The position numbers were made by a program, and so were the translations under genes. The notes beneath the pieces are model-generated. The model was given only the letters and a program-made list of their open reading frames with translations. It did no database searches and was not told the DNA's origin. Source: Arcobacter sp. CECT 8986 (lineage in GTDB: Bacteria; Campylobacterota; Campylobacteria; Campylobacterales; Arcobacteraceae). From it: DNA of 64,000 nt. The DNA lies in assembly GCF_004116725.1 (NCBI RefSeq), contig NZ_PDKG01000001.1:434001-498000 (forward strand), in the 5' to 3' direction. Positions within the stretch are counted from its first letter, which is position 1; each line of letters opens with the position of its first letter. Positions 1 to 64,000 of this stretch are shown here, one piece after another.

Positions 1-927
1 TCCACTTGCACTTTCAATAAATGCAGTTGTTGTAGACACACCAAGTAAACTTCCTGCTGAAGTTGCGATTGCATCTGCTTCTAATGTTCTTTGTAAAGAT
101 TTATCTTCTTTTTTACCATTTTGAAACATATTTGCTCTTGCTCCAATACCTGTTAAAGTACCTAATGTATCAAACATATCAGTAATTAAAAATGTAATAA
201 TTACAGGAAGTAAAGATAAAGAAATTGCGCTTAAAATGTCAAGTTTTAAGAAGATTGGAGAGATAGAAGCTGGAGATGATAAAAATTCATGTGGAACTGG
301 ACTTATTTTGAAAATCCATGCAATAATTGAAGTTAATGCAATTGCAAAAACAAAAGCACCTTTTAATCTATATGCATAAAAAATAAAACATAAAATTAAA
401 CCAGTAACACCTAATAATACATTTGAATCAGAAAAATCACCTAATGTAACTAATGTAACATCATGTCCTTTAATCATTCCCATTTGTTTAAGACCAATAA
501 ATGCAATAAAAGTACCAATACCAGCTGATATTGCTCTTCTTAAATTCATCGGAATTGAAGTCATAATCCAGACTCTAAAGTTTGTAAAAGATAAAAGAAT
601 GAATAATAAACCAGATAAAAAAACTATCCCAAGTGCAGTTTCCCATGGAATTTTCATACCAAGAACAAGTCCATATGAAAAATATGCATTTAATCCCATT
701 CCAACACTCATTGCAATAGGAGTATTAGCCCATATACCAGAAAATAAAGTTGCTAAGATAGTGATTAATGCTGTTGCAGTAACTACGGCATCCATTGGTA
801 AGCCAGCATCTGCAAGAATGAAGCCATTTACAGGAACAATATACATCATTGTTAAAAATGTAGTAAACCCTGCTGTAAACTCGGTTTTAACTGTCGTACT
901 ATTCTCTTTAAGCTTGAAGAGGTTCAT
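1..927 (-). CDS. NCS2/AzgA-type purine permease, 3' end cut by window edge
   Basis: The minus strand reads open from an ATG at 927 to base 1 (309 codons, no stop), so the C-terminus lies outside the window. The visible part is strongly hydrophobic and carries the hallmarks of the adenine/guanine/hypoxanthine permease branch: a GMGLNAYFSY segment near residues 76-85 and, late in the fragment, an FDTLGTLTGIGARANM-like loop followed by a serine/threonine-rich helix. These proteins are inner-membrane proton symporters that import purine bases for salvage. A good ribosome site (AAGGAT) lies just upstream of the ATG. The gene is divergent from the DUF89 gene. Which base it transports cannot be told from the sequence. 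Confidence 0.88.
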   Translation of the reverse strand, partial: MNLFKLKENSTTVKTEFTAGFTTFLTMMYIVPVNGFILADAGLPMDAVVTATALITILATLFSGIWANTPIAMSVGMGLNAYFSYGLVLGMKIPWETALGIVFLSGLLFILLSFTNFRVWIMTSIPMNLRRAISAGIGTFIAFIGLKQMGMIKGHDVTLVTLGDFSDSNVLLGVTGLILCFIFYAYRLKGAFVFAIALTSIIAWIFKISPVPHEFLSSPASISPIFLKLDILSAISLSLLPVIITFLITDMFDTLGTLTGIGARANMFQNGKKEDKSLQRTLEADAIATSAGSLLGVSTTTAFIESASG

Positions 928-960
928 ACCCAAATCCTTAAGTTTTAAAATAAAGGCGCA

Positions 961-982
961 ATTATACAATACTTTACGTAAA
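961..982 (-). promoter_or_regulatory. Promoter -10 box and palindrome for the purine permease
   Basis: On the minus strand a perfect TATAAT lies at 966-961, about 35 bases before the permease ATG. Just upstream, at 973-982, is a perfect 10-bp palindrome TTTACGTAAA sitting where the -10/-35 spacer would be, a position suited to an operator. No convincing -35 box is seen. Confidence 0.45.
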
Positions 983-1070
983 TACTTTATAAACAAAGAA
1001 GAATTTAAGCAAAGAATAAATTAAAAAATAGTAAAAGTGGCATATAAAATATTAATAAAAAAGAATAAAG

Positions 1071-1928
1071 ATGAATATTACAAATACTTGTGTTGAATGT
1101 ATAAAATCACAAATCAATAAAGCTACAAAGTTGCTGAATTTAGATGATTCTCTTGCAAATGAGATAAATAGTGAAGTACAAAAAAGAGCATCAAATTTTG
1201 ATTTTTCAAGAACTCCTCCTTATGTTGCAAAAGAGGTATATGAACTTCTTGCAAAAAAAACAAATATGCAAGACCCATTGGAAGATTTGAAGCAAAAATC
1301 AATACAAAATGCCACTTCTTATTTACCAATTATAAAAGAAGAGATAAAAAATGCAAAAGATAAACTTTTTGCATCTATAAAAGCTTCAGTTGCAGGAAAT
1401 GTAATTGATTTTGCTGTAACTAGAGAGTTTAGTTTAGAAGAAGAAATAAAAAATATTTTTCATACTAATTTTGCTATAAATGATTATGAAGTTTTCAAAC
1501 AAAAACTAGAAAAAGCAAATGAACTTTTAATTTTTTCTGATAATGCAGGTGAAAATGTATTTGATAAAGAGTTAATAAAAACAATCAAATCTTTATATCC
1601 AAATATAAAAATTATTTATGCAACAAGAGGTAAACCTATCATTAATGATATAACAACAAAAGAGGCTTTTCAAATCAATATGCAAGAGTATTGTGAAGTA
1701 ATAAGTAGTGGTGTTGATACTCCAGGAATTGAAAAATCTCAAGCATCAAATGAGTTTATGCAAATATTTAATAATGCATCACTGATTTTATCAAAAGGTA
1801 TGGGAAATTTTGAGTGTTTAGAATCTTACAATGATGATAGAATATTCTTTTTGTTTAAAGTTAAATGTGATGTTGTTGCAAATCAAATAAAAAAAGAAGT
1901 TGGAGAAATTGTTTTAAAAAGAGGCTAA
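1071..1928 (+). CDS. DUF89 / ARMT1-like damage-control phosphatase
   Basis: This 285-residue protein matches the DUF89 family. It has an N-terminal CxxC pair (C7, C10) typical of stand-alone microbial members, an AGNVIDF segment (108-114), a SDNAGE metal-site motif (156-161) and a C-terminal KGMGNFECL ... LFKVKCD stretch. DUF89 proteins are metal-dependent phosphatases thought to remove damaged or overaccumulated phosphometabolites; the substrate here is unknown. It is transcribed away from the purine permease and converges on the aminotransferase with only one base between the two stop codons. The ATG at 1071 follows a weak AAAGAATAAAG leader. Confidence 0.85.
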   Translation: MNITNTCVECIKSQINKATKLLNLDDSLANEINSEVQKRASNFDFSRTPPYVAKEVYELLAKKTNMQDPLEDLKQKSIQNATSYLPIIKEEIKNAKDKLFASIKASVAGNVIDFAVTREFSLEEEIKNIFHTNFAINDYEVFKQKLEKANELLIFSDNAGENVFDKELIKTIKSLYPNIKIIYATRGKPIINDITTKEAFQINMQEYCEVISSGVDTPGIEKSQASNEFMQIFNNASLILSKGMGNFECLESYNDDRIFFLFKVKCDVVANQIKKEVGEIVLKRG

Positions 1929-1948
1929 ACTATTTAGTTAGTTTAGCC
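1923..1948. terminator. Bidirectional terminator between DUF89 and aminotransferase genes
   Basis: GGCTAAACT (1923-1931) pairs perfectly with AGTTTAGCC (1940-1948) around an 8-nt loop. It overlaps both convergent stop codons; the minus-strand side continues into CTCTTTTT, a usable U tract. Confidence 0.55.
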
Positions 1949-3024
1949 AATAATTTTATTCCCTCTTCTGTCTTTTTAAAATCACAATTTGTAAAATTAA
2001 ATCTTGCAGCATTACTTTTTTGTTCATCAAAATAGAAAACTTGCGCAGGTACAAAAGCAACATTTTCTTTCAATGCCTCTTGTGCTAAAACCATACTATC
2101 TTCTAAATTATTAAATTTTCCATATATAAACATTCCACCTTTTGGTCGTGTAAATTCAAAATCAGGTAGATATTTTTCCATACAATCAGCCATAAAATTC
2201 ATTCTTTTTTTATAGTTTTTTGCATTTTTTTTGATATGTTTAAAAACATCATTTTCTTCTAAATACGAATCAATTAACATTTGATTAAATGTGGCAGTAT
2301 GTAAGTCTAAAGACTCTTTTACAGCTAATATTTTTTCAATCAACTCTTTATTTGCCCTAATCCAACCTACTCTAAGACCTGGAGCTACAATTTTTGAAAA
2401 TGTTCCTAAATGATATGATTTATCTTTATAAAGTCTTGAAATTGGTTTTCTTATTTTTCCATCAAAACTCAATAAACTATAAGCAGCATCTTCAATAAAA
2501 TAAACATCTTTTCTATGTAATATTTTTGCAAATTCTACTCTTTGTTTTTTTGTATATGTATTTGTAGAAGGGTTTTGGTAATCACTTACACTATAAACAA
2601 CATCATCTTTATTTACTTCTTCTTCAAGCTCTTTAAAATCTTTAAACTCACTTATATTTGTTTTCAATATCTTAAAAGCAGATAGTGCTCCAATGTAAGA
2701 TGGACTTTCTACTACTAAGTTTTTTGTATCTAAACTTTTTAATATAATGTCAAATGATTGTTGACTTCCTGTTGTAATTAATACCTCATCTTTTGTAGTA
2801 TCAAATCCATAATAATTAGTATAAAAACTTGCAATTTTCTCCCTTAAAGAATCTATACCTTGAGATTTACTATACTGTAATGAGTTTTTTTTCTTAAATA
2901 CTTTTTTAGATGCTTTTTCTAACTGTTTTGATGGAAATAAATCTTCATTTGGTAAACCACCAGCAAAAGATATCGTATTTTCATCAATAGCATCAAGTAT
3001 CTCCCTTATATATGAACGTTTCAT
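1930..3024 (-). CDS. PLP-dependent aminotransferase, class I/II (MocR/2-aminoadipate-type)
   Basis: A 364-residue fold-type I aminotransferase. It opens with SFAGGLPNEDLFP (19-31), typical of the LysN/ARO8-like branch, has the cofactor-binding aspartate in FIEDAAY (D179), the Schiff-base lysine in LGTFSK (K211) and the conserved arginine region GLRVGW just after. Likely an aromatic or 2-aminoadipate/multi-substrate aminotransferase; substrate specificity is not readable. A strong GGGAGA ribosome site precedes the ATG. It is divergent from an AraC-type regulator gene, which may control it. Confidence 0.85.
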   Translation of the reverse strand: MKRSYIREILDAIDENTISFAGGLPNEDLFPSKQLEKASKKVFKKKNSLQYSKSQGIDSLREKIASFYTNYYGFDTTKDEVLITTGSQQSFDIILKSLDTKNLVVESPSYIGALSAFKILKTNISEFKDFKELEEEVNKDDVVYSVSDYQNPSTNTYTKKQRVEFAKILHRKDVYFIEDAAYSLLSFDGKIRKPISRLYKDKSYHLGTFSKIVAPGLRVGWIRANKELIEKILAVKESLDLHTATFNQMLIDSYLEENDVFKHIKKNAKNYKKRMNFMADCMEKYLPDFEFTRPKGGMFIYGKFNNLEDSMVLAQEALKENVAFVPAQVFYFDEQKSNAARFNFTNCDFKKTEEGIKLLAKLTK

Positions 3025-3122
3025 ATTCTCTCCCTGATTTTATTGGGCAGATTATATAACAATATTTTATTTATGTCTTTATCTTAAATTTCATTTTTTT
3101 TGTCTTATATTGCTATTTTTGA

Positions 3123-3128
3123 TATAAT
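3123..3128 (+). promoter_or_regulatory. Candidate -10 box of the AraC-type gene
   Basis: TATAAT at 3123-3128 lies 7 bases before the ATG at 3136. It implies transcription starts at or next to that ATG, so translation may be leaderless, and it argues against the in-frame start at 3100, which would place the promoter inside the gene. Confidence 0.45.
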
Positions 3129-3135
3129 TAAATTT

Positions 3136-3987
3136 ATGAAAAAGTCAACAAAACAACAAAGAGCTAATATTGTTAATAAAAGTATGTTTTATATATATAA
3201 ATATATCAATACAAACATCACACTAGAAGAATTAGCTAAATTAAATAGTGTTTCAAAATTTCATTTTCATAGAGTTTTTAAAGAAGAAACAAAACAGAAT
3301 ATATTTGATTTTATTACTTCTATTCGTCTTCAAAAAGCTGCAAATTTACTTATTACTAATACTCACTCAACTATTAGTGAAATAGCAAATACTTGTGGTT
3401 ATTCCTCTCACTCTTCTTTTATTAAAGCTTTTAAATCAAGATTTTCCTATACTCCAAAAGATTGGAGAAATCAAGGACATAAAGAGTATTCAAAATTTTT
3501 ACTAAATGAAGACAAAGAGTTTAATAATTTAGACTTTAAAATTGAGTTTGTTTCAAAAATACAGTGCGCTTATATTAGACACAAAGGCTACAACAGAAGC
3601 ATAAAAAATAGTTGGCAAAAATTAAAAGCATTAGCATATAAATATGAGATTAAAGACTTCAAACAAGTTGCACTACTTCATGATAACCCAACTATAACTC
3701 CACTTGATGAGTGTAATTATGTTGCAGCTATTGAAATACCAAAAGATTCAAAGCTTGATATTTCAACACTTGAAATTCCAGAAACTCTATGTGCTGTTTT
3801 TGACTTAAAAGGTAATTATGGAGATGTTCTTGCTTTTTTAAGATATGTTTATCACTTTTGGCTACCTGATTCTGGGTATGAAGCAACAACTCTTCCCTCG
3901 TTTGTTGTTTATAGAAAAAATCTATTTTTAGACCAAGGTGATGATTTTGACCTTACTTTTTATTTACCAATAAATGTGATTTACTAA
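3136..3987 (+). CDS. AraC-family regulator with GyrI-like effector domain (Rob-like)
   Basis: Two tandem helix-turn-helix units (about residues 10-108) end in the AraC signature region with GYSSHSSFIKAFKSRFSYTPKDWR. A C-terminal GyrI-like/AraC effector-binding domain (about 125-283) follows, with the family-typical VSKIQCAYIRHKGYN opening. This order is that of Rob/SoxS-like regulators that sense hydrophobic or multidrug ligands. I chose the ATG at 3136 (283 residues) because a TATAAT box sits immediately upstream; an in-frame start at 3100 exists. It overlaps the last 4 bases of the convergent HD-GYP gene. Target genes are unknown; the divergent aminotransferase is the simplest candidate. 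Confidence 0.85.
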   Translation: MKKSTKQQRANIVNKSMFYIYKYINTNITLEELAKLNSVSKFHFHRVFKEETKQNIFDFITSIRLQKAANLLITNTHSTISEIANTCGYSSHSSFIKAFKSRFSYTPKDWRNQGHKEYSKFLLNEDKEFNNLDFKIEFVSKIQCAYIRHKGYNRSIKNSWQKLKALAYKYEIKDFKQVALLHDNPTITPLDECNYVAAIEIPKDSKLDISTLEIPETLCAVFDLKGNYGDVLAFLRYVYHFWLPDSGYEATTLPSFVVYRKNLFLDQGDDFDLTFYLPINVIY

Positions 3988-5789
3988 TCAACATATTTAT
4001 CTTTTATTCTTAAAAAATCATCTAAATTATCTAAAAATAAATCAACTAAAACGGGGTCAAATTGTTTTGCTTTTTCCTCTTTTATTAGTTTTAATATCTC
4101 TTCTAGTTTCCATGCTTCTTTGTAGCATCTTTTGCTTGCAAGTGCATCAAATACATCACAAAGAGCTGTAATCCGTCCAAATATATGAATATTTTGTTTC
4201 TTTAAAGCATTTGGATATCCAGTTCCATCCCATCTTTCATGGTGCTCATGTGCAATAGTTGCAGCTGCTTTTAATATATCTCTGTTTGAATTTTTTAACA
4301 TATCATAACCAATTGATGTATGCTCTTTCATCTTCTCAAACTCTTTACTTGTAAGTCTTGCTGGCTTTTGTAAAATACTATCAGGAATAGCTACTTTTCC
4401 AATATCATGGACAGGTGAAGCATATCTTAATAACTCACACTCTTTTTGAGGTAGTCCATAAAGTTTTGCTAATAAATAAGAGTATTGAGCAACTCTTTTT
4501 ACGTGACTTCCTGTCTCATTTGATCTACTCTCACAAATAGAACCCATTGTAAATATTACTTCTTTTTGAGTATCAATTATCTCTTCATTTAATGTAACTA
4601 TTTCTGAAATATCATGTTTTATACTAATATACTCAATTATCTTGTCATCTATATCTACAATAGGAATAATCGTTGTATCCATAAAATAGTTATCTTTATT
4701 TTTTGTCTTGTTTTTTATAATACCACGCCAGATTTTTTTATTTTTTATACTCTTCCACATTTTCTCATAAAATAGTGAGGGAAACTCTTCGTGTCTTACA
4801 CACTTAAAAGTATTTCCTAATAACTCATCTTTTGAATATCCAGATACTTCACAAAACTTATCATTTACATAAGTTATTACTCCATTTGTATCAGTTCTAG
4901 TAAAAGAAGTACTTACATCAATAGCTTTTTCAAACTCTTTAATTAAATGAACTTTTTGTTTTAAACCTTTTGCTGTATTTGTTAACTCATCTTGTAATAA
5001 ATCTTTGTAGTGTTCAATCTCAGTTATATCGTGTCTTATTCCTAAATATTCAACAACTTCTTTATCTTGATTTAAAATAGGAAGTATTGTAGCATCAACT
5101 ATATAATCACTACCATCTTTTGCTCTATTTTTAATAATACCTTTCCAAACTTGCTTTTTATTTTTTATGGTATTCCACATATCTTTGAAAGTCTCTTTTG
5201 GCATATCTTCATGCCTTAAGATATTATGTTGTTTTCCAATAAGCTCATCTAAATTATATTTTGAAATTTTACAAAATTGTTCATTTGCATAACTAATTAC
5301 ACCTTTTTTATCAGCTTTTGATAAAATAGTTGAGTTATCAACGGCGAGTTTGTAGTGTTCTAAAATAGAGTTTACATATTTTATTTCATACTTATTTGAT
5401 ATTCTTTTTATACAAGAGTCTAATACTTCTATTATCTCTTTTTTTCTTACAGGAAACCAGATAAAATATCTTATTCTTAATTTAATTGCTTTTACTAAAT
5501 CTTTTTTCTTTTCAAATTTAGAAATTAATATAAAGATTTGTTCTATATCGATTTTTCTAATTTTCTCTATTAGTTTTAATTCTTCTTTATTTGACATAGA
5601 AAAATTTGTAATAACTATATTAAAATCCATTTTTTTATATAGTTTCAAAGCTTCCGAAGTAGAATCAGTGACAATAATATTTGATATATTATATTTATTA
5701 TTCAGTATCTTAATAATCTTATCAATAGTTTTTTTATCATCACATACAAAAAGTATTGATAAGTTATTTTTTTTATTTTTATATAACAT
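3984..5789 (-). CDS. Pseudo-receiver + PAS + PAS + HD-GYP cyclic-di-GMP phosphodiesterase
   Basis: A 601-residue cytoplasmic signalling protein. Order: response-regulator-like domain (about 8-128), two PAS domains of near-identical build (about 145-262 and 287-400, each with an LRHEDMP/VRHEEFP-like motif), then an HD-GYP domain with HDIGK (461-465), HEHHERWDGTGYP (514-526) and the downstream FDALASKR stretch. HD-GYP domains hydrolyse cyclic di-GMP. The receiver keeps the acidic pair D17-D18, but the phospho-acceptor position is Asn (N62 in ITNFSM) and the conserved Lys is Phe (F112 in WFPV), so it probably cannot be phosphorylated. Input is therefore likely through the PAS domains. The ATG at 5789 is preferred over the adjoining in-frame TTG at 5792. 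Confidence 0.9.
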   Translation of the reverse strand: MLYKNKKNNLSILFVCDDKKTIDKIIKILNNKYNISNIIVTDSTSEALKLYKKMDFNIVITNFSMSNKEELKLIEKIRKIDIEQIFILISKFEKKKDLVKAIKLRIRYFIWFPVRKKEIIEVLDSCIKRISNKYEIKYVNSILEHYKLAVDNSTILSKADKKGVISYANEQFCKISKYNLDELIGKQHNILRHEDMPKETFKDMWNTIKNKKQVWKGIIKNRAKDGSDYIVDATILPILNQDKEVVEYLGIRHDITEIEHYKDLLQDELTNTAKGLKQKVHLIKEFEKAIDVSTSFTRTDTNGVITYVNDKFCEVSGYSKDELLGNTFKCVRHEEFPSLFYEKMWKSIKNKKIWRGIIKNKTKNKDNYFMDTTIIPIVDIDDKIIEYISIKHDISEIVTLNEEIIDTQKEVIFTMGSICESRSNETGSHVKRVAQYSYLLAKLYGLPQKECELLRYASPVHDIGKVAIPDSILQKPARLTSKEFEKMKEHTSIGYDMLKNSNRDILKAAATIAHEHHERWDGTGYPNALKKQNIHIFGRITALCDVFDALASKRCYKEAWKLEEILKLIKEEKAKQFDPVLVDLFLDNLDDFLRIKDKYVD

Positions 5790-5950
5790 CAAAACTAATC
5801 CCCATCACTAGATTTAATTATTTAAAAAAAATATTTAATTATTATATTAAGTTAAATATAAATTTACTTTTAAGAAGACACTATTTATTAGACAATATAA
5901 AATTTTTATTAAACATTATTTAAGTTTTTATAACATATGATTACATATTC

Positions 5951-5962
5951 ATATGTACATAT
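5951..5962 (+). promoter_or_regulatory. Palindromic candidate operator for the ArsR-type repressor operon
   Basis: A perfect 12-bp palindrome ATATGTACATAT lies 17 bases before the arsR-type ATG, overlapped by CATATG at 5950-5955; another CATATG lies at 5934-5939. ArsR/SmtB repressors commonly bind AT-rich 12-2-12 type dyads over their own promoter, so autoregulation is likely. Confidence 0.45.
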
Positions 5963-5979
5963 AAACGAAGGATAATATA

Positions 5980-6321
5980 ATGATTGTTGATTGCTGTGAC
6001 CACTCAAAAGAAGTAGCAAAAGTAAAACAGAGCCTAATAGATGATGAAACACTTTATGATGTTGCTGATTTATTTAAAGCTTTTGCTGATAGTACAAGAA
6101 TAAAAATAATCTCAATGTTAAAAGAAGAAGAGTTGTGTGTTGGAGCACTTAGTGAACTTATAAATGTAAATCAATCTGCTGTTTCGCACCAATTAAGAGT
6201 TTTAAAAAATGCAAAAATTGTAAAACCAAGAAGAGATGGTAAAAATATGTTTTATAGCCTTGATGACGAACATATAAAAAGAATATATGATATGGGATTA
6301 GAACATATCATAAAAGGATAA
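5980..6321 (+). CDS. ArsR/SmtB-family metal-responsive repressor
   Basis: A 113-residue winged-helix protein. A short His/Cys N-terminus (MIVDCCDHSKEV) is followed by the ArsR fold with FKAFADSTRIKIISML, ELCVGALSELINVNQSAVSHQLRVLKNAKIV and RDGKNMFYSLDDEHI. The ELCVGAL segment corresponds to the metal-site helix (ELCVCDL) of ArsR/CadC proteins. The CC pair near the N-terminus resembles CadC-type sites, fitting Cd/Zn/Pb sensing; this is an inference. It sits 4 bases upstream of a P1B-ATPase gene and almost surely represses it. Good ribosome site CGAAGGA. Confidence 0.9.
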   Translation: MIVDCCDHSKEVAKVKQSLIDDETLYDVADLFKAFADSTRIKIISMLKEEELCVGALSELINVNQSAVSHQLRVLKNAKIVKPRRDGKNMFYSLDDEHIKRIYDMGLEHIIKG

Positions 6322-6325
6322 TATA

Positions 6326-8476
6326 ATGCAAAAATACAAATTGCAGAATTTAGATTGTGCACACTGCGCAGGAAAAATAGAAAAGTCTTTAAATGAGATG
6401 CAAGAACTTGAAAATGTAAAATTAAACTTTTCAACTTCAACTTTAACATTTGAACAAAATGTTAAAGAGAATATTTTAGACAAAATAGAAAAAGAGATTC
6501 AAAAAATAGAAAAAGAAGTAACTATTCAAAAAGAAGATAGTAAAAAACAAAGAACTTTTTGGCAACTGCTTGATAAAAAACTACTTGCAATCACAATTGT
6601 ATCTTTGATACTTACTTATTTTTCATATAATTATATTGAAAATAGTTCACTTCAACTTTTAGTCTATATAGTGTCATATTTGTTAGTTGGTTGGGATGTA
6701 ATTTATAAAGCAGTAACAAATATAATAAGAGGAAAAGTTTTTGATGAACACTTCTTAATGGGTATTGCAACAATTGGTGCTTTTGCATTAGGAGAGTATG
6801 TTGAAGGTATTGCTGTAATGATATTTTATCAAATTGGTGAAATGTTTCAAGCAGTTGCAGTAAATAACTCAAGAGATAGCATAAACTCATTACTTGATAT
6901 TAAACCAGAGTTTGCAAATGTAAAAGAGAATGAAAATATAGTTCAAAAAGCTCCAGAAGAAGTAAAAATTTCAGATGTTATCTTAGTAAAAACAGGAGAA
7001 AAAGTTCCAGTTGATGGTGTTTTAATCTCTGATAAAATAAGTTTTGATACAAGTGCAATAACAGGAGAATTTAAACCAAAAAGAGTAGCTAAAGATGAAG
7101 AAGTTTTAAGTGGTTTTATAAATACTTCAAAAGCTGCTTATATAAAAGTTACTTCAGCTTATAAAGACTCAACTGTTGCAAAAATTATTGAGTTAATTCA
7201 AAATGCTTCTTCAAGAAAAGCAAAAGCAGAAAAATTTATCACAAAATTTGCAGCTGTTTATACTCCTATTGTAGTTATTTTAGCAGTATTATTAGCTTCG
7301 ATTCCTCCTTTAGTATTTGAAAGTGCTTTATTTACAGATTGGGTTGAAAGAGCTCTAATCTTTTTAGTAATATCTTGCCCTTGTGCTTTAGTTGTTTCTA
7401 TTCCATTATCATTTTTTAGTGCAATTGGTGCAGTATCAAAAAGAGGTGTATTGGTAAAAGGTGCAAACTATATAGAAAAACTTACAGAAATTGAAAATAT
7501 TATATTTGATAAAACAGGAACTTTAACACATGGTGTTTTTCAAGTAACAAATATAAATGCAATTGATGATAAAAAAGATGAATTGTTAAAAGTAGCTGCA
7601 TATGCAGAAAGCTTCTCTACTCACCCAATTGCAAAATCAATAGTAAAAGCTTATGATGAAAATATTGATTCAAAACTTATTTTTAATCACGAAGAGTTAA
7701 GTGGTCTTGGAGTAAAAGCAACTATTGAAAATAAAGAAGTTTTAATAGGAAATGAAAGATTATTGGAGAAATTTAATATTTCAATTCCTACAATTGAAGA
7801 GAAACTAAATGTAATCTTTGTTGCAATAAATAATATTTTTGCAGGATATATTGTAGTAAGTGATATTATAAAAGATGAAGCAAAAAATGTAATTTCTGAA
7901 CTAAAACATTTAGATATAAAAAGAACATATATGCTTACAGGAGATAAAAAAGAAGTTGCATTAAAAGTTGCAAAAGATTTAGGTATTGATGAAGTAAAAT
8001 ATGAGTTACTGCCTCAAGATAAATTATCAAATTTTGAACAAATAAAACAGCAAACAAATAGAGTTACTGCATTTGTTGGTGATGGAATAAATGATGCTCC
8101 AACATTAGCAAATTCTGATGTAGGTTTTGCAATGGGTGGAGTTGGTAGTGACTTAGCCGTAAAATCTGCTGATGTAGTAATTTTAAATGATAATATTAGT
8201 TGTATAACAGATGCACTAAAAATTGCTAAAAAAACAAAAAGAATTGTATATGAAAATATAATTTTTATTATGTTAATTAAAGTAGGATTTTTACTATTAG
8301 GAGCTTTTGCACTAATTGGTATGAAAGAGGCTATTTTTGCAGATGTTGGTGTTGCACTACTTGCAATATTTAACTCAATGAGAATCCTAAAAACAATAAA
8401 AAACAAACCTAACGAACAAGAAGAACACAAAAGTTGTTGTTCTGGTACTTCTTGTTGCTCTACTTCTCAAAACTAA
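6326..8476 (+). CDS. P1B-type heavy-metal (Zn/Cd/Pb-like) efflux ATPase
   Basis: 716 residues. N-terminal HMA domain with DCAHC (10-14), membrane helices, actuator TGE (246-248), the metal-translocating CPC (351-353), phosphorylation loop DKTGTL (395-400), an HP motif in STHPIAKS, and hinge GDGINDAP. The CPC plus SmtB-like partner point to a ZntA/CadA-type exporter of Zn(II), Cd(II) or Pb(II). The last 17 residues form a Cys-rich tail with two SCC motifs (SCCSGTSCC), possibly an extra metal ligand site. Cotranscribed with the upstream repressor and closed by a strong terminator that begins at its stop codon. Confidence 0.93.
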   Translation: MQKYKLQNLDCAHCAGKIEKSLNEMQELENVKLNFSTSTLTFEQNVKENILDKIEKEIQKIEKEVTIQKEDSKKQRTFWQLLDKKLLAITIVSLILTYFSYNYIENSSLQLLVYIVSYLLVGWDVIYKAVTNIIRGKVFDEHFLMGIATIGAFALGEYVEGIAVMIFYQIGEMFQAVAVNNSRDSINSLLDIKPEFANVKENENIVQKAPEEVKISDVILVKTGEKVPVDGVLISDKISFDTSAITGEFKPKRVAKDEEVLSGFINTSKAAYIKVTSAYKDSTVAKIIELIQNASSRKAKAEKFITKFAAVYTPIVVILAVLLASIPPLVFESALFTDWVERALIFLVISCPCALVVSIPLSFFSAIGAVSKRGVLVKGANYIEKLTEIENIIFDKTGTLTHGVFQVTNINAIDDKKDELLKVAAYAESFSTHPIAKSIVKAYDENIDSKLIFNHEELSGLGVKATIENKEVLIGNERLLEKFNISIPTIEEKLNVIFVAINNIFAGYIVVSDIIKDEAKNVISELKHLDIKRTYMLTGDKKEVALKVAKDLGIDEVKYELLPQDKLSNFEQIKQQTNRVTAFVGDGINDAPTLANSDVGFAMGGVGSDLAVKSADVVILNDNISCITDALKIAKKTKRIVYENIIFIMLIKVGFLLLGAFALIGMKEAIFADVGVALLAIFNSMRILKTIKNKPNEQEEHKSCCSGTSCCSTSQN

Positions 8477-8510
8477 AGAGTATTTCACTCTTTAGTTTTT
8501 CTTTCTTCTT
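8471..8510 (+). terminator. Intrinsic terminator of the metal-efflux operon
   Basis: AACTAAAGAGT (8471-8481) pairs perfectly with ACTCTTTAGTT (8487-8497) around a 5-nt loop and runs into a T-rich tract. The hairpin includes the ATPase stop codon. Confidence 0.85.
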
Positions 8511-8578
8511 TAAATAATCAAAAAATGTATTTATAAAATGTTAAGTTTTTATATGTAATAATCCGCGCCAATTTTTAT

Positions 8579-8599
8579 TATTAATAATCATTATTAATA
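8579..8599 (+). promoter_or_regulatory. Fur box upstream of the siderophore receptor
   Basis: ATTAATAAT-C-ATTATTAAT (8580-8598) is a perfect 9-1-9 inverted repeat, one more pair on each side (8579-8599), closely resembling the AT-rich Fur consensus. It lies 27 bases before the receptor ATG. This predicts repression by Fe(II)-Fur and induction in iron starvation. Confidence 0.7.
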
Positions 8600-8625
8600 T
8601 TAAATAAATTCACAAAAGGAAACAT

Positions 8626-10758
8626 ATGAAGAAAATTATTACATCATCACTTGTAGTAATGCTTAGTTTAGCTGCTAGCCAAACTCTATTAAGTGCTAGT
8701 AGTATTGAGAAAAAAGACAAAGAAGAGAAAAGTAAATTTTCTGCTGTTTTACCTACTGTTTATGTAGAAGCTATGGAAGAAGATGATTTAACAAAAGGTT
8801 ATGTTAATTATGAAAATGCTTCTATTACTAGAAATAATATGAGTATCAAAGAGATTCCGCAAACTATTGATACTTTGAATATTCAAAAAAACAAAAATTA
8901 TGGAACAAATGATTTAAGTTCTATTCTTGAGGGTAATGCAGGTATTGACACAACATATGATATGAGAAGTGACAATATTTTTATTAGAGGATTTAGAGCA
9001 GACTCAAATGATATTTACAGAGATGGAATAAGAGAGAGTGGGCAAGTAAGAAGAAGTACTGCAAATATTGAGAGAGTTGAGATATTAAAAGGTCCTGCAT
9101 CTTTACTTTATGGAAGAAGTAATGGTGGTGGAGTTATCAATATGGTTAGTAAATATGCTAACTTTGATAATTCAAGTAATATTGGATTGTTGTTAGGTTC
9201 TTGGAAAAATAGAGGTTTAAATCTTGATGTAAATAGAGCTGTAAATGACAATGTTGCAGTTAGATTTGTAAGTGATATAACAAAAGGTGAAACTTTTAGA
9301 AAAGGTATTGATAAAGATATTGAAAACGAAACTAAAATGTTTTCTCCAAGTATCACAGTTACAGATAATGATAAAATAAAATGGACTGCGCAATACACAT
9401 ACGACTATGCAAATAGAACACCAGATAGAGGTCCAGACAAAGAGCAATATGATTTAATGGGAATTTCATATGATAAAGCATTTGCTCATGATGGAGATTA
9501 TGTTAAAGATAAATTACAAATATTACGTTCAAATTTAGATATTCAATTAAATGACAAATGGAATTTCAATTGGGCAGTTGCATATAGAAAAGCAGAACAA
9601 AACTTTGACCACTATTTTCTAGGAACATATATCCCTGCAACTAGACTTTTAAATCAAAGTTATGCTTGGCAAGAGACTGAAAATAAAACATTTTCAAATA
9701 CATTTACTTTAAATGGAGAGTTTAATACTGGTTCAATTTTACATAATCTTACTTTTGGTGTTGATTTTAGTAAAGAAAAAAGAGAGCCAAAACTATATTC
9801 TACAAGAGATCAATTATTTGATCCATTTAACTCATCTTCTTGGACAAGAATTGCAAAAGCAGATGCAACTATAAAAAACGACCATAAAGGTATCTCAAAA
9901 GGTGTATTTATTGAAGATGTAATTTCACTTACTCCTGATTTTAAAGTTGTTTTAGGTGGAAGATTTGATAAATATACATTTAGTTCTACTGATATTTCAA
10001 ATAATCACAGTACATATGATGGAGATTCATTTAGTCCAAGAGTAGGTATTGTTTATGATATAAATGATAATCATACAGTATATGCTTCATATAATAAAAG
10101 TTTCTCTCCTTATGGTGGAAATAGTTATTTAGGTGTAAGTGCAAGTGCAAATGCAGATACTTTTAATGATGAACCAGAATACAATGAACAATATGAAGTT
10201 GGTATAAAAAGTGATTGGTTAGATGGAAACTTAAGTAGTACACTTTCATTATACCAAATTGAACACTACAACATAAGATATAGACCAAGTTGGGAAACAG
10301 ACTTAACAAAATGGTACCAAAGAGGAAAAGAGCGTTCAAGAGGTGCAGAATTAAGTATTATTGGAAAAATGTATGAAGACTTTTATCTTAGAACTTCTGT
10401 TGGTGTAATGGATGCAAAAGTAATAGAAGATAACTCAAATCCAGATAACGAAGGTCATCATTTAGGAAATACAGCACAATTAAACGGGAATATTTTTGTA
10501 AGATATGCTCCACAATCAGAACATTTTTATGGTGAAGTTGGTTTAACGCATGTAGGAAAAAGATATTTTTATAGTAGAAGTGGTGAAGAGAGCACTTTAG
10601 ATAGCTTTAATAGAGTTGATTCAATGTTAGGTTGGAAATATAAAGATGTAAATATTACACTTGGTATTTTAAACTTATTTGACAAAGATTACTGGAGATC
10701 AAGTACTATGCCAGGAGCATCTAGATCTGCTACATTAAGACTTAATTATAAATTCTAA
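8626..10758 (+). CDS. TonB-dependent siderophore receptor
   Basis: 710 residues. Signal peptide (about 1-24, ending ...LLSASS), plug domain with SIKEIPQTIDTLN and the ILEGNAGIDTTYDMRSDNIF(IRGF) region, ERVEILKGPASLLYGRSNGGGVINMVSK, then a long beta-barrel ending in the aromatic C-terminal LRLNYKF needed for outer-membrane insertion. This is the FhuE/FpvA-like siderophore receptor family; it takes up ferric siderophores using TonB energy. The particular siderophore is not predictable. A Fur box directly upstream indicates iron control. Monocistronic, with its own bidirectional terminator. The ATG at 8626 follows AAAAGGAAAC. Confidence 0.92.
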   Translation: MKKIITSSLVVMLSLAASQTLLSASSIEKKDKEEKSKFSAVLPTVYVEAMEEDDLTKGYVNYENASITRNNMSIKEIPQTIDTLNIQKNKNYGTNDLSSILEGNAGIDTTYDMRSDNIFIRGFRADSNDIYRDGIRESGQVRRSTANIERVEILKGPASLLYGRSNGGGVINMVSKYANFDNSSNIGLLLGSWKNRGLNLDVNRAVNDNVAVRFVSDITKGETFRKGIDKDIENETKMFSPSITVTDNDKIKWTAQYTYDYANRTPDRGPDKEQYDLMGISYDKAFAHDGDYVKDKLQILRSNLDIQLNDKWNFNWAVAYRKAEQNFDHYFLGTYIPATRLLNQSYAWQETENKTFSNTFTLNGEFNTGSILHNLTFGVDFSKEKREPKLYSTRDQLFDPFNSSSWTRIAKADATIKNDHKGISKGVFIEDVISLTPDFKVVLGGRFDKYTFSSTDISNNHSTYDGDSFSPRVGIVYDINDNHTVYASYNKSFSPYGGNSYLGVSASANADTFNDEPEYNEQYEVGIKSDWLDGNLSSTLSLYQIEHYNIRYRPSWETDLTKWYQRGKERSRGAELSIIGKMYEDFYLRTSVGVMDAKVIEDNSNPDNEGHHLGNTAQLNGNIFVRYAPQSEHFYGEVGLTHVGKRYFYSRSGEESTLDSFNRVDSMLGWKYKDVNITLGILNLFDKDYWRSSTMPGASRSATLRLNYKF

Positions 10759-10766
10759 TTTAGTAT

Positions 10767-10794
10767 AAAACTTAGTATTTTTATACTAAGTTTT
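10767..10794. terminator. Bidirectional terminator (receptor / alcohol dehydrogenase)
   Basis: AAAACTTAGTAT (10767-10778) pairs perfectly with ATACTAAGTTTT (10783-10794) around a TTTT loop, between two convergent stop codons; each side carries its own T run. Confidence 0.8.
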
Positions 10795-10802
10795 ATCTAT
10801 TA

Positions 10803-11936
10803 TTATGCTAATGATTTTTGAAGTATCTCTTTTACTTTTTCAATAGTAATATCATGATTTTCACCAAGTTTTAGCATTTGATGTTTTTTCAAAGACTCTG
10901 TAATATTTTCTATTACTTTATCATCTACTTTATAGTCACTCAATTTTGTAGAAACACCTAAATTATTATAAAGAGACTCTATTTTATCAATTACTTTATT
11001 TGCATCTGTTATTGCAAATACATTTTTACCCATTTGCTCTAACTTATCTTTTTTATCTTCAAACATTACTCTTAAAAGATGTGGTTGTACAACGGCTAAA
11101 CTTCTTGCATGGTCAAGTCCATAATATGCAGTTATTTCATGCCCTATAAAGTGAGTCGCCCAATCTTGAACAACACCACAACCTATAAAACCATTTAATG
11201 CCTGATTTGCTAATAACATTAAGTTATCTCGCCAATCTTTGTCATCTTTATTTTCCCAAGTATTCATAAGAGTTGTTAAACCTCTTAATATAGTTTCACT
11301 ATATCCATCATGAACTAAAGAATTATTTGGCATAGTTAAGTACTGTTCACAAGTATGTACAAATGCATCTACTAAACCATTTTTAAGTTGTCTATCATCA
11401 AGTGTTGACATAACAGATGGATCAAGAACAGCAAATTTAGGATGAATAAAATCAGAAGCAAATAATCTTTTATCATTTGTAGATTTTTTTGATACGACAC
11501 TTAATGAATTGGATTCACTTCCGGTTGCTGGTAATGTTAAAATAACTCCAATTGGTAAAGCTTTTTCTACTTGCTTTTTACCATCTAAAAAGTCCCAAGC
11601 ATCTCCATCATATAACGCAGCTGCTGCTAAATACTTACAACCATCAATTACAGAACCTCCACCAACAGCTAAGATATAATCAATTTGCTCATCTTTTACA
11701 ATTGATAATGCTTTGTTCATAGTTTCAACTGAAGGGTTTGGCTCTACTCCAGAAAACTCAAAAAAATTAAAATTTTTCAAAGCCTCTATCACTTGCTTGT
11801 ATATTCCATTTTTTTTAATAGAACCACCACCATATACAAATAGTACATTTGATTTTTTAGGAATATATTTAGAGATTTCACTAATCTTACCTACACCAAA
11901 TTCAATCGCGGTTGGATTGTAATATGAAAAAGTCAT
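10803..11936 (-). CDS. Iron-containing alcohol dehydrogenase, YqhD/BDH type
   Basis: 377 residues. GGGS nucleotide motifs (36-39 and 92-95, the latter in AVGGGSVIDGCK), GVEPNPSVE (63-71), and the metal ligands D190, H194, H262 and H276 at the spacing seen in YqhD-type NADPH-dependent aldehyde reductases and butanol dehydrogenases. It likely reduces short-chain aldehydes in the cytoplasm, for instance in detoxification. Single gene, opposite its neighbour the TonB receptor. Start supported by an AAAGGATAGGTT leader. Confidence 0.9.
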   Translation of the reverse strand: MTFSYYNPTAIEFGVGKISEISKYIPKKSNVLFVYGGGSIKKNGIYKQVIEALKNFNFFEFSGVEPNPSVETMNKALSIVKDEQIDYILAVGGGSVIDGCKYLAAAALYDGDAWDFLDGKKQVEKALPIGVILTLPATGSESNSLSVVSKKSTNDKRLFASDFIHPKFAVLDPSVMSTLDDRQLKNGLVDAFVHTCEQYLTMPNNSLVHDGYSETILRGLTTLMNTWENKDDKDWRDNLMLLANQALNGFIGCGVVQDWATHFIGHEITAYYGLDHARSLAVVQPHLLRVMFEDKKDKLEQMGKNVFAITDANKVIDKIESLYNNLGVSTKLSDYKVDDKVIENITESLKKHQMLKLGENHDITIEKVKEILQKSLA

Positions 11937-12012
11937 AACCTATCCTTTTAAATGAGATTTACACCTATTATATAACTAATTTATGTATTATCAAAGAATA
12001 AAGTTAAAAAAT

Positions 12013-12759
12013 TTATAAATTATATATGAATTGAACAATAAGAATAATTGAAATAATAAGAAGTAAAATCTTTATTAATTTAATATAGAGTTTTGAATCT
12101 ATCTTCTTTTTCACCTTAATTCCAAAATATAAAGAAAAAGAGATTATTAAAATAGTAATTAAAGAAAAACTAACTTCTGTTTTTGTAAAGCTATCATTTA
12201 TAAAAAAGATAAAAATTTGAATAACTTTTCCAAGTAAAAAACATATATTCATCATCTGAATAAATTGCGCTTTTGAGTACTTTAACTCAATTCCATATAT
12301 CATAAGCATTGGTCCCATAACATTAGTTAATCCACCTACAATACCAGTAAAAAAAGGATATAAAACAAATGAAATTTTTGGGTACTTACTAAAAGCACTT
12401 ATTGAAATATTTTTGTTATTTGTATAAAGATAAAGCAATATTGAAATAGCCAAAAGTAGTTTAAATATATCAGAATTAGAAAATATCAATATTTGTGTAC
12501 CAATTGCACTTCCAATCATAGTAATTACTGCAATAGGTAAAAACCTAATGACTGCTTCTTTACTATTTCCTTCACTTAAAAAGCTTACTAAATTTACTAC
12601 TAAAGTTGGTAATAGTGTAAGAAGTATTGCAGTTTGCATATCTGTAAAAATTGCAATTATTGGAGTTGGAATTAAAGCAAAACCAAAACCTATACTTCCA
12701 TGAACAAATGCTGCAAAAATAAGTACGATTGATATTAATATAAAAAATTCTAAATCCAA
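12013..12759 (-). CDS. TauE/SafE family membrane permease
   Basis: 248 residues with about eight hydrophobic segments. The N-terminal AAFVHGSIGFGFALIPTPI and the mid-protein GIVGGLTNVMGPMLMIY are the two duplicated GxxGG(l)xN/G signature repeats of the TauE/SafE family, which exports sulfite, sulfoacetate or related organosulfur anions. The start is a TTG at 12759: an AAAAGG site is correctly spaced and there is no nearby in-frame ATG. It lies downstream of the tRNA-Asn cluster on the same strand with no clear terminator between. The substrate is not determinable. Confidence 0.82.
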   Translation of the reverse strand: MDLEFFILISIVLIFAAFVHGSIGFGFALIPTPIIAIFTDMQTAILLTLLPTLVVNLVSFLSEGNSKEAVIRFLPIAVITMIGSAIGTQILIFSNSDIFKLLLAISILLYLYTNNKNISISAFSKYPKISFVLYPFFTGIVGGLTNVMGPMLMIYGIELKYSKAQFIQMMNICFLLGKVIQIFIFFINDSFTKTEVSFSLITILIISFSLYFGIKVKKKIDSKLYIKLIKILLLIISIILIVQFIYNL

Positions 12760-12837
12760 ATAAATGCCTTTTAAATAAACTGCACTAAGGATATAATATT
12801 AAAGCTTAAATGATTTTTTAATTTGTGTAGTTAAAAG

Positions 12838-12912
12838 TGGCTCCGGATACTGGATTCGAACCAGTGGCCAAGTGATTAACAGTCACCTACTCTACCGCTG
12901 AGCTAATCCGGA
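12838..12912 (-). tRNA. tRNA-Asn(GTT), copy 3 in transcription order
   Basis: Minus-strand 75-nt cloverleaf with encoded CCA. Acceptor TCCGGAT/ATCCGGA, discriminator G, anticodon loop CTGTTAA (anticodon GTT), T loop TTCGAAT. Body identical to the copy at 13020-13094. Confidence 0.97.
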
Positions 12913-12927
12913 ATAAAAAAATTAAAG

Positions 12928-13002
12928 TGGCTCCGAATACTGGATTCGAACCAGTGGCCAAGTGATTAACAGTCACCTACTCTACCGCTGAGCTAATTCG
13001 GA
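12928..13002 (-). tRNA. tRNA-Asn(GTT), copy 2, compensatory acceptor-stem variant
   Basis: Same 75-nt tRNA with anticodon GTT and encoded CCA. The acceptor stem is TCCGAAT/ATTCGGA: a G-C pair of the sister copies is replaced by A-T on both sides, so pairing is preserved, which argues that this copy is functional. Confidence 0.97.
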
Positions 13003-13019
13003 ACTTACATTTAAAGAAA

Positions 13020-13094
13020 TGGCTCCGGATACTGGATTCGAACCAGTGGCCAAGTGATTAACAGTCACCTACTCTACCGCTGAGCTAATCCGGA
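13020..13094 (-). tRNA. tRNA-Asn(GTT), copy 1 (promoter-proximal)
   Basis: 75-nt cloverleaf, anticodon GTT, CCA encoded, acceptor TCCGGAT/ATCCGGA. First gene behind the consensus promoter at 13123-13151. The three copies are separated by only 15-17 bases, implying one processed transcript. Confidence 0.97.
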
Positions 13095-13122
13095 ATATAT
13101 TATTTCCTTTAAATGGGGTGGA

Positions 13123-13151
13123 ATTATAGTAAAAAATACTTTTTTTGTCAA
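13123..13151 (-). promoter_or_regulatory. Consensus sigma-70 promoter of the tRNA-Asn array
   Basis: On the minus strand TTGACA (13151-13146) and TATAAT (13128-13123) are separated by exactly 17 bases, a perfect consensus. The expected start near 13116 lies about 20 bases before the first tRNA. Few other promoters in the window show a -35 box, fitting the high output required for tRNA. Confidence 0.85.
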
Positions 13152-13167
13152 GTATTTTTTGAGTTTT

Positions 13168-14085
13168 TTATAAAATTTTATAAAAATTTAATCCACTGCT
13201 ATCAACCAATGATACAACACCTGATTTTATAAGAGTTTCTAAAATATTTTTTGAACTATCATCAAACATATTTTCAATATCTTCTTTTGTCAAAGGTCTT
13301 CTTTTTAACATAGAGATAATCTCTTTTTCATCAAAATTTTGTGTCTGTTTTGGTCTATTCTTAAATGCAATATTTACATTTATACCTTTAAATGTATTTG
13401 CAACTTTTTCAAGTAGTTCAAAATCTACTGGTTTTACTTTATATGCTGGTGGTCTATCAATTGTACCAATGTCAACTCTATGTGGATTTATCTTTTTAAT
13501 TGAATCGTATAAAGCTTCTATTTCATCTTCTTTATCATTTAAAGTTTTAACAAATAAAACTTCCAATACAAAAATATTTTTTGTATCTTTTCTAAAACTA
13601 ATCATACTTTTTATAATTTTATTTATATCAATACCATCATGATTTCTATCAAGCTTTTTAAAACACTTTTGGCTTACACAATCAAGTGATAATTTAACAG
13701 TATCAATTTTCAATAGTGCTTTATAGATTTTTTCATCATAAATTGTACTTCCATTTGACAAAATAAGTGTTTTTGTATCACCTTTTATTTTATTTATCTC
13801 ATCAATTAATTCATCCAAATGAGGATATAAAGTTGGCTCACCATTTGCAGTTAAAGTAATTACATCAATTTTTGGATGTTTGTCAAAACTTTTCTTTATT
13901 TCTGAAATCACTTCGTTTACACTTGGATATTCTGTCATTTTATCAACTGTTTTTGCAGCTTCCAATTCACAGTATAAACAGTCAAAATTGCACTGTTTTT
14001 TACTAGGAGATAAATCAATTCCTAAAGATATTCCAAATCTTCTTGAAGGAATTGGACCAAAAATAATAGAATTTGAATAAGACAT
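13168..14085 (-). CDS. Radical SAM protein (COG0731-type Fe-S oxidoreductase)
   Basis: 305 residues. It opens with FGPIPSRRFGISLGIDLSP and the radical SAM cluster motif CNFDCLYC (C32, C36, C39), then GEPTLYPHL and LSNGS, and ends with a helical, probably winged-helix, C-terminal tail (about 245-305). It belongs to the group that also contains wyosine-type enzymes; the bacterial members are uncharacterised. Chemistry would be generation of a 5'-deoxyadenosyl radical from SAM in the cytoplasm. The tRNA-Asn promoter begins right after its stop. A 10-bp hairpin with T run at 13131-13160 overlaps that promoter and may double as its terminator. Confidence 0.82.
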   Translation of the reverse strand: MSYSNSIIFGPIPSRRFGISLGIDLSPSKKQCNFDCLYCELEAAKTVDKMTEYPSVNEVISEIKKSFDKHPKIDVITLTANGEPTLYPHLDELIDEINKIKGDTKTLILSNGSTIYDEKIYKALLKIDTVKLSLDCVSQKCFKKLDRNHDGIDINKIIKSMISFRKDTKNIFVLEVLFVKTLNDKEDEIEALYDSIKKINPHRVDIGTIDRPPAYKVKPVDFELLEKVANTFKGINVNIAFKNRPKQTQNFDEKEIISMLKRRPLTKEDIENMFDDSSKNILETLIKSGVVSLVDSSGLNFYKIL

Positions 14086-14110
14086 TTATTTCCTTTTTAT
14101 TATCTATTTT

Positions 14111-14147
14111 AGAAATAAAAAAAGAGAAGCCCTAAAGCTTCTCTTTT
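14111..14147 (-). terminator. Second terminator-like hairpin downstream of hemE
   Basis: AAAAGAGAAGC (14120-14130) pairs with GCTTCTCTTTT (14137-14147) around a 6-nt loop; on the minus strand it is followed by TTTTATTT. It lies 26 bases upstream of the radical SAM gene start, so it insulates that gene from hemE transcription. Confidence 0.6.
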
Positions 14148-14172
14148 ATAATAATTTCACAACAAATTTTTA

Positions 14173-14191
14173 TGTAAGTTCTTAACTTACA
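14173..14191. repeat. Short inverted repeat between two terminators
   Basis: TGTAAGTT (14173-14180) and AACTTACA (14184-14191) pair perfectly around CTT, with an A/T-rich extension on both sides. It lies between the two terminator hairpins after hemE. No function is assigned. Confidence 0.5.
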
Positions 14192-14211
14192 AATAAAAAT
14201 TGCTTCAAACT

Positions 14212-14237
14212 AAAAAAGTAAAGCAGTTTACTTTTTT
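14212..14237 (-). terminator. Intrinsic terminator of the gyrA-asd-yqhA-hemE operon
   Basis: AAAAAAGTAAA (14212-14222) pairs with TTTACTTTTTT (14227-14237) around GCAG, only 8 bases after the hemE stop codon; the stem itself provides a U6 run on the minus strand. Confidence 0.8.
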
Positions 14238-14245
14238 TTAACGTT

Positions 14246-15286
14246 TTACGCCTTTTTTGAAACTCTGTGACACTCACTTACAAAGTGTATTGCATTTTCA
14301 ACTGGTACATCAGGTAAAATTCCATGACCTAAATTAAAAATATGTCTTTTACCTTCCATAATTTTTTGAATACCTTCTACACACTCAGTAGTTTTCTCTT
14401 TTGAGTAAAGTCTTGTTGGTTCCATATTTCCTTGAAGAACATATTTACTCCCAAGTTTCTCTTTTGCTAATGCCATTGGAGTTCCCCAATCTACACCAAA
14501 TACGTCAAAGTTACCATAAACTAGTCCTCTTTCTATAAATGCCGCAACACCTTTAGGGAACATAATAATTGGAATTTCTGGATATTTTTCTTTTATATAT
14601 TCAGCAATTTCAACCATATACTTCCAAGAAAACTCATCATATTTTGATGGTTCAATTGCTGCTGCCCAAGAATCAAAGATTTGAACAACATCAGCTCCTG
14701 CTTCAATTTGTTTAACCATATAATATTTAACAACTTCTGTTACTTTTTTAAGAATACTATGTAAAAGTTCAGGATTTGAATACATCATTTTTTTACAAAT
14801 ATTATATGTTTTTGTACCTTGACCTTCAATCATATATGTAGCAAGAGTCCAAGGAGCTCCTGTAAAACCTATTAATGCTTTATCTTCAGGTAATCTTTGT
14901 TTTAAAAGTTTTATTGTTTCATATACGTAAGTTAACTTATTTGCTGCTTCTTCTCCACCTAATAGAGCATCAACATCTTCTTGTGTTTTAACTGGTGTAT
15001 CAAACTTAGGACCTTCACCTTTAATAAACTCTAATTTCATTCCCATTTCATTTGGAATAACTAAAATATCACTAAATAAAATAGCCGCATCTACACCAAC
15101 AATATCAAGAGGTTGAATTGTTACTTCACAAGCCATTTCTGGATTATGACATAAAGACAGGAAATCACCTGCTTTTTTTCTAACTTCCATATATTCTGGA
15201 AGATATCTTCCAGCTTGTCTCATCATCCATACAGGAGTATACGCAGTCTCTTTACCTAAACATGCATCAACAAAAATCTTTGACAT
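14246..15286 (-). CDS. hemE: Uroporphyrinogen decarboxylase
   Basis: 346 residues, full length. The N-terminal [15 protein letters not shown] signature carries the substrate-binding arginines; [13 protein letters not shown], the [16 protein letters not shown] stretch and the C-terminal [14 protein letters not shown] complete the family pattern. It converts uroporphyrinogen III to coproporphyrinogen III in heme synthesis (cytoplasm). It is the last gene of a minus-strand run gyrA-asd-yqhA-like-hemE, 12 bases after the preceding stop, and is followed by a strong terminator. Confidence 0.97.
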
Positions 15287-15298
15287 ATATAACCTTTT

Positions 15299-15811
15299 TT
15301 ATTTTTTACCAATTTTACCTAAGAAGAAAAGCCCAACAGCTAAAGCTGTAACAGCAAGTGCAAAGTAAAGCATCTCTAATGCACTTGAATATGTAGTATG
15401 TAAAACTCTTTGAAAAAAGTTTACAACTAATACCATAATAATTACTTTTGCAATTTTATCTTTTAATTGGTCTAAAGAAGTAATCGATAATATTTTTTGA
15501 TCTTCTTTTGCAGATTCGTTATGATCAATTGGAGATATGAAAAGTTCATAAACTCCAAATGAAAAGATAAGTAGTACAACAGCGATTAAATATAAATCAA
15601 TCGCACCAATAATACCACTTACTATATCTTCATGAAAATCTTTAGGATGAGCATGAGCAATTAATGTTTCAAATGCATATTTTGCTACACCCCAAATATC
15701 CAAACTTGCAACAACAAATAAAACTACTGCACCTACAAGTCCAAATATCACAGCAAACATAACTAAAAATCTAGTTTGCCACATTGCTTTTTCAAAAAGC
15801 TTCTCTATCAT
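15299..15811 (-). CDS. YqhA/UPF0114 family membrane protein
   Basis: 170 residues with four hydrophobic segments (about 13-35, 62-85, 118-136, 142-163) and the family motif SFGVYELFISPID (about 84-96). UPF0114 proteins are inner-membrane proteins of unknown function. The ATG overlaps the asd stop codon by one base (TAATG), indicating translational coupling. No function is claimed. Confidence 0.85.
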   Translation of the reverse strand: MIEKLFEKAMWQTRFLVMFAVIFGLVGAVVLFVVASLDIWGVAKYAFETLIAHAHPKDFHEDIVSGIIGAIDLYLIAVVLLIFSFGVYELFISPIDHNESAKEDQKILSITSLDQLKDKIAKVIIMVLVVNFFQRVLHTTYSSALEMLYFALAVTALAVGLFFLGKIGKK

Positions 15812-16848
15812 TAATTATCATTCTCCATTTCAATCCATTTTAATGCAATTCTAACAGAGTTAGTAGCAGCCCCTACTCTTACTTGGTCTGCAACATTAAA
15901 ATAGTGTAATACATTATCACAATAATTATCTTTTCTAATTCTACCTACAAATGTTGTATCTGTATCAGTTGAAATAATTGGCATTGGGTATTGATTATTT
16001 TCTAAATCATCAATAACCTCAACATTTTCAAAATTATCTAAAGCTTCTCTTGCTTTTTGAACATCTACTTCAACACCATCTTCAAATGTTACTGTAATTG
16101 TTTCACTATGACTTCTTAATACAGGAACTCTTACACAAGTTGCAGCAATTTGCATCTGTTTGTGCATAATTTTTTGAGTTTCATTAATCATTTTCATCTC
16201 TTCTTTAGTGAAACCATTTGGCTGAGGAACATCAATTTGTGGAATTACATTAAGTGCAATTTGATGTGCAAATGCTTCTTTTTTTGCTTCATCAAGTTTA
16301 AAAGCAAAAAATGCTTGCATTTGTTTAACAAGTTCTTCCATTCCAGCTTTTCCTGCACCACTTACTGCTTGGTAAGTTGATACATCTACTCTTTTAATTC
16401 CATATAATTCATCAAGTGGTTTTAAAGATAAAACCATTTGAATTGTTGAGCAGTTAGGGTTAGCAATGATACCTGTTTCTTTCCAGTTAGCAATATCTTG
16501 TGGATTTACTTCAGGAACAACTAAAGGTACATTTGGTTCCATTCTAAAATGACTTGTGTTATCAATAACAACAGCACCAGCTTCAACTGCAAATTTTGCA
16601 AATTTAGCAGAGATACTACCACCTGCACTAAAAAATGCAATTTCTACTTCATTCTCTTCAAATGCACTCTCTGTTAATTCTAAAACTGTGTACTCTTTGT
16701 TTTTGTATTCAACAGTTGTTCCAGCACTTTTAGCACTTGCTAAAGGAACTAATTTGTTTACTGGAAAGTCATATGCTTCCATAACTCTAAATAACTCTTC
16801 ACCTACAGCCCCAGTTGCTCCTACAACAGCAACATTAAATTTTCTCAT
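15811..16848 (-). CDS. asd: Aspartate-semialdehyde dehydrogenase
   Basis: 345 residues. NADP-binding GATGAVGEE (10-18), SAGGSIS (74-80), catalytic cysteine in NPNCSTIQ (C133) and the QAVSGAGKAGMEEL substrate region are all present. It makes aspartate semialdehyde from aspartyl phosphate for lysine/diaminopimelate, methionine and threonine synthesis. It lies 2 bases after the gyrA stop; its GAGGAAGA ribosome site is inside the end of gyrA, so gyrA, asd, yqhA-like and hemE look cotranscribed. Confidence 0.97.
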   Translation of the reverse strand: MRKFNVAVVGATGAVGEELFRVMEAYDFPVNKLVPLASAKSAGTTVEYKNKEYTVLELTESAFEENEVEIAFFSAGGSISAKFAKFAVEAGAVVIDNTSHFRMEPNVPLVVPEVNPQDIANWKETGIIANPNCSTIQMVLSLKPLDELYGIKRVDVSTYQAVSGAGKAGMEELVKQMQAFFAFKLDEAKKEAFAHQIALNVIPQIDVPQPNGFTKEEMKMINETQKIMHKQMQIAATCVRVPVLRSHSETITVTFEDGVEVDVQKAREALDNFENVEVIDDLENNQYPMPIISTDTDTTFVGRIRKDNYCDNVLHYFNVADQVRVGAATNSVRIALKWIEMENDN

Positions 16849-16850
16849 TT

Positions 16851-19418
16851 TTATTCTTCCTCTTTACTATCTACTAAATTGTCATTTGTTTGATTATTTG
16901 AAGATTCATTATGTTCAACTAAATTTGAATCTTCAATTACACCTGCTAAATCAGTAGCAGATTCGATATCTAATTCATCATCCTCTTCTTTAGGACATTT
17001 TGCAATAGATACAACTCTATCTCCCTTATCAACATTAACAATAATAACACCAGAAGTATTTCTCCCTGCTTTTCTGATTGTTTGCATGTCAACTCTAATC
17101 ATCTTACCAATAGATGTTAGAGCCATTAAATCTTGTTTTTCATCAACAAGAACAGACCCAATAACATTACCAGTTTTTTGATGTAATTTCATAGAAATAA
17201 CACCAGAACCAGCTCTATTAGTAAGTCTATACTCATCAACAGTTGTTCTTTTTCCTATACCTTTTTCAGATACAGTTAATAACTCTTGTTCTTCACTGAT
17301 AATAACATCAGCATCAACAACAAAGTCTGAATCATGTTTAAATTTAATTCCTCTTACTCCTCTTGTACTTCTTCCTTGTTCTCTAGTTTTATCAATTTCA
17401 AATCTGATACATTGACCTAAACTTGTGAAAATCATAAAGTATTGAGAACCAGGAATTGTAATCTTAGCTGTTACAACCTCATCAGAATCATCTAATACAA
17501 TTGCTCTTACACCATTACTTCTGATATTAGCAAAATCAGTTAATGATGTTCTTTTTACAATACCATTTCTAGTAAAGAATGCTAAAGATTTAGACTCATC
17601 AAAATCAGTAGTTGGAATAATCGCCATAATTTTTTCTTCTGGTCTTAAATTAATAAGATTAACTACAGCTTTTCCTTTTGCTGTTCTACTACCTTCTGGA
17701 ATTCTATATACTTTCAACCAGTATAATTGTCCCATATTAGTAATAAACATCAATGTATCATGTGTATTAGTAACAAAGAATCTTTCAATAAAGTCATCAT
17801 CATGAGTAGTAACTGCAACTTTACCTTTACCACCTCTTCTTTGTTTTTCATATGATTTAATAGGAACTCTTTTTACATATCCATTATGAGTAATAGTAAC
17901 TACCATTGGCTCATTTGGAATTAAATCTTCAATATCAATTTCATCATAAGAGTCTTCTATTTCTGTTCTTCTATCATCAGAATATTTATCTTTAATTTCT
18001 GCTATCTCTTCTTTGATTATTTCATTTAATTTTTCTTCAGATTTTAAAATAGCTTCAAGCTCTGCAATTAAGGCAAGTAACTCTTGATATTCAGCTTCAA
18101 GTTTATCTCTTTGAAGACCTGTTAATCTTCCAAGTCTCATATCTAAGATTGCTTGTGATTGAATAGCTGATAAACCAAATCTATCTTGAAGTTTATCTTT
18201 TGCTTCAGAATCATTTGCAGAAGATCTAATTATTTGTACTACTTCATCAATATTATCTAAAGCAATTTTCAGACCTTCTAAAATATGTGCTCTTGCTTTT
18301 GCTTTTTCTAAATCAAATATTGTTCTTCTAATAATTACTGTTTTTCTATGAGAAACAAAAAGATTTAATAACTCTGGTAAATTAAATACTTTTGGCTCTT
18401 TATTATGTACAGCTAAAAGAATAATACCAAATGTAGTTTCTAAAGGTGTCGACTTATAAAGATTATTTAAAACAATTTCACTCATTGCATCTTTTTTAAG
18501 TTCAATTACAACTCTAATACCTTCTCTATCAGATTCATCTCTAACTTCAGATACACCTTCAATTTGTTTATCTTTTGCTAAAGTTGCAATTTGTTCGATA
18601 AGTCTTGATTTATTTACTTGGTATGGTAGTTCATCAAGTACAATAACCTCTTTTTTACCTTTTGTTTCAATATGGTGTTTTGCTCTGATTTTTACTCTAC
18701 CTCTTCCAGTATTGTAAGCATCAATAATTCCTCTTCTTCCAAAGATTGTACCACCTGTTGGGAAGTCAGGACCTTTTATAAACTCCATTAATTCATCAGC
18801 AGTTGCTTCTGGATTATCAATTGTATATAAAACACCTTCTAAAAGTTCATTTAAGTTATGAGGTGGAATCTTAGTTGCCATACCAACAGCAATACCTTCA
18901 CTTCCATTTAGTAAAAGTGTAGGAACTCTTGTAGGTAAAATTGCAGGTTCTTTCAATGTATCATCATAGTTTGAAGTAAAATTAACAGTATCTTTGTCAA
19001 TATCTCTTAATATCTCTTCAGATATCTTAGTCATTCTAGCTTCCGTATATCTCATTGCTGCTGCGTTATCACCATCAACAGAACCAAAGTTACCTTGTCC
19101 ATCAACTAGTGGAGCTCTCATTGAGAAATTTTGCGCCATTCTTACTAATGCATCATAAACAGAAGTATCTCCATGTGGATGATACTTACCAATAACATCC
19201 CCTACAATCCTTGCAGACTTTTTATATGGAGATCTTGAACTCATATTTAAATCATGCATAGCATACAATATTCTTCTATGAACTGGTTTTAATCCATCTT
19301 TAGCATCTGGTAAAGCCCGTCCAATAATTACACTCATTGAATAGTCTAAATAAGAAGCTTTAACACTATCTTCTATATTAATATCTATTATATCTTGATC
19401 TTCGAAAAGGTTTTCCAT
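16851..19418 (-). CDS. gyrA: DNA gyrase subunit A
   Basis: 855 residues. N-terminal breakage-reunion domain with catalytic tyrosine in [10 protein letters not shown] (Y124), followed by six beta-pinwheel repeats. The GyrA box QRRGGKG, which defines gyrase versus topoisomerase IV, is present in the pinwheel domain. The quinolone region reads [10 protein letters not shown] with T85 and D89, the wild-type pattern of Campylobacterota, so no resistance substitution is seen at these two sites. The C-terminal tail is acidic and low-complexity. First gene of a run including asd and hemE. Confidence 0.98.
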
Positions 19419-19505
19419 AAAAAAACGCCTTTATTTTATATATTTCTTTTGATTTTATCTAAAAAGTACTTAGTATAAGGTAATATGAGATTTTAAGCTA
19501 GGAAT

Positions 19506-19539
19506 AAAAAAGAGATTAAATAAAATTCAATCTCTTTTT
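19506..19539 (-). terminator. Terminator of the DUF465 gene
   Basis: AAAAAGAGATT (19507-19517) pairs with AATCTCTTTTT (19529-19539) around an 11-nt loop, starting 7 bases after the stop codon; a T6 run follows on the minus strand. Confidence 0.8.
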
Positions 19540-19545
19540 GTAAGT

Positions 19546-19761
19546 CTATTTTGCATTATTATAATCAATAATCATATTATGTACTTCATCTTTGATTTTT
19601 AGTTTCTCTTTTTTCAATTTTTCAATTTCAAATTGATTTGAAAAATCTTTTGATAGTTGAGATATTTTTTCATCAAGTTCATTATGTTTATCAAACAAAT
19701 CATGAAATCTCGCATTTTCTTGTTTTAATTTTGCAATTGTATCTCTGTGCTCATGAAACAT
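19546..19761 (-). CDS. YdcH-like DUF465 small coiled-coil protein
   Basis: 71 residues, almost entirely charged helix: HEHRDTIAKLKQENARFHDLFDKHNELDEKISQLSKDF... The pattern matches DUF465 (YdcH/SlyX-like) proteins, predicted to form a helical hairpin. Function unknown. It is a single gene with its own promoter (TATAAT on the minus strand at 19795-19790) and terminator. Confidence 0.85.
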   Translation of the reverse strand: MFHEHRDTIAKLKQENARFHDLFDKHNELDEKISQLSKDFSNQFEIEKLKKEKLKIKDEVHNMIIDYNNAK

Positions 19762-19789
19762 TGTACATCCTTTTAATTGATTTTGTACA

Positions 19790-19795
19790 ATTATA
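19790..19795 (-). promoter_or_regulatory. -10 box of the DUF465 gene
   Basis: TATAAT on the minus strand, 29 bases before the ATG, directly followed by an 8-bp palindrome TTGTACAA. No -35 box is evident. Confidence 0.4.
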
Positions 19796-19855
19796 ACAGT
19801 TAAATTCTTAGAGGAAATTATACGGTTTGTATATTTTGAAGTTTCTTGAAAGTCA

Positions 19856-19878
19856 AAGAGTAACTAAAAGTTACTCTT
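19856..19878 (-). terminator. Hairpin downstream of argJ
   Basis: AAGAGTAACT (about 19856-19865) pairs with AGTTACTCTT (19869-19878) around AAA, 10 bases after the argJ stop. The following U tract is interrupted (CTTTGACTTTC on the minus strand), so termination strength is uncertain. Confidence 0.5.
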
Positions 19879-19887
19879 ATATTTTAT

Positions 19888-21069
19888 TTATGTTCTATAA
19901 TCTGCGTTAATTTTAACGTATTCATACCCTAAATCACAACCATATGCTGTAAAAGAGTGTTCACCAATACCTAAATCACAAATAATTTTAAATTTATCAT
20001 TTTGAAGAACTTTAGCTGCTTCTTGTTCTACTTCTGGAGTAAATACAAATTCACCTTTGTTATAAACAATTACATCATTATATGAAATAACTAATTTGTT
20101 CTCATCACTTACAACTCTACTTGCTCCAATAGTTGAAGCAATTCTTCCAAAGTTTGGATCTTCACCAAAAAGTGCAGTTTTTACAAGTAAAGAATTTGAT
20201 AAAGCTTTTGCAGCAATTTGTGCATCTTCATAAGAAGCTGCATTTAATACTTCAAATGCAACTGCTTTTTTAGCACCTTCTCCATCAGCAACCATTAACA
20301 TTGCCATATCATGCATAACTAATCTTAATGCCTCTTTGAAAGCATCTTTATCATATGAATTTGATTTTTTATTTGATAATAATAAAACAGTATCATTTGT
20401 TGAAGTATCACCATCAACAGAAATGGCATTAAAAGTTGTTTCACTATTTTCTAAAAGTGCTTCTTTCATATCTTCTTTTGGAATATTTGCATCTGTACAA
20501 ATAAAACAAAGCATTGTTGCTAAGTTTGGATTTATCATCCCTGCACCTTTTGCAACTGCACCTATTTTAAAGCTACTTCCATCTTCTAATTTTACTTCAT
20601 ACATTGTAGTTTTAGCATAAGAATCTGTTGTCATAATTGCTCTACTTAAATTCTGTGCATTTTTTGAAGTTAAGTTAAATTTTTTTGCACCTGCAACAAT
20701 TTTTTCAACTGGAAGTTGGTTTCCTATTACACCTGTACTACTCATAATTGGGTTTTCTAGGTTAAAATCTAAAGAAGAAAAAATAGTATTAATATTTTCA
20801 ATACCTTGTTTACCTGTTAAAGCATTTGCATTTTTTGAATTTATTAATACAAAATTTGTTTTAAAATTTTTATTATACATTTGATAATGTTTTAAAGGTG
20901 CTGCTTGAAATTTATTATTTGTAAATATAGCTTCAACTTCACATAAAGTATCACTATAAATAAAACCTAAATCAAGTGCATTATTTGCTTTTAATCCTGC
21001 ACTAATTCCATCACAATAAAAACCTTCAATTTGGTCAAAAAGACCTTTAATTGGTAAAATAGTAAACAT
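19888..21069 (-). CDS. argJ: Bifunctional ornithine acetyltransferase / N-acetylglutamate synthase
   Basis: 393 residues. The autocleavage and catalytic motif KGAGMINPNLATML is present with the nucleophile T185, as are the STGVIG (111-116) and GEDPNFGRI motifs. ArgJ recycles the acetyl group from N-acetylornithine to glutamate in arginine synthesis; whether it also uses acetyl-CoA cannot be told. The next upstream gene, the K+ channel, is 26 bases away on the same strand. Good AAGGATAT ribosome site. Confidence 0.96.
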   Translation of the reverse strand: MFTILPIKGLFDQIEGFYCDGISAGLKANNALDLGFIYSDTLCEVEAIFTNNKFQAAPLKHYQMYNKNFKTNFVLINSKNANALTGKQGIENINTIFSSLDFNLENPIMSSTGVIGNQLPVEKIVAGAKKFNLTSKNAQNLSRAIMTTDSYAKTTMYEVKLEDGSSFKIGAVAKGAGMINPNLATMLCFICTDANIPKEDMKEALLENSETTFNAISVDGDTSTNDTVLLLSNKKSNSYDKDAFKEALRLVMHDMAMLMVADGEGAKKAVAFEVLNAASYEDAQIAAKALSNSLLVKTALFGEDPNFGRIASTIGASRVVSDENKLVISYNDVIVYNKGEFVFTPEVEQEAAKVLQNDKFKIICDLGIGEHSFTAYGCDLGYEYVKINADYRT

Positions 21070-21095
21070 TATATAATATCCTTAAAAGTTATACT

Positions 21096-22223
21096 TTATA
21101 AATCTTTTGGTTTCTCGCTATAAGATAAAAGTCTTTTTGATTTTGAAATACCATTTTGACTTCCAACTAAAAGTAATTTACAATTTTCAGTAATTATAAT
21201 ACTACCCTTTGGCATCTGAATAAATCTACCATTTGCTTCAGTAATACCAATAATAGAAACTTTCATCTTATCTCTTAATCTTAAATCTTGTATTTGTTTA
21301 TTTACAGCCCAAGACTCTTCACCAACAAAAGCCTCTTCCATATCAATAGGAGTATCAGGCTTATATAAAAACTCATCTAGTACATTTTCCATATCTGGTC
21401 TAATAGCCATTGCACTAACTCTTTTTGCCATTAATGATGGTGGAGCAACAACCTTATCTGCACCTAGTTTTTTTAATCTTACTTTATCATTTTGTGTTTC
21501 TGCATTACAAATCACTAAAAATGGACTTCTTCCAAGCTCTTTTTCATATAATCTAACTGATGCAATTAATGTAATATTATCAGAAATATTTTTTGATAAA
21601 GAGATAGCCCCTTTTGCTGAACTTAAGTGAGATTTTAAAAAAGCAATCTCTTTATATGGCTCTTCTTTTACAAAATATGGATAGTTATTATCTTTTGCAA
21701 CTTGTTCCATATCTTCTCTTGAATCAACAACTACAAAAGGAACATGATTTTGTCTAAATTGTCTTGCTAATTGTGCTGTATATTCATTATGATAAAATAT
21801 AACAAAATGCCTTCTAAGTCTTGCTATTTTATAAAGCATACGTCTTTCCTTAATTAGTTTTAAAAGTGTACCATCTGATATTGTATTGATTAAAATCCCC
21901 ACAGAAAATGTAAGAACAGCAAATCCTGACAACATCAAAGTAACTGTAAAAACAATACCTTCATTACTAAAGTTTCTCTCGTTTAATGCACCAAAACCTG
22001 TAGTTGTAAATGTATATGCAGATTGAAAAATTGCATGCATAATTGAATAATCTTCAATATATACATATCCAAATGTACCAATCATTAAAATGACTTGGAT
22101 TAATATAAGTGGTAATCTAAATGGTTTTAATTGAGAATAAATAAGAGGATTTAAGTCATACTCTGGTTTGCTTGACCGTATCTCCCAGCCAAGGGCTTTT
22201 TTGATCTTTTTAAAGAAGCTCAT
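21096..22223 (-). CDS. Two-helix potassium channel with RCK (TrkA-N/TrkA-C) domains
   Basis: 375 residues. Helix 1 (about 37-56), a pore loop with selectivity sequence TTGFG (74-78), helix 2 (about 90-112), then a TrkA-N-like nucleotide-binding domain (about 136-275) and a TrkA-C domain (about 285-365). This is a Kch/MthK-like channel regulated by cytoplasmic RCK domains. Two details differ from textbook channels: the filter is TTGFG rather than TVGYG, and the first RCK strand reads HFVIFYHNEY rather than a clear GxGxxG. Close spacing to rpmB (24 bases) and argJ suggests shared transcription. Confidence 0.85.
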   Translation of the reverse strand: MSFFKKIKKALGWEIRSSKPEYDLNPLIYSQLKPFRLPLILIQVILMIGTFGYVYIEDYSIMHAIFQSAYTFTTTGFGALNERNFSNEGIVFTVTLMLSGFAVLTFSVGILINTISDGTLLKLIKERRMLYKIARLRRHFVIFYHNEYTAQLARQFRQNHVPFVVVDSREDMEQVAKDNNYPYFVKEEPYKEIAFLKSHLSSAKGAISLSKNISDNITLIASVRLYEKELGRSPFLVICNAETQNDKVRLKKLGADKVVAPPSLMAKRVSAMAIRPDMENVLDEFLYKPDTPIDMEEAFVGEESWAVNKQIQDLRLRDKMKVSIIGITEANGRFIQMPKGSIIITENCKLLLVGSQNGISKSKRLLSYSEKPKDL

Positions 22224-22247
22224 GAAAGCACTTTTCTAAGCGCCTTC

Positions 22248-22436
22248 TTATGAGTGTTTTTTAAGAGTTCTTAACTCTTTAGCAGAAATTCTGATTTTTT
22301 GTGTAGTACCATCTTCTAAAGTAACTCTAACTGTTCTTAAGTTTGGTAAAAATCTTTTTTTAGTTCTGTTTTTAGCGTGGCTCACGTTGTTTCCAACCAT
22401 TGGCCCTTTTCCTGAAATTGCACATCTTCTTGCCAT
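22248..22436 (-). CDS. rpmB: 50S ribosomal protein L28
   Basis: 62 residues, the usual size. [21 protein letters not shown] and KRRFLPNLR-like stretches with [14 protein letters not shown] and the C-terminal LRTLKKHS are typical L28. Strong AAGGAAAAAAATATG start; -10 box TATAAT lies upstream on the minus strand. Confidence 0.97.
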
Positions 22437-22477
22437 ATTTTTTTCCTTCTTAATTTTATAGTGAAAAATATTCGCGT

Positions 22478-22483
22478 ATTATA
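22478..22483 (-). promoter_or_regulatory. -10 box of rpmB
   Basis: TATAAT on the minus strand, 42 bases before the rpmB ATG, followed by a CG-containing ACGCGAATA start region; the -35 region is poor. Confidence 0.45.
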
Positions 22484-22522
22484 TCTTAATATTCTTAACT
22501 TTTATTTAAAATAGCTTTTACT

Positions 22523-23383
22523 TTATACATTTTGTAAAATAGTCATAACTTTTGAATAATTTTTATTTAAAGTAAACTCTTTTGCGATATTAAAATTATC
22601 ATTTTTGATTAATACCAAATCCTCATTTCTTCCTAAAAGTGCATCTATTTTAAAAGGTGTACTTCCATCATCATATCTATTCATAGTAGCAAAAATATCA
22701 ACAACTTCACTTGCACTATTTGTTCTTGGAATAAATACTGCACTTTTATAATACATCGCTTTTATTATAGATGATGCAAATGATTTTTTCTGAGTAGGTA
22801 AAACAAATATATCACATATATAAAATAGTAAATCTATATTACCAAAATCTTCTAAATAAACTACTTTATTTCCAAAGTCATATTTTGAAGTTAAAAACTT
22901 TAAATTAGAAATTTGTCTTTTATTACCTGCGATTACAAACTTAGTATATTTATAATTTATCTTTTTTATAAGTTCTATAAACTCTTTTACTCCAGAATTT
23001 TTAAAATCTTTTGCTGTAAAAAGTACTATTTTATCTTCATTAGATATTTCATACTTTTCTAAAAACTCTTTTTTTTGAGTTTCATTAAAAGTTTTAACAC
23101 TTATACTTGGATAAATAACTTCAACTTTCGAACTTTCAAAATCAAATACTTCTATTAATTTATCTTTTAGTTTATTTGAATTGACAACTATTTTTTTTGC
23201 GTTTTGAAGTTTCTTTTCATCTTCTTTTTGAATATTTCCACTAAAAAAATAGATATCTGCAAAATCTTGCTTTTTAAATATCAATTTATGTGAAAGTTTT
23301 CTTTTTTTTATTTTAGTTATATTTTCTGTTTCTAAAAGTTTTTTTATTAATTTTGTTTCTATTTTATAATCTATTTTTATCAT
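22523..23383 (-). CDS. GT4-type (group 1) glycosyltransferase
   Basis: 286 residues. The C-terminal half has the GT4 nucleotide-sugar-binding pattern: KIVLFTAKDFKNSGVKEFIELIKK, KFVIAGNKRQ, the VYLEDFGNIDLLFYICDIFVLPTQKKSFASSIIKAMYYKSAVFIPRTN stretch with a degenerate E-x7-E region. The N-terminal Rossmann domain is unusually short, so this may be a trimmed member. Likely adds a sugar in LPS core or surface glycan synthesis, cytoplasmic face. Divergent from gmhA. Donor and acceptor unknown. Confidence 0.78.
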   Translation of the reverse strand: MIKIDYKIETKLIKKLLETENITKIKKRKLSHKLIFKKQDFADIYFFSGNIQKEDEKKLQNAKKIVVNSNKLKDKLIEVFDFESSKVEVIYPSISVKTFNETQKKEFLEKYEISNEDKIVLFTAKDFKNSGVKEFIELIKKINYKYTKFVIAGNKRQISNLKFLTSKYDFGNKVVYLEDFGNIDLLFYICDIFVLPTQKKSFASSIIKAMYYKSAVFIPRTNSASEVVDIFATMNRYDDGSTPFKIDALLGRNEDLVLIKNDNFNIAKEFTLNKNYSKVMTILQNV

Positions 23384-23494
23384 TAACTCTTTCCATTTAG
23401 CAAAATTTTATCAAATAAAAAATAAAAAGATTTAATAAGTTTAAAATATTGTTATGATAAAATCCAAATTACAACAAAAAAAGGATAATAAATA

Positions 23495-24061
23495 ATGAAA
23501 AAAGTGATTGCAGATGAATTCCAAGCACACCTTGAAACAATAAATAATGTAATAAATAATATGCAAGAAAAAGTAGAAGCTGCATCACAACTTGCAGTAG
23601 ATACTTTAAAAAATGGAAACAAAATTTTATTATGTGGAAATGGTGGGAGTGCAGCAGATGCACAACACATTGCAGCAGAATTAACAGGAAGATATAAAAC
23701 AGAAAGAAGAGGACTTCCAGGAATTGCACTAACAACAGATACAAGTGCCTTAACTGCAATTGGAAATGACTATGGATATGATAGAGTATTTGATAGACAA
23801 GTTGAAGCATTAGCAAATAAAGGTGATTTAGTAATAGGAATTAGTACAAGTGGAAATAGTAAAAATGTATTAAGTGCTTTAAATCTAGCAAAAGAGCTTG
23901 GTTGTAAAACTGTTGGATTAACAGGAAGAGATGGTGGAGCTATGAATGAAGCTTGTGATGTAAATCTGGTAGTTCCTTCAAATGACACACCAAGAATTCA
24001 AGAAATGCATATTTTAATTGGTCATACTATTTGTCAAATTATAGATAATGAACTAAGTTAA
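23495..24061 (+). CDS. gmhA: Sedoheptulose-7-phosphate isomerase
   Basis: 188 residues with a single SIS domain: [23 protein letters not shown] (phosphate-binding loop), [11 protein letters not shown], and the C-terminal [16 protein letters not shown] metal/active-site helix with HxxxH. GmhA makes D-glycero-D-manno-heptose 7-phosphate, first step to the heptose donor used by WaaC and WaaF. It is on the plus strand and overlaps the end of waaF by 4 bases, stop against stop. The remaining heptose genes (hldE, hldD, gmhB) are not in the window. Confidence 0.96.
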
Positions 24062-24996
24062 TTACCTATAACGTTTAAAACATCTTTAGCTGTTATTAAT
24101 TTCATACAGTTATGATGTTTTAAAGGACATACCCTTTTCATACATGGAGCACAATCTAAATTTTTTGTAATAATATTCTCATTTGGATTATTCCATTGAT
24201 TTGTCTCTTTAAATCTTGTAGGTCCAAAAATAGCAGCTGTTTTTACTTTAAATGCAGCAGCAACATGCATAGGACCAGAATCATTTGTAATAAATATATC
24301 AAGCCCTGCTATTTTTTCAATCAATTCAGGAATTGTTGTTTTTCCTGCTAAATTTTGGTAATTTGTCACACCATTTGAAATAAGTTCTTTTTCTATATCT
24401 TTTGCAATATCAGTTTCCCCTGGACCTCCAAATATTACAATATCATGTGTTTTTGACATTTTTATTGCAACTTTAGCAAACTCATTTGGATACCATCTTT
24501 TAGCACTTCCATATGTAGCACCAGGATTTATTCCAAGTGTATTTTTACCATATGAAAAAGGTTTAAAATGCAAAGATAAATCACCAGCTTTATTATCTAA
24601 ATTTAACACATAATTTACAAAATCGTTATATCTTAAAACCTGATGTATTTGCTGTTTTTCTAATCTTCTATAATTATACTTTTTTTTAGCATTTACAAAA
24701 AACATCATAAATTTAGAAGATAGACTTCTTCTAAATGAAATTGCTAAATCAACTTTACCTATTTGTTTAGCTAATTTATATAAATTTTTATATCTATTAC
24801 CTTGTTTTTTTGTATTATCAACTATTATTTTTTCTATATTTTTAAAATTTCCTAACGCTTGAGTTGAAACAAATGAGCCCAAAAGCGTTATCTTTGCATC
24901 TGGATATGTTTTTATTATATTCTCAATTGCAGGTGTTGTCATAATTGCATCACCTAGCCATGTTGGTATCTCTATAAATATCTTCTCAATTTTCAT
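24058..24996 (-). CDS. waaF: ADP-heptose:LPS heptosyltransferase II
   Basis: 312 residues, GT9 family. N-terminal [15 protein letters not shown], the [15 protein letters not shown] donor-binding segment, [13 protein letters not shown], and [14 protein letters not shown] with a Cys-rich tail ([16 protein letters not shown]) as usual for WaaF. It adds the second L-glycero-D-manno-heptose to the inner core. With waaC at 42 kb it marks the ends of an LPS locus in the same fashion as Campylobacter. It overlaps the end of the upstream glycosidase-like gene by 11 bases. Confidence 0.94.
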
Positions 24997-26044
24997 TTAA
25001 TATCTCTTTAAATTTATAAAACTGTGGTAACTTCACTATTTTTCCATCTCTATTATCAACTAATCCATAACCTGGTGCTATTAATTGATGCCAATATACT
25101 CTTCTTATTTTTCTACTATTTTTAGCAATATTTATATATTCGTTCATATAGTTTGTATAAAGTTCATTTGATACACACTCTTTTTCACTAGTGGGTGCAT
25201 ATGGAGCTGTATTTGAAATTGGCCAATTAACTTCTGTAATATAAATTTCATTATTTACTTTAGAAGATAATTTACACAAACAGTATAATAAATCAATCTT
25301 ATTTTTAGTATCAAAGAAACCATATTGTGTATTTGTAGGTTTTCCTCTTCTATCAACATAAAGTAATGCACTTAATTTATCATATTTAATATTATAAAAA
25401 TTAAACATTGCTCTTACGTTATAGTAATATTCAAAATCTATTACACTAGGTCCTAATAGTTTTAAATCTTTATATTTTTCATCTCTTAAATCTTGTGCAA
25501 CTTTATAAAAACCAAGATACTCTTGAACTCCAAAAAATCCCCATTTTGCTCTATTTATTGTAGTTGCTATTTGATACTCAAAAACAAAAGAACAAAATTT
25601 TGAAAATATCAAATCTAAATCTTTTTTCAAAAGTTCTTTATTTTCTATATGTTCTCTATCTTGCATAATATTAAGCAAAATATTTTTATTTGAAGTTTTA
25701 TTAAAACTCTTCGCAAACTCAACATACGAATCGATATTTTCAATATCACTTAAAGGTAATCGAATTATTAGATTTTGAACATTTAGCTCATCAACTAACT
25801 CTTGCTGTATATTTCCTTTATCTAAATTAACACCAATTCCAATAAAATTTTTATTTCTAACAGTTTGATTTCCTTTAAAAAGTTTCATCAAAACAATCGA
25901 AATAGGTAAAATAACAATAGCAGAAAAAAACATAATCACATAATCAAATATGTATTTTTTTCTCATCTTTTTTTTGTAAGATTTATCTTTTATAACACTT
26001 GGTTGGTCTGAATACTTATCCCATACAAATGGTGATTTACTCAT
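24986..26044 (-). CDS. Membrane-anchored glycosidase-like TIM-barrel protein
   Basis: 352 residues. Cytoplasmic basic N-terminus, one membrane segment (about 31-53), then a periplasmic domain resembling clan GH-A glycosidases: it has an ITEVNWP strand (269-275) like the nucleophile strand (E271) of that clan, and a FEYQIATTINRAKWGF segment (155-170) where the acid/base NEP motif would sit but with TTINR instead. Catalysis is therefore doubtful; it may bind or process a glycan intermediate. The start at 26044 is chosen because AAGG is well placed and the longer form would overlap the upstream gene. Located among LPS genes. Function inferred only loosely. Confidence 0.6.
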   Translation of the reverse strand: MSKSPFVWDKYSDQPSVIKDKSYKKKMRKKYIFDYVIMFFSAIVILPISIVLMKLFKGNQTVRNKNFIGIGVNLDKGNIQQELVDELNVQNLIIRLPLSDIENIDSYVEFAKSFNKTSNKNILLNIMQDREHIENKELLKKDLDLIFSKFCSFVFEYQIATTINRAKWGFFGVQEYLGFYKVAQDLRDEKYKDLKLLGPSVIDFEYYYNVRAMFNFYNIKYDKLSALLYVDRRGKPTNTQYGFFDTKNKIDLLYCLCKLSSKVNNEIYITEVNWPISNTAPYAPTSEKECVSNELYTNYMNEYINIAKNSRKIRRVYWHQLIAPGYGLVDNRDGKIVKLPQFYKFKEILNEN

Positions 26045-26045
26045 A

Positions 26046-27596
26046 TTATAACCTTGTAAAAGGACGTTCACCTAATTGGGCTCTTTTTACATCCTTTTTG
26101 TACATCACCATAAATTTTTCCCATTGTCTTTTAATTTTATATTTTGTATATAGCCTTGAATTTCTATATAACCAAAACTTAAATCCCATTCTTTTCGCAC
26201 CTAATCCATCAACAATTATAATTTTATATTTTCCTTCTTGAACTTCAGGACAAAATAGATTTGTCAAACTTGTATCAACAAATAGTATTTCATTATCTTC
26301 TAAATATTTTTTTAATTCATCCAATAAAACTTTTTGTTCATCAAGTGATAAAATTTTATTTGCAACCATATATCTAAAAGATTTTGCAGGAGTATTATCA
26401 TAATTCAAAACTCTATCAAAAACAAGAGCTTTTCCTATATTTGTCTTTATATATCCATAACAATTAGTAAGATGAGACAAATCTTTTTGTCTATTTTTTA
26501 AATAATTCATATAGATATACTCTAATTTATTTTGGTCGTTATGTTCACCTTTTGAAAATACGCTTTTAATAACTTTAGTATTATCTTCAGGATGTAAATA
26601 ACATGCTCTTTCTCCACCTTTTGCAATCAATAAATCATCATTTATTTGATATAAAAACTCATCAGATAAAGCAATTCCAACTCTTCTTGATATTTTTAAT
26701 AATACGTTTTGACAAAAAGACAAATCAAGCCCTGTATTTACATAAGTATAAACTATTGAAGGCTTTTGCAAATATATTTTAAAATTTGCTTTTCTATATT
26801 TTTTTATATCTCTTTTTTTTAGCTCATCTTTTCTTTCTAAAATTATTTTAGCTTTTGCATCTAAATGAACCATCCAATAAACAGTTGGTATATAATTTAA
26901 AATATTTTTCCACTTATCTCTTAATTTTGTTTTCTTATCTAAAAAAGAGATATTTTCTAATAAATAATCATTAAAAAATCTATCTATAAATACTATTTTT
27001 TTCTTAACTAATGTATTAAAAACTAAATATGGATAATATAATAAACCAGCAAGAATAACTAACATATAGTGAATATCATCATGTTGGTCTTTTTCTGGTT
27101 TTTTACCTAGTTTCTTCTTTAACAAATATTTATTTATTGGATAAGTTACATTATAAATAATAGATCTTCTTACTATTTTTTTAAATCTTTTAAACATTAA
27201 ACTTTTTTCTTTTGGGTTAAATGTATTTGTAAGAAGAGTTGTCTTCCCTACTCCATCAGGACCAATAATAGGAAAAATTTTATATTCTTTGTATTTTAAA
27301 ACTTTTTTTCTATAATCTAAAATAATCTTATTTTCTACATTTTCCAATAATATTTTTATTTTTTTATCTTCACTATCTGAGTAAATTATCACTTCAATTT
27401 CATCATACTCTTCTCTAATAATTGAAAAACAGTATAGATTTTTTGAACATAATTTAAAAACTATTTTTAATAAACTATTTAATCTATCTTCTGTAATAGA
27501 AAATTTAACAGTGTTATTTTCATATTTATAAATAGAAAAATTTTTCTTTGCAAGTTTAGTTAATAAATTTTGAGTAAATTCTTCAATATCAATCAT
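26046..27596 (-). CDS. Fusion: thymidylate-kinase-like P-loop domain + YrbL-type kinase-fold domain
   Basis: 516 residues with three parts. Residues 1-105: unrecognised alpha/beta domain. Residues 106-305: P-loop kinase of thymidylate-kinase type with GPDGVGKTT (112-120) and the DR motif (205-206). Residues 312-516: a YrbL-family domain (PhoP-regulated YrbL, protein-kinase-like fold) with KGGERACYLHPED, K344, D441-x4-N446 and IVDGLG (D463). YrbL domains occur twice more nearby as separate proteins. I infer phosphorylation of a sugar, lipid or LPS component; the reaction is unknown. It overlaps the upstream GT9 gene by 8 bases and is followed by the glycosidase-like gene after one base. Confidence 0.75.
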   Translation of the reverse strand: MIDIEEFTQNLLTKLAKKNFSIYKYENNTVKFSITEDRLNSLLKIVFKLCSKNLYCFSIIREEYDEIEVIIYSDSEDKKIKILLENVENKIILDYRKKVLKYKEYKIFPIIGPDGVGKTTLLTNTFNPKEKSLMFKRFKKIVRRSIIYNVTYPINKYLLKKKLGKKPEKDQHDDIHYMLVILAGLLYYPYLVFNTLVKKKIVFIDRFFNDYLLENISFLDKKTKLRDKWKNILNYIPTVYWMVHLDAKAKIILERKDELKKRDIKKYRKANFKIYLQKPSIVYTYVNTGLDLSFCQNVLLKISRRVGIALSDEFLYQINDDLLIAKGGERACYLHPEDNTKVIKSVFSKGEHNDQNKLEYIYMNYLKNRQKDLSHLTNCYGYIKTNIGKALVFDRVLNYDNTPAKSFRYMVANKILSLDEQKVLLDELKKYLEDNEILFVDTSLTNLFCPEVQEGKYKIIIVDGLGAKRMGFKFWLYRNSRLYTKYKIKRQWEKFMVMYKKDVKRAQLGERPFTRL

Positions 27597-28554
27597 TTAT
27601 TATCTCTTTTAATCTATTTTCAATTTCTAAGTATTTCTCTTTTGAATAATCTAAAGAAAGCATAAAATTGTTTTGATTTTTAGTTTCACTTACAGTTGCC
27701 CATCTTTTAGAACTTGCAAATAAGTTATCACCAAAAAATGAAATTGTTTTTGTATTTACACAACCAGCTAAATGCATAGGGCCAGTTGAAGTACTTATAA
27801 AAAGTTCAAATTGACTCAATAGTTTACAAAAATCAATAATTGCACCAACTGATTCATAAAAAACTGCATCAAAATCTACTTTTGAGATAATTTCATCTTT
27901 TACTTTTAAATCGTCAGGTCCAAATGTAAAAACAACTTGAACATTATCTTTAAGGGATGCTGTTTTAGCCAATTTAATATAATCATCAATTGTTAAATTA
28001 CCCTCACTACTTCCACCAAAACCAGGATGAAAAGCAACAATTTTTTTAGACTCATCAATATTAAAATCATTTCTAAATTTTTTGATTTGTTCGCTGCCAT
28101 CAACATTTAAAACAGGCTTTGAGAACTCTAAATTAATATCTTTAAATAGTTTTGTTGCTAAATCTAAATTATATTGCCACTCAGTTTTTAAAACTTGACT
28201 TCTTCTTTGTTTAACTCTTTTATTAAAAAAAAGTTGAGCTATTTTAGTTGCAGGTGCTACTCTTTTTTTTATTTTGCTTTTAAATAAAAGTTTACCAAGT
28301 TTAGTATCAATATAAGCACTAATACTTGCATCAAATTTTCTTTGTTTTATTTCATCTAATGTAATATCTAAATTATTTTTATCAAATAAAATAACATCAT
28401 CAATAAAATCTATATTTTTTGCAAAATCAAAATTTATCTTACTTACTAATGCAGTAATTTTTGTTTGGGGATATTGTGTTTTAATAGCTTTAAAAAGAGG
28501 TAAAGTCACAACAAAATCTCCAATTTTGTCATGTCTAGAAATCAATAAATTCAT
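27589..28554 (-). CDS. GT9 heptosyltransferase-family protein
   Basis: 321 residues. ISRHDKIGDFVVTLPLFKAIKTQYP at the N-terminus, AFHPGFGGSSEGNLTIDDYIKLAK, and LISTSTGPMHLAGCVNTKTISFFG are the GT9 motifs. Compared with waaF the donor segment is GGSSEGN rather than GSAKRWYP, so it may be a different heptosyl- or related transferase. The start ATG at 28554 overlaps the upstream stop as TGATG; an in-frame TTG one codon earlier is less likely. Acceptor probably the LPS core. Confidence 0.88.
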   Translation of the reverse strand: MNLLISRHDKIGDFVVTLPLFKAIKTQYPQTKITALVSKINFDFAKNIDFIDDVILFDKNNLDITLDEIKQRKFDASISAYIDTKLGKLLFKSKIKKRVAPATKIAQLFFNKRVKQRRSQVLKTEWQYNLDLATKLFKDINLEFSKPVLNVDGSEQIKKFRNDFNIDESKKIVAFHPGFGGSSEGNLTIDDYIKLAKTASLKDNVQVVFTFGPDDLKVKDEIISKVDFDAVFYESVGAIIDFCKLLSQFELFISTSTGPMHLAGCVNTKTISFFGDNLFASSKRWATVSETKNQNNFMLSLDYSKEKYLEIENRLKEIIND

Positions 28555-29300
28555 CAATTTTTACCTCTTATTTTTCTTTTAAACTCCACAAAACCTTTTA
28601 ATTTTTTATCACACTGTTTTAAAATATCAATAGCTTTATTTTCATCAACATTTGCAAGTTTGGCATACTCTTTTGCAATAATTAGTAAACTATCTTCGTC
28701 AAGCCAAAGTTTTGCAAAATTATCAAGGCCTGTGTATAAATCAATAGTTCTAAATTGCATTCTATTTATATCTACAACAGAAAATTCATATCCACTATTA
28801 GTTTTTGCAACTAAAATATTACCAGCAGAATAGTCTTTATGATATACACCATTTTGATGAAGATTATATGTGAATTTTACGAACCCTTTGATTATTTTTT
28901 CTCTGTCTTCAAAATCTAAATGTCTTAATGGCTCTCTTATTGTATATTCGTAATTATATTTTTCACTTATAAAAAAACTCTTTTTAAATAAAAAGTTATG
29001 ATAAAACTCAATATAACCAATTGGTTTTGGAGTATTTATTCCTAACTCTATTAATTTAATAGCATTTTCATAAGATTTTTTTGCTTTTGAATCTCTAAAA
29101 TAAGCATATGCAATTTGGTTTATTATATTAGGAACTTTGAAAGCTTTTACTACTGTTTTTATTCCCTTATATTCAATTACTTTAAGTTCATTTCTTGCTT
29201 TATGAATTGTATTTGAGTTCTCTTCAAAAAACTCTTTTATATTTATCAAAAATTCTTTTATATTATTATAATTACTATTTAGTTTATACTTAATACTCAA
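28554..29300 (-). CDS. WaaP/InaA-type lipopolysaccharide kinase
   Basis: 248 residues with the protein-kinase-like fold of the Kdo/WaaP family: catalytic loop HKDYSAGN (H154, D156, N161) and metal aspartate in VVDINRM (D177), with an N-terminal lobe carrying KTVVKAFK. These cytoplasmic enzymes phosphorylate heptose or Kdo in the LPS core. The start is TTG at 29300: an in-frame stop lies 12 bases further upstream and no early ATG exists. The TGATG overlap with the next GT9 gene suggests that the product of one feeds the other. Confidence 0.83.
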   Translation of the reverse strand: MSIKYKLNSNYNNIKEFLINIKEFFEENSNTIHKARNELKVIEYKGIKTVVKAFKVPNIINQIAYAYFRDSKAKKSYENAIKLIELGINTPKPIGYIEFYHNFLFKKSFFISEKYNYEYTIREPLRHLDFEDREKIIKGFVKFTYNLHQNGVYHKDYSAGNILVAKTNSGYEFSVVDINRMQFRTIDLYTGLDNFAKLWLDEDSLLIIAKEYAKLANVDENKAIDILKQCDKKLKGFVEFKRKIRGKN

Positions 29301-29431
29301 TCTCTTCCCTTATTTTTCTAAAACTTTTTATTTTTTATATTAATTGATTTTCAAACTAATGTGAGGATAAAAATACTTTATATTATTTTATATATTATAT
29401 CAAAATAATATAATATACAAGTAATGTTTAA

Positions 29432-30025
29432 CTATTCAAGATATTTAAATAAACAACTATTTTCTTTTATTATTCTTTTTTTCTTAAGCGAGTTAATAAA
29501 ACCAGTCCAACTTTTATCAATCTTTTTCTTAATAAAGTAATCACATATATAAAAAAATGGATTATAATTACTATGAGATAATCCATCAATTATAACTAAT
29601 CTGCTTTTATCAATATTTTGCTGATACATAATATTTACCGTATTTAAGTCTTTTACAAATATTTTGTTTTCATAAATATATTTTTTTAATAAAGGAACTA
29701 ATTTTAATAAATTTTCAATTTCCTCAATATTATTACTATTCTTTAAATATTTATCTACTTCCATAGATATAGTTTCATCATTATCTCTAATTAATTCGAA
29801 AACTTCTGCTTTTCCTAGATTTGTATCTACTTCACCATAATATTTTGAAAGAAAATCAAAAGGAATATCTTTTTCAATAAGTTTTTTATAATATTTTAAT
29901 TCTCTCTTTGTCTCTTTATTCTCTCTTAAATCTATTTTTAAACATTTAGTTTTATCATTTGGATGCTTATAACAAACTCTATTTGTACCTTTATTTATAT
30001 ATAAACTATCATCCAAAAAAATCAT
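29432..30025 (-). CDS. YrbL-family kinase-fold protein (copy 2)
   Basis: 197 residues. NKGTNRVCYKHPNDKTKCLKID (N-lobe, K30), GEVDTNLGKAEVFELI, catalytic-loop KDLNTVN (D126, N131), and IIDGLS (D147) match the YrbL family and retain all residues expected of an active kinase fold. The substrate is unknown; position suggests an LPS-related sugar or lipid. Chosen ATG at 30025, 5 bases after AGGAG; a TTG one codon earlier is the alternative. The 131 bases beyond its stop hold no recognisable gene or terminator. Confidence 0.75.
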   Translation of the reverse strand: MIFLDDSLYINKGTNRVCYKHPNDKTKCLKIDLRENKETKRELKYYKKLIEKDIPFDFLSKYYGEVDTNLGKAEVFELIRDNDETISMEVDKYLKNSNNIEEIENLLKLVPLLKKYIYENKIFVKDLNTVNIMYQQNIDKSRLVIIDGLSHSNYNPFFYICDYFIKKKIDKSWTGFINSLKKKRIIKENSCLFKYLE

Positions 30026-30129
30026 CAATACTCCTATTTATTGTCAAACCGCTATTTTAACATAATAATTTTTAAGGATATAAACAGAACTATTTTTATA
30101 AAATTGATAAAAATAAAATTTGGGTAGAA

Positions 30130-31209
30130 ATGACTTTAAAACAAAAAATTAAAAACTATTTATTTAAAAAAATTGCACAAAAAGAGTATGACAAAAATAT
30201 AATCCATATAAAAATTAATAAAATTCTATTAATTAGAGATGGTGGAATAGGAGATGCAATATTAAGCTATCCACTAATTAAAGAATTAAAAAAAAATTAT
30301 CCTGATAGCAAAATCGATGTATATGCAAGTTTAAATAATTACTTTATGTATAAATATATTCCAGAAGTAAACAATGTATATCTAAAACATAAAAAAAGAC
30401 ATTGGTTTAAATCATGGCTAGAAATATACAAAATGAGAAATAATCATTACGATTTAGCAATTGATGACACAGTAATAAGATTTCATAGAACTTTATACAC
30501 AATGATAATTAATCCAAAATTAGTTTTAGCTTCCATTGGTAAAAAAAATAGATATGGTTTTGATAGAAGTGAGTTAAGCTTTTACTACAAAGTATATCCT
30601 ATTCCTAAAAATATCATTCACATTGTAGATGAAAGATTAAATGTTTTTAATCTTTTAAATATAAAAAAATTCAATAACAAAATGTATTTCCCTCTACCTA
30701 AAGAAAAAAATATAGAAATTCAAGACTACATAAAAAAATATAGAGATTATAAGTTAATAGGATTAAATACAGATGCTTCACATAAAGATAGAACATTAAA
30801 TACTAAACAAATTATTGATTTATGTAATCTACTAAAAAATGAAAAGATAAAAATTATACCTTTTTGCGTTCCAAGTAAATTTGAATATTTTGAAAAATTA
30901 ATTAATGAAAACTCATTAACAAATGTAGCAATACCTTTTAAAACAAAAAGCATATATGAAGCAGCTGAAGTTTTAAATGAACTTGATTTATTAATTACTC
31001 CAGATACAAGTTTTGTACATATTGCTTCAGGATTAAATATTCCAACAATAGGACTTTTTTGGAACGACCCATCAAAATATATTTTATGTGGTCCAAAAGC
31101 TGATAACTCAATTGCTTTAACACCAAAAGGTACTGAGTCAAATTTAGAAAATATCAATTTAAATGAGATTCAAGAAAATGCATTTAAAATATTAAATATT
31201 AAAAAGTAA
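30130..31209 (+). CDS. GT9 glycosyltransferase, opposite strand to the locus
   Basis: 359 residues. N-terminal ILLIRDGGIGDAILSYPLIKELKKNYP, IGLNTDASHKDRTLNTKQI, ITPDTSFVHIASGLNIPTIGLF are GT9 motifs, with an about 30-residue basic N-terminal extension (KQKIKNYLFKKIAQKEYDKN). It probably transfers heptose or a related sugar to the LPS core. It is one of three genes transcribed against the locus, sitting between two YrbL-type genes, and ends in a bidirectional terminator; it may have been acquired as a module. Confidence 0.85.
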   Translation: MTLKQKIKNYLFKKIAQKEYDKNIIHIKINKILLIRDGGIGDAILSYPLIKELKKNYPDSKIDVYASLNNYFMYKYIPEVNNVYLKHKKRHWFKSWLEIYKMRNNHYDLAIDDTVIRFHRTLYTMIINPKLVLASIGKKNRYGFDRSELSFYYKVYPIPKNIIHIVDERLNVFNLLNIKKFNNKMYFPLPKEKNIEIQDYIKKYRDYKLIGLNTDASHKDRTLNTKQIIDLCNLLKNEKIKIIPFCVPSKFEYFEKLINENSLTNVAIPFKTKSIYEAAEVLNELDLLITPDTSFVHIASGLNIPTIGLFWNDPSKYILCGPKADNSIALTPKGTESNLENINLNEIQENAFKILNIKK

Positions 31210-31224
31210 GTATCTACTTTTTAA
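31199..31224. terminator. Bidirectional terminator between GT9 and YrbL-type genes
   Basis: TTAAAAAGTA (31199-31208) pairs perfectly with TACTTTTTAA (31215-31224) around a 6-nt loop and contains both convergent stop codons. Confidence 0.7.
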
Positions 31225-31777
31225 TATATTTATTTATAAACTTATCCCATCTTCGTCTTATTCTTCTTCTAGCGAAATATGGGATTTTATTTGGTAATGT
31301 AAAATGAGAAACATCACCTAATCCATCAATTAAAACTAATTCAAATTTATCTTCACTTCTTTTTCTTAAAAGAATATTTTTAGGCATCATTCCATAATTA
31401 AAAATAATTTTATTTCTTAAAAAGTAATCTTTATACTCTTCTAGCTCTTTTTTATAAAAATCTACTCCATTCTCTTTTATATAATGAGCAAAAGTTTTAG
31501 AAACCTCTCCATTATAATCTCTAACAACTTCAATTATAAAACCTTCACCATGATTAGTCTGAACTTCGCCATAAAACTTAGGAAGATGTTGCCAATCATT
31601 CATTCCTTTTTTTATTAACTCATTATAGTAATCAATCTCTTTTTGAGATTGTTTATTTTTCTCTCTTTTATTATTTTTATAAGTTACTTTTACTGCTTTA
31701 TTTTTATCTTCTGGGTGTAAATAGCAAGCTCTTTCACTACCTTTTCCTATAAAGTCTTCTTCTTTTAAAATAAGCAC
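31214..31777 (-). CDS. YrbL-family kinase-fold protein (copy 3, catalytic loop without Asp)
   Basis: 187 residues. GKGSERACYLHPEDKNKAVKVTY (10-33) and GEVQTNHGEGFIIEVV match E. coli YrbL closely. The catalytic loop reads NYGMMPKN with G129 where kinases have Asp and N134 kept; LIDGLGD (D151) is intact. E. coli YrbL, as I recall it, also lacks that Asp, so this may be the ancestral form rather than a decay. The start is a GTG at 31777, 5 bases after AGGAG that lies within the end of the upstream GT4 gene. Function unknown. Confidence 0.77.
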   Translation of the reverse strand: MLILKEEDFIGKGSERACYLHPEDKNKAVKVTYKNNKREKNKQSQKEIDYYNELIKKGMNDWQHLPKFYGEVQTNHGEGFIIEVVRDYNGEVSKTFAHYIKENGVDFYKKELEEYKDYFLRNKIIFNYGMMPKNILLRKRSEDKFELVLIDGLGDVSHFTLPNKIPYFARRRIRRRWDKFINKYIKK

Positions 31778-32881
31778 TTATTCTCCTATTCTTTTAAATA
31801 CTGTTATTAACTTCTTAAATTGCTTTTTGTTATCAAAATCTCTATCTGCTTTAATTTTTCCAGACTTTGCTAATTCATCTTTTAATTTTTCATTGTTATA
31901 CAATATCTCAATTTTTTTTGCTAAATCATTTGCATTTTGATTTTCAAAAAGTAAACCACTCTTTTCATCTTCAATTATTTCTAAAACACCACCACTATTT
32001 GAAGCAATTACAGCTGTTTGATTTTTCATCGCTTCTATTGTAACCAAACCAAAAGTTTCATTTTTTGAAGTCATTAAAACTACATCACAAGCTTGCATAA
32101 ATTTATATGGTTCTTTAGTAAAACCAACAAATTTTAAAACATCATTTAAATCATATAAATTAACTTTTTGCTTTAATTTGTTTAAATATTCTTCACTCAT
32201 TGCAGAACCAACAATATAAGCTTTAATATTTAAATTTTTTTGTTTTAGTTCTTTCATTGCCTCAATCAAAAGATGTTGACCTTTAAACTCATTTATTCTA
32301 CCAATTAGTCCAACCATAAAAGAGTTTCCAACTTCTAAACTGTTTTTGAAACTATTTATCTGTTCATCAGTTAAAATTTCAGCCTCATTTGCACCTAAAT
32401 AAACTAATTCTAAATTAGGTCTAATATTATTAGGAATAAATTTTGTTATTTGTTCTTCTAAAGACTTTGTAACACAAATAATAGTATCAATATTTTTATA
32501 TAAAAACTTATGATAAAAATCATTTTTAAATCTAGTCATATTCATATGTCTAGTCTGCACAATTTTAGGTTTTCTTTTTGAAAATAGTTTTGCTAACACA
32601 ATTATTGGAATATCTTTTGTCCAATGCAAATGAACAATATCAATATTTTTTTTATCAATTATATTTGCTAATTTAAATGCATTAGAAATAGAAAAACTAC
32701 TCTTTCTGCTTAGTTCAAACTTTTCAATATTAGTAATATAATCTTTTAATTTTGAAACTTTTGCAACAACACAAGTTACATTAAACTCATTTGAAAATTG
32801 ATTAGAACAATTAGCCATATAAAGTTCAAGACCTCCTAAATCAGGAGATAAACAGACTTCTAATATATTTTTATTTTTCAT
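31778..32881 (-). CDS. GT4 glycosyltransferase
   Basis: 367 residues in two Rossmann domains. N-terminal SPDLGGLELYMANCS acceptor loop, VGLIGRINEFKGQHLLIEAMKEL, VGFTKEPYKFMQACDVVLMTSKNETFGLVTIEAMKNQTAVIASNSGGVLEIIEDEKSGLLFE, the E-x7-E donor signature of GT4. It transfers a sugar retaining configuration, cytoplasmic side, in LPS or O-chain assembly. Its start lies inside the end of the GT2 gene (11-base overlap), and the YrbL-type GTG gene starts one base before its stop ends, a tight three-gene run. Confidence 0.9.
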   Translation of the reverse strand: MKNKNILEVCLSPDLGGLELYMANCSNQFSNEFNVTCVVAKVSKLKDYITNIEKFELSRKSSFSISNAFKLANIIDKKNIDIVHLHWTKDIPIIVLAKLFSKRKPKIVQTRHMNMTRFKNDFYHKFLYKNIDTIICVTKSLEEQITKFIPNNIRPNLELVYLGANEAEILTDEQINSFKNSLEVGNSFMVGLIGRINEFKGQHLLIEAMKELKQKNLNIKAYIVGSAMSEEYLNKLKQKVNLYDLNDVLKFVGFTKEPYKFMQACDVVLMTSKNETFGLVTIEAMKNQTAVIASNSGGVLEIIEDEKSGLLFENQNANDLAKKIEILYNNEKLKDELAKSGKIKADRDFDNKKQFKKLITVFKRIGE

Positions 32882-33614
32882 TCTTTTGCATCTCTAGCAT
32901 CAATGCATATTTCATATAAGAACTAAATGCAGATATCACAGCAACATTCAAACCATTAATACCATGAAATATACCTTTTTTTAAAATCAATGTTTTAAAT
33001 AAAGCTCCTATTCCATGAATAAATGGATCAAAAATATTTGCGCGTTTTCCATCTTCATAGGCTAAAATTGCACCCCTTTTGATAAATTTTTCAGTTGTTC
33101 TTATCATATGAGCATAATCTTCATAAGAGTAATGTAACATATCAGCTTCTAAATCACAAACATTTTCTGTTTGAACTCTTGCATGTCCTTTTGCAGTTGA
33201 ATAAGCACATTTTCTTCTATTATATAGTCTTGCCACTCTATCTGGATACCACAATTTTATGAAATTTTTACCTACATATGTTTTTCTAGCAAAAGAGAAC
33301 GCATCATAAGAAGTGCTATCCAAATCTAATTTTTTAATCTCTTCAATTGCATTTAAATCTAATCTTTCATCTGCATCAATACTTAATATCCAATCATTTT
33401 TTGCAAATGGTGCACCAAAAGCTTTTTGTGGTCCATCACCTAAATACTCTTGTTTTATAACTTTTGCACCCAATCTTTCTGCAATTTCACATGTTTTATC
33501 ACTACTTAATGAATCAATAACCAATACTTCATTACATACTTCTTGTACTGATTTTATAACTTCTTCTATATTTTTTTCTTCATTTAGTGTTATTATATTT
33601 GCTGTAATTTTCAA
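32871..33614 (-). CDS. GT2 glycosyltransferase, WaaE/LpsA-like core transferase
   Basis: 247 residues. NIITLNEEKNIEEVIKSV, VIDSLSSDKTCEIAERLGAKV, the DxD-like SIDADER metal site, and the C-terminal WYPDRVARLYNRRK ... FKTLILKKGIFHGINGL pattern are those of the WaaE/KdtX-type LPS core beta-glycosyltransferases. It likely adds glucose to a core heptose. It is divergent from the GT4 gene at 33703 with an 88-bp shared regulatory gap, and the first gene of the run leading to YrbL copy 3. Confidence 0.9.
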   Translation of the reverse strand: MKITANIITLNEEKNIEEVIKSVQEVCNEVLVIDSLSSDKTCEIAERLGAKVIKQEYLGDGPQKAFGAPFAKNDWILSIDADERLDLNAIEEIKKLDLDSTSYDAFSFARKTYVGKNFIKLWYPDRVARLYNRRKCAYSTAKGHARVQTENVCDLEADMLHYSYEDYAHMIRTTEKFIKRGAILAYEDGKRANIFDPFIHGIGALFKTLILKKGIFHGINGLNVAVISAFSSYMKYALMLEMQKNEK

Positions 33615-33676
33615 AATAAAAAAACCTTCAATTTTAAATAAGCTTATATTATATAATAAGTTTAATTTAAATTCGA

Positions 33677-33682
33677 TATAAT
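33677..33682 (+). promoter_or_regulatory. -10 box of the plus-strand GT4 gene
   Basis: GATATAAT with TATAAT at 33677-33682, 21 bases before the ATG. A near-palindromic AT block at 33643-33660 upstream could serve the divergent GT2 gene. Confidence 0.45.
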
Positions 33683-33702
33683 GGCACTTTTAAAGGCTTT
33701 AA

Positions 33703-34773
33703 ATGAAACAAAAAACTGCAATTATATGTTTATCAAGAGTAAATGGAGGAATGGAATTAGCCTCTGTAAAACTTGCAAGATTGCTAAGTAAAGAAGTGGA
33801 AACTCACTTCATAGCAAGAGACAATAGCTACATCATAAACAAAAAAGAGCACTTTTCAAATTATAAAATAAATGTCCATGAAGTTAATTCCAAAAGTAAT
33901 TTAAGCTTATCATTAATTAAAGCGGTAAGACAGATACTTATAAAAAATAGTATTAAAAATATTATCTTCTTAGGTGCTTCAGAGATGAAGTCTTTATACT
34001 TTGCAACACTTGGATTAAATATAAATTTTATAATAAGACAAGGTTCAAAAAAAACCACTTCAAAAAAAGATATATTTCATAAACTTTTTTATTCAAATGT
34101 TAACTATTTTGTTGGAAATTGTGAATATATGAAAAAAAATATTATAGATATTTTACCAATACCTAAAAATGCAAAAGTAACAAGAATTTACTCATCATTA
34201 AAATTTGATGATAATATCAATTTTAATGTATTTGATGGAACAGTCAAAATTATTCATGTAGGTAGAGTTCATCCAGGTAAAGGGCAATTTGAAGCAATAA
34301 AAACATGTGAAACTTTGCATAAAAACAATATTGATTTTAGTATTAAATTTTTAGGAGATATTCAAGATAAAGAATACTATTCTAAAATAGAAAACTACTT
34401 AAAAAATTGTGAATATAGTAAGAATATTGAATTTGTTGGATATACAAGTGAAGTGAAAAAATATTTACAAAAAAGTGATATTTTTCTTTTTCCTAGCTTA
34501 GGAGAAGGGATGAGTAATGCAATAATTGAATCTTTAGGATTTGGACTTATTCCAATTATCTACGATGATACATCTTCTCCAGAATTTAAAGATTTAGGAT
34601 TTCATATTTATTTAACAAAAAATAATAATGTAAATGATTTAAAAGAGATTCTTTTAAATGTATCAAGTAATATAAAAGAAGAAAAATTCAAAGCAAAAGA
34701 AAATCATAAAAAAGCATTAGAAATATTTGCTTTAAAAAGAGAGCAAAGAGAGTATTTAGAGCTTTTAGTTTAA
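33703..34773 (+). CDS. GT4 glycosyltransferase, opposite strand to the locus
   Basis: 356 residues. RVNGGMELASVKLARLL acceptor loop, IIHVGRVHPGKGQFEAIKTCETL, EFVGYTSEVKKYLQKSDIFLFPSLGEGMSNAIIESLGFGLIPIIYDDTSSPEF (E-x7-E region). Retaining glycosyltransferase of the GT4 family, cytoplasmic. It faces the neighbouring GT4 gene (34786-35907) with 12 bases between the stops and a shared hairpin. As one of three genes on the plus strand in the LPS locus it has its own promoter. Confidence 0.88.
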   Translation: MKQKTAIICLSRVNGGMELASVKLARLLSKEVETHFIARDNSYIINKKEHFSNYKINVHEVNSKSNLSLSLIKAVRQILIKNSIKNIIFLGASEMKSLYFATLGLNINFIIRQGSKKTTSKKDIFHKLFYSNVNYFVGNCEYMKKNIIDILPIPKNAKVTRIYSSLKFDDNINFNVFDGTVKIIHVGRVHPGKGQFEAIKTCETLHKNNIDFSIKFLGDIQDKEYYSKIENYLKNCEYSKNIEFVGYTSEVKKYLQKSDIFLFPSLGEGMSNAIIESLGFGLIPIIYDDTSSPEFKDLGFHIYLTKNNNVNDLKEILLNVSSNIKEEKFKAKENHKKALEIFALKREQREYLELLV

Positions 34774-34781
34774 GCTCTAAA
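34755..34781. terminator. Hairpin between convergent GT4 genes
   Basis: TTTAGAGCTT (34755-34764) pairs perfectly with AAGCTCTAAA (34772-34781) around a 7-nt loop. The T tracts on both sides are weak (TATTTTAAT on the plus side). Confidence 0.5.
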
Positions 34782-34785
34782 TATT

Positions 34786-35907
34786 TTAATCTATTTTCAT
34801 AAAATCTAGAATTTTATTACATCTTGATTCATAAGTAAAATTACTTAAACAATAAGTATATGCGTGTTCAGCCATTCTTTTTCTTTTTTCACTATCATTA
34901 GCTAAGCTTTGTAATGCATCTTCCCATTCACTATAATTTTTATTATCTACTAAGATAGCTTCTTTATCTGTTATTGTTTCTCTTATTGCAGACATATCTG
35001 AACAAATTATTGCCTTTTTAGAAGCCATATACTCAAAAATTTTAATAGGAGACATATATTCACTATTCCTATTCCCCTCTTCATTTGTCTGATAAGGAGC
35101 AACAAGAATATCACATAAATTTCTATATTCATAAGTTTTTTCTGGACTAATAAAACCATGAAAATATAAATTTTCTAAATTACCACTATTTTCTAACCAA
35201 AAATCAATATCTTTTTTCTTTCCACCTACTACATGAAAATTTATATCTTTAAATTTTGAGGCTAAGTGTATAATTATTTCTATCCCTCTTCCTTTAAAAA
35301 GGCTTCCTATATATCCTACATTTACTTTATTTCTAAATTTCTCACAATTTAAAGGAATTGTATTAAAATCTTTTGATACAATAGTTGCACTTTGAATAAC
35401 AAGTATTTTATTTAAAGGAATATTATACTCTTCACTATAAATATTTTTTAATTTGTTTGAAATAGTTGCTAAGTTATTAGAATATTTATTTTTAATAAAT
35501 TTTTTAAACATTTTATGTTGAAAATCATTTTTATAAAAAGGTTCATGCACTTCAAACAATACATTATGACCTTTTCTTTGCGCTAAATAAAAAGCAAAAA
35601 AATCATCTCGTCCATATACAATATTTGGCTTAATTTTTTCTATTTCAATTAAACATCTTAATGAATAAATTTTCTTTTTTAGATATTTAATATTTGGAGA
35701 AAAAAGTTTCTTAAGTTTAAAGTTTTCTTTAACTCCATAATAAGAAAAAGGATTTTTTACATTATCCTCTTCTAATTTTTTTGTCCATGGAGCTAAAAGA
35801 GTAACCTCATGACCTAAAGATGCAAATGATTCACACATTCTCATAACATTAATACTATTTGCCGTTTTAGAAGGAATAATTGATCTTGATATATATACTA
35901 TTTTCAT
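34786..35907 (-). CDS. GT4 glycosyltransferase
   Basis: 373 residues. SRSIIPSKTANSINVMRMCESFASLGHEVTLLAP at the N-terminus, VGYIGSLFKGRGIEIIIHLAS, and the C-terminal ILVAPYQTNEEGNRNSEYMSPIKIFEYMASKKAIICSDMSAIRETI carry the GT4 fold; the tail region has a usual second-helix FTYESRCNKIL. The NSINVMRM start is typical of wbnK/WbuB-like transferases. It lies 12 bases after the WaaL stop and is the last gene of the waaC-to-waaL run. Confidence 0.9.
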   Translation of the reverse strand: MKIVYISRSIIPSKTANSINVMRMCESFASLGHEVTLLAPWTKKLEEDNVKNPFSYYGVKENFKLKKLFSPNIKYLKKKIYSLRCLIEIEKIKPNIVYGRDDFFAFYLAQRKGHNVLFEVHEPFYKNDFQHKMFKKFIKNKYSNNLATISNKLKNIYSEEYNIPLNKILVIQSATIVSKDFNTIPLNCEKFRNKVNVGYIGSLFKGRGIEIIIHLASKFKDINFHVVGGKKKDIDFWLENSGNLENLYFHGFISPEKTYEYRNLCDILVAPYQTNEEGNRNSEYMSPIKIFEYMASKKAIICSDMSAIRETITDKEAILVDNKNYSEWEDALQSLANDSEKRKRMAEHAYTYCLSNFTYESRCNKILDFMKID

Positions 35908-35919
35908 TATTATTCCTTA

Positions 35920-37257
35920 TTATCTTGTGATACCAATTATTAAAAAAAGTATAACAAATCCTAAATAAAAGAAAAAGGTATTCTTTGAAAAAGGTTTATA
36001 ATCTATATCATAATTTTTATTTACAATTAAACATGATACAAAAGTAGCAAATAATGGTAAAGAAAATGTTTCAAAAAATTTACTAGGTACCATGTACAGT
36101 AAAATTGATATACTTAAAATTATTAATAAATCTTTATTATATTTGCTAAGTTCTTGATAAGTAAATATCCTATAAAACATAAAAATCAAACCAAAATATC
36201 CAAAGAGTCCTAGTTGCATTAAAATTTGAATATGGGTATCATGTGGATTTGCTATAATATCTTTATCTTTTAAATATGCATATTTATCAGGAATAATTTT
36301 TCTCACTTCATCCATGAAATCTCCAACACCAACACCAAAGAAAATATTTTTTTCAAAAAGTTCAAATCCATATTTAGTAAGTCCCATTCTTTGACCAACA
36401 GATGTATTATAATCTTCATTTTCAATCACTTTCTTAACACTATCAATAGTCTGATTAACTCTTATATTAATTGTAGAAGAATATTTATAACCTAAAAAAC
36501 TAATTGTTGATAATAAAATTAATGCAACCAAAAATGCTTTAATTAATCTTTCTCTATATGTAAGAATAAATACAATAAGAATAGAAATAATATAAATTAC
36601 ATAACCTGTTCTTCCTGCAATAAAAGACATATTTAAAGTTGCAGTTGTCATAAAAATTATACTAAATATTTTAACTTTTAAAGAAACATCTTTCTTATTC
36701 AAAAATTGATATAACAAATAAGATATTACAATTGCAAGTCCATAATTATGTCTTATATGATTATAAAATGGAGCAGGACTAAAAAGAGTTGTTTCATATA
36801 TTTCATATTTTCCTATATAAAATGATGTAGGAAGTAAAGAAAAATTAATTGCATAAGATATTAATTCTGTAAAAAACATTCCAAGAACAAATGCTCCAAT
36901 TATTCGAAAAGCAAATCTCACATCCAAAAAAGATAAAAACATTAAAGGGAAAAGTAAATATTTTGCTTTATCCATATGCGCTTTTCCAAAAGTAATATTC
37001 TCAGTATATAACATTCCAAAAGCATTTATTAAATAAAAAATCAAAAAGGCTTGAACTATTCTATTTGAAAAGGCATCTTTTAAATAAAACCAATAATCTC
37101 TTCTATATAAAAAAAGAACTAACATAGTAAAAAACAATGAACTCTTTGCATTATTATTTATTGGAATCAAAAATGCATATAAAACAAGAAGATGATTAAG
37201 CCATAAGGTAATCTTATCTTTTACATTTTGAGATGGAGCTTTTAAAATATTAGTCAT
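35920..37257 (-). CDS. waaL: O-antigen ligase (WaaL-type, Wzy_C domain)
   Basis: 445 residues with about ten membrane segments and a large loop holding GVGVGDFMDEVRKIIPDKYAYLKDKDIIANPHDTHIQILMQLGLFGYFGL. The ANPHDTH(I) histidine and the RxGYV-like segment AGRTGYVIYI earlier are characteristic of the O-antigen ligase family. It would join undecaprenyl-linked O-chains to the lipid A core at the periplasmic face of the inner membrane. A polymerase (Wzy) cannot be excluded by sequence alone. The ATG overlaps the LtaS-like stop by 4 bases. Confidence 0.85.
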   Translation of the reverse strand: MTNILKAPSQNVKDKITLWLNHLLVLYAFLIPINNNAKSSLFFTMLVLFLYRRDYWFYLKDAFSNRIVQAFLIFYLINAFGMLYTENITFGKAHMDKAKYLLFPLMFLSFLDVRFAFRIIGAFVLGMFFTELISYAINFSLLPTSFYIGKYEIYETTLFSPAPFYNHIRHNYGLAIVISYLLYQFLNKKDVSLKVKIFSIIFMTTATLNMSFIAGRTGYVIYIISILIVFILTYRERLIKAFLVALILLSTISFLGYKYSSTINIRVNQTIDSVKKVIENEDYNTSVGQRMGLTKYGFELFEKNIFFGVGVGDFMDEVRKIIPDKYAYLKDKDIIANPHDTHIQILMQLGLFGYFGLIFMFYRIFTYQELSKYNKDLLIILSISILLYMVPSKFFETFSLPLFATFVSCLIVNKNYDIDYKPFSKNTFFFYLGFVILFLIIGITR

Positions 37258-39263
37258 CTATTTCCTTTTTGTTTTTTATATTCACTATCTATTAAATATT
37301 GAGATATTGCAAGACATGCTTTATAATACTCTAACATAGGTTCACCCTTTTGACTTAAGGAATCAAATCTTTTTACTTGTGTTTTTGTATTTACAACCAA
37401 TGAACCATTTAATCCATAATGTTTTACATTTTGATTAAATAAATTTTTTCCTATTGATATATAATTTTGATCTTTTAAAGTTAAATTATATAAAGTTGGG
37501 AATATATCCTTATGTGAACCAGCTAAAGTTGTATCAATATTTAATTTTTTTCTTAAATCCTTAGGAATATAAAAATATAAAGGAATATTTTTTGAATTTA
37601 ATATTTTTTTATCATCATATTTCATAATACCATCAATAGTATTATTATCAGCAGTTATAGCAATAATAGTATTATCTTTAAATTTAGTCTTTTTAAACTC
37701 ATCTAAAAATTTTCCAATTTCATCAATTGCATAAGCATATGAAGCAAATCTTCTTTTTGCTAAATCTAAATCTCCAGTAATATGTTTTTTCAAATTATCA
37801 CTAAATATTAAACTATTTCTTTTATAATCTTCTGGCACACTATAAGGAGGATGATTATTTGTAGTTAAAGCAACGATAAATTGTTTTTTATTAGATGTCT
37901 CTAATTTTTTTAAGATATAAGATAATAAATATTGGTCATAAATTCCCCAAGGATGAAAGTATAAATCTTTATTTTTACTTTTATCTTCTAAACTATTATA
38001 AATATCCATTTTTCCATCAATATTATCATATCCTTGATATTTAACAAATTGCCCAATACTTCTCCATGTCAAGTCTCCACCATACATAAAACTTGTTTCA
38101 TATCCATTTTCTTTGTATAAAAATGCAGGAGTATATGTAAAAGGTGTTTGCTTATAAATTGATTGAGAAAAAGCAAAAGAAGCAGGTCTATGAGGTATAT
38201 TTAAAAGTAATGATTCTAAACTTGATATTGTTCCGTCACCTGCAGATATAAAATTATTAAATAATATATCTTCATCAAAATGTTTTTTTAATGCACCTAA
38301 AATATCAAATTTATCACTTTGATATTTTAAAATTGGTTTTCCAAAACTTTCAACCATTAAAACAATAACATTATACTCTTTATCATCAAGTTTTACTGTT
38401 TTATTAGTAATATTTGATAAAAGATTTTCTTTATTTATATTTGGTGTACCTTTATAAAGTTGAAAAGCTTTTTCAATATTATTTTTATATCCAGTAGCTT
38501 CTAATAAATCATATTTTCTACTCAAATATTTTTTTCTTGCACCATACGCACTTGTGAAGGCTCTAAATCCATTTTGAGATATTTTATTGATAAATTCATT
38601 CGTTGAAACATTTGGTATCATCTTACCTAAAGGATACATTCCTAATGTTCCTCTAATTGCCAAAAAGTTTAATATAAAAAATAGTAAAAAAATAACAGCT
38701 GAATATTTCAAACCAAAAAATGATTTAATTAAACTATCTTCTTTTGAAAATATTTTTTTGATTATAATAAATAAAGAGATAATATAAACAAAGAATATTG
38801 ATAAAATCATAACAACATTATAATTTTCCCAAAATGTTTCCATCAATGCTTTTGTATCATCATCCATAAGACCAAAAAATATAATATTTATGTGCTCTTT
38901 AAAATATGAGTAAAACCCAAAATCAGCACATAATAGAAGACTTACGACAACATAACACACAAATAAATATAAGACTAAAAATTTCTCAAAATATTTTAAT
39001 AAAATCTCTTTTTTTGTGTAATATAAAATTATTAAAAGAATAGTAGGCAAAGTTTGAATGTAACCAATAACAGTTAAATCAAGTCTAAACCCTAAGAAAA
39101 AGGCTTTAAAAACATCTAAATAGTATCCACTTAGACTATCAAGAGGTGAATAATAATTAAAAAATACTAATCTAAAAATAGACATAAAAACTAAAAAAAC
39201 AATGTGTACAAATAAAAGTTTTTTAAATATATTAAGTACACGAGATATCATGTTTTGATTCAT
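37254..39263 (-). CDS. LTA synthase / sulfatase-fold phosphoglycerol or pEtN transferase
   Basis: 669 residues. Five membrane helices (about residues 14-200) then a periplasmic sulfatase-fold domain: MVESFG (E305), catalytic nucleophile in AGDGTISSLES (T345), TTNNHPPY (H471), ITADNN (D539-N540) and AGSHKDIFPT (H584). In LtaS, EptA and OpgB the metal-binding pair at 539-540 is Asp-His; here it is Asp-Asn. It probably decorates LPS or a periplasmic glucan with phosphoglycerol or phosphoethanolamine, and DgkA nearby could recycle the diacylglycerol such a reaction releases. The exact group transferred is an inference. Overlaps neighbours by 4 bases on both ends. Confidence 0.83.
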   Translation of the reverse strand: MNQNMISRVLNIFKKLLFVHIVFLVFMSIFRLVFFNYYSPLDSLSGYYLDVFKAFFLGFRLDLTVIGYIQTLPTILLIILYYTKKEILLKYFEKFLVLYLFVCYVVVSLLLCADFGFYSYFKEHINIIFFGLMDDDTKALMETFWENYNVVMILSIFFVYIISLFIIIKKIFSKEDSLIKSFFGLKYSAVIFLLFFILNFLAIRGTLGMYPLGKMIPNVSTNEFINKISQNGFRAFTSAYGARKKYLSRKYDLLEATGYKNNIEKAFQLYKGTPNINKENLLSNITNKTVKLDDKEYNVIVLMVESFGKPILKYQSDKFDILGALKKHFDEDILFNNFISAGDGTISSLESLLLNIPHRPASFAFSQSIYKQTPFTYTPAFLYKENGYETSFMYGGDLTWRSIGQFVKYQGYDNIDGKMDIYNSLEDKSKNKDLYFHPWGIYDQYLLSYILKKLETSNKKQFIVALTTNNHPPYSVPEDYKRNSLIFSDNLKKHITGDLDLAKRRFASYAYAIDEIGKFLDEFKKTKFKDNTIIAITADNNTIDGIMKYDDKKILNSKNIPLYFYIPKDLRKKLNIDTTLAGSHKDIFPTLYNLTLKDQNYISIGKNLFNQNVKHYGLNGSLVVNTKTQVKRFDSLSQKGEPMLEYYKACLAISQYLIDSEYKKQKGNR

Positions 39264-40045
39264 TTATCATTTTCCTTTAAATTATATAAGATTTCAAACA
39301 GTTTAAAAAATAAAATAACATCATTTCCTAGAAATTTTCTAATAAATTTAACTTTACTTAATTTTATCAATAAATAAAATTTACTTGCAAGTTTTTGAAG
39401 TCTATTTTTAAAATCATAATTTTTAGTATTTTCTATATATTTATCAATAAATTCAATATAGTTAACTTCAACTTTTGCTCTTATTTTTGTCAAAGACAAT
39501 AAAAAAAGTAAAAAATCTCGAAACTGTAAAGTTTTTAAATCAATAGAACTATCAAAGCTATCTTCTAAATCAATGGAATAAACTTTTTCATCTTTAAAAG
39601 TTAGATTTCTTGCTTGTGCTCCACCATGGTATTGGTTATTATTATGGATAAAACAAATTGCATCAATAGCTTTTGATACATAAAAATCTATTATTTCTTG
39701 TGTAGCATCTTTTTTTCGTATATATGAATTTATATTTTTACCACTATCTTCTAATACAAAAAAATCACTATTTTTAAAAACTACATTTGGAACGGGAATA
39801 TTCAATTTTTTAAACTCTTCTAATTTTGTACACTCAAACTCAAGAGCTTGTATTGCACTTTTTTCTTCAACAGGAGTTATTAATTCTAATTTAAAAAGTT
39901 TATAATAGATTTTATGAGAAAGTGAAGATTTTGTTGGTCTTGCTTTTTTTAACCAATATTTTTTTTCATCAAAAAGAAAAGAACCAATTTCTGAAGAACT
40001 ACTTTTATATTCGTTTAAAACAAACTCTTCAAAGCTCTTATGCAT
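39260..40045 (-). CDS. Kinase-fold protein, LPS kinase-like, catalytic loop HGGAQARN
   Basis: 261 residues of protein-kinase-like fold. N-lobe YWLKKARPTKSS, then ALEFECTKLEEFKKLNIPVPNVVF and FFVLEDSG, a catalytic loop QYHGGAQARN (H140 to N147) lacking the usual Asp (G142), and SIDLEDSFD with the metal Asp D159. It resembles bacterial LPS kinase/BUD32-like proteins. With Gly in place of Asp, activity may use another base or be absent. The ATG sits inside the end of dgkA (8-base overlap), and it precedes the LtaS-like gene by overlap, so the three are cotranscribed. Confidence 0.68.
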   Translation of the reverse strand: MHKSFEEFVLNEYKSSSSEIGSFLFDEKKYWLKKARPTKSSLSHKIYYKLFKLELITPVEEKSAIQALEFECTKLEEFKKLNIPVPNVVFKNSDFFVLEDSGKNINSYIRKKDATQEIIDFYVSKAIDAICFIHNNNQYHGGAQARNLTFKDEKVYSIDLEDSFDSSIDLKTLQFRDFLLFLLSLTKIRAKVEVNYIEFIDKYIENTKNYDFKNRLQKLASKFYLLIKLSKVKFIRKFLGNDVILFFKLFEILYNLKENDK

Positions 40046-40394
40046 ATATTATCACCATAATCCAGCAAATAACATGTAAAATAATAGAAAACATAACAGC
40101 AGTAGAACCAATATCTTTTGCAGTTTTAGCTAAAGGAGCAAACTCTTTAGTTACTAAATCAACAACATTTTCAATTGAAGAGTTTAATAACTCAACAATT
40201 AGTACTAAAATACCAGTAACTAAAAGAATTAACTTACTAGTTAAAGATGCATCAATAAGTATTATTCCTACAATTATAAATATCGCAAAAATCAACTCAA
40301 GTTTAAAAGAGCTTTCTGTTTTTAATACATGTACCAATCCACTTAGAGCATATTTACTGTTTTTAAAAAGATTATATTTTGGTTTATTATTCAT
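40038..40394 (-). CDS. dgkA: Diacylglycerol kinase
   Basis: About 118 residues with three membrane helices: KNSKYALSGLVHVLKTESSFKLELIFA, then VELLNSSIENVVDLVTKEFAPLAKTAKDIGSTAVMFSI. The ExxNTAIE-like segment is ELLNSSIENVVD and the KDxGSAAV-like segment is KDIGSTAV, both active-site motifs of DgkA. It phosphorylates diacylglycerol at the inner membrane, recycling lipid released by glycan-modifying transferases such as its neighbour. I prefer the ATG at 40394; an in-frame ATG at 40409 is possible. It overlaps the acyltransferase gene end. Confidence 0.92.
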   Translation of the reverse strand: MNNKPKYNLFKNSKYALSGLVHVLKTESSFKLELIFAIFIIVGIILIDASLTSKLILLVTGILVLIVELLNSSIENVVDLVTKEFAPLAKTAKDIGSTAVMFSIILHVICWIMVIIYA

Positions 40395-41304
40395 GTTTGT
40401 TTCTATCATATAAATTTTTATAATATTTTTTCCATCTTTTATGTTGCCAAAACCATAAATGAGGATATTCTAAAATCTGTTTTTCTATTATATCTGATTG
40501 CATTTGAGTTAATTCTTTTATCTTATCATCTGTTTTAAAATCAAGTTCTTTACAATCAATCATTTCACCAACTTTTAATGTATAATCTCTAAAATCATTC
40601 ATTACACAGAATATTGGGATAATTACAGCATCAAGTTTTAATGCCAATCTTGATGTGGCATCAGTTGCCATTACTTTTTTATTAAAAAATTCAATTTCGA
40701 TACCATTTTTCATATGTTGGTCAATTACTAAAGCAACTGCTTTTTTCTCTTTAAATGCTTTTAGCATTCCTTTTGCAGCAGATTTTTTTTCTAACATAGT
40801 AATATTATTTCTATCTCTTGCTTTTTCATACATATCATTAATATATGGATTATCCATTTTTCTATTTACAACTGCTAATTTCCCATATTTCAATGCAACA
40901 TATGGTAATGCAATTTCCCAGCCACCATAATGAGCTGTAATATAAATAATCTTTCTATTTTCTTTTATTGCATCTAAAATAACTTGTTCATTTTCTATAT
41001 TTGCTTTACTAATTAATTTCTCTTTTGAAATATGCTGGTTTTCAACAAACTCATACAAATTAAAAAGTAAAGATTTATAAGAAGTAAAAATTATCTCTTC
41101 TTTTTTTTCTTTGCTTATAGAATCACCATAAACTAAGTCCAAATTCACATTTGCAATATGTAAATGTTCTTTATTAAATCTATTAGCTAAATGTGCAATA
41201 AATATTAATATTTGTTTTGTAATAAATTTAGGACTTACTAATATTATAAATTTAAAGATGTTATATAAAATATATCTATAATAATCCTTAATTTTTCTCT
41301 TCAT
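40387..41304 (-). CDS. htrB: Lipid A biosynthesis acyltransferase (LpxL/HtrB family)
   Basis: 305 residues. One membrane segment near the N-terminus (about 13-35) and the catalytic HYGGWE (H-x4-E) motif with surrounding IYITAHYGGWEIALP; VIDQHMKNGIEIEFFNKKVMATDATSRLALK is the usual second motif. It adds a secondary acyl chain to lipid A. Directly after waaC, overlapping it by 17 bases, as in Campylobacter LOS loci where htrB follows waaC. Confidence 0.93.
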   Translation of the reverse strand: MKRKIKDYYRYILYNIFKFIILVSPKFITKQILIFIAHLANRFNKEHLHIANVNLDLVYGDSISKEKKEEIIFTSYKSLLFNLYEFVENQHISKEKLISKANIENEQVILDAIKENRKIIYITAHYGGWEIALPYVALKYGKLAVVNRKMDNPYINDMYEKARDRNNITMLEKKSAAKGMLKAFKEKKAVALVIDQHMKNGIEIEFFNKKVMATDATSRLALKLDAVIIPIFCVMNDFRDYTLKVGEMIDCKELDFKTDDKIKELTQMQSDIIEKQILEYPHLWFWQHKRWKKYYKNLYDRNKHE

Positions 41305-42313
41305 AAAGAATTTCCTTTGCTACTTTGACAATACTACTTTCATCTATATCTTTAATTGAGAAATCATTCCTATCCAACTTATATGGATCAACATTAGAAT
41401 TTGACTCAATAATTTTATTAATTTTTGTTTCATATGTATTTCTATAACCTGGTGTATTACCAAATAGAGTTATAGAAGGAATATTTAAAGCCCATGCCAT
41501 ATGTGTTGGACCAGTGTCATTTCCAATTAATAAATCTGTTTTTGAAACAAGTGCTTTTAAACTATTTAAATCTATTTTAGGAAGCATTTTTGCATTAGTA
41601 GTATTTTTTTCTAAATAATTTGCAATATCTTTTTCTACTTCACTTCCCCAAGCTATTAAAAAATTTTCATTTATAGAATTTACTATTTTAACAAATTTTT
41701 CTTTAGAATACATCTTACTAGGCCAACTTGCACCAACTATTAATAAAATATTCTTTTTTGTATTACTTAAATAGTCATATATTCTTTTATCTTCATCTTT
41801 AAAAAATAAAAAAGGCTCTTTATTTAAAATATCATCTTTTGTAATATTAAAATCAAATGGTTCTGACATTATTTTTGCATTTCTTTCTATTACATTTGAA
41901 TCATAAGAAATAGAAACTTTTTGTTTGTAAAAATTACTTGCAAACTTCTCTCTAATTGAATCTTTTGAAAAGCCAACAACATATTTCCCTAAAAGTTTAG
42001 AGACAATTGCAGATTTTATTAACCCTTGAGCATCAATAATTAAGTCATAATTATTTTTAGAATATATTCTTGTTAATTTAATTTGAGAAAATAGTTCTTT
42101 TTTATCTTTTTTTATACTTTTAAGATTTAGTTCATAGATATTATCAATATGTGGATTATTTTCTAAAACTTTACTAAAAGCTTTTTCAACAAACCAATCA
42201 ATTTGAATATTTGGATAATGTTTTTTTATAAATTGTAAAGCAATCATAGAGTGAATAATATCACCCATTGCAGATAGCTTTACAATGGCTATTTTGTCTA
42301 ACTTTTTAATCAT
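41288..42313 (-). CDS. waaC: ADP-heptose:LPS heptosyltransferase I
   Basis: 341 residues, GT9. IVKLSAMGDIIHSMIALQFIKKHYPNIQIDWFVEKAF is the WaaC N-terminal signature, with LLIVGASWPSKMYSKEKFVKI and LLIGNDTGPTHMAWALNIPSITLFGNTPGYRN in the C-terminal half. It adds the first heptose onto Kdo. It opens the LPS locus that closes with waaF near 24 kb. The start overlaps the end of the ppx/gppA gene (ATGA), and the acyltransferase gene starts inside its own end. Confidence 0.95.
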   Translation of the reverse strand: MIKKLDKIAIVKLSAMGDIIHSMIALQFIKKHYPNIQIDWFVEKAFSKVLENNPHIDNIYELNLKSIKKDKKELFSQIKLTRIYSKNNYDLIIDAQGLIKSAIVSKLLGKYVVGFSKDSIREKFASNFYKQKVSISYDSNVIERNAKIMSEPFDFNITKDDILNKEPFLFFKDEDKRIYDYLSNTKKNILLIVGASWPSKMYSKEKFVKIVNSINENFLIAWGSEVEKDIANYLEKNTTNAKMLPKIDLNSLKALVSKTDLLIGNDTGPTHMAWALNIPSITLFGNTPGYRNTYETKINKIIESNSNVDPYKLDRNDFSIKDIDESSIVKVAKEILYEEKN

Positions 42314-43779
42314 AGAAGTTCTATATTTAAATTATTTGGTTTCTCTAATCTGTCTAAAGAAGACTCTATTAAAAATGAGTATTCAGGTAGCTTAATTTTT
42401 AAAGTTTCATCATCTAACTCATATTCAACTTTTGGCTTAGTAAAATCTTGGTTAATCATCAAATTTAAAGATATCATAAATGACATCCATTGCATTGTTT
42501 CTAAACTTGGCAATAGTTCTTTATATTCATATAAATCTTTTTTTGTTGGTAAAGATTTTTTTGAGAACTTAATAGTATGTGCAACGATAACTCTTGAAGT
42601 ATGTAAAAAGTCATAATTTAAACCATTTAAAATAAAATTAAAAGTATTATCATTAACTTTATAAAAATTCAAAGAAGTACCAATAGAGTGAAGCTTTGAA
42701 GATACAACCAAAAATGTTTTAAACTTATCATCTAAATTATGTAAAGGTTTTAATGCTTCAAATATTTTAGCTGCATTATTACCATAATAAGCACTTTGAT
42801 TACTATCTAATTCAAATCTATCTAATAAAGACCTAACACTTACATTAAAATTTGATGGAAATCTATGATTTGAATTTCTTAATAAATCACAAAGATAAAC
42901 ACCTTCCCTTACACCAACTCCTGAAGTGATTACTTTTTTTATTTTTAACTCTTCTAATATAGAATTAAATATAAAAGTACCCTCTTTAATAGTGTCAAAT
43001 CTATCTTTTTTAATACCTAGATTTTTTAACTCATCAGTGCTTGTTGCATCTATAATTTTAGTGATTAAATCTTTTTGTTCTTCTACATTGTATGTATATC
43101 CATGAAGAACATCTAAGCAATATGAAGTATTTTTCATTATTACTTTTGTAACGGCTCTGATACTTCCACCAATTCCAACTGCAACTTGAGGAATATCAAT
43201 ACCTAATTCAAAAATCTTTTCAATATTTTTTTTGATATATTCTCTAGCTTCTTTGATATTTCCTTTTTCAAAGAATATCTCATTTAACCTAACTGTTCCT
43301 ATATCCAAAGATATTGTTTTTTCTATTACTCCATTTTTTATAAAGCAAAATTCAGTAGAACCACCACCAATATCTATTGTAACAAATTCATTATTGTGAA
43401 GAAGATTTACAGCAGCAACACCGCCATAATAAGCCTCTTTTTCACCATTAATAACTTTTATACTTAAGCCTAGCTCTTTTTTTACTCTAGATAAAAAAAC
43501 TTTTGAATTTGGTGCATCACGAAGTGCAGATGTAGCAACACAAATCACTTTTCTTGATTTAAGTGATTTTGAAATATTTAAAAAAGATTTTAATGAGTTA
43601 AAAGCTCTGTCCATTGGTAACTGCTGAAGATTACCGTTATTTTCATAACACCCTTCAGAGATTTTAACTCTACTTTTTGTTTCATTTATCAAATGAAACG
43701 CGAATCTACTACTTTTTTGTAATACAACCATACGCATTGAGTTAGACCCAATGTCAATAATAGTTGTAATTTTTGCCAT
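42310..43779 (-). CDS. Ppx/GppA exopolyphosphatase / pppGpp phosphatase
   Basis: 489 residues. An ASKHA-fold phosphatase: TIIDIGSNSMRMVV (phosphate loop 1), VATSALRDAPNS, FVTIDIGGGSTEFCFI (phosphate loop 2), AVGIGGSIRAVTKV, and a C-terminal all-helical HD-like domain (about 310-460). Such enzymes cleave polyphosphate or convert pppGpp to ppGpp; the two activities cannot be separated here. One base separates it from the ferredoxin gene upstream. Its location ahead of waaC suggests cotranscription with LPS genes. Confidence 0.9.
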   Translation of the reverse strand: MAKITTIIDIGSNSMRMVVLQKSSRFAFHLINETKSRVKISEGCYENNGNLQQLPMDRAFNSLKSFLNISKSLKSRKVICVATSALRDAPNSKVFLSRVKKELGLSIKVINGEKEAYYGGVAAVNLLHNNEFVTIDIGGGSTEFCFIKNGVIEKTISLDIGTVRLNEIFFEKGNIKEAREYIKKNIEKIFELGIDIPQVAVGIGGSIRAVTKVIMKNTSYCLDVLHGYTYNVEEQKDLITKIIDATSTDELKNLGIKKDRFDTIKEGTFIFNSILEELKIKKVITSGVGVREGVYLCDLLRNSNHRFPSNFNVSVRSLLDRFELDSNQSAYYGNNAAKIFEALKPLHNLDDKFKTFLVVSSKLHSIGTSLNFYKVNDNTFNFILNGLNYDFLHTSRVIVAHTIKFSKKSLPTKKDLYEYKELLPSLETMQWMSFMISLNLMINQDFTKPKVEYELDDETLKIKLPEYSFLIESSLDRLEKPNNLNIELL

Positions 43780-43780
43780 A

Positions 43781-44038
<258 letters not shown>

Positions 44039-44080
44039 CTACCTAATCCTAAGTTGAAATATTTATGTTGGATTTATAAC

Positions 44081-44809
44081 CTAAAGTTTATTAATAGTAT
44101 CTTTAACTAGATTAAAAATATGGGTATTTTTAGCAACAATTAAGAATTTATCGTTTTTATACACATTTAAATCATTGCAAAAGTATAATCCAGCAGCAAT
44201 ATCAAACTCTCTAATTTTACCTATAAATAGTACAAAATTATAGTTTCTAGCATCGCATAAACTCAGTGCAATTGCACCTAAACTTCTATATTTGATATCG
44301 TATTTATATAAACTTTCACAAACTTTTGGATTTTTATATGCTCTTTCAATTATTGCAAATTTTGGTTTTTCAATTGAAATAATATTGATTTTTTTGTTAG
44401 TTTTTAAATCAATTTTTGTTAGTTCTTCATCTTTAGTTTTATAAGTTAAAATTCCAGTTGAAAGATTACAAACAACTCCTGCAACAATTTCTCCATTATC
44501 TTCAAGTGCCACAGAAGTTCCATAATATGGCAAATTAGAAGCTAAATTATCACTTCCATCAATGGGGTCAATTATTACTCTTTTGTTTGTATTTGAAAAA
44601 ATATCTCCACTCTCTTCAGAATAAATAGAACCATACTTTTTTAAATACAAAATAAATATCTCTTCAGCCTTAAAATCAATTTTTAGACTTTTATCTCCAC
44701 CAAAACCAATTTTTCCACTAAATTGTAAATCATCATTTGATATATGAGTATTTATATACTCATATATCTCTTGATTTGCTTTTATACAATCATTTATAAA
44801 ATCAGTCAT
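44081..44809 (-). CDS. Inositol monophosphatase family protein
   Basis: 242 residues. Metal-binding motifs YSEESGD (about 78-84), IDPIDGSDN (about 91-99) and the late EFDIAAGLYFC are conserved. Families with this fold include SuhB, CysQ and fructose-1,6-bisphosphatase type enzymes; a CysQ-type role (3'-phosphoadenosine 5'-phosphate) or sugar-phosphate hydrolysis is equally possible. Start overlaps the gltD stop (TAATG), implying coupling to gltBD. Confidence 0.85.
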   Translation of the reverse strand: MTDFINDCIKANQEIYEYINTHISNDDLQFSGKIGFGGDKSLKIDFKAEEIFILYLKKYGSIYSEESGDIFSNTNKRVIIDPIDGSDNLASNLPYYGTSVALEDNGEIVAGVVCNLSTGILTYKTKDEELTKIDLKTNKKINIISIEKPKFAIIERAYKNPKVCESLYKYDIKYRSLGAIALSLCDARNYNFVLFIGKIREFDIAAGLYFCNDLNVYKNDKFLIVAKNTHIFNLVKDTINKL

Positions 44810-46185
44810 TAAGATAGTGCTTTTATTATCTCTTTTGCTGCTTCTCTACCATCTGCTGCGGCAGTTACTGCTAAGTGTGCACCTCTTCTACAATCTCCAC
44901 CTGCATAATATTTATCATTTGAAGTTTTAAAGTTATCATCAATAACTATTCCACCCCATGAGTTTGTATCAATATTCATCTCTTTTAAAAATGCTGGAAC
45001 TTCAGGTGAAAAACCTAATGCCATAATAATTACATCAGCTTCTTCAAAATATTCACTTCCTTCTACTATTTCAACTCTTTGTCTTCCAGATTCATCTGGT
45101 TCACTTAAAGTAGTTTCTTGAAGTTCAATTGCTACTGCTTTTCCATTTTCAACTTTTATAGATTTTGGAGAAACATTGAAAATATATTCAACACCCTCTT
45201 CTTTTGCATTTACAACCTCTTTTTTACTTCCAGGCATATTTGCTTCATCTCTTCTATATAAACATTTAACTGTTTTAGCTTTTTCTCTTACTGATGTTCT
45301 AACACAGTCCATAGCAGTATCTCCACCACCAATTACAACTACATTTTTATCTTTTACATCAATAAAATCTTCAACTTTTTGACCAAAGTTTCTTTTTTGA
45401 ATTCTTTTTAGAAAATCAATTGCTAAGTGTACGTTAGGAGCATCTTCACCAGAAACTCTAGCTTTTCTTCCTAAAGTTGCACCAATTCCTAAAAATACTG
45501 CATCAAACTCTTTTTCTAAATCAGAAATAGATTTATCTTTTCCTATTTCACAATTTACATGAAGTCTCATACCAGCTTCTAATAACCAGTTAATTCTTCT
45601 TTCAACTACTTTTTTGTCAAGTTTAAAACCTGGAATACCATATGTTAAAAGTCCACCAGCTTTATCATCTCTTTCAAACATCTCAACTGCAATACCTTTT
45701 CTTAATAAAAATGTAGCGGCTGAAATTCCAGCAGGTCCAGAACCAATAATTGCAACTTTTTTATTTAAGCTTATTGGAGCAAATTTAGGTTTTAATCCTT
45801 GTTCAAATCCAGTCTCATTAATATGAGTCTCAATTGCACCAATTGATACAGCACCATGTCCTGTATTTAAAGAACAATCTCCCTCACATAATACATCATG
45901 TGGACAGATTTTTCCTAAAATTTCAGGGAATGGAGAAGTTTCATTTGATAAAGCAAATGCTAATTCTAAATTTTTCTCAGCTGTTTGTTTTAACCATGCT
46001 GGAATAAAATTGTGTAATGGACATTTAGAGTGGCAGTATGGATCTCCACACTGCATACATCTATCCGATTGCTCTTTTGCCTTATTTTGTCCAAATACTT
46101 CATAAACTTCATTAAAATCTTTTAATCTTTGTAATACATCTCTTTTATTTGGATTAACTCTTTCAAACTTTGTAAAATTTAACAT
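44809..46185 (-). CDS. gltD: Glutamate synthase small subunit
   Basis: 458 residues. N-terminal Fe-S motif region with CMQCGDPYCHSKCPLHN and CPHDVLCEGDCSLN, FAD site IIGSGPAGISAATFLLRKG, NAD(P)H site VVIGGGDTAMDCVRT, and a C-terminal YYAGGDCRRGAHLAVTAAADGREAA. GltD supplies electrons from NADPH to GltB. The start MLNFTKFERVN at 46185 is preferred because GGAGAT is correctly spaced; an in-frame ATG at 46197 overlaps the gltB end more. Confidence 0.97.
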   Translation of the reverse strand: MLNFTKFERVNPNKRDVLQRLKDFNEVYEVFGQNKAKEQSDRCMQCGDPYCHSKCPLHNFIPAWLKQTAEKNLELAFALSNETSPFPEILGKICPHDVLCEGDCSLNTGHGAVSIGAIETHINETGFEQGLKPKFAPISLNKKVAIIGSGPAGISAATFLLRKGIAVEMFERDDKAGGLLTYGIPGFKLDKKVVERRINWLLEAGMRLHVNCEIGKDKSISDLEKEFDAVFLGIGATLGRKARVSGEDAPNVHLAIDFLKRIQKRNFGQKVEDFIDVKDKNVVVIGGGDTAMDCVRTSVREKAKTVKCLYRRDEANMPGSKKEVVNAKEEGVEYIFNVSPKSIKVENGKAVAIELQETTLSEPDESGRQRVEIVEGSEYFEEADVIIMALGFSPEVPAFLKEMNIDTNSWGGIVIDDNFKTSNDKYYAGGDCRRGAHLAVTAAADGREAAKEIIKALS

Positions 46186-46186
46186 T

Positions 46187-49100
46187 CTAATCTCCATTCT
46201 CAGGGTCTAGAGGTAATACTTTCATATCTTTTGGTTTTACCATCCAGAAATTTCTAATTTCAGCTCTAAAATTATCTAAAATTGACTCAGCTTTTTCACT
46301 TCCTGTTTCATTTAAATAATTAACTAATAATCTTTTTAAATATAATCTTTCTCTTTCAGTATCATCTGTATCTATTCTAACAGCTTCGATTAATTCTTGG
46401 TTCATATTGTCAACAAATGCTTTTTCATCATCATAAATAAATGCTAAACCACCTGTCATACCTGCACCAAAGTTAATTCCTGTATCACCTAAAATAACTA
46501 CAATTCCACCTGTCATATATTCACAAGCATTATCACCTGTTCCTTCTACAACTGCTGTACAACCAGAGTTTCTTACTGCAAATCTTTCACCAGCTGTTGC
46601 TTTAACATATAGTGAACCACCAGTTGCACCATATAAACAAGTATTACCAATACCAGCAAAATCTTTACCTTGGTTGTATGGGTTGATTATGATTTTACCA
46701 CCATTCATTCCCTTACCAACATAGTCATTTGCCACACCTTCTAAGTTAAGAACCATACCTTTACTTAAAAATGCTCCAAAAGATTGACCAGCTACACCTT
46801 TTAAATTAAGAGTAATTGTATCTTCTGGTAAACCTTCATCTCCATAGAATTTAGCAATTTCACCAGAAATAAGCGCACCAAAACTTCTGTTTAAGTTTGA
46901 AATTTCTTCATTTACTTTTACTTTTAAAGATGGTTTTTCAATTGTTCTATATACTTTTTTAAGTATATCTTTTTCAAATTTATTTTTATCAAATGGTTCA
47001 TTTGATTCTTTTTGACAAGTATCAACTCCATCGATTCTTCTTAAAATATTTTGGAAATCGAATTTTTTTGCAAAATCATCATCAATTACTTTTAATAAAT
47101 CACTTCTACCTACAATCTCTTCTACTGTTTTGTATCCAAGTTTTGCAAGTATTTCTCTAACTTCTTCAGCTAAGAAAGTAAAGTAAGAGATTAGTCTTTC
47201 AACTGTACCATTAAATTGCTCTCTTAAATCATCATCTTGAGTTGCAACCCCAACAGAACATTTGTTAGTATGACAAATTCTTAAAATTTTACATCCAAGT
47301 AATGTTAATGCTGCTGTACCAAATGCATAAGACTCTGCACCTAACATTGCAGCTTTTACTACATCAAGTCCAGTTTTTAATCCACCATCAGTTTGAACAT
47401 GAACAGACTCTCTTAAGTGGTTAGCTTTAAGTGCATTATGTGCTTCAGAAAGACCAATTTCCCAAGAGTTACCTGCATGTTTAATTGATGTTAATGGAGC
47501 AGCACCTGTTCCACCATCTCCACCAGAAATAATAATTTTATCTGCATATGCTTTTGCAACACCTGCTGCAATTGTTCCTACACCAATTGAAGAAACAAGT
47601 TTTACAGTGATTTTTGCATCTGGATTAACTTGTTTTAAATCAAAGATTAATTGTGCTAAATCTTCAATTGAGTAAATATCATGGTGTGGTGGAGGTGAAA
47701 TAAGTGTAACACCAGCAACTGTATGTCTTAATGTTGCAATTAATGGAGTTACTTTATGACCTGGTAATTGTCCACCTTCACCTGGTTTTGCACCTTGAGC
47801 AACTTTAATTTGTAACTCTTCTGCACTTCTTAAATACCCAGGAGTTACACCAAATCTACCTGATGCAACTTGTTTAATTTTAGAGTTTTTAAGTGTTCCA
47901 AATCTTGCTTTATCTTCTCCACCCTCACCTGAGTTAGAAGAACCACCAATTGTATTCATTGCCATTGCTAATGCTTCATGAGCTTCTGGTGAAATAGAAC
48001 CACAAGACATAGCAGCAGTTGCAAATCTTTTAAAGATATTCTCTTTTGACTCAACTTCTGAAATATCAATTGATTTTTTATCTGAATTAAACTCAAAGAA
48101 ATCTCTAATAAATTTTTTATCTCTATTTTCAACTAATTTTTTTAATCCATCAAAATCTGAAATCTCTTCTTTTTTAGTTGCGTTTTTATTATGCATTGCT
48201 CTTGTTGTTTGTGGACCATAATCATGATACTCACCACCATCAATATATTTATAAAAACCACCTAAATCTAATGGGAACATATGGTTGTTATCATAAAATG
48301 CATTGTAATGTGATTTTTCAATTCTTTTTTCGATATCTAAATATCCAAGTCCTGCTAATTCACTATGTGCACCTTCAAAACATTCACTAACAATTTTGTC
48401 AGATAAACCAATAACATCAAATAATGCAGAGTTTCTATAACTTGCAACAGTTGAGATACCCATTTTTGACATAATTTTCATTAATCCAGCATTTAATGAT
48501 TTTTGTGTATTTTTAAGAAGTCTTTGCATTTCATATTTTGAAACACCTTTTCTTTCATATAAACCTACAATAGTTCCATACATTAAATAAGGATAAATAG
48601 CTGTAACACCAAAGGCTAAAAGAACAGCTGCCATATGTGGATCATAAGCTTCTCCAGTTACAGAAACAAGACATACACAGTGTCTAATACCCTCTTCTAA
48701 TAAAATATTATTAATATATCCAACTGCCATTGCCATTGGAATTAATTTTTTTGATTTACAAACTTTTCTATCATCTAATATAACAACTGTTACATCTTCA
48801 TTTTTTACAGAATCAACAACACTTTTTGCTAGTTGTTTTAAACTACCTTCTAAATCTGTATCAAATGTAGTATAAAAAGTTTTATTTTTATAATATGAAT
48901 CATATCTTGGAGATTTACTATTTCCAAAAGATACTAACACATCATATTTTTCTTTCATTAAAATAGGACTTGCTACTTTTAATCTTTTAGAGTAATTCTC
49001 TTTTTCATCAAGAATATTTTGTAATCTACCAAAACCTGTCTCTAAAGACATTACAACTTTTTCTCTATATGGATCAATTGGTGGGTTTGTAACTTGTGCA

Positions 49101-50623
49101 AACTTTTGTCTAAAGAAATCAGTAAAATTTCTATTTACTTTTGAAAATGCAGCTAATGGTGTATCATCTCCCATAGAACCAACTGGTTCTTTACCATCTT
49201 TTGCCATTGGATCAATTACTTGATCTATTGCTTCATAAGTAATATTGAAATATTTTTGTTTATTTTCTAACTCATCTATTTTATAATCATCTAATTCTAA
49301 GAAAGACTCTTCAATATACTCTTGAAGATATTTCATTTCATTATTTAACCATTTTGAATAGTTTTGAGAAGATTTTAAATAATCATTAATATCATCTTCT
49401 TTTAGAATTTTTCCATATTTTAAATCAAGACCAATCATTTGACCAGATTGTAATCTTCCTCTTTCTAAAATATTTTCTTCATCAATAGGAAGTGTTCCAT
49501 ACTCAGATGTAATATAGATATTTTTATCTTTTGTAATAATATATTTAGATGGTCTTAATCCATTTCTATCAATTAAACATCCAATATGTCTACCATCAGT
49601 TAATGAAACGGCAGCTGGTCCATCCCATGCTTCCATACTTGCAGCTGTATATTCATAAAATGCTCTTAAATCTGAATCCATATGAGGAGCATTTTGCCAA
49701 GGTGCAGGAATTAAACTTCTTGCAGCTTTAAAGAAATCAATACCATTTACTAACATGAATTCAAACATATTGTCTAAAGATGCTGAATCCGAACTCCCTT
49801 GTTGTAAAATTGGTAAAATTCTTTTTAACTCATCATCTGTAAATATTTCAGATTCAATTTTTTCTGATTTAACTTCTACACCAAATCTATTTGCTTCAAC
49901 AGAGTTAATCTCACCATTGTGAGCAATTGCTCTAAATGGTTGAGCTAATTTCCATTTTGGAAGTGTATTCGTTGAAAATCTTTGGTGAAATAAAGCAAAT
50001 GAGATTTGAAAATCTTCATCCCTTAAATCTAAATAGAAATGCTTAATATGCGTAGGCATAATAAGCCCTTTATATGCAATTACTTTTGATGAAAACGTAG
50101 GAATATAAAAATCTTGTTTATCTTCTAAGTGATGTTCACACTCTTTTCTTGTTAGATAAAGCATAGCATCAAATCTTTTTGATGACATTAAGCTACTAGG
50201 CGTTACAAAAACTTGTATTATATTTGGTAATGTATCTAGTGCTTGTTGACCTAATGCGTCAGTGTCAACAGGAACATCTCTTGTCATTAATACTTTTAAA
50301 TCATTCTTTTCACAATATTCTTTAAATACATCAATATCTTTTATATCCCTTGTGAAAATCATTGCTACTGCGTAAGTTTCTGGTAAGTCAATACCATTTT
50401 CGCTAGTAACTTTTCTCATAAAATAATCTGGCATTGATAATAATAAACCAGATCCATCCCCCGTTTTTCCATCCGCTGCAACTGCCCCTCTGTGCATCAT
50501 TCTTTCCAGCGAAGTAATAGCATCTTCTAAATTTTTATGACTTGGTTTATTTTTTAAATTTGCTAATAAACCAAAACCACAGTTATCTTTAAAAGATGTT
50601 AATAAGTCTAAGTTAGAACCCAT
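46187..50623 (-). CDS. gltB: Glutamate synthase large subunit
   Basis: 1478 residues. The N-terminal Ntn amidotransferase domain starts at C15 (DNCGFGLLAN) after a short propeptide to be removed. The central FMN-binding domain has GSISPEAHEALAMAMNTIGGSSNSGEGGE, with a 3Fe-4S loop near CHTNKCSVGVATQ, and the C-terminal GXGXG beta-helix domain is intact. GltBD makes glutamate from glutamine and 2-oxoglutarate (ammonia assimilation). The ATG at 50623 is chosen over an in-frame upstream start at 50722 since AAGGAAAAT lies just before it and the family begins there. Confidence 0.97.
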   Translation of the reverse strand: MGSNLDLLTSFKDNCGFGLLANLKNKPSHKNLEDAITSLERMMHRGAVAADGKTGDGSGLLLSMPDYFMRKVTSENGIDLPETYAVAMIFTRDIKDIDVFKEYCEKNDLKVLMTRDVPVDTDALGQQALDTLPNIIQVFVTPSSLMSSKRFDAMLYLTRKECEHHLEDKQDFYIPTFSSKVIAYKGLIMPTHIKHFYLDLRDEDFQISFALFHQRFSTNTLPKWKLAQPFRAIAHNGEINSVEANRFGVEVKSEKIESEIFTDDELKRILPILQQGSSDSASLDNMFEFMLVNGIDFFKAARSLIPAPWQNAPHMDSDLRAFYEYTAASMEAWDGPAAVSLTDGRHIGCLIDRNGLRPSKYIITKDKNIYITSEYGTLPIDEENILERGRLQSGQMIGLDLKYGKILKEDDINDYLKSSQNYSKWLNNEMKYLQEYIEESFLELDDYKIDELENKQKYFNITYEAIDQVIDPMAKDGKEPVGSMGDDTPLAAFSKVNRNFTDFFRQKFAQVTNPPIDPYREKVVMSLETGFGRLQNILDEKENYSKRLKVASPILMKEKYDVLVSFGNSKSPRYDSYYKNKTFYTTFDTDLEGSLKQLAKSVVDSVKNEDVTVVILDDRKVCKSKKLIPMAMAVGYINNILLEEGIRHCVCLVSVTGEAYDPHMAAVLLAFGVTAIYPYLMYGTIVGLYERKGVSKYEMQRLLKNTQKSLNAGLMKIMSKMGISTVASYRNSALFDVIGLSDKIVSECFEGAHSELAGLGYLDIEKRIEKSHYNAFYDNNHMFPLDLGGFYKYIDGGEYHDYGPQTTRAMHNKNATKKEEISDFDGLKKLVENRDKKFIRDFFEFNSDKKSIDISEVESKENIFKRFATAAMSCGSISPEAHEALAMAMNTIGGSSNSGEGGEDKARFGTLKNSKIKQVASGRFGVTPGYLRSAEELQIKVAQGAKPGEGGQLPGHKVTPLIATLRHTVAGVTLISPPPHHDIYSIEDLAQLIFDLKQVNPDAKITVKLVSSIGVGTIAAGVAKAYADKIIISGGDGGTGAAPLTSIKHAGNSWEIGLSEAHNALKANHLRESVHVQTDGGLKTGLDVVKAAMLGAESYAFGTAALTLLGCKILRICHTNKCSVGVATQDDDLREQFNGTVERLISYFTFLAEEVREILAKLGYKTVEEIVGRSDLLKVIDDDFAKKFDFQNILRRIDGVDTCQKESNEPFDKNKFEKDILKKVYRTIEKPSLKVKVNEEISNLNRSFGALISGEIAKFYGDEGLPEDTITLNLKGVAGQSFGAFLSKGMVLNLEGVANDYVGKGMNGGKIIINPYNQGKDFAGIGNTCLYGATGGSLYVKATAGERFAVRNSGCTAVVEGTGDNACEYMTGGIVVILGDTGINFGAGMTGGLAFIYDDEKAFVDNMNQELIEAVRIDTDDTERERLYLKRLLVNYLNETGSEKAESILDNFRAEIRNFWMVKPKDMKVLPLDPENGD

Positions 50624-50653
50624 TATTTTCCTTTTTGTTAATATAGTATAATT

Positions 50654-50681
50654 ATTATATCCCTTAATAAAAGTATTACAA
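50654..50681 (-). promoter_or_regulatory. Promoter of gltBD
   Basis: On the minus strand TTGTAA (50681-50676) and TATAAT (50659-50654) are separated by 16 bases, giving a start near 50647, about 24 bases before the gltB ATG. Confidence 0.6.
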
Positions 50682-50762
50682 TTTACCAAATTTTTAATTA
50701 AAAAATGTTTAATTTTAATCATATAAGCTACTACTAAGGTAAAATTTGTTTGAGAACATTGT

Positions 50763-50780
50763 GGTTACAAAGCGGTAACC
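50763..50780. promoter_or_regulatory. Inverted repeat GGTTAC-N6-GTAACC, candidate operator
   Basis: GGTTAC (50763-50768) and GTAACC (50775-50780) form a perfect dyad with 6-bp spacing, well above the local AT background. It lies about 115 bp upstream of the gltB transcription start. The bound regulator is unknown. Confidence 0.4.
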
Positions 50781-50932
50781 TCATATTTTTTGGTATAAAT
50801 TTGACACAAAAAAAACTTTTATTAAAAAATTTTTTTATCCATATTTTATTATTAAATTACGCAAATAGTACTATTTTTACCTAAAACTTAATTTGAAAAT
50901 TTAAGCACTATTTTATATATGTTACACATTTC

Positions 50933-50960
50933 GCTATTTTTGCTATTTTAATGCTATTTT
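50933..50960 (+). repeat. Three GCTATTTT direct repeats upstream of dctP
   Basis: GCTATTTT occurs at 50933-50940, 50942-50949 and 50953-50960, offsets of 9 and 11 bases, about 130 bases ahead of the dctP promoter. Spacing close to one helical turn suits a tandemly bound response regulator, possibly DctR-like. Confidence 0.4.
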
Positions 50961-51080
50961 TAGCAAAAAAAAAGATACTTATCATATGTTCAAATATTGA
51001 TTTTATGGTACTTTTGAAACATTTTGTTAACAAATTTTTAAATTTATCTTTTTTTACATAATATTTACATAACTTTAGAT

Positions 51081-51086
51081 TATAAT
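51081..51086 (+). promoter_or_regulatory. -10 box of the dctPQM operon
   Basis: TATAAT at 51081-51086, 30 bases before the dctP ATG; no -35 box at standard spacing. Confidence 0.5.
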
Positions 51087-51116
51087 TTTCACAGTATCAA
51101 AAAACAAGGAGTGAAA

Positions 51117-52175
51117 ATGACAAAAATCATGAAAGGTATAGTATCTAGTGCTGTAGTTGCTTCAGCATTATTTTTTACTGGATGTGGTGACAATAAAGGT
51201 GACTCACAAGAAGCAAAAGCTTCAGCTGACAATGGAAAAAAAACTTATGTACTTAAGTTTTCTCATGTTGTAAGTGCAAACACACCTAAAGGGAAAGCGG
51301 CAGATTATTTTGAGAAAAGACTTGAAGAACTTTCAAATGGGCAAATTGATGTTCAAGTTTATCCTTCATCTCAATTATATAAAGATAACGCAGTATTAAA
51401 AGCTTTAAAATTAGACTCAGTTCAAATGGCAGCACCAAGTTTTTCTAAATTTGGTAAAATTGTTCCTCAATTAGCTCTATTTGATTTACCATTCTTATTT
51501 AAAGATATAGATCATTTACATAGAGTTCAAGATGGAGAAGTTGGTAAAGAACTTAAAGATATGGTAACAGCTAAAGGTTATAAAGCATTATCATTCTGGG
51601 ATAACAACTTTAAACAATTCTCATCTTCTAAACAACCAATTTTAACACCTGAAGATGCTGCTGGTCAAAAATTTAGAATTATGTCTTCTAAAGTACTTGA
51701 AGAGCAATTCAAAGCAGTTGGAGCAAATCCACAAATGATGCCTTTCTCTGAAGTTTATTCAGCATTACAACAAGGTGTAATCGATGCAGCAGAGAACCCA
51801 ATTTCAAATATTTATACTAAAAAATTCCATGAAGTTCAAAAATATTTAACTATTTCTAACCATGGTTATTTAGGTTATTTAGTAGTTATGAGTGAAAAAT
51901 TCTGGAATTCTTTAACTCCTGAATTACAAAAAGATGTAGAGCAAGCAATGAATGAAGCTACTCAAAAAGAAAGAGAATATGCAGATCAATTAAATAAAGA
52001 ACAATTCGACTTAATCAAACAATATGCAAAAGAGACTGGAAAATTAGAAATCTTTACTCTTAACGATGAGCAAAGAAAAGCTTGGAAAGAAGCTACAAGT
52101 AAAATTTACCCAGACTTTTATGATAAAGACGTAATTGGTAAAGATTTAATTGAGAAAACTTTAGCAACGGAATAA
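51117..52175 (+). CDS. dctP: TRAP transporter substrate-binding protein DctP (lipoprotein-like)
   Basis: 352 residues. DctP fold: KTYVLKFSHVVSANTPKGKAADYFEKRLEELS, the DLPFLFKDIDH stretch, GQKFRIMSSKVLEEQFKAVGANPQMMPFSEVYSALQQGVIDAAENPISNIY. It captures C4-dicarboxylates or related acids in the periplasm. The N-terminus ends in FFTGCG with C23 in a lipobox-like context, so it may be lipid-anchored rather than free. The ATG at 51117 lies 5 bases after AAGGAG; an in-frame GTG at 51111 overlaps that site and is rejected. Confidence 0.94.
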   Translation: MTKIMKGIVSSAVVASALFFTGCGDNKGDSQEAKASADNGKKTYVLKFSHVVSANTPKGKAADYFEKRLEELSNGQIDVQVYPSSQLYKDNAVLKALKLDSVQMAAPSFSKFGKIVPQLALFDLPFLFKDIDHLHRVQDGEVGKELKDMVTAKGYKALSFWDNNFKQFSSSKQPILTPEDAAGQKFRIMSSKVLEEQFKAVGANPQMMPFSEVYSALQQGVIDAAENPISNIYTKKFHEVQKYLTISNHGYLGYLVVMSEKFWNSLTPELQKDVEQAMNEATQKEREYADQLNKEQFDLIKQYAKETGKLEIFTLNDEQRKAWKEATSKIYPDFYDKDVIGKDLIEKTLATE

Positions 52176-52180
52176 TTAAA

Positions 52181-52807
52181 ATGTCAATTTTCAGAATTAT
52201 AAGTAAAATAATTGGTCATATTAATCAAAAAATCGCAGTAGTGGGTATCACTGCTGGGGTTTTTGTTGCTTTTGTAAATGTTGTTGCAAGATATCTTTTT
52301 GATGCATCATTTACATGGGCAAGTGAATTATCTATTTCACTATTTTTATGGAGTGTTTTCTTTGCAGCTGCTTATTGCTTCAAAAAAGATGCACATATTG
52401 CAGTTACAATCGTACTTGATGCGATGCCATCAAGAGTGGCAAAAGTAATGTTGGTTATATCTCATCTTATAACTTTCACATTTTTATGTGCAGTTGCATA
52501 TTTTGGATATAAATATTTACAGTTAGTAATTGATTTAGATGAAAGATCTATTGATCTTTGGAATATGCCAATGTGGATTATTTACTTAGTTGTACCTGTT
52601 TCTTTTGCTTTTGGAGCATACAGAGTTGCAGAGAGAATTCATGGTATTTTAAGTACAAACCATGACAAAATTGTAAAAGAGTCTGAAGCAGAGCATGTTT
52701 TAGCAGAAATGGGAATGAATTCAAGAGAGTATAAGGATAATGAGAATTTGCAAAATTTAAGTAAAATGGTTAAAGAAGTAGAGAAGAAAACAGGAGGAAT
52801 GCTATGA
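52181..52807 (+). CDS. dctQ: TRAP transporter small membrane subunit DctQ
   Basis: 208 residues with four membrane segments: VGITAGVFVAFVNVVARYLF, LSISLFLWSVFFAAAYCFKKDAHIAV, VAKVMLVISHLITFTFLCAVAYFG and PMWIIYLVVPVSFAFGAYRV; the family motif near FTWASELS is present. It forms the transporter with DctM. The C-terminal about 55 residues are a charged cytoplasmic tail, longer than usual. Its stop overlaps the dctM start. Confidence 0.94.
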   Translation: MSIFRIISKIIGHINQKIAVVGITAGVFVAFVNVVARYLFDASFTWASELSISLFLWSVFFAAAYCFKKDAHIAVTIVLDAMPSRVAKVMLVISHLITFTFLCAVAYFGYKYLQLVIDLDERSIDLWNMPMWIIYLVVPVSFAFGAYRVAERIHGILSTNHDKIVKESEAEHVLAEMGMNSREYKDNENLQNLSKMVKEVEKKTGGML

Positions 52808-54084
52808 GTATAGCTGTATTATTTGGTATATTTTTCTTCCTAGTTATTCTTGGAACACCTATTGCTATTTGTTTAGGTGGAGCAACATTTGTTACATTAT
52901 TGTTATTTACACCAATTTCACCAATTGAAATATCTGCAATGATGTTTGAAAAAGTTGAACACTATTCACTTATGGCTATTCCAATGTTTATTTTTGCTGG
53001 TAACTTACTTAGTAAAGGTAGTGCAGCACAAAGAATTATTGAATTTGCAAAATCTATAGTTGGACATTTACCAGGTGGTTTACCAATTTCAGCTATTTTT
53101 GCATCTATTATTTTCGCAGCAGTTTCAGGTAGTTCTCCAGCAACAGTTGTTGCTATTGGTTCTATTATGTTTGGTGCAATTATGCAAGCTGGTTATCCTA
53201 AAAAATATGCAGTTGGTACTATTGCAACAGCAGGTTCTTTAGGTATTTTAATTCCGCCATCAATTGTTTTAATTGTATATGGTGTAACAGCAGAAGTTTC
53301 TATTGGTAAACTATTTATGGCAGGTGTAATTCCAGGTATTATGCTTGGTATTATGCTAATTGTTGTAACTTATATTGGTGCAAAAAGATTAGGTTTTGAA
53401 AGAACAGAGCCACAACCATTTAAAGTAAGACTTAAGAAGATGAAAGATGCTGCTTGGGGTCTTATGACAATTGTTATTGTAATTGGTGGTATTTATGGTG
53501 GTATCTTTACACCAACTGAAGCTGCAGCAGTTGCTTGTATGTGGGCATTTTTTGTATCTGTATTTATTTATAGAGATATCAAATTCAATGAACTATATGC
53601 AACAGCTTTAGAATCAGCAAAAACAACTGCAATGATTATGTTTATTATTGCAAATGCAATGATTTTTGCACACTTTTTAACAATTGAGAATATTCCTCAA
53701 ATGATTACAAATGCTCTAGTTGAAGCAAATGTAAATAAATATATGTTCTTATTAATGGTTAACTTACTATTAATATTAGCAGGTTCATTTATGGAACCAA
53801 GTGCAATTATTATGATTTTAGTACCATTGTTACTTCCTGTTGCAACTGCATTAGGAATTGATCCAATTCACTTTGGTATTATAATTACTGTAAATATGGA
53901 GTTAGGAATGGTTTCCCCACCTGTTGGACTTAACCTTTTCGTAACATCTGGACTTACAGGTATGAGTATAAAAGATGTTATTGTTGCCACATTCCCGTGG
54001 ACAATGACAATTTTAGCTGGATTAATAGCTATTACTTATATTCCAGAAATTACTCTATTCTTACCAAACTTAATGTTTGGATAA
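52804..54084 (+). CDS. dctM: TRAP transporter large membrane subunit DctM
   Basis: 426 residues and about twelve membrane segments: LFGIFFFLVILGTPIAICLGGATFV, SLMAIPMFIFAGNLLSKG, and the GILIPPSIVLIVYGVTAEVSIGKLFMAGVIPG motif, with MEPSAIIMILVPLLLPVATALGIDPIHFGIIITVNMELGMVSPPVGLNLFV late in the protein. Sodium-driven import of a periplasmic acid delivered by DctP. Starts with a GGAGG ribosome site inside dctQ, and ends 5 bases before the first copy of a duplicated terminator hairpin. Confidence 0.95.
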   Translation: MSIAVLFGIFFFLVILGTPIAICLGGATFVTLLLFTPISPIEISAMMFEKVEHYSLMAIPMFIFAGNLLSKGSAAQRIIEFAKSIVGHLPGGLPISAIFASIIFAAVSGSSPATVVAIGSIMFGAIMQAGYPKKYAVGTIATAGSLGILIPPSIVLIVYGVTAEVSIGKLFMAGVIPGIMLGIMLIVVTYIGAKRLGFERTEPQPFKVRLKKMKDAAWGLMTIVIVIGGIYGGIFTPTEAAAVACMWAFFVSVFIYRDIKFNELYATALESAKTTAMIMFIIANAMIFAHFLTIENIPQMITNALVEANVNKYMFLLMVNLLLILAGSFMEPSAIIMILVPLLLPVATALGIDPIHFGIIITVNMELGMVSPPVGLNLFVTSGLTGMSIKDVIVATFPWTMTILAGLIAITYIPEITLFLPNLMFG

Positions 54085-54089
54085 AAGTA

Positions 54090-54114
54090 TAAAATAGGCT
54101 TTTGCCTATTTTAT
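54090..54114 (+). terminator. Terminator after dctM, copy 1 of a 25-bp direct repeat
   Basis: AAAATAGGC pairs with GCCTATTTT around TTTT (54091-54112); two more A-T pairs extend the stem. The identical 25 bases recur at 55475-55499. This copy has no long T run after it. Confidence 0.75.
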
Positions 54115-54200
54115 TACTTACATACAAAAGAACTACATAAAATTCTTCTATCTTAACTTAAAAAATCCCATTTATTTATATTTTTTAAATAATACAAAAG

Positions 54201-54206
54201 TATAAT
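54201..54206 (+). promoter_or_regulatory. -10 box of the KAP NTPase gene
   Basis: TATAAT at 54201-54206, 28 bases ahead of the ATG, with no clear -35 box. Confidence 0.45.
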
Positions 54207-54234
54207 AACTTACTAAAATCATAAAGTAGAATAA

Positions 54235-55473
54235 ATGGAAGAAAAATATAATTTAAGAACAAATGATAATAATTATAATAAAGATGATAAATTAAAAAGA
54301 AAAGAATTAGCAGAAAAATATGTAAAATTTATTACTAGTTTAGATAGTCATCATGTTATAGCACTTGATTCACCTTGGGGAACGGGTAAATCTACTTTTA
54401 TTAATTATATGTGTGAAAAATTAAAAGTAAATAATAGTGTATTTGTATCATATAATGCATGGGAAAATGACTATACAAAAGAGCCTCTTATATCTTTAAT
54501 GAATGATATTTTTCATCAATTCAAAGATAAAAAATATATTGGCATTGATAAAATGAAATCTTCAATGAATAAAATATCATTCATAGCTAAAAAAGGTGGC
54601 AGTGCAATTCTAAAAGGAGGATCAAAACTTTTTTTAGGAGAAAAAGGAACAAATGACATTGAAGATGCACTAAAAGAGGCAGCAAAACTTTTTATTAAAG
54701 ATGTAAGTGATGATATTTTTAAAGATGTTGAAGAAAGCAAAAAATCAAGACAACAATTTAAAGAAGAACTAAAAAAATATACAAAAAAAATATTAGAAGA
54801 AAAAAATAAAGATAAATTAATTATATTAATTGATGAATTAGATAGGTGTAAACCTTCATTTGCAATTGAATTACTTGAAAATATCAAACACTTATTTGAT
54901 ATTGAAAATATTATATTTTTTATTGCAGTTGATAATAAGCAATTAGCAGAATCTATTAAATCTATTTATGGAAATGGTTTTGATGCAAATACATATCTTC
55001 ACAGATTTTTTGATATAGAACTTCACTTACCAAAAAATAACATGAATAAATATTTTATAATACAACTTGATAAAAAAGTTTATCAAGATACTTATAATAA
55101 AATCAAAGATATAAATGAGTTTACAGCAGATACGATAAAAGCATTTAATCTTTCAATAAGAGACATTGATAGAATTTGCAATGAAATATTTTTATTATCA
55201 AAACTATTTCACATGGAAGAACCTAATATTTATTTGTTTCTATTAATTTTGAAATATAAGAATAATACCTTTTACAAGTATATTAAAAGTAAAAATAAAC
55301 TACTTGGCATTCAAGATATTGATAAATATTTTGAAGATCATAAAAATGAAAGAGATTTTTTCTATAATTATTTCTTTAAATATTGTTTTAACAAAAGGCA
55401 AAGTACCAATAATTATACTAAAATAAATGAGATAACGGTAGAAGCCTTTAGAAGAATAGAAGAAACTTTATAA
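54235..55473 (+). CDS. KAP family P-loop NTPase
   Basis: 412 residues. Walker A SPWGTGKST (46-54), VSYNAWENDY (71-80), Walker B LIILIDELDRC (195-205), AVDNKQLAESIKSIYG and RFFDIELHLP complete the KAP_NTPase pattern; no membrane helix is visible in the usual insertion. KAP NTPases include PifA of the F plasmid and other phage-exclusion or membrane-associated proteins, so a defence role is possible but not shown. It stands alone, with its own promoter, between two identical terminator hairpins, and has no link to the TRAP genes or the NosL operon. Weak ribosome site. The gene is AT-rich like its surroundings. Confidence 0.85.
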   Translation: MEEKYNLRTNDNNYNKDDKLKRKELAEKYVKFITSLDSHHVIALDSPWGTGKSTFINYMCEKLKVNNSVFVSYNAWENDYTKEPLISLMNDIFHQFKDKKYIGIDKMKSSMNKISFIAKKGGSAILKGGSKLFLGEKGTNDIEDALKEAAKLFIKDVSDDIFKDVEESKKSRQQFKEELKKYTKKILEEKNKDKLIILIDELDRCKPSFAIELLENIKHLFDIENIIFFIAVDNKQLAESIKSIYGNGFDANTYLHRFFDIELHLPKNNMNKYFIIQLDKKVYQDTYNKIKDINEFTADTIKAFNLSIRDIDRICNEIFLLSKLFHMEEPNIYLFLLILKYKNNTFYKYIKSKNKLLGIQDIDKYFEDHKNERDFFYNYFFKYCFNKRQSTNNYTKINEITVEAFRRIEETL

Positions 55474-55474
55474 T

Positions 55475-55508
55475 TAAAATAGGCTTTTGCCTATTTTATC
55501 TTTTTTTT
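55475..55508. terminator. Terminator after the KAP gene, copy 2 of the 25-bp repeat
   Basis: Same hairpin as 54090-54114, exact over 25 bases (55475-55499), followed on the plus strand by eight T (55501-55508). It contains the stop codon of the minus-strand NosL-like gene, so it serves both convergent genes. Confidence 0.8.
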
Positions 55509-56077
55509 AATAACTCTCTTTTTATCATAGGATTTAGTAAAGTTTCACCTCTTAAAGCAAACTGTTTAATTTCATCAAACTCATAAATTTGTTTTGTTTC
55601 TCTTTTGATTTTAAAATTACCTATTTGCTCTTCTATTGTAGATCTTGTCATCGCACTTGTTATTGCACCAATCGAAGTCTCATAAGCTCCAAATCCATAC
55701 CCTAAAGGTGTATTTGCATCTCTTATATACCAAGCAAGCTTTGCATCAATATAAGCGCCTGTATCTGTTGAATACACATACATTTTAGCTTTGTTTTTAA
55801 ACTCTTGTCTATCAAGCCATCTTATCATACATCCAACATCATCAAAAAAATATACATTATGATTATAAATAACTTGAGCAGAATTTAGATATCTTTTAAT
55901 CATCATATCACAATCATTACAAATGTATCTATTTTTGTATGTTTCTAATACAACTCTATATGGTGTATCTTGCATATAATTATGCTCTACTTTTATATCT
56001 TCTCTTGTATCTTTTGAGTAATTATATAAAAATAAAGAGATAATAATTAAAAAAATATATGGTAAAACTCTTCTCAT
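55496..56077 (-). CDS. NosL-like protein, single domain
   Basis: 193 residues. One N-terminal membrane anchor (about 5-18), then a NosL-type core: ICNDCDMMI (C53, C56, M58, M59) and the downstream VYFFDDVGCMIRWLD, spaced as in NosL, the Cu(I)-binding accessory protein of nitrous oxide reductase. The Cys/Met arrangement suggests copper binding on the periplasmic side. No nosZ or nosDFY is visible in the window, so it is not an ordinary nos cluster. Last gene of a ten-gene operon, overlapping the preceding gene by 4 bases. Confidence 0.75.
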   Translation of the reverse strand: MRRVLPYIFLIIISLFLYNYSKDTREDIKVEHNYMQDTPYRVVLETYKNRYICNDCDMMIKRYLNSAQVIYNHNVYFFDDVGCMIRWLDRQEFKNKAKMYVYSTDTGAYIDAKLAWYIRDANTPLGYGFGAYETSIGAITSAMTRSTIEEQIGNFKIKRETKQIYEFDEIKQFALRGETLLNPMIKRELLKKR

Positions 56078-57027
56078 AAAAATACTCCATTTTTAATATA
56101 ATAAATCACTACAAAATATGTACAAATCAATGCAAATATAGTATTAAAAAGTATTGAGTATTTAAATAGATTAGTTATTTTTTTATTTATTAAAGACTCA
56201 ATAATATAAGAAGATATACCAAAGAAAACTCCAAGAAACAAACTTATCCAAATAAAATATCCAACATAAAAATACTCTTTTTGTAAAATACAAAATGGAC
56301 ATTGATGATTAGGCAAAATATAAATATAAATACTAAAAAAATATGTTACTGAAAAATATGATATAAATAAAAAAAGTATATTAAAAAGAAAGCTCAATAC
56401 AATTTTTTTCAAATATGAAAATATCAATGTAAAAATAAATATTATATAAAAAGTTATTGCAAGATTAGATTGTGTTAATCCAAAAGGTAAAGCATCAGCT
56501 TTAAATAGAGTTGAACAGCAAAAAACAGGAACTTTTAAAGGAACATTTACAAAATATAATACTTCAAAAAATATTTCAAAAAGAATAAGAAATAAAATGA
56601 AGTTAAAAAAAAAGTATTTAGGTTTTATATATATAAATTTTTTTGATTTTATATCAAGTCGATTAACAATTAGCCATATTCCCAACATAAAAACTATAAA
56701 TATTTTGAGTAATAATAAAGCTTCACCATAATCATTTGCACCAATTACACCAGCTATACACATAGCTCCTGGAACTACATTTGATAGTTCAGATAATGAC
56801 TTTACAAAAAAGAAAAAAAGTATTATCTTGCAAATAATTGTGAAATTAATTATGGTATTTACTAAATAGTTTCTTTTTTCTAAAGAGTATTGCAAAGAAG
56901 TAGTAATACTAAAATTCCAATTTTTTAATATTTTGATTACTGAATATTCACTAATTAGCATCAATATTACTAAGATTACTTCAATAAAAACAAATACAAT
57001 AATATCATTTAGTAAAAATATATTCAT
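56074..57027 (-). CDS. Unrecognised polytopic membrane protein with conserved-looking Cys pairs
   Basis: 317 residues, not assigned to a family. About eight membrane segments (near 8-28, 56-76, 104-121, 138-160, 188-206, 209-235, 255-278, 291-311). Cysteines appear in loops: GAMCIAG (C90), VFCCSTLF (C170, C171) and HQCPFCILQKEY (C243, C246, with H241). A CPFC pair next to a helix recalls DsbB/VKOR-type or thiol/metal-handling proteins. It is sandwiched between the ABC ATPase and the NosL-like gene with TAATG and ATGA overlaps, so it is probably the extra membrane subunit of that transporter or a metal/thiol relay. Purely contextual inference. Confidence 0.6.
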   Translation of the reverse strand: MNIFLLNDIIVFVFIEVILVILMLISEYSVIKILKNWNFSITTSLQYSLEKRNYLVNTIINFTIICKIILFFFFVKSLSELSNVVPGAMCIAGVIGANDYGEALLLLKIFIVFMLGIWLIVNRLDIKSKKFIYIKPKYFFFNFILFLILFEIFFEVLYFVNVPLKVPVFCCSTLFKADALPFGLTQSNLAITFYIIFIFTLIFSYLKKIVLSFLFNILFLFISYFSVTYFFSIYIYILPNHQCPFCILQKEYFYVGYFIWISLFLGVFFGISSYIIESLINKKITNLFKYSILFNTIFALICTYFVVIYYIKNGVFL

Positions 57028-57695
57028 TACTCTATCTTTGCATTTTTTATATCTATATATCTATCAACAAACTCAAGATTATCAAATAAATTATCATGTG
57101 TTGCAACAATAACAGTTTTTTTAAGCTCTTTAAATTTCTTTAGCATTTCTATAAAAATCAATGAGTTTGATTTATCTAAATTTGCAGTTGGTTCATCTGC
57201 TAAAATAATTGAGGGATTCATCACAAGTGCTCTTGCAATTGCACATCTTTGTTTCTCTCCTCCACTTAAGTTTTCTACTTTTTGCTCTTTTTTATGTTCT
57301 ATGTTTGCTATTTTTAAAGCTTGTGTAACTTGCTTTTCAAATTGATTTTTATCTATTTTTTTTAATACCAAAGGAGCCATAACATTTTCAAAAGTATTTA
57401 ATCCAGAAATCAAATTAAATGATTGAAAAATAAAGCCTATTTTTTCATTTCTAAAATTAGAAATATTAATATCAGGTAACTTTACAATATTTTCATTTTC
57501 AATTATAATATCACCGCTTGTTGGCTTACAAAGTCCTGCAATGACTGATAATAAAGTACTTTTACCACTTCCACTTTTCCCTCTTATAATTATAGTTTGA
57601 GCCTCTTGTACTTCTAAATTTATATTATTTAAAGCAGTAAATTCATTTTGTTTATTTTCATTATATATTTTATATAAATTAGTTATTTTTATCAT
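57027..57695 (-). CDS. ABC transporter ATPase (LolD/MacB-like)
   Basis: 222 residues. Walker A GKSGSGKST, Q-loop FIFQSFNLI, signature LSGGEKQRCAIARAL, Walker B IILADEPTANLD, H-loop VATHD. The sequence belongs to the MacB/LolD group that pairs with FtsX-type permeases and usually drives periplasmic or outer-membrane-directed work rather than import. It overlaps the permease gene by 4 bases and is followed by the Cys-bearing membrane protein. Confidence 0.93.
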   Translation of the reverse strand: MIKITNLYKIYNENKQNEFTALNNINLEVQEAQTIIIRGKSGSGKSTLLSVIAGLCKPTSGDIIIENENIVKLPDINISNFRNEKIGFIFQSFNLISGLNTFENVMAPLVLKKIDKNQFEKQVTQALKIANIEHKKEQKVENLSGGEKQRCAIARALVMNPSIILADEPTANLDKSNSLIFIEMLKKFKELKKTVIVATHDNLFDNLEFVDRYIDIKNAKIE

Positions 57696-58792
57696 TTCAT
57701 TATCTCACTTATATCTTCAATAGCAACTTTCCATGAAGGAATAATAATAAATGCTAAAAAAGGAATTACTGTAAATAAAAAAATCAAAAATAGCATTCTA
57801 AAATCAACAGTTGGAGTAAAAATTATATTTTTCATTTGTTCACCTAAAAAAATATTTTTCACTATTGGTGCATCAAATATAAAAACAAAAATATAAGAAG
57901 TTAAAACTCCAATAAAATAAGAACTTAAAGCAATTACACTATTTTGTATAAATTTTAAAGAGATAATATCTTTAATTGAAAAGCCAATACTTCTTAAAAT
58001 TGCTATTTGTTTTTTCTGCTCTGTTAATACTGATGATACTTGGTTTTTTAATAATATAAAAAATGCCAGCATTGCAACAATATACAAAATCATAAAGATT
58101 CCACCTTTATAATAAAAAATCTGTCGATAATCTGATTGAAGTTGAGTTTTACTTATTGCTTTTGTATTTGGAAAAATATCCATTATTTTTCTTGCTAAAA
58201 ACTCTACTTCATTGTCATTTGGAACATAAACACTAAGATAAGAGTATTGTTCATCATTCATTTGCAATATTTCTCTTGTAACATCACTATTTGCAAAGAT
58301 TGTATTACTTGATAATATATTTGAATCAATCACACTTTTTATTTTTTTTGTTAAAGTTCCATCAAGTGTCAAAAAGTTAAATTCTTTATCATAATGAAAT
58401 TTTTCAAACAACTGTTTTATATCTTTTGATACTATAATTTCATCATCACTTAGTGAATCATCTGCAACTAAATGAATAAGTCTAGAACTTTGAGAAAAGT
58501 TATAATAACCATCAACTTTCCCTTGAACATTTTCAACTCCATTTAACTGCAATATTGTATTTATGTGGTTTTCATTTAAAGGAAAATATTTCCCTGATTT
58601 TGTATTTGTAACTATTATTTGGTCTTGATTTCCTAAAGTGGATAATAAATCATACTTAATAGAATCAGATATAAACAAAACAGTACTTAAAATAAATACA
58701 ATAAAAGTAAATATTATAAAACTAAAAAAATATTCTGTTTTATCTTTCAATAAAAGCTTAATTGAGTAATCAATAAAATTTCTACTTAACAT
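57692..58792 (-). CDS. FtsX-type ABC permease
   Basis: 366 residues. N-terminal membrane helix (about 24-46), a periplasmic MacB-type domain of about 190 residues, then three helices near the C-terminus including GGIFMILYIVAMLAFFILLKNQ and the EQKKQIAILRSIGFSIKDI segment that contacts the ATPase. This is the MacB/FtsX/LolE permease architecture. The ATG at 58792 is preferred; a TTG two codons upstream is in frame. Works with the following ATPase gene. Together they may act on a periplasmic metal or heme carrier such as the NosL proteins. Confidence 0.87.
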   Translation of the reverse strand: MLSRNFIDYSIKLLLKDKTEYFFSFIIFTFIVFILSTVLFISDSIKYDLLSTLGNQDQIIVTNTKSGKYFPLNENHINTILQLNGVENVQGKVDGYYNFSQSSRLIHLVADDSLSDDEIIVSKDIKQLFEKFHYDKEFNFLTLDGTLTKKIKSVIDSNILSSNTIFANSDVTREILQMNDEQYSYLSVYVPNDNEVEFLARKIMDIFPNTKAISKTQLQSDYRQIFYYKGGIFMILYIVAMLAFFILLKNQVSSVLTEQKKQIAILRSIGFSIKDIISLKFIQNSVIALSSYFIGVLTSYIFVFIFDAPIVKNIFLGEQMKNIIFTPTVDFRMLFLIFLFTVIPFLAFIIIPSWKVAIEDISEIMK

Positions 58793-58967
58793 AAACAAAC
58801 TCTTTATAATCTTTTGATTTAAATATAAAAGTTTCTCTTACATATATTTTAGAAGAGTACTCTTTTAGGTTATTAAATCTTTTTTCAAAATCAAAACTTT
58901 TATAATCTATAAAAGAAATAATAAACAATACAAAGATGATTAAACTCACTTTATAAATAAAACTCAT
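58782..58967 (-). CDS. 61-residue membrane-anchored protein, unrecognised
   Basis: One membrane segment (about 5-22, SLIIFVLFIISFIDYK) followed by a charged region: FEKRFNNLKEYSSKIYVRETFIFKSKDYKEFVYVK. Reading is credible because it starts by ATGA overlap with the double-NosL gene, ends just inside the permease start, and is in a gap that would otherwise be empty. No family recognised. It may be a small subunit of the ABC complex. Confidence 0.6.
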   Translation of the reverse strand: MSFIYKVSLIIFVLFIISFIDYKSFDFEKRFNNLKEYSSKIYVRETFIFKSKDYKEFVYVK

Positions 58968-60016
58968 TTTAAATACTCTAATACCTCATCAGTTATTTCA
59001 CTAAAAAACATAACTTTTTTTCCAAAGTGGTCATTTTTAAAATTATATGCAGCTTGGTCTGATTCAAAGGCAACTAACTCTTTTCCCATTGGACCATAAA
59101 CATCAGAACCAATAACATAAAATGCTTTTCTTGCATCAATCTTTTTTGTTGTAAAATAATCACTCACATAAATTTCACCAATATTACTTTTACCTTTTTG
59201 AAATACAAATTTCAACATATCTTTTGGCCCATCAAAATAGTAATGTTTTTGTTTGTACTCTAACATTGTTGCCCATTTTGGATATTTGTGTACAAACATT
59301 CCACAAATTACACATTTTGCATCTTTTGGTACATCAATACTTTCTATTTTTCTAATTGTTTTATCTAACTTCTTTGTATCCCATAAATATACAGTCATTG
59401 CTTGTAATTGTTTATCTTTATTTACTTTGCAAACTTCTTTAAGTTTAGTTTTCAAATCAGTTATAGTTTTGATATTTTCTATACTTATTTTATTGCAATT
59501 AGATTCATAAAGTTTTTTTCCTACTTTATAAACTTTCTTTTTCTTTTTTGTATCTAACATAGATAAATCTTTTGAAAAATCATTTCTAACTACAACTATC
59601 AAATCTTCAAAACTAACTAAATTTCCACCATTTTTACTTATAAAATCCATTGCATCTTTTTTTTGTTTGAAAGCATATTTACTATGAAAACTCATTGTTG
59701 CTGGCTTATTACTTCCTATTACAAAGAAAGCTTTTTTTGCATCAATAAATTTTAAACTATTTGTATCTACTACTTTTATTTCACTATCAAATTTACCTTT
59801 TGTTTGTTCATATAAACAATGAATAGAACAGTATTGTCTATTTTTATAAATATAGTTTGTTTTATAATGTTTTGGTAAACTCATAGCACAAGAGCTACAA
59901 TAGTATTTACTACTTCCTTCGTTTATAAAAGTTCCTTCATCTTTATTTATAGATTGAAAACTCTTTGCAAAAACCAAGCAAGAAAATATTGTAAGAAGTA
60001 GTAAATATTTTTTCAT
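58964..60016 (-). CDS. Tandem double-NosL protein, exported
   Basis: 350 residues. Signal peptide (1-17, ...LVFA-KS). First NosL-like module (about 32-145): YYCSSCAM (C40, C43, M45), then YCSIHC. Second module (about 228-345): KCVICGMFVHKYPKW (C235, C238, M240), YYFDGPKDMLKF and KIDARKAFYVIGSDVYGPMG, a near-textbook NosL core. NosL binds Cu(I) to mature nitrous oxide reductase; a two-module protein could hand copper between sites. Overlaps both neighbours (ATGA). It is the strongest evidence that this operon handles copper. Confidence 0.85.
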   Translation of the reverse strand: MKKYLLLLTIFSCLVFAKSFQSINKDEGTFINEGSSKYYCSSCAMSLPKHYKTNYIYKNRQYCSIHCLYEQTKGKFDSEIKVVDTNSLKFIDAKKAFFVIGSNKPATMSFHSKYAFKQKKDAMDFISKNGGNLVSFEDLIVVVRNDFSKDLSMLDTKKKKKVYKVGKKLYESNCNKISIENIKTITDLKTKLKEVCKVNKDKQLQAMTVYLWDTKKLDKTIRKIESIDVPKDAKCVICGMFVHKYPKWATMLEYKQKHYYFDGPKDMLKFVFQKGKSNIGEIYVSDYFTTKKIDARKAFYVIGSDVYGPMGKELVAFESDQAAYNFKNDHFGKKVMFFSEITDEVLEYLK

Positions 60017-60861
60017 TTTTCTGCCTTATAATTTTCTAATAATTTATAATTATCACAAGCTAGTTTCAATCCTTTGTCACAAGATTTTTTAAATAAATCT
60101 TTTGCTTTTATAAAGTCTTGTTTTACACCTAATCCTTTTATATGAAGAACTGCAAGATTGTTGCATCCTTTTAATCCATCTTTACTTTTACACGCTTTTT
60201 CATATAAAGAAGCAGCCTTTTTAAAATCTTGTTTTACGCCTTTTTTATTTTCATACATATTACCTAGGTTTTCACAAGCAATAGATACTCCTGCCTTACA
60301 CGCTTTTGTATATAATTGTATTGCCACATTATAATTTTGTGATGTACCTCTTGCACTTTCATACATAAAAGCTAAATTACTACATCCTAATTCATCATAA
60401 CTATTACAAGACTTTTTATAAAAAGAGAATGCTTTTTTTGTATCTTCTTTTACACCATTAGCGCTATCGTATATTCTTCCAAGGTTATTACAACTTGCTG
60501 CATGATTTTGCGTACAAGCTTTTTCATATAAAGTTATTGATTTTTTAATATCTTTTTTTACATCTTTAGCATTCATATAAATAACACCTAAGTTATAACA
60601 AGCTGAAACAAAGTTTTTATTACAAGCCATTTCATAATATTTTATAGCTTTCTTTGTATCTTTTTTTATTCCTTTTGAACCCATATATAATACACCCAAG
60701 TTATAACAAGCAGAAGCTTTGTTATCTTTAATACAAGCATTTTCATAAATAGATGTAACTTTTTTATGGTCACCTTTTTTATGAGCTTCCACACTCTCTT
60801 TTATATATCCTGCTTGTAACACAGAAAATAAAATTGTAAATAAAATTAAATATTTCTTCAT
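60013..60861 (-). CDS. Hcp-like Sel1-repeat protein, exported
   Basis: 282 residues. Signal peptide (1-18, ...SVLQA-GY) and about six to seven Sel1-type repeats of 36 residues, each with a Cys pair such as ACYNLGVLY...YYEMAC. Paired cysteines in Sel1 repeats mark the Helicobacter cysteine-rich proteins (Hcp), which are disulfide-locked periplasmic scaffolds. A protein-binding role in assembly is inferred from the operon. The ATG at 60861 follows AAAGGAG; an in-frame upstream start at 60888 is inside the preceding gene. Confidence 0.85.
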   Translation of the reverse strand: MKKYLILFTILFSVLQAGYIKESVEAHKKGDHKKVTSIYENACIKDNKASACYNLGVLYMGSKGIKKDTKKAIKYYEMACNKNFVSACYNLGVIYMNAKDVKKDIKKSITLYEKACTQNHAASCNNLGRIYDSANGVKEDTKKAFSFYKKSCNSYDELGCSNLAFMYESARGTSQNYNVAIQLYTKACKAGVSIACENLGNMYENKKGVKQDFKKAASLYEKACKSKDGLKGCNNLAVLHIKGLGVKQDFIKAKDLFKKSCDKGLKLACDNYKLLENYKAEK

Positions 60862-60871
60862 AATTTCTCCT

Positions 60872-61711
60872 TTAAAATCCCATATCATCTAACATCAAAT
60901 ACTCCAAACAACTTGCATTATCTCCAAGATTGCAGCCTCTTTCATAAATCTGTTTTGCTTTTATATAGTTTTGTCTTGTTCCTCTACCAGTTGCATGTAA
61001 AACTGCAAGTTTATAACACATAACAGTATCTTCTTTATCGCATCCTTCTTTATAAACTTTTAGTAATTTTTTATATCCATCTGGATTTGTAGTTGCGATA
61101 TCTTTTATGTAAATATCTACTAATCTAAAGCATGATTCTGTATCTTCTTTATCACAACCTTTTTTATACCAAGTTGCAGCACCTTTTGTATCTTTTTGTT
61201 TATTTAAAATATTTCCTGCTTTATAACAACCTAATAAAAAGCCTTTTTCACATGCAACTTTGTACATATCTAAACTTTTTTTTGCATTTTTTTTAGGCTC
61301 TAAATAGTATTGGTAAACAGAACCTAAATTGTAACAAGCAAGAGCAAAGCCTTTTTTACAAGATTTTGAATAATATTTTTCAGCTTTTTTATAATCTGTT
61401 TTAAGTTTTAATATTCCACCTTTGTCATAACAAACTCCAACTTTATAGCAAGCTCTTTCATTTCCTAAACTGCAAGCTTTATCATAAAACTCAAATGCTT
61501 TTTTAAAATCTTGTTTTACACTCTGTTTATTTTCATACATAAAACCAACTTTATAGCACCCTTCACTACTTTTGCTTTGACAAGCTTTTTGATAAGATTC
61601 AAATGCTTTTTTATATTGGGCTTTTGAATAAAAACTATCAGCTGTATCAATAGTATTAGCATAAACAACAAACATTGTTGATAATAATAAATATAGTAAT
61701 AACTTTTTCAT
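60872..61711 (-). CDS. Hcp-like Sel1-repeat protein, exported (paralogue)
   Basis: 279 residues. Signal peptide (1-18, ...FVVYA-NT), then about seven 36-residue Cys-pair Sel1 repeats (ACQSKSSEGCYKVGFMY, KACSLGNERACYKVG, and so on). Closely similar in design to the next gene, so probably a tandem duplication that has diverged. Good AGGAGTGAAGTT start. Periplasmic, role inferred as a scaffold or chaperone for the cytochrome or metal machinery encoded around it. Confidence 0.85.
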   Translation of the reverse strand: MKKLLLYLLLSTMFVVYANTIDTADSFYSKAQYKKAFESYQKACQSKSSEGCYKVGFMYENKQSVKQDFKKAFEFYDKACSLGNERACYKVGVCYDKGGILKLKTDYKKAEKYYSKSCKKGFALACYNLGSVYQYYLEPKKNAKKSLDMYKVACEKGFLLGCYKAGNILNKQKDTKGAATWYKKGCDKEDTESCFRLVDIYIKDIATTNPDGYKKLLKVYKEGCDKEDTVMCYKLAVLHATGRGTRQNYIKAKQIYERGCNLGDNASCLEYLMLDDMGF

Positions 61712-61721
61712 AACTTCACTC

Positions 61722-62990
61722 CTAAGATTTTATTGTTTTTTTTAATTGTGCTCTTATTTCATCCATTCCCATATAAAACTCCTTCATCATTACTACACTT
61801 AAATATTGTCCAAAAGGTGTAGGAATAATCTCACTTTTTGTAATATTAATTGCATCAATAAATTTCAACAATGACAACTCAAGATTTAGACTTTTTTCAA
61901 TTGATACATTAAACTTATTATTAAATTTCTCAATATCAACTTTTCCATTAAATAAATGTACTAAAAATTGATACTGCAAATATTTTTTTAGTCTAAATTT
62001 TTTAGAATGTGCAATTATTGTATTTGATTGATTTTTTAGTAAATTAGCATACTCATTCAAATCATATGCATTTACAAATAGTTGTCTATTTATATGAGTA
62101 AATGCACCACTTCCCACACCAATATACTCATTATTTTCAGCAATATATTCATCTTTTAGATTAAATCTATTTTTTGAAAATGCCCACGCATTATTTTGAT
62201 AAAAAGTTGACATTTCATTTTTTATTAATAGATATAATTGATACTCACGACTATTTTTCAATAGTTTAAATTGTGAAAAAATATCTATATTTCTTAGTTT
62301 TGATTTCATCAAAGGATAAGTTATTATCTGTTTTGCACCTAAATTTTTAGCTATTTTCAAATCATTTAATAACATCTCTTCTGTTTGTGTTGGAAAATTA
62401 AAAATCAAATCTAAACTAGTAGTAGGGAAAACATCTACAACTTTTGAAATTTTATTTTGAAGTTGAGAAGATGAACCATATTTTTCAAATCTTGAAGTCT
62501 TTTTTAATATCTCATTATCAAATGTTTGAACACCAATTGATAATCTATTTATCAAACCATTGAAGTTTTTTAATATATCTACATTAATATGATTTGGTGT
62601 AGTTTCACAAGATACCTCTTTTATATCAAAAAGCATTTTTGCATACTCTATTGTATTTAGTAACTCAACTTCATCAATTAGTGGTGTTCCTCCACCAATA
62701 TATAAAGTATCAAAGTTAAAACCTTTCTCTTTTAACTTTAATAATTCAATTCTTAAATTTTTAAAATAAGCACTACAATCATCTTTTTTATACTTAAATT
62801 TATGAAAAGTACAAAAACTGCAAAACTCTTCACAAAATGGAATATGCATATATAAAAAATATTTTTTATTTCTATCAAATTCATATGTTATCTCTTTGTT
62901 TGCATACTCCAAAGTCATACACTCATTCATAGAGTTTTGTATCAATTTAGAAGAGGTATAAAAACTTAATAACTGCATTGATTTATTCAT
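61722..62990 (-). CDS. HemW/HemN-like radical SAM protein
   Basis: 422 residues. Radical SAM cluster motif HIPFCEEFCSFCTF (C53, C57, C60), LYIGGGTPLI, LSIGVQTFDNEILKKTSRF, DLIFNFPTQTEEML, GVGSGAFTHINR, the order of HemN/HemW/HutW proteins. HemN oxidises coproporphyrinogen; HemW is a heme chaperone; HutW/ChuW open the heme ring. The first Cys spacing is CxxxCxxC. In an operon with a cytochrome c synthetase, a heme-handling role is likely; which of the three is not decidable. It precedes the Sel1 genes. Confidence 0.85.
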   Translation of the reverse strand: MNKSMQLLSFYTSSKLIQNSMNECMTLEYANKEITYEFDRNKKYFLYMHIPFCEEFCSFCTFHKFKYKKDDCSAYFKNLRIELLKLKEKGFNFDTLYIGGGTPLIDEVELLNTIEYAKMLFDIKEVSCETTPNHINVDILKNFNGLINRLSIGVQTFDNEILKKTSRFEKYGSSSQLQNKISKVVDVFPTTSLDLIFNFPTQTEEMLLNDLKIAKNLGAKQIITYPLMKSKLRNIDIFSQFKLLKNSREYQLYLLIKNEMSTFYQNNAWAFSKNRFNLKDEYIAENNEYIGVGSGAFTHINRQLFVNAYDLNEYANLLKNQSNTIIAHSKKFRLKKYLQYQFLVHLFNGKVDIEKFNNKFNVSIEKSLNLELSLLKFIDAINITKSEIIPTPFGQYLSVVMMKEFYMGMDEIRAQLKKTIKS

Positions 62991-63000
62991 AATATCTTCT

Positions 63001-64000
63001 TTATTTTATAACTTTTACATCTTTTTTAAAAAATGCACATACAATTACAACAAGAACTATAACAATTACATAATATACAAAAGTTGGCACGGGAACTTTA
63101 TCTCCTGATGCATAAGAGTGCATTCCTGATAGATAAAAATTTACTCCAAAATATGTCATAATTATTGAAGAAAATGCAACAACTGATGAAACTAGAAATA
63201 TATAAATACTATTCATTTTAGGAATAAATCTTAAATGTAATACAATCGTATAAACAACAATTGAGATAAAAGACCATGTCTCTTTAGGGTCCCAACCCCA
63301 ATATCGTCCCCAACTCTCATTTGCCCAAACTCCACCAACAAAATTTCCTACTGTTAAAAGTGAAATTCCTATAATCAAACTCATTTCTGTAATTGCTGCT
63401 AATTGTCTTATTTGTTGATTTATATCTTCTTCATTATTTTTTGATTTAAATATCATCAAAATTAAAGCAAGAAATGCCAAAATTGCACCAAAACCTAAAA
63501 AACCATAACTTGCAGTGATTACAGATACATGTATACTTAGCCAATAAGATTTTAAAACAGGAACCAAAGGTGTAATTTGTGGACTAATAAAATTTAGATG
63601 TGCAACTAACATAATAATTGCACCTAAAATTGAAGATGAAGCTAAAGATAACAAAGATTTACGAAATATAACTAAACCTGCTAAAATTGATGACCATCCA
63701 ACATAAACTAAAGATTCATAAGTATCACTCCAAGGTGCATGACCTGAAACATACCATCTCATCGCTAATCCCAAAGTATGAAAAACAAAACCTAAAAATA
63801 ATAAAAGAAAAAATACTTTTTTGATGTTTGGAAAATCTTTTTTTGAAAAAATTGATACTATTGCAAAAAGTAAAGCTACAAAACCAACTAAAAAGTAAAA
63901 TCCCATCAAGTTTGGAAATATTTTTAATTTATTAGATAATAATTCTACTTTTGTTTGATAAGTTGAAGGTAATATATCTGAATCAATCTCTCTTTGATTT
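63001..64000 (-). CDS. ccsBA: Cytochrome c synthetase CcsBA (C-terminal CcsA part), cut by window edge
   Basis: The reading frame is open from the stop at 63001 to the right edge; the first 30 visible codons (NQREIDSDILPSTYQTKVELLSNKLKIFPN...) precede the hydrophobic MGFYFLVGFVALLF, so the protein begins outside the window. The tryptophan-rich WWD heme-binding motif GRYWGWDPKETWSF is present, with H residues flanking it. In Campylobacterota the ResB and CcsA halves are fused; the preceding N-terminal part is expected to be the ResB half. It exports heme and attaches it to apocytochrome c. First gene in the visible part of the operon. Confidence 0.9.
   Translation of the reverse strand, partial: NQREIDSDILPSTYQTKVELLSNKLKIFPNLMGFYFLVGFVALLFAIVSIFSKKDFPNIKKVFFLLLFLGFVFHTLGLAMRWYVSGHAPWSDTYESLVYVGWSSILAGLVIFRKSLLSLASSSILGAIIMLVAHLNFISPQITPLVPVLKSYWLSIHVSVITASYGFLGFGAILAFLALILMIFKSKNNEEDINQQIRQLAAITEMSLIIGISLLTVGNFVGGVWANESWGRYWGWDPKETWSFISIVVYTIVLHLRFIPKMNSIYIFLVSSVVAFSSIIMTYFGVNFYLSGMHSYASGDKVPVPTFVYYVIVIVLVVIVCAFFKKDVKVIK

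Follow-up and report, generated by a model that had tools for sequence, protein, structure and literature searches.

The window analysed here, a 64,000-nucleotide stretch of the genome of Arcobacter sp. CECT 8986, carries a gene for a 516-amino-acid protein in which two kinases of different fold are joined (Table 1). Its reading frame contains no internal stop codon, and the chain is composed of a short N-domain (residues 1-103), a P-loop kinase (residues 104-310) and a YrbL-family PKL domain (residues 318-497). The surrounding genes form an LOS core cluster, the layout of which was likened to the genes of the C. jejuni LOS locus (PMC7248181). The cluster also holds an O-antigen ligase and a sulfatase-fold protein, the latter probably a phosphoethanolamine transferase. 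Five PKL-type genes, one of them below the cut-off, are located between positions 26046 and 40045. The 361-aa protein encoded directly downstream of the fusion gave no convincing Pfam or NCBIfam match and looks like a membrane-anchored glycosidase-type protein.

Table 1. Features of the fusion gene and of the surrounding cluster (positions in the window)
Feature	Position	Strand	Basis or remark
Two-kinase fusion ORF	26046..27596	-	ATG start, 516 codons
N-domain, residues 1-103	27288..27596	-	Alignment and model of longer relatives
Thymidylate-kinase-fold P-loop kinase domain, residues 104-303	26688..27287	-	AlphaFold2 model, structure alignment
Walker A GPDGVGKTT, residues 112-120	27237..27263	-	Sequence
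DR motif, residues 205-206	26979..26984	-	Sequence, alignment
Lid motif RKDEL, residues 255-259	26820..26834	-	R-K invariant in relatives from four phyla
Linker / fusion junction, residues 304-317	26646..26687	-	Where the split genes of relatives end and begin
YrbL-PhoP_reg (PF10707) PKL domain, residues 318-497; K344, D441, N446, D463	26106..26645	-	Pfam, model
361-aa protein, directly downstream	24986..26071	-	26-base overlap with fusion
GT9 heptosyltransferase-like protein, directly upstream	27589..28557	-	Pfam; 8-base overlap with fusion; conserved neighbour
Kdo/WaaP-family LPS kinase (PKL-type), two genes upstream	28554..29300	-	Pfam; conserved neighbour
YrbL (PKL-type)	29432-30028		
YrbL (PKL-type)	31214-31777		
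Weak RIO match (PKL-type)	39260-40045		Below cut-off
GmhA-like isomerase, cluster edge	23495-24061	+	Named by reading the sequence, not by profile search
GT9 heptosyltransferase, cluster edge	24058-24996	-	
Lipid A acyltransferase and GT9 heptosyltransferase (WaaC-like), other cluster edge	40387..42313	-	

Domains of the fusion protein

The C-terminal domain matches YrbL-PhoP_reg (PF10707) with an E-value of 1.9e-37 (129.2 bits, cut-off 31.5). The AlphaFold2 model of the whole protein was built from 22 sequences and reached a pLDDT of 86.2 and a pTM of 0.61, so that the mutual placement of the domains is unsure. Structure alignments of this model cover residues from approximately 100 onward. 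Residues 303-508 align to PKL kinases (PRPK, Z 13.9, rmsd 4.9; OspG, Z 12.6) and residues 104-309 to thymidylate kinases (4rzx, Z 13.4, rmsd 3.2, 181 residues). The Pfam match and the model alignments bear out the view of the initial annotation that two different kinase folds share one chain; the Walker A and DR motifs that it named are present, as is the full set of YrbL catalytic residues, and the N-domain that it could not recognise is real and has its counterpart, by alignment, at the N-terminus of longer relatives, for which an NTase fold is predicted. The domain families are known already; a fusion of YrbL with a P-loop kinase was described in none of the papers found in the open-licence PMC literature.

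YrbL of E. coli, a PhoP-controlled gene product, is a stand-alone protein of 210 aa. The fused domain lies far above the PF10707 cut-off, but it scores only 104.3 bits against the NCBIfam equivalog PRK10345 (NF007671; cut-off 227), and it has Asp at the catalytic position where the E. coli protein has Ser. Canonical YrbL may be catalytically atypical. Among the other proteins compared, the YrbL of the 31214-31777 type has Gly at the PKL catalytic Asp position, E. coli YrbL (L099:501-1133) being the one with Ser, and Asp is kept in the YrbL at 29432-30028. No biochemical role for YrbL was found in the literature searched (open-licence PMC papers).

The description of the central domain as thymidylate-kinase-like holds for the fold only; Walker A and the DR motif are shared with thymidylate kinases, the family profile and the dTMP-site motif are not. 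The 516-aa protein gave no match to Thymidylate_kin (PF02223) at E-values up to 1 and no Pfam match above cut-off outside the YrbL domain, while some plasmid relatives described below exceed the PF02223 cut-off (31.0 and 28.4 against 27). A motif scan for the AxRxxH-type dTMP-site motif, expected approximately 20 residues before DR, found it absent in 12 of 12 P-loop domains; the Tmk of the host genome, encoded separately (G000:C1:215162-215695), carries it as ADRAEH. A role of the fusion as the dTMP kinase of the cell was rejected on account of this separate Tmk; the protein is predicted not to be a true dTMP kinase, and it is no equivalog of E. coli YrbL. Matches of the P-loop part to NB-ARC, AAA and RsgA in Pfam fell below cut-off and were restricted to the P-loop. 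A profile search of PDB sequences returned mostly short P-loop matches (RecA, ABC proteins) and no family. The P-loop family is rare, being found in 11 of the 399 genomes of the order; one further match in the phylum search (G424) proved by sequence to be a Lon protease and was discarded as a P-loop false positive.

A longer N-domain with a GDYDF motif is found in two fusion proteins of another family (G384 and G192, 645-651 aa) and in a 440-aa protein (G016). The model of the G384 N-domain (nine sequences, pLDDT 80) matches nucleotidyltransferases in most alignments (JHP933, Z 8.7; ANT(2''), Z 7.9), with a best Foldseek E-value of only 1.7e-3. The Arcobacter N-domain aligns to the first half of this longer domain, at an identity of only 11%, and the GDYDF (catalytic DxD) motif is absent, NTVKF standing in its place. 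On these grounds the N-domain is likely to be a shortened or eroded nucleotidyltransferase-fold domain.

Conservation and origin of the fusion

The same 516-aa fusion is present in G132 (98% identity) and in Arcobacter sp. CECT 8985 (G187, 87% identity), the latter being the only close relative returned by a scan of genome contigs. Among the six genomes of the genus, the fusion occurs in three and separate genes in one; in the remaining two, G399 (L029, L032) and G400 (L030, L033, L036), the search found YrbL genes but no P-loop protein. Comparison with G187 (Nei-Gojobori) gave dN/dS values of 0.44 (N-domain), 0.14 (P-loop domain) and 0.07 (YrbL domain); purifying selection acts on both kinase halves. 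The fusion thus occurs in three species rather than in a single strain, and together with the low dN/dS of both kinase halves this rules out a frameshift, sequencing or assembly artefact joining two genes.

In five relatives (G165, G363, G375, G235 and G120) the two halves are separate, co-directional neighbouring genes that occupy the same place in the operon without any change of order, namely Kdo/WaaP-like kinase, GT9, P-loop gene, YrbL gene, 361-aa gene and GT9. The slot with GT9, Kdo/WaaP-like kinase and 361-aa gene is kept in seven related genomes. In G363 and G375 the P-loop and YrbL genes are divided by a stop codon followed immediately by an in-frame GTG; in G165, G235 and G120 they overlap out of frame. 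In a tree of 40 YrbL domains the fusion falls inside a clade of separate genes (99/94). Since five relatives keep the halves apart in the same slot, two of them split by a stop only, the fusion is derived, having arisen by the joining of two adjacent genes of the operon. The same tree cannot be explained with fewer than two changes in fusion state; the other change is that of G192 and G384 (family f16), where a fusion arose independently.

Adjacent genes of a compact operon can fuse by chance, and the two parts might accordingly be LOS-cluster kinases with independent substrates that were joined only because their genes abut, with no coupling of their reactions. Such a neutral history would suit the G363 and G375 genes, which are in frame with only a stop between them, and the overlaps of a few bases throughout the cluster. 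It would also suit G154 and G057 (genus g2), in which YrbL is fused not to the P-loop gene but to the gene on its other side, the homologue of the 361-aa gene (549 aa; L056:397-2046, L057:397-2046). A second, independent fusion in another family speaks against it, as do two observations from other phyla given in the next section, and we regard it as rather unlikely. In G016 the P-loop gene overlaps by one base a YrbL gene of a different subfamily.

Relatives in other phyla

A tblastn search with the relatives against 72,556 plasmid records recovered the P-loop family in eight records of five genera (four Leisingera, Agrobacterium, Legionella adelaidensis, Hymenobacter and Streptomyces); phage records gave no match. 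The plasmid and Campylobacterota P-loop proteins belong to the same family by hhalign (probability 98.2, E 3.4e-14), and G-x-D-G-x-G-K, DR and R-K are invariant over 12 aligned P-loop domains. The plasmid proteins of Agrobacterium, Leisingera, Legionella and Hymenobacter are hypothetical proteins with NTase and Tmk-like regions. They share with the Arcobacter protein the P-loop family, the polysaccharide locus and a PKL partner nearby or fused, but their NTase region is longer and bears a DxD motif, and their PKL partner is APH-like rather than YrbL. Nothing relevant on Tmk-like proteins in exopolysaccharide loci was found in the literature searched (open-licence PMC papers).

A PKL phosphotransferase is encoded in the same polysaccharide locus as the P-loop protein in all eight plasmid records (in Leisingera, by locus reading in two records and by similarity in the other two). 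Six of the loci were inspected, and all are polysaccharide loci; five contain an annotated phosphotransferase gene, which is the immediate neighbour in Legionella, lies two genes off in Streptomyces and in both Leisingera loci, and five genes off in Agrobacterium. In Hymenobacter the PKL (HGDFTPWN) and the P-loop kinase share one 823-aa chain (L082:7201-9672), in which the PKL comes first, followed by a nucleotidyltransferase-like region and a Tmk-like domain. The PKLs of Agrobacterium, Leisingera and Legionella narrowly pass the APH cut-off; the Hymenobacter region has no Pfam match and was assigned by its motif and by a reverse search. This search, for which the Agrobacterium PKL served as query, returned six records, all within the eight that carry the P-loop protein. 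No such PKL was found by annotation or motif in ten control loci that have a DUF1972 glycosyltransferase and no P-loop protein, one of these loci being unannotated and judged by motif alone; negatives of the motif scan are soft, because it overlooked the PKLs of Agrobacterium and Streptomyces, found only on reading the sequences. The contrast between five of five genera and none of ten controls has a probability of 1 in 3003 (exact test, calculated by hand), for controls that are few, were picked via one glycosyltransferase family and come in five of ten cases from Bacillota or Actinomycetota.

That P-loop and PKL genes occur together in the polysaccharide loci of other phyla, and that Hymenobacter has a PKL-NTase-TMK fusion of reversed order, are the two observations that count against a purely neutral joining of the Arcobacter genes.

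Proposed function

The best explanation, which we hold tentatively and at somewhat less than an even chance, is that the LOS core cluster encodes, in this fusion protein, a bifunctional kinase for surface glycans whose two domains act jointly; the exact order of steps is less certain still. In its favour stand the two kinase folds with their conserved catalytic residues, the low dN/dS of both kinase halves, the conserved operon slot, the independent fusions, the overlapping P-loop and YrbL genes of G016 and the pairing with PKL kinases in other phyla. Acting first, the PKL domain would place a phosphate on a hydroxyl group of a precursor or of an LOS-core sugar, in the way of WaaP, KdkA and WbdD. 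As part of the same step the P-loop domain would then carry out another phosphoryl transfer, most plausibly onto the new phosphate, to yield a diphosphate. In characterised thymidylate and NMP kinases the acceptor is a phosphate monoester that the DR arginine holds in place, and the diphosphate step is proposed for this reason. Sequential phosphorylation, one of two suggestions in the initial annotation, has become better founded, since in several lineages the two modules are neighbours or form one chain and an analogous pair recurs in polysaccharide loci of other phyla, the reaction itself being one that we infer. Against joint action, other lineages of the same family have YrbL without a P-loop protein.

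Two known systems are similar in part. WaaP/KdkA (PF06293) are PKL kinases of LPS core clusters, represented here by the Kdo/WaaP-family gene, but they are single-domain proteins, and the fused domain is a member of PF10707 rather than of PF06293. The bifunctional O-antigen kinase/methyltransferase WbdD (PMC3482155) is, by description, likewise a glycan-acting PKL kinase fused to a second enzyme that uses the phosphate just made; this partner, however, is a methyltransferase rather than a P-loop kinase.

The other suggestion, regulation of one domain by the other, found no specific support. In a wider form, the targets of the YrbL domain would be proteins, either the P-loop domain or glycosyltransferases, and their phosphorylation would tune LOS synthesis. 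The modelled PKL fold is close to the protein kinases PRPK and OspG, as such a switch would have it, but sugars are the substrates of many PKL kinases from LPS clusters, and the YrbL papers found deal with PhoP regulation or screens and, in the text consulted, name no protein substrate; this is improbable. A role in precursor supply is also improbable: a phosphorylated sugar or polyol would come from the PKL domain, and the P-loop domain, together with the NTase where that is whole, would help to make an activated nucleotide donor for a glycosyltransferase of the cluster. The whole NTase-fold domain of G384, G192 and G016, the DxD-bearing N-region of the plasmid relatives and the dTDP-rhamnose genes of the Leisingera loci would fit, whereas the Arcobacter proteins are without most of the NTase domain and its motif, the Streptomyces relative has no NTase domain and the dTMP-site motif is missing.

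The bifunctional-kinase reading can be extended, more hesitantly, to the other phyla. The P-loop protein and a PKL may form an undescribed two-enzyme surface-glycan module, present in at least four phyla and repeatedly fused, that would carry out consecutive phosphorylations (e.g. glycan-OH to phosphate to diphosphate), with the Arcobacter fusion as its most compact form. The pairs need not share the same chemistry, since the PKL partner is YrbL in Campylobacterota and APH-like elsewhere. Through its fusion and operon pairing with a P-loop kinase in an LOS cluster, YrbL gains a concrete pathway and a reaction that can be tested; the comparable pairs in other phyla suggest that a general phosphorylation step of surface polysaccharides has been overlooked.

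Among the strains with the fusion, the LOS locus varies in the part that separates the Kdo/WaaP-like kinase from the YrbL of the 29432 type: G132 has five extra genes there (L016:11193-15751), G187 two (L017:4872-7360) and the window none.

What the first reader, a model, noticed from the sequence alone, without database searches (positions are those of the whole stretch)
54235..55473. Solitary KAP P-loop NTPase as a possible defence gene
It has full Walker A and B motifs, no partner genes and its own promoter, and sits in an insertion-like context between conserved operons. That is typical of single-gene accessory defence modules such as PifA, though function is not shown by sequence.
Basis: inference. 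Interest (0 to 1): 0.5.

Follow-up and report, generated by a model that had tools for sequence, protein, structure and literature searches.

The report
Recently inserted single-gene phage-defence candidate
One ATPase gene, of a family suspected of protecting bacteria against viruses, sits alone between two ordinary operons inside a duplicated transcription terminator; its closest cousins are mostly in prophages, where they have a small membrane partner that this copy lacks.

Summary
In detail: 54235-55473 encodes an intact 412-aa KAP-family ATPase, alone between dctPQM and a nosL-like gene. It looks like a recent insertion: an exact 25-bp direct repeat, a terminator hairpin with no other exact copy in the genome, brackets it; the other 5 genomes of the genus lack it, and two of them show the empty junction. 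By profile it belongs to PADLOC's phage-defence candidate PDC-S20 (296 bits), far above PifA (72) and QatA (65), and no transmembrane segment was found. The model's best solved match is RdrA, the ring ATPase of RADAR (Z 18.8; next fold 13.3). In 4 of 6 loci of its subfamily, three of them viral contigs, a membrane protein with two predicted helices follows directly; this copy and one other lack it. Across the family 7 of 176 genes are bracketed by exact repeats of 20 bp or more, against 2 of 399 neighbouring genes; this was tested after the window's repeat had been seen, and weakens under looser settings. "Accessory defence gene" is therefore plausible but unproven. "Own promoter" is not shown, and PDC-S20, not PifA, is the right comparison. 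Whether it works without the partner is open.

The parts
54235..55473 (+). KAP-family P-loop (AAA+-like) ATPase, 412 aa, no transmembrane segment found, PADLOC PDC-S20 type
54373..54396 (+). Walker A, residues 47-54 (PWGTGKST)
   Evidence: sequence; W48 G49 G51 K52 invariant over 20 homologues
54814..54837 (+). Walker B strand and acidic pair, residues 194-201 (KLIILIDE)
   Evidence: sequence; D200 E201 invariant over 20 homologues
55159..55161 (+). R309, invariant arginine in a sensor-2-like place (label by analogy with RdrA R377)
   Evidence: invariant over 20 homologues; RdrA sensor 2 from PMC9994260 (passages); the equivalence was not read off a residue-level structural alignment
54484..54804 (+). 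helical insert, residues 84-190, between the strand at 69-74 and the Walker B strand; no transmembrane helix
   Evidence: model m2f676b1f9d70 (residues 121-162 of low confidence); hydropathy scan
54090..54114 (.). left copy of the exact 25-bp direct repeat, hairpin TAAAATAGGC-TTTT-GCCTATTTTAT; called a terminator on the minus strand
55475..55499 (.). right copy of the same 25-bp repeat; called a terminator on the plus strand; overlaps the last bases of the nosL-like gene
54115..55499 (.). inferred inserted unit (KAP gene plus one repeat copy), 1385 bp
   Evidence: repeat spacing; empty junctions in G003 and G005; joined flanks align better to the G003 junction than either actual junction does
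52804..54084 (+). dctM, last gene of the resident dctPQM operon; left flank of the insertion
55496..56077 (-). nosL-like gene; right flank of the insertion

Best explanation
A horizontally acquired, single-gene anti-phage ATPase of the PDC-S20 branch of the KAP NTPases. SHOWN: the gene with its intact ATPase motifs lies between two exact copies of a 25-bp terminator hairpin, and two sister genomes have one hairpin and no gene at that junction. INFERRED: it was inserted into the bidirectional terminator between dctM and the nosL-like gene after this lineage split from its nearest sampled relative, the hairpin core being duplicated so that each copy kept one outer tail (loss by excision between repeats in the sister genomes is the less economical alternative). 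INFERRED from the model's match to RdrA and from what a paper reports for QatA: the protein assembles into a ring of about seven subunits. INFERRED: it stays idle until a phage component or phage-induced state triggers ATP-driven remodelling, which blocks phage growth or halts the infected cell. INFERRED from relatives: the membrane connection that Tmn has within its own chain is, in the prophage cousins, supplied by a separate two-helix protein encoded just downstream; the window copy has lost that gene, or never had it, and either works alone like the many partnerless PDC-S20 genes or borrows another membrane protein.
For: Insertion: gene in 1 of 6 genomes of the genus; dctM and the nosL-like gene adjacent in G003 and G005 with one hairpin between; exact 25-bp repeat on both sides, whose 23-bp core has no other exact copy in the genome; of 30 hairpins (perfect stem of 8 or more) in 224 kb of the same contig only this one shares 18 bp or more with a second place within 12 kb; joined flanks align to the G003 junction with score 284, against 132.5 and 252.5 for the two actual junctions. 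Defence by family: PDC-S20 at 2.5e-88; the five subfamily relatives are 43-58% identical, three of them in IMG/VR viral contigs that each carry a phage integrase gene within 6 kb; in 22 of the 80 IMG/VR loci fetched a tail gene of one neighbour cluster lies directly downstream on the other strand (tail family checked for two of them); a KAP gene lies between a CI repressor and an integrase in a Vibrio record, the position reported as a Vibrionaceae prophage defence hotspot (PMC9122126, passages). Neighbouring defence candidates: DUF2971/PDC-S31 beside L075 and TIR-TM beside L082; 4 of 114 scanned neighbours match type I specificity subunits. Structure: RdrA Z 18.8 over 328 residues, next other fold 13.3. 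Published KAP defence proteins: Tmn (PMC11846954, passages) and QatA, which forms heptamers or octamers (PMC13279940, passages).
Against: I found no phenotype for any PDC-S20 member (open-access papers only). KAP proteins are not all defence proteins (Kidins220 is the animal example; recalled). In QatABCD, QatBC alone defended fully against one phage, while loss of QatA and QatD together restored sensitivity to others, so the KAP protein's own role is unclear even there. No other defence gene lies beside the window gene among the neighbours scanned. The partner found in 4 of 6 subfamily loci has no match in this genome. The structural likeness to RdrA is at 13% identity and says nothing about function; ORC/Cdc6 and NLR ATPases follow in the list.
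Confidence: 0.6

Rival explanations
1. Orphan relic: the functional module is KAP ATPase plus two-helix membrane protein, and the window copy is a stranded half that no longer works.
For: Partner 10-19 bp downstream in L075, L175, L176, and overlapping the gene's end in L177; no partner match in the window genome; the two partnerless copies (window, L076) fall in different branches of the subfamily, each beside partner-bearing copies (support 0.98 for L076+L177, only 0.58 for the window's node). If the insertion is recent, an intact frame is weak evidence of function.
Against: The ORF is full-length with its motifs and the C-terminal end shared with the prophage copies (RIEET-L/I) intact. In the wider family no downstream partner recurs: among 181 loci, 10 have a same-strand downstream ORF with two or more predicted helices within 120 bp, four of them the subfamily loci, and only two such downstream groups recur in three loci each, one being L075/L175/L176.
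Confidence: 0.17
2. A prophage lysogeny or partition factor rather than a defence protein, captured by the chromosome; in two elements it sits near parA/parB.
For: ParB-like genes lie 0.3 and 0.8 kb, and ParA-like genes 1.3 and 3.8 kb, upstream of the KAP gene in L175 and L075.
Against: No ParA- or ParB-like gene was recognised by eye in the L176 and L177 ORF lists (not all of those ORFs were scanned); other prophages, plasmids and integron-like settings carry the family too, so an accessory position rather than partition is the common factor.
Confidence: 0.13
3. An ordinary cellular gene linked to nitrous-oxide reduction or TRAP transport.
For: Only its position beside nosL-like and dctM genes.
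Against: Absent from the other 5 genomes of the genus, two of which keep the flanking genes adjacent.
Confidence: 0.03

Closest known systems
PADLOC phage-defence candidate PDC-S20
   Same: Same family by profile (295.7 bits, residues 6-384 on profile 7-393 of 464); single-gene candidate; prophage and accessory contexts
   Different: Window copy belongs to a short clade (404-423 aa; 147 of the 181 loci have 440-500 aa), 4 of whose 6 members carry a two-helix partner gene; no function found in the library searched
Tmn (KAP-family defence NTPase)
   Same: KAP NTPase, accessory defence protein
   Different: Tmn is characterised by two transmembrane domains (PMC11846954, passage); none found here
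PifA (F-plasmid T7 exclusion)
   Same: Shares the KAP P-loop domain (72 bits)
   Different: 720-position profile; alignment covers residues 16-269 here only; no transmembrane segment here
QatA of QatABCD
   Same: KAP NTPase (65 bits PADLOC, 68 bits NCBIfam); rings of 7-8 reported for QatA
   Different: Far below NCBIfam's 600-bit cut-off; no qatB/C/D beside the gene
RdrA of RADAR
   Same: Best solved-structure match along the chain (Z 18.8, 328 residues); helical insert before the Walker B strand
   Different: 13% identity; RdrA chains are about 780-850 residues with a C-terminal lobe; no rdrB beside the gene

Membership tests
KAP P-loop NTPases (PF07693) | profile match over the gathering score across the domain | tested here: met
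   135.5 bits against cut-off 20, profile 1-287 of 293
[quoted passage not shown]
PDC-S20 (PADLOC) | match to the PDC-S20 profiles, ahead of all other PADLOC models | tested here: met
   the four PDC-S20 models rank first, best 2.5e-88; PADLOC's own coverage cut-offs were not applied
PDC-S20 (PADLOC) | anti-phage activity | not testable with these tools
   no experiment; 'PDC-S20' occurs in 0 papers of the library
Tmn | two transmembrane segments in the KAP protein | tested here: not met
   0 segments by a 19-residue hydropathy scan, a simple predictor; definition from PMC11846954 (passage)
PifA | full-length match to PifA | tested here: not met
   profile positions 15-257 of 720 only
QatABCD | QatA above NCBIfam's equivalog cut-off | tested here: not met
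   68.1 bits against 600
QatABCD | qatB, qatC, qatD beside qatA | tested here: not met
   neighbours are dctM and nosL-like
RADAR | adenosine-deaminase-like rdrB beside rdrA | tested here: not met
   neighbours are dctM and nosL-like; the rest of the genome was not searched for rdrB
RADAR | RdrA-like heptameric ring | not testable with these tools
   only a monomer was modelled
KAP + two-helix membrane protein pair (form seen in relatives) | two-helix protein directly downstream | tested here: not met
   next gene is the convergent nosL-like gene; no partner match in G000 at E <= 0.001

The most novel reading that the evidence does not exclude
PDC-S20 KAP genes travel as minimal one-gene units of about 1.4-2 kb that carry no recombinase and use whatever short palindromic or tRNA-end site a recombinase acting in trans recognises: integron attC-like sites (L082, L134), a tRNA-Ser 3' end (L079) and terminator-like hairpins (the window, L180). 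In the window the terminator itself would have served as the attachment site, so that insertion leaves each neighbour with a hairpin. Within the subfamily the KAP ATPase and a two-helix membrane protein form an undescribed split version of Tmn/PifA, from which the ATPase has been lifted out at least twice.
Probability: 0.2. Interest if true: 0.65.

Novelty: new member of a known kind. Interest (0 to 1): 0.42.

Why it matters
It gives a footprint-bearing insertion of one gene of an untested defence-candidate family, so that a deletion or transplant test has a natural control (the empty junction in a sister species). It ties PDC-S20 to a solved defence ATPase fold (RdrA) and to a small membrane partner, which suggests what to co-express when testing the family. 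If terminator hairpins can act as landing sites for single defence genes, searches for defence genes that rely on islands would miss such insertions.

Tried and rejected
PifA/Tmn/QatA membership: tested and not met. Solved relatives by sequence: only generic P-loop ATPases, best E 0.0079. Own promoter: not above chance. Partner elsewhere in the genome: no match. Homology between the L177 membrane protein and the L175 one: only a 26-residue match at 2e-4, so their kinship is likely but not firm. The two-helix proteins scanned match no Pfam family over its cut-off. Repeats around the other chromosomal copy, L076: none longer than 11 bp.

Strength of the repeat statistic: it was computed after the window repeat had been seen. 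Exact repeats of 20 bp or more within 400 bp: 7 of 176 KAP genes against 2 of 399 neighbouring genes of 300-600 aa (p 0.0046); without the window 6 of 175 against 2 of 399 (p 0.012); with a looser score over 600 bp 7 of 176 against 4 of 399 (p 0.04). Dropped first: three duplicate loci (L132, L170, L172) and two with short flanks; near-duplicates among the viral contigs (for example L202/L203 and L197/L198) were not dropped. L160's repeat has 7 dispersed copies in its genome and L134's recurs along its contig, so those two are weaker cases. No integron integrase was sought near L082 or L134. PADLOC tally of neighbours: 114 of the 164 neighbours listed were given; the output names families, not members, and no control set was scanned, so it is weak evidence. 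The neighbour clustering was recounted.

Literature: 10 searches, open-access papers only; papers were seen as passages. The 2004 KAP paper and one RADAR paper are not held. What I say of PifA's biology and of Kidins220 is recalled; of the 2004 paper I saw only the title in a reference list.

Full report
The gene. The ORF at 54235-55473 (+) encodes 412 aa and is bounded by dctM (150 bp upstream, same strand) and a convergent nosL-like gene (22 bp downstream). It is a KAP-family P-loop NTPase (Pfam 135.5 bits). Walker A residues W48, G49, G51 and K52, Walker B D200-E201, and R309 are invariant over the 20 homologues aligned. A hydropathy scan finds no transmembrane segment. GC is 22% against 26% for the window, a mild difference in an AT-rich genome.

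It is most likely an insertion. The other five genomes of the genus have no match (1 of 6), although all six have dctM. In G003 and G005 the nosL-like gene (98% and 78% identical) lies next to dctM with a single hairpin between them (the G005 hairpin read by eye). In G001, G002 and G004 no close nosL homologue was found (best 39-43%, elsewhere); for G002 and G004 the sequence after dctM was seen and differs, for G001 it was not examined. The window gene is flanked by an exact 25-bp direct repeat at 54090-54114 and 55475-55499. The 23-bp core has exactly two exact copies in the 2.65-Mb genome. Each copy is a hairpin, but the left one is called a terminator only on the minus strand and the right one only on the plus strand: the outer flanks of the pair add up to one bidirectional terminator. 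Joining the flanks at the repeat gives a sequence that aligns to G003's junction with score 284, against 132.5 and 252.5 for the two actual junctions (the right one is already close because half of it is resident sequence). Of 30 hairpins with a perfect stem of 8 or more in 224 kb of the same contig, only this one recurs within 12 kb; five more in two other 20-kb stretches do not. The two copies are identical while G003's hairpin differs at several positions, which fits an insertion after the split from G003 (inference; excision between the repeats in the sister genomes would leave a similar empty site and is not strictly excluded).

What family. The four PADLOC PDC-S20 models rank first (best 295.7 bits), ahead of PifA (72) and QatA (65); NCBIfam QatA is far below its cut-off; phrog_8614, of unknown function, also matches. 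'PDC' stands for phage defence candidate, and PMC12482510 says of the PDC genes it met that they are still uncharacterised (passages); 'PDC-S20' itself occurs in none of the papers of the library. Among 299 relatives, 50 genomes have some match to this protein at E <= 0.001, but only three (the window genome, G077 at 59%, G038 at 46%) carry a full-length member of this subfamily; two more have contig-end fragments, G063 (53% over 54 aa) and G126 (43% over 92 aa). The G063 fragment lies beside the same desulfoferrodoxin-like gene as the G038 copy; of the 10 genomes of that genus searched, these two show KAP there, though not every other site was examined.

The subfamily and its partner. Six full-length members were found: the window, L075 (G077), L076 (G038), and L175, L176, L177 in IMG/VR viral contigs, at 43-58% identity to the window protein. 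In the tree they form one clade with support 1.00. L175, L176 and L177 each have a phage integrase gene within 6 kb; L075 has ParA- and ParB-like genes upstream and was not tested for being a prophage. In 4 of the 6 a protein with two predicted membrane helices follows: 172-180 aa and clearly homologous in L075, L175 and L176, 281 aa and only weakly similar in L177. The window and L076 lack it, and the window genome has no match to it. L076 pairs with L177 (support 0.98) and the window with the other three (support 0.58), so two losses, or two gains, are needed. Related proteins, sharing by eye a motif of the form LLASxSVMKxIxNTNxIE, occur elsewhere in the family, in a tandem array (L261) and, in L262, between a gene that looks like a methylase and one with a YhcG nuclease domain; those scanned match no described family over its cut-off.

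Where the wider family lives. In 22 of the 80 IMG/VR loci fetched with the first query a tail gene of one neighbour cluster (30 loci in all, 28 of them IMG/VR) lies directly downstream on the other strand; the family was checked for two of them (phrog_52, tail protein), and the likeness to the late region of P2-like phages is recalled. In Vibrio furnissii a KAP gene and a DUF2971 gene lie between a CI repressor and an integrase, the position of a prophage defence hotspot described by Rousset and colleagues (PMC9122126, passages). L075's next gene after the partner is a DUF2971 protein that PADLOC lists as PDC-S31. Of 114 neighbours scanned, 4 match type I restriction specificity subunits. Among 181 KAP loci no downstream partner recurs widely: two same-strand downstream groups recur in three loci each, one of them the L075/L175/L176 membrane protein.

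Repeat-bounded single genes. Searching 179 KAP loci for exact repeats across the gene gave a gap in the distribution: seven at 24-37 bp, all others at 14 bp or less. They are of different kinds: a tRNA-Ser 3' end duplicated around one KAP gene (L079), attC-like sites (L082, L134; my reading of the sequence; a 31-base piece of L082's occurs twice in its genome), terminator-like hairpins (the window; L180, folded, no terminator scan run), a long repeat (L189) and a dispersed element (L160). The control is 2 of 399 neighbouring genes; the weaker variants and caveats are in Tried and rejected. That integrons carry anti-phage cassettes is published (PMC12409362, passages).

Structure and mechanism. 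The AlphaFold2 model (mean pLDDT 76) matches RdrA best by Foldseek and by VIA-align 2: Z 18.8, rmsd 5.3 over 328 residues, with seven RdrA entries at 15.5-18.8 before the next fold (Cdc6, 13.3). RdrA is a heptameric AAA+ ring in which a four-helix bundle replaces the usual helix after strands 2 and 3 (PMC9994260, passages); the model here also has four helices (84-95, 104-128, 141-152, 155-189) before the Walker B strand, part of them at low confidence. [quoted passage not shown] My proposal is that this branch keeps a soluble helical insert and, in its prophage form, obtains its membrane helices from the separate partner. The proposal is inference; the ring, the trigger and the outcome for the cell are all untested.

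Verdict. What remains open is whether the partnerless copy is active.

Noticed in passing
L175:7184-7702, L176:7256-7798, L075:8740-9279 (minus); also L256, L257, L258, L259, L261, L262: A small membrane-protein family with two predicted helices and, by eye, a shared motif of the form LLASxSVMKxIxNTNxIE: next to KAP genes, in a tandem array (L261), and between a methylase-like gene and a YhcG nuclease gene (L262); those scanned match no described family over its cut-off.
   Followed up: partly
L079:8925-10750: A single KAP gene sits between a tRNA-Ser gene and a 33-bp copy of that tRNA's 3' end, with no integrase-sized ORF in between.
   Followed up: partly
L082:1663-4039: A KAP gene between two near-identical attC-like sites, followed by a TIR protein matching PADLOC TIR-TM: it looks like an integron array of defence cassettes in a genome of the same family; no integron integrase was sought.
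   Followed up: partly
window 12838-13094: Three tandem, near-identical tRNA-Asn (GTT) genes on the minus strand.
   Followed up: partly
window 60078-61561: Seven 91-nt degenerate repeats, six of them at about 108-nt spacing, probably a helical-repeat (Sel1/TPR-like) protein beside the nosL-type genes (family not checked).
   Followed up: no
G000:C2:415913-416659 (L002): A second, longer KAP gene (622-aa frame, 74 bits) in the same genome.
   Followed up: no
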